Shown piece by piece: positions 1 to 7,129 of a stretch of DNA of 7,129 nt. Source of the stretch: Anaerolineae bacterium (GTDB lineage: Bacteria; Chloroflexota; Anaerolineae; 4572-78; J111); assembly GCA_020433785.1 (NCBI GenBank), contig JAGRCC010000711.1, forward strand, positions 1 through 7,129, read 5' to 3'. The position numbers and the translations under genes were made by a program. Numbering within the stretch: the first letter of the stretch is position 1; each line of letters begins with the position of its first letter. The notes below the pieces were generated by a model. It did no database searches. It was not told where the DNA came from and worked only from the letters and a program-made list of their open reading frames with translations.

Positions 1-6
1 CAAAGA

Positions 7-35
7 AAAAGCCTCCGGATTGTCCGGAGGCTTTT
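7..35 (-). terminator. Intrinsic terminator of the sigma factor gene
   Basis: A perfect 13-bp inverted repeat (AAAAGCCTCCGGA and its complement) surrounds a 3-nt loop. It lies about 20 bp beyond the stop codon of the minus-strand sigma factor gene. Read on the minus strand, the GC-rich stem is followed by a T-rich run (TTTTTCTTTG), the classic rho-independent layout. The plus strand also has TTTTGTGGTTTTT after the stem, so it may stop transcription arriving from the left as well. Confidence 0.9.
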
Positions 36-56
36 GTGGTTTTTGAAGTCTATTGT

Positions 57-980
57 TTAGTTAACAAAGCCAATCAAGCGGTTAGCGTGATGCGGCTGGC
101 GCAACTTAGCTAGCGCCTCCTTCTCGATCTGGCGAATACGTTCGCGGGTCAGACCAAATCGTTCGGCTACATCTTGCAGCGTTAACGGCTGGCCGTCTCG
201 CAGACCATAGCGCAGTTCCACAATTCTACTTTCACGAGCACTCAAGCCGGCCAGAGCGCGGCGAATCTCGGTTTCTAGCAGCGTAGAGTCAACCTGATCT
301 TCCAGATCTTGGGTTAGATCATTTTCGACGAAGTCGGCCAACGTGGCCCCGTCCTCACCAACCGGTTCCTCAAGACTTAGGGTATCCTGTCCGTCTTGAA
401 GCAACTCGTAAATTTGGGCCGGTTCATCGCCGGTCAGTGCGGCAATTTCTTCAAGCTCAGGCGTCCGACCCAAGGTCTGGGTCAGTTGGCCCATCGCTTT
501 TTTGATCTTGCCCAGATGATCGACTTTATGAACAGGCAGTCGAATCACTCTAGTCTGAACGGCGACAGCGCGGCTGACACTTTGTCTGATCCAGTAGCTA
601 GCATAGGTGCTCAACCGTACACCTTTGGTCACGTCGAACTTGTCGATCGCTCTAATCAAGCCCAGCACGCCCTCTTGAGAAAGCTCAGCCAGGCTCAAAC
701 CGTGGCCGGAATATTTGCTGGCAATGCTTATTACCAACCGGCCATTGGATTGAATCAACGTCTTGCGCGCCTGAAGGCCTCGCTCACTTATTTGGCAAAG
801 CTTTTCGCGTTCGGCAAAATCTAAATCTTTATTTTTAGTTAATTGTTTATAGGCGCGCTTGCCGGCTACCATCTCCGCAATTAACCGCTTTTCTTCTTCA
901 GGAGAAACAGGGGCGGTAGCCGCCAAGTTGGCTATACTTAATCTAAACAACGCTTCATCTGGTGCCCATGTGGATGCCAT
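57..980 (-). CDS. RNA polymerase sigma factor, sigma-70 family (primary-like, group 1/2)
   Basis: This 307-residue protein directs RNA polymerase to promoters. A region 1.2-like stretch (residues about 8-40) is followed by a short non-conserved linker. Region 2 (about 70-150) keeps the core-binding and -10-reading motifs: LSQEGVLGLIRAIDKFD at 100-116, STYASYWIRQSVSRA at 124-138 and IRLPVH at 146-151. Region 3 covers about 155-225. Region 4 ends in a helix-turn-helix with LTLQDVAERFGLTRERIRQIE. Region 1.1 is absent, and the protein is shorter than typical RpoD, so it may be a second, RpoD-like sigma rather than the housekeeping one. ECF sigmas are excluded because they lack regions 1.2 and 3. 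The ATG at 980 is supported by GAGGTGAT 6-8 nt upstream. I found no convincing -35/-10 pair in the 115-bp gap before it; a TTGACG lies near 1055 but has no -10 box at proper spacing. The gene may therefore read from upstream or use an alternative sigma. The terminator at 7-35 closes the unit. Confidence 0.95.
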   Translation of the reverse strand: MASTWAPDEALFRLSIANLAATAPVSPEEEKRLIAEMVAGKRAYKQLTKNKDLDFAEREKLCQISERGLQARKTLIQSNGRLVISIASKYSGHGLSLAELSQEGVLGLIRAIDKFDVTKGVRLSTYASYWIRQSVSRAVAVQTRVIRLPVHKVDHLGKIKKAMGQLTQTLGRTPELEEIAALTGDEPAQIYELLQDGQDTLSLEEPVGEDGATLADFVENDLTQDLEDQVDSTLLETEIRRALAGLSARESRIVELRYGLRDGQPLTLQDVAERFGLTRERIRQIEKEALAKLRQPHHANRLIGFVN

Positions 981-1095
981 ATTATCACCTCAACTATTTT
1001 AACCTATTTCCTTATACTCCAAACTATCCGACAACACTATACGTACGAACGCGTCAAAAGTTTGAAGGGAGAGGCTGTTTTTGCTATATATCAAA

Positions 1096-1803
1096 TCAAT
1101 TTAATGAGTAATCTACAAACGGTAATTTTTGTACCTGTTGATGAGCTTGATATGCTTTTAACATATAAGCCAAAATCTTATTTTCTTTATCCATTACGGT
1201 GACAGCCTTAGCCATTAACGAAATCAACGATGAAGCCGAAAGGATTAGCTGCTTATCCGGCAGTGGACCTTGCATCGCTGTGCCGGCTAAAAAAGCCAGC
1301 GCCGCCGGGTCAGTTGGTAAATTGGCGTTAGATAGATCCTCGCCCGATGCACTGGCCAGATAATTGATGTACTGTTCCACTTGCGGTTTGAGCTTTTGTA
1401 ACAATAATCTAATCACATTCGGATCTTCATTCTCATTCATCGGGTAAGGCTCAACCTGTCCAATCAAGAAATCATCTTTGCTGGCCGTGATATTTTTTAA
1501 TGTAAATCGTTCTTCTCCAACAGTAATGATATTCATCCGGCCCTCTTTGAGATGCTCCACCGCCGTAATTCGAGCCGTTGTTCCTATTTCATACAAGTCA
1601 CCACGCCCCAGGTTCACTACGTTGGGCTCTTGAGCATCTTTAGATTTGGCTAGTACTACCCCAAATATCTGATCTGGGCTGTCCATACACTGCTTGATCA
1701 TCGCCTGGTAACGATTTTCGAAAATGTGTAGCGGCAGCATCATTCCGGGAAACAGTACCACGTTTAAGGGGAAGAGCGATATGGATGAGTTAGAAGTGAG
1801 CAT
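1096..1803 (-). CDS. LON peptidase substrate-binding-domain protein (no protease domain)
   Basis: At 235 residues this is a stand-alone version of the N-terminal domain of Lon protease. The family signature is clear at residues 8-32: ISLFPLNVVLFPGMMLPLHI followed by FENRY. The PUA-like beta barrel continues to about residue 115 (GVVLAK, GTTARI, GRMNIITVGEERF), and a helical bundle follows to the end. There is no AAA+ ATPase and no Ser-Lys protease domain, so it cannot degrade proteins itself. In the family such proteins are thought to bind peptides or partner proteins, but their role is poorly known. It should be cytoplasmic: there is no signal peptide or membrane helix. The ATG at 1803 leaves an N-terminus that fits the family. 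No clear Shine-Dalgarno precedes it, but a TATAAT box lies 30 bp upstream. It sits between the sigma gene and the GntR-B12 gene on the same strand, with gaps of 115 and 88 bp, so a shared operon is possible but not required. Confidence 0.9.
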   Translation of the reverse strand: MLTSNSSISLFPLNVVLFPGMMLPLHIFENRYQAMIKQCMDSPDQIFGVVLAKSKDAQEPNVVNLGRGDLYEIGTTARITAVEHLKEGRMNIITVGEERFTLKNITASKDDFLIGQVEPYPMNENEDPNVIRLLLQKLKPQVEQYINYLASASGEDLSNANLPTDPAALAFLAGTAMQGPLPDKQLILSASSLISLMAKAVTVMDKENKILAYMLKAYQAHQQVQKLPFVDYSLN

Positions 1804-1832
1804 AATTAATCGTTTAATTTAAATACTTTCTA

Positions 1833-1861
1833 ATTATACGCATCCAGTTGTAGTCCCTTTA
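1833..1861 (-). promoter_or_regulatory. Probable promoter of the LON-domain gene
   Basis: A perfect TATAAT (minus strand, 1838 to 1833) lies 30 bp before the ATG at 1803, predicting a leader of about 22 nt. The -35 region is weak (around TAAAGG at 17-bp spacing), so recognition may depend on an activator or on the -10 box. A 6-bp inverted repeat (AATTAA, 4-nt gap, TTAATT; 1804-1819) lies between the start site and the ATG, but in such AT-rich DNA it may be chance. Confidence 0.5.
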
Positions 1862-1891
1862 TGACGCCCTTAATCTCGCTTTCATGACTGA

Positions 1892-2839
1892 CTATATCAG
1901 GGCTTCCACGTTGGTAATCGCTTGTTCAATTGTATGGCCCAGAAATAGGCCGGGCATCTTAGACGCTAAAGCTGGATTTCGCGTGAACGCCACCCCACCA
2001 AAGGTAAAAATTTGTTTTTTTGACCGTAAATCATGTCGAGGTAGTACAAAGTATTGCTGCCCAAGTTGATACAAATTCTCGACGCCCTGATCGGTTGCGG
2101 CTGAAACGCAAATAACCTGAGGTTTTGCCACTTCAACGGCATGTTGAAAGTCGTTCGCCGTAGTCATCGGACCTAAATAAATAATCGATAAGCCTCGCCG
2201 GCGTAAACTCAGAGCCAATGAAATCAGGCCGATTTCGTGCAAATCTTCCGGCGCACAAGCCAGCAGAGCCATTGGACCTCGTTTGGCCATTGTGGCGGCA
2301 TTCATCATAGCTATCAGTTGTGAACGGATGGTGACGATGACATAATTGTGAGTTAGTAAGTTGATAGAGCCGCTGGCCCATTTCTTCTCTGAAAAATTGA
2401 TCAACTCCGGAAAAAGCCTCACTGCCACCGTTTCTAAAGAATGTTTGGCCAGAATCTCACTAATGGTTTGATCAGCGTCAATACAGTTAAAAGTATTCAA
2501 TGCATTGAGCAGTTTCTGGCCTAAACGAGAGTGGATTAGCCCGTCCTTTTTTATCTGGGCATCGTCTATATTAGGCTGTGTCGCCACCTCTTTCTTAACC
2601 GATTTCGATCGATGACTGACAAAAGTACCCTTGCCAACCCGCGTATAAGCCAGTCCATCAGCAATTAGCCCTTGAAGCGCTCGCCGAGCGGTCATTCGGC
2701 TTAAGTCGTAATGTTGGCAGAGATCACGCTCAGAAGGTAGTTTCTGGTGGGAAACATAAACCCCATGTTCTATCTGGTTTTGCAACAATTCCTTCAACTG
2801 AAGATAAACCGGTCGAGGATGCTGCTTATCCAGATGCAT
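1892..2839 (-). CDS. GntR-type transcriptional regulator fused to a cobalamin (B12)-binding domain
   Basis: A 315-residue fusion. Residues 8-75 are a GntR winged helix-turn-helix: PVYLQLKELLQNQIEHG, then KLPSERDLCQHYDLSRMTAR and a GKGTFV wing. A linker leads to a helical cap-like region (about 100-185) resembling the B12-binding cap of CarH/LitR and methionine synthase. Residues 187-315 form a Rossmann-type cobalamin domain with the three signature elements: D199-x-H201-x-x-G204 (His is the lower cobalt ligand in characterised members), S246 and G281-G282. The expected Wx9EH motif of the cap is altered: W154 is present, but H164-N165 replace Glu-His. By analogy with CarH it may repress genes in the dark with adenosylcobalamin and release DNA in light, or it may simply sense B12 or redox state; this is inference. 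The start at 2839 is chosen over an in-frame ATG at 2911 because AGGAGG lies 4 nt upstream and the 2911 codon falls inside the -35 box. It is divergent from the response regulator at 3193. An ordinary GntR effector domain such as FCD or UTRA is excluded by the motifs. Confidence 0.88.
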   Translation of the reverse strand: MHLDKQHPRPVYLQLKELLQNQIEHGVYVSHQKLPSERDLCQHYDLSRMTARRALQGLIADGLAYTRVGKGTFVSHRSKSVKKEVATQPNIDDAQIKKDGLIHSRLGQKLLNALNTFNCIDADQTISEILAKHSLETVAVRLFPELINFSEKKWASGSINLLTHNYVIVTIRSQLIAMMNAATMAKRGPMALLACAPEDLHEIGLISLALSLRRRGLSIIYLGPMTTANDFQHAVEVAKPQVICVSAATDQGVENLYQLGQQYFVLPRHDLRSKKQIFTFGGVAFTRNPALASKMPGLFLGHTIEQAITNVEALI

Positions 2840-2864
2840 AAGCCCTCCTAACTTATTTAGCTTT

Positions 2865-2882
2865 GTATACCAGTATATACCA
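2865..2882 (-). promoter_or_regulatory. Probable autoregulatory GntR operator at the transcription start
   Basis: On the minus strand TGGTATATACTGGTATAC lies immediately after the -10 box and covers the predicted +1. It contains two palindromes, GTATATAC (2873-2880) and GTATAC (2865-2870). It is also a direct repeat of TGGTATA with a 10-bp period, one helical turn. GTATATAC matches the GT-N-TA-N-AC core known for HutC/GntR-type operators. A repressor bound here would block the gene's own promoter. Binding by this regulator is inferred from position and motif. Confidence 0.6.
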
Positions 2883-2911
2883 ATATTACTCCATTTTTTT
2901 GAATATGTCAA
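2883..2911 (-). promoter_or_regulatory. Promoter of the GntR-B12 regulator gene
   Basis: On the minus strand a perfect -35 TTGACA (2911 to 2906) is separated by exactly 17 bp from TAATAT (2888 to 2883). The expected start site is near 2876, giving a leader of about 36 nt with AGGAGG at 2849-2844. This arrangement shows that the ATG at 2911 cannot be the translation start. Confidence 0.8.
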
Positions 2912-3029
2912 TATGGTTTTTGTGCTAAATTTTTTGTGTTGCGAACTATTTGTGAGCGTCTATATCGTTGTTAAGGTCAGAAACAGGGACTTTTCTATAA
3001 AAATATCGTTCTCTAATGTAAAAATAGTA

Positions 3030-3066
3030 CCATTTGTAAATTAAAGACAAGTTAATTTGCAAATGG
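3030..3066. repeat. Long inverted repeat, 15-bp arms
   Basis: CCATTTGTAAATTAA (3030-3044) pairs with TTAATTTGCAAATGG (3052-3066) across a 7-nt loop. The only flaw is one T/G position, which would be a wobble pair in RNA. It lacks a T-run and lies 60 bp upstream of the response regulator promoter, so it reads better as a protein-binding dyad or part of an untranslated RNA than as a terminator. Confidence 0.75.
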
Positions 3067-3079
3067 AATTAGAACATTT

Positions 3080-3109
3080 GATTGCCCTAACGCATTTATC
3101 AGGGCAATC
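3080..3109. repeat. Inverted repeat, 9-bp arms
   Basis: GATTGCCCT (3080-3088) and AGGGCAATC (3101-3109) are perfect complements around a 12-nt loop. No T-run follows on the plus strand. It sits directly upstream of the response regulator promoter and 13 bp after the first inverted repeat. It could be an operator or a folded structure; the sequence does not decide. Confidence 0.65.
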
Positions 3110-3125
3110 CCTGACATTTGGGTGA

Positions 3126-3154
3126 TTGGCTCAGGCTTGTCATCGTGCTATAAT
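3126..3154 (+). promoter_or_regulatory. Extended -10 promoter of the OmpR-type response regulator
   Basis: TGCTATAAT (3146-3154) is a perfect extended -10 box. A 4/6-match -35 box TTGGCT (3126-3131) stands 17 bp upstream of TATAAT. The predicted start site near 3161 gives a leader of about 32 nt ending in the Shine-Dalgarno GGGGG at 3183-3187. Confidence 0.75.
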
Positions 3155-3192
3155 CTGTGGGTAGAGTGGATAAATCTTTTTAGGGGGAAAAT

Positions 3193-3918
3193 ATGGCCGT
3201 ACCGTCATCACCGGAGATGGAAGTTCCGCGTGTTTTGGTCGTTGATGATGATCAAGAAGTAGCTAAATCTATCGAAGCATCGCTGCGCCGAAATTATCAA
3301 GTATTTGTTGTGTACAGTGGTATTAGTGCTCTGAAGGAAGCCCGGCGACATAACCCCGATATCATTGTGTTGGATGTAGTCATGCCCGGTCTTGACGGGC
3401 TGGAAACCTGCCGCGAACTGAGAATTGATCCCGCTTTGGCCGGCATTCCCATTCTTTTTTTAACTGCTCTGGGGCGTCCTGAAGATCGCGTAGCCGGGCT
3501 TCGAGCCGGGGCTGATGATTATTTAACCAAACCCTTTAACTTGGAAGAGTTACAGCTTCGAATCAAGGCCATTCTCCGTCGCGTTCAGCGAAAACCATCC
3601 ATTCCCACCCAATCCCTAATCAAAGTTCGTGATCTTGAGCTTGATCGGCACAGTTACGGTGTAACCACCTCGAAGAAAAAAGCAGTTTTGACCCCGGTTG
3701 AGTTCGATCTACTGTACCATTTGATGACACATCCGAACGAAGTATTTACCAGCGATCGATTACTGAAAGAAGTTTGGGATTATCCGTCAGAGACAGGTAG
3801 CCCAGATTTGGTTCGGATGCACATTAAGAACCTGAGGCGCAAAGTTGAGGAGGATCCGAGCAAACCGCAATTCATTCTTACAATTCCCCGGCGAGGCTAT
3901 ACCATTGCTTCCGGTTGA
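3193..3918 (+). CDS. Response regulator, OmpR/PhoB family (receiver plus winged helix)
   Basis: A 241-residue two-component transcription factor of standard family length. The receiver domain (about 12-128) has every key residue: acidic pocket D18-D19, phospho-acceptor D61 in VLDVVMPGLDG, switch T91, Y110, and K113 in the TKPF motif. The OmpR/PhoB winged-helix effector fills about 140-240, with LTPVEFDLLYHLMTHPNEVF and a C-terminal MHIKNLRRKVEEDP followed by the wing PRRGYTI. It should bind direct-repeat DNA as a dimer after phosphorylation. It is a complete single-gene unit: own promoter at 3126-3154, GGGGG ribosome site 5 nt before the ATG, and terminator 16 bp after the stop. No kinase is encoded beside it in the same unit. 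The kinase at 4505 has its own receiver partner, so this regulator looks like an orphan, although cross-talk with that kinase is possible. Confidence 0.95.
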   Translation: MAVPSSPEMEVPRVLVVDDDQEVAKSIEASLRRNYQVFVVYSGISALKEARRHNPDIIVLDVVMPGLDGLETCRELRIDPALAGIPILFLTALGRPEDRVAGLRAGADDYLTKPFNLEELQLRIKAILRRVQRKPSIPTQSLIKVRDLELDRHSYGVTTSKKKAVLTPVEFDLLYHLMTHPNEVFTSDRLLKEVWDYPSETGSPDLVRMHIKNLRRKVEEDPSKPQFILTIPRRGYTIASG

Positions 3919-3933
3919 AGAAACAAAACACAA

Positions 3934-3964
3934 AAAAATCCCACCTATCAGAGGTGGGATTTTT
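3934..3964 (+). terminator. Bidirectional intrinsic terminator between convergent genes
   Basis: AAAAATCCCACCT (3934-3946) and its exact complement (3952-3964) form a 13-bp stem with a 5-nt loop. The T-run ends the plus-strand response regulator transcript, and the A-run before the stem gives TTTTTTT on the minus strand for the small convergent gene ending at 3984. It is 16 and 19 bp from the two stop codons. Confidence 0.9.
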
Positions 3965-3983
3965 CATTAATTAAGATATAAGT

Positions 3984-4223
3984 TCAACCGGCTAAATCGA
4001 TGATTTTTTCCTGCTCCGTTAAAGGTTCTGACAATTCAAGCTTACGAATTACACGACTTGGTCGCGTGGCTAAATTAGCTAAAGTTTGTTCAATACGACA
4101 AAGTTCTTCGTGCATTGGGTCAAACCTCGGTGAAGAAATGGCATTTTGCCGGCTATCGACCAAACGCTCAACCAGAGCGGTTAGTTTATCAAAGATAGCT
4201 CGACCCGAAGTTGTTACCTCCAT
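3984..4223 (-). CDS. Small hypothetical protein (79 aa), family not recognised
   Basis: I do not recognise this protein. It is acidic to neutral, has no signal peptide or membrane helix, and is predicted to be mostly helical. One helix lies at about 8-24 (IFDKLTALVERLVDSRQ) and another at about 36-53 (MHEELCRIEQTLANLATR), with spaced hydrophobics that suggest a short coiled coil or a helix-hairpin pairing domain. It has the full set of gene signals: a promoter candidate at 4291-4319, AAGGAG at 4240-4235 (11 nt before the ATG, slightly long), and a terminator just past the stop shared with the convergent response regulator. These favour it over the 120-residue reading frame on the opposite strand across the same DNA. 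It might be a small regulatory or adaptor protein, but nothing in the sequence fixes a function. Confidence 0.65.
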   Translation of the reverse strand: MEVTTSGRAIFDKLTALVERLVDSRQNAISSPRFDPMHEELCRIEQTLANLATRPSRVIRKLELSEPLTEQEKIIDLAG

Positions 4224-4290
4224 AGATATTAGCGCTCCTTCCTGGCATCTAAAAGATCTTGAAAATAACTGTTCCCGAACTATTCACTTA

Positions 4291-4319
4291 GTTTTACACC
4301 ATATTAATAATGCTGGCAA
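4291..4319 (-). promoter_or_regulatory. Probable promoter of the 79-aa gene
   Basis: On the minus strand TTGCCA (4319 to 4314, 5 of 6 consensus bases) is followed after 17 bp by TAAAAC (4296 to 4291, 4 of 6). The predicted start near 4284 gives a leader of about 60 nt. The 26-bp near-palindrome at 4328-4353 lies just upstream of this -35 box. Confidence 0.5.
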
Positions 4320-4327
4320 GTTTTCAT

Positions 4328-4353
4328 GGGTACAATGTTTTAACATTTTACCC
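4328..4353. repeat. 26-bp near-palindrome, probable protein-binding site
   Basis: GGGTACAATGTT (4328-4339) mirrors AACATTTTACCC (4342-4353), with mismatches only at the central TT and at one internal pair (4333/4348), so 11 of 13 pairs match. The spacer is too short for a stable RNA hairpin, which favours a dimeric DNA-binding protein. It is 9 bp upstream of the -35 box of the 79-aa gene and about 115 bp upstream of the kinase promoter. Confidence 0.6.
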
Positions 4354-4467
4354 GCTTTCTAATAAGCTTACCTAGCGCTTATCAGGTATTTAGCGATTAA
4401 GAATCTGGCAAAATTGTTAGAAAATGAGTGACAGCCGCTTGGGATCGATTAAATAACCGTTGCTTTT

Positions 4468-4497
4468 TGAACAGCCAATTCTTAAACGTGGTATAAT
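4468..4497 (+). promoter_or_regulatory. Promoter of the histidine kinase operon, giving a leaderless mRNA
   Basis: TGGTATAAT (4489-4497) is a perfect extended -10 box. A weak -35 (TGAACA, 4468-4473) stands 18 bp upstream. Only 7 nt separate the TATAAT from the ATG at 4505, so transcription should begin at or next to the A of the start codon. No Shine-Dalgarno precedes the ATG, in agreement. Confidence 0.7.
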
Positions 4498-4504
4498 TAA
4501 CGGT

Positions 4505-6196
4505 ATGAACGCTTCGACCCACTCCCCCCACGTCTTATTAATTGCCCCCTCAGGCGACGATACTTTACGCCGGGAGTTACAAACATCTTCTAATTTCAAG
4601 ATAACCGAACTGGCATCGGGCGAGCGGCTGGTAGATGTGGTTCGACAATTCCGATTAGACCTAATTGTTCTAGATAATTCCACCAGCGACCCACCCCTCG
4701 AAACCGTGCTTTCAATCTTGGCGGCCGAAAAGTTGACGACACCGCTAGTGGTCATCGGTGCTTATGACGACTCCGTTGTGACTAACCCCCGGCCGGCTAT
4801 TACCGGCTGGATCGGTCGCCCTTTTTCAGCTGCGGATGTGGCCCGGCTGGTTCAAACCGCACTGGCGCCGTCTATCCCTGGTAGCGAGCAACCACCGGCT
4901 CAAACGGCCGATCTGGTTGAGACTAATCGTCGATTAGCCAACCGGGTCAATGAACTGCAATCGTTGTTTGAAATCAGCCGGTTGGTGTCGAGTACGTTAC
5001 AAGTGGCCGAAATTCCGCGCCTGTTGTTGCAGCGGGCGGCGGAAATTGTACAAGCCGAATGCGGCTCGCTGGCTTTGATCGACAAGCAGCGAAGCGGGGT
5101 GGTTTTCCAACTGGCCTATGATGCGGCAGGGATTGAGGTCAAAGGGCTGCGGAATTTTGTCATGCCGCTGGGCCAGGGCATTGCCGGCTTGGTGGCCGAA
5201 ACCGGACAGCCGGTGATCGCCAATGATGTCAAACAGCACCCGGCCTGGTCTCCCCTGTCTGACCAGATGACCGGTTTTACGACCAAACAGTTGGTGGCCG
5301 TACCCCTCATCGCTGAAGGGGAGATCATTGGTGTGGTAGAACTGCTCAATAAAAAGGAAGGCGTCTTTGATCAGGATGATGTCGATCTGATGGGGTTAGT
5401 GGCTTCTTCCGTCGCCAGCGCGATCCAGAATGCCCGGCAGTATGAATCGTTAAAGCAGGCCAACCAGGCGCTGCACCAGGCCCACGAACAACGCGTGGCC
5501 GCGGAGCGTTGGGCGGTGTTGGGCAAGGCCGCCGCCAATTTGGCCCACCGGATCAATAATACCACAACGCTCATTCCCATTGCCGCCCAGCATACGCTGG
5601 AATTGCTAGCCCCAGTTGATCTGCCGCCTGAACTGCGCGCCGATATCGAGGGTAACCTGGATCGGATTCGGCGGAACTCTCTATACACGGTTGAATTGGC
5701 CACGGTGCTGCTGCGTCGTTTCAGGAAAGATCCCACTGATGCGCATGATGTGAATGAGCTAATTAACAAAGCGCTGACTTTGGTCGAGATTCCTGCCAAT
5801 ATCCGGCTGGTCACCCATTTAGACCCTGATTTGCCGCCGGTCGATACCAGCGATTTGCTGACCGACGTTTTTGTGGAGTTGATCGCCAATGCCATCAAAG
5901 CCTTATCGCCTGATGGGGGCTTGCTGCGCATCGCTACCTTCAGAGTGGGCCAGAATCGGGTGTCGATTCAGATTACCGATAATGGGCCGGGCATTACGGC
6001 CGAAGATGCGGGCAAAATTTTCGATATGTTTTTTACCACCACCCCAACCGGCCTTGGGTTTGGGCTGTGGTGGGTCAAAACCTTTTTAGAGCAGCAGCGC
6101 GGCGAGATCACGGTGGACAGTGTACCGAACGAACATACCACCTTTACGGTGACGCTGCCGCGCAATTTGCCGTCGTTGCATTCTTTTCAGAAATAG
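4505..6196 (+). CDS. Soluble sensor histidine kinase: pseudo-receiver, GAF, HATPase
   Basis: 563 residues, no membrane helices, so a cytoplasmic kinase. Residues 8-121 form a receiver-like domain that keeps D57 (LIVLDNS). Its acidic pocket is replaced by A14-P15, G85 stands where the switch Thr is expected, and R105 replaces the invariant Lys (GRPF), so it is probably not phosphorylated normally. A coiled linker (135-165) leads to a GAF domain (about 165-325) that may bind a small ligand. The phospho-acceptor helix has H348 in AHRINN, with Arg where kinases usually have Glu or Asp. The ATPase domain has the N box (E458, N462), D492-NGPGI (G1) and GLGFGLWW (516-523, G2), and looks catalytically intact. 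The start is the ATG at 4505: an in-frame TTG at 4460 lies upstream of the promoter. It is the first gene of an operon with the receiver protein at 6239, its likely partner. The input signal is unknown. Confidence 0.92.
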   Translation: MNASTHSPHVLLIAPSGDDTLRRELQTSSNFKITELASGERLVDVVRQFRLDLIVLDNSTSDPPLETVLSILAAEKLTTPLVVIGAYDDSVVTNPRPAITGWIGRPFSAADVARLVQTALAPSIPGSEQPPAQTADLVETNRRLANRVNELQSLFEISRLVSSTLQVAEIPRLLLQRAAEIVQAECGSLALIDKQRSGVVFQLAYDAAGIEVKGLRNFVMPLGQGIAGLVAETGQPVIANDVKQHPAWSPLSDQMTGFTTKQLVAVPLIAEGEIIGVVELLNKKEGVFDQDDVDLMGLVASSVASAIQNARQYESLKQANQALHQAHEQRVAAERWAVLGKAAANLAHRINNTTTLIPIAAQHTLELLAPVDLPPELRADIEGNLDRIRRNSLYTVELATVLLRRFRKDPTDAHDVNELINKALTLVEIPANIRLVTHLDPDLPPVDTSDLLTDVFVELIANAIKALSPDGGLLRIATFRVGQNRVSIQITDNGPGITAEDAGKIFDMFFTTTPTGLGFGLWWVKTFLEQQRGEITVDSVPNEHTTFTVTLPRNLPSLHSFQK

Positions 6197-6238
6197 AGTA
6201 ATATGGCTGACTTAAAGGTTGCAAGAGGAGAGTAGACG

Positions 6239-6736
6239 GTGCGTAAACGTATTTTAGTTGTTGACGACGTCCCCGATTGGCGAGCCACCTTAGAAAATAT
6301 TCTTAAAACCGAGTGTGAGGTGATCACCGTCGATGGGTATCACTCGGCTATGGAAGTGGTCAGGAACCAGGAGGTTGATCTGGTCATCGTCGATTTGCGC
6401 CTCAGTCCTACGGATGAGAACAACCGTGACGGCATGCGGTTGCTGGAAAAGTTGACGGATTATCGGATCAACGCCATCGTCCTGACCGGTTACCCGGAAC
6501 AGACCCTGCAAGAAGAAGCGGAAAATAAATATCACGCTTTCGAATTTATCGATAAGGATGCGCTGGCCAGCAACTTTCAACGCATTCGCGAAATTGTGCG
6601 CGAAGCCTTTGGCCTGTTGGAAAACGTGGAAAAGGCGAAACGCCAGGCCATTCGTGCCGCCAAGGCTTTACAAAGTGTGGCCTTCACCGATGAACTGTCT
6701 AGCTGGCCGCTTCGAAAATTTCGCAAAGATAAATGA
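6239..6736 (+). CDS. Single-domain response regulator with basic C-terminal tail
   Basis: 165 residues starting at GTG, chosen because AGAGGAG lies 8 nt upstream and the product begins directly with the receiver beta strand (KRILVVDD). Key residues are present: acidic pocket D9-D10, phospho-acceptor D52 in VIVDLRL, switch T83 and K106. The usual Lys-Pro is Lys-Asp here (FIDKDAL), and the loop after D52 is lengthened (SPTDENNRDG). The receiver ends near residue 120. The remaining 45 residues hold a helix (LLENVEKAKRQAIRAAKALQ) and a basic end (LRKFRKDK), with no recognisable DNA-binding or enzyme domain. It probably signals by protein contact, either to the membrane protein that follows or as a phosphate relay. 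It is 42 bp after the kinase with no promoter or terminator between, and it overlaps the next gene by 4 bp, so one mRNA is likely. Confidence 0.9.
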   Translation: MRKRILVVDDVPDWRATLENILKTECEVITVDGYHSAMEVVRNQEVDLVIVDLRLSPTDENNRDGMRLLEKLTDYRINAIVLTGYPEQTLQEEAENKYHAFEFIDKDALASNFQRIREIVREAFGLLENVEKAKRQAIRAAKALQSVAFTDELSSWPLRKFRKDK

Positions 6737-7129
6737 GCCTGAGCCTTAATCTCGAAAGCATTATTTTACTACTGTTCTTTATTGCGCCCGGTTTTTTATT
6801 TACCCGAACCTATACCGCGTATCGGCCCCGTTACTATCGGGAGCCAACCGGGTTCGAGCAGTTTGTTTTGGCGATCGTGGGCAGTACCATCATTCACGCC
6901 GCCATTTTGACCATTATTGCCCTTTTTATTTTAGCCTATTGGGCCGTGTCGCGACAGACATTTTATTTGAGTAATCTGATTGACCCGTCGGCGCCGTTAA
7001 CCAGCTATCCGCTGCCGGTTTTGGCCCTCCTGTCGTTTACGGGCACCGTTTATTTGGCTTTGACCTTAATTGCCGCGCGTCGTTTTGCCACATTTCTGGG
7101 GCGCGGAGCGCCGGCCGACCGACCGCGTT
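6733..7129 (+). CDS. Integral membrane protein, partial (C-terminus beyond window); possibly DUF6338-like
   Basis: An open frame of 132 codons with no stop before the window ends. It starts at the ATG inside ATGA (6733-6736), which overlaps the stop of the receiver gene and suggests translational coupling. The N-terminus has a hydrophobic segment (about residues 8-24, ESIILLLFFIAPGFLF), a tyrosine/arginine-rich cytoplasmic-type loop (TYTAYRPRYYREP), a strong membrane helix (about 44-70) and a third one (about 93-115). A PGF/PGFL motif in the first helix and the FEQFVLAIV start of the second recall the DUF6338 family of unknown function, but I make this match from memory only. By context it may be the output or effector of the kinase-receiver pair. 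No catalytic motif is visible in the part present. Confidence 0.8.
   Translation, partial: MSLSLNLESIILLLFFIAPGFLFTRTYTAYRPRYYREPTGFEQFVLAIVGSTIIHAAILTIIALFILAYWAVSRQTFYLSNLIDPSAPLTSYPLPVLALLSFTGTVYLALTLIAARRFATFLGRGAPADRPR

Follow-up and report, generated by a model that had tools for sequence, protein, structure and literature searches.

A GntR winged helix fused to a CarH-like cobalamin domain: a putative B12-responsive autorepressor heading a sigma-factor operon in Anaerolineae

A regulator in which a NagR/YvoA-like GntR winged helix is fused to a CarH-like helical bundle and Rossmann cobalamin domain is encoded in the window, i.e. the whole stretch of 7,129 nucleotides from an Anaerolineae bacterium that was analysed here (contig JAGRCC010000711.1 of assembly GCA_020433785.1; Table 1). 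The reading that best accounts for it, to which a probability of about 0.5 is given, is that of a cobalamin-loaded autorepressor of GntR-CarH type which would switch a sigma-factor operon. The features that can be seen directly in the sequence are the two domains, the lower-ligand histidine together with the cap tryptophan, the replaced adenosyl contacts, the promoter-operator and the order of the genes.

Table 1. Positions of the regulator, its domains, its predicted control region and the adjoining genes in the window.
Feature	Position	Strand	Basis or remark
GntR-B12 regulator, 315 aa	1892..2839	minus	ORF, Pfam domains, homologues
Ribosome-binding site AGGAGG	2844..2849	minus	sequence
GntR winged helix, residues 8-75	2615..2818	minus	R38, R48, G69 = counterparts of NagR base contacts, 120/120
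Helical-bundle cap, residues 105-181	2297..2527	minus	carries E151, W154, H164, N165
Rossmann B12-binding domain, residues 188-315	1895..2278	minus	D199-x-H201-x-x-G204, S246, G281-G282
-35 element TTGACA	2906..2911	minus	conserved in 8/8 loci
-10 element TAATAT, 17 bp from -35	2883..2888	minus	
Predicted operator TGGTATATACTGGTATA	2866..2882	minus	conserved in 8/8 loci
Stand-alone LON substrate-binding-domain protein, second operon gene	1096..1803	minus	PF02190, E 1.9e-36
RpoD-like sigma factor, 307 aa, third operon gene	57..980	minus	Sigma70 r2, r3, r4
OmpR-type response regulator, divergent neighbour	3193..3918	plus	

The ORF of the regulator runs on the minus strand (2839..1892) from an ATG at 2839 that is preceded by AGGAGG. 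A TTG start further upstream, taken in the mechanical ORF list, gives a version of 339 aa; M1, encoded by the ATG, belongs to the family columns conserved at 90% or more. The intact GntR winged helix that an earlier note on this DNA had read in the sequence was recovered by Pfam (PF00392, residues 12-74, E 1.3e-16), and is 45% identical to that of NagR/YvoA over 75 residues. A match of residues 100-315 to B12-binding profiles, on which the same note had staked its proposal, was obtained with PF02310 (residues 191-291, E 1.1e-10), both domains scoring above the Pfam cut-offs, and D199-L-H201-E-I-G204, S246 and G281-G282 stand at the positions that had been assigned to them. The cap-like helical region is borne out as a predicted helical bundle, with helices lying within residues 105-181, and the four-helix bundle plus Rossmann fold of CarH/LitR class I is present in the regulator. 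The proposed search with the cap model B12-binding_2 (PF02607) gave no match in the Pfam scan of the window regulator; this model matches 33 of the 120 GntR-family proteins versus all 27 MerR-type relatives. With the NCBIfam CarH model, residues 105-256 were matched at E 6.5e-14 and 51.9 bits, below the cut-off of 400, so that the regulator is related to CarH but is not CarH by that model. The VIA-align list, being a second look at the matches of Foldseek, speaks only to the families contained in it.

A database search returned 208 homologues of the regulator at E ≤ 1e-5, the best 120 of which were examined; the alignment comprises the window protein and 119 homologues, the window's own longer version (P0002) being left out. 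Since the GntR and B12-binding domains are both present in all 120 aligned proteins, their pairing is more than chance. At E ≤ 0.01 the 120 members together match 15 families, of which UTRA is not one, and the MerR model is absent from every one of them (Pfam table, E ≤ 0.01). The automatic labels given to members in the databases are GntR or 'YhcF / MtbC1'. The MerR comparison set consisted of 30 ORFs matching the profile, drawn from the best-scoring loci of the same class and not a random sample; after L101 (GntR-type) and two ORFs of L178 (copies of those in L102) had been dropped, 27 were left, the MerR identity of which was confirmed in 27/27 by Pfam and RxWERRY. In an unrooted tree of 25 of the 120 family rows, L101 and the 27 MerR rows, the GntR and MerR sets are split by a 100/100 branch. 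Full-length members were found in 8 of 396 sampled genomes of the class of G003 (best five candidates per genome scored) and in 8 of 25 genomes of its order (all candidates scored), and G003 alone has a member among 400 genomes sampled from its phylum (up to five candidates scored in each). The seven named loci come from assemblies of Anaerolineae or Chloroflexi.

According to the earlier note, the sensor of CarH had been moved as such to a different DNA-binding scaffold. The CarH-like domain on a GntR protein stands, but an identity of the two sensors is not supported. The lower-ligand motif of CarH is given as D/ExHx2G/P-x41-SxT/V-x22-27-GG (PMC9304148). The window protein reads D199-x-H201-x2-G204-x41-S246, with SxA in place of SxT/V and 32 residues to GG instead of 22-27. 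In the alignment, which is also what places H201 at the cobalt-ligating histidine of CarH, D199 is kept in 120, H201 in 113, S246 in 107 and G282 in 119 of the 120 proteins, and the cap tryptophan W154 in 109. Trp131 is described as stacking on the adenosyl group and Glu141 as hydrogen-bonding it (PMC10442372), while Glu-His also bridges the dimer in a photocobilin (PMC10979010); the B12 motif and Wx9EH together are stated to define CarH homologues (PMC8156234), and GxxW, EH, GxxH and GxxxP have been proposed as a light-response signature (PMC11796333). The EH of Wx9EH is found in 0/120 members of the GntR family versus 27/27 MerR relatives, its position being occupied by HN (H164, N165) in the window and by QN, HN, QH and others across the family. 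Likewise, GxxW occurs in 0/120 versus 27/27, and position 151, the glycine of this motif, is glutamate in 119/120 and glycine in all 27 MerR relatives. GxxH was seen in 53/120 versus 14/27 and GxxxP in 1/120 versus 15/27; none of the 120 GntR proteins has all four elements of the published signature, which is complete in 4 of the 27 MerR relatives. As the latter also vary at GxxH and GxxxP, discrimination is limited to GxxW and EH. The R176-D201 dimer salt bridge of TtCarH is not conserved in the GntR family and is uninformative, since it is mostly missing in the MerR relatives as well. This pattern of conservation indicates that the regulator is a relative of CarH in which the cobalt-side ligand is mostly kept and the adenosyl-side contacts are replaced. 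With the adenosyl cap altered in this way, the signal is more likely the chemical state or supply of the corrinoid than AdoCbl photolysis of the CarH type, and the corrinoid sensed might carry a small upper ligand or none.

An AdoCbl light sensor on the GntR scaffold, in which a dark oligomer would repress until light cleaves the Co-C bond and frees the DNA, with E151 and H/Q164 standing in for Glu141-His142, is an unlikely alternative in view of the motif counts. The fold and the Trp/His pair that it needs are retained, and E151 is a possible replacement; moreover, adenosyltransferases of the PduO type (6/8), the CobA type (5/8) or either (7/8) and photolyase PF03441 (4/8) are found in the eight host genomes, among which gaps in the MAGs weaken the absences. 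However, the elements EH, GxxW and GxxxP, present in none, none and one of the 120 proteins, are all part of the published light signature (PMC11796333), absolute conservation of Wx9EH is stated for the CarH homologues studied so far (PMC8156234), and the six window proteins that were scanned include no carotenoid or photolyase enzyme. The incomplete Wx9EH, the missing glycine of GxxW and the proline of GxxxP in a single member thus speak against a light-sensing AdoCbl role.

Lower odds still are given to an AerR-like sensor of light or redox state that would take hydroxo- or methylcobalamin beneath a cap formed by W154 and L161; it is contained in the preferred reading as a particular case, so that the odds of the two overlap. 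In AerR, Trp94 and Phe101 are reported to lie over the upper ligand, and in MetH a phenylalanine replaces that tryptophan (PMC9144470). L161, seven residues past W154, is present in 107/120 GntR proteins, but it discriminates weakly, since 26 of the 27 MerR relatives have I or V there.

The least probable alternative is a repressor that, like CarA, would not depend on B12; its cobalamin fold would only serve for oligomerisation, and its signal would be a partner protein. CarA, as described, has the B12 motif without the tryptophan of Wx9EH and acts free of B12 (PMC9304148, PMC8156234), Wx9EH is broken in the GntR family too, and 7/120 members in one group have neither the histidine nor the tryptophan, with four more lacking tryptophan alone, but both residues are otherwise retained in proteins about 50% identical to that of the window, and the seven His-less rows, which count as one event, are without exception Trp-less, as expected if the two act together. 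These seven rows (P0100, P0105, P0106, P0109, P0112, P0114 and P0120) combine H201D with W154C and T246 and have no G281, and they fall in one tree group (support 100/100), which points to a single event that partly mirrors the difference between CarA and CarH. This group is perhaps a GntR counterpart of the B12-independent CarA. Tryptophan is lost and histidine kept in P0058, P0066, P0069 and P0111, three of which also have G204W, so that the two residues are not always coupled.

Binding to GntR-type sites had been expected of the regulator, and a predicted site that matches this expectation lies at its own promoter. The NagR equivalents of R38, R48 and G69, residues invariant in the family (120/120), are described as reading GG half-sites six nucleotides apart (PMC4333415). 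In the window, TGGTATATACTGGTATACAA (operator 2866-2882) follows directly downstream of TTGACA-N17-TAATAT, and a NagR-type operator TGGTATAYACTGGTATA behind a TTGACA-N17-TANNNT promoter was found in all eight loci with upstream DNA. The window operator is laid out as a NagR-type site (GG-N6-CT) and a second GG half-site 10 bp on. By sequence match, the first site is a dre-like GG-N6-CT with half-sites 6 nt apart at 8/8 promoters, with the variant TGGTCTATACTG in L006, and of the second site L005, L006 and L007 have the whole and the other five a half. The operator begins 0-9 bp past the -10 element in seven loci, whereas in the eighth the two share 1 bp; promoter and operator of L007 stand about 200 bp before the gene, and the contig of G004 starts inside what looks like the end of the operator. 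The operator pattern gave one match at up to three mismatches versus a mean of 0.01 expected from shuffles, and none of 2000 shuffles of window positions 2839-3193 gave the tandem core. The promoter scan by itself was not above chance (6 found versus 6.3 expected), so the promoter claim rests on conservation across loci.

A search of eight genomes at one mismatch or fewer returned eight copies of the operator, seven of them at the regulator's own promoter. The only other one-mismatch copy (G005, contig C193; L132 1501-1517) sits between genes that appear phage-like by eye. At two mismatches seven more places were found versus four matches of the reversed control in the same genomes, and inspection by eye of the ORFs around the eight non-promoter places (these seven and the G005 copy) showed no gene common to them. 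Exact TGGTATAYACCA was found in 6 of 11 genomes at seven distinct sites, three of which are the known operator and another three of which lie within ORFs at least 80 aa long, with seven matches of the reversed control. On these comparisons a regulon beyond the own promoter was rejected, and no further target is put forward.

In 9/9 loci (the window, L001-L007 and G218) the LON gene and the RpoD-like sigma gene come after the regulator in the same orientation, the sigma gene being third throughout, although truncated in some where the contig stops. It is split in L007 (2881-3821; G007), where it extends over two frames owing to either a real frameshift or an assembly error. The spacing between regulator and LON gene varies between an overlap of 8 bp (L003) and a gap of 265 bp (L005), and the three genes would form one transcript. 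The operon's sigma factor is additional to the others of the genome: in eight genomes it shares 80-84% identity with that of the window, versus at most 45% for the other sigma factors. In G207, G308 and G282 the response regulator, LON and sigma genes are found without the GntR-B12 gene. G207, whose LON and sigma proteins are 77% and 90% identical to those of the window, keeps TTGACA and a half operator before LON (L172 5605-6127), and is read as a case of regulator loss; neither element was seen in the gap before LON in G308 and G282, and a gain in the others is also possible. A sequence like an extended -10 element, TGCGTATAAT, lies between regulator and LON in the window (1833-1842, minus strand) and is nearly the same in G207; it possibly serves as a second promoter for the LON-sigma pair. 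As this pair occurs without the regulator in three genomes, perhaps with a promoter of its own, the control exerted on sigma may be partial.

The preferred reading, a cobalamin-loaded autorepressor, would work as follows. The regulator would oligomerise through its cobalamin domain, and the oligomer, sitting on the operator just downstream of its own -10 element, would block RNA polymerase. The regulator would be released, and its operon turned on, once the bound cobalamin changed in upper ligand, redox state or occupancy, and the sigma factor could then carry the signal onward to other genes. It is probable that the regulator binds cobalamin, and repression of its own operon is predicted with the same confidence. 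Roughly even odds are given to the state of the cobalamin as the signal, whereas AdoCbl photolysis is thought improbable and the remainder falls to the CarA-like alternative. The rewired upper pocket (ExxW...[Q/H/Y][N/H]) might be what makes the regulator responsive to the chemistry or supply of corrinoid. The more specific proposal, a non-photoreceptor B12 reader on a GntR scaffold gating an alternative sigma factor via a single self-directed operator, is tentative, at somewhat less than even odds.

Each of the known systems resembles the regulator in part. NagR/YvoA (GntR/HutC) shares the winged helix with R38, R48 and G69 and a dre-like operator, predicted here, but the UTRA effector domain, which defines HutC regulators, has no match here and a cobalamin-type sensor takes its place. 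CarH/LitR (Thermus 5C8D) likewise consists of an N-terminal winged helix, a helical bundle and a Rossmann cobalamin domain with D/ExHxxG and the cap tryptophan; however, its DNA-binding domain is MerR rather than GntR, its EH and GxxW are replaced here, and its operator is described as 11-bp TnnACA direct repeats (PMC9304148), in contrast to the predicted GG-N6-CT type. CarA of Myxococcus is a CarH-like repressor with a broken Wx9EH too, but on a MerR scaffold and with the tryptophan lost and EH kept, the reverse of the GntR-B12 regulator. The AerR and MetH modules share the aromatic residue over the upper ligand and a His-on Rossmann domain, but AerR acts through CrtJ as a co-regulator (PMC9144470), and MetH is an enzyme. 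In LitR-LitS of Streptomyces coelicolor a B12 regulator is likewise reported to control a sigma factor gene (PMC12705666), but LitR belongs to the MerR type and LitS is an ECF sigma, whereas here a GntR-type regulator, an RpoD-like sigma and a LON-domain gene between them are found.

The earlier note named no characterized example of this architecture, and literature searches gave none either: none of the papers listed from the open literature was, by its listing, concerned with GntR plus B12-binding. The B12-sensing regulators dealt with in the cited passages are MerR proteins, AerR-type partners or photocobilins. In PMC11796333 the output domains include 'HTH' and not GntR, a name absent from its main text, and a survey mining by its light signature would miss the GntR-B12 family. 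New here are the operon headed by the regulator, with LON and sigma genes, and the conserved predicted promoter-operator. With its predictable operator, a GntR-based B12 family would add a second scaffold for DNA binding that could be put to use in biosensors, whether optogenetic or for B12. Because tryptophan and histidine are mostly kept, with the glycine and Glu-His replaced in every member examined, the family may be considered a natural experiment on the pocket residues that make cobalamin a light switch. The link with a sigma factor, being conserved, points to a response of wider extent in this poorly known group of Anaerolineae.

Cobalamin riboswitches are present in 6/8 host genomes; at the locus itself there was no Rfam match to one at gathering scores in eight sources. 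MerR-B12 proteins with Wx9EH coexist with the GntR-B12 regulator in at least four of the eight genomes (G002, G003, G005 and G007), and the MerR-B12 gene of G002 adjoins a photolyase ORF (PF00875) that runs off the end of the retrieved sequence. MerR-B12 regulators were also observed upstream of a distant LON gene in L178 (6079-8220, a tandem pair), L175 and L176. A shared locus with a swapped regulator was rejected for these three, in which LON is only 36-38% identical, an ORF lies between and the comparison found no such sigma gene; in a fourth candidate, L177, neither a LON nor a sigma gene was among the picked ORFs.

The divergent response regulator is present in five of the nine loci (the window, L001, L002, L003 and L005), as well as in the three genomes without the GntR-B12 gene; it was not seen in L006 or in L007 (0.6 kb upstream), and L004 and L188 barely reach upstream of the regulator. 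In the window (3193-6736, plus strand) it forms a two-component cluster with a GAF histidine kinase and a receiver protein, relatives of all three being found in L001, L005 and L173 and of the kinase and response regulator in L174.
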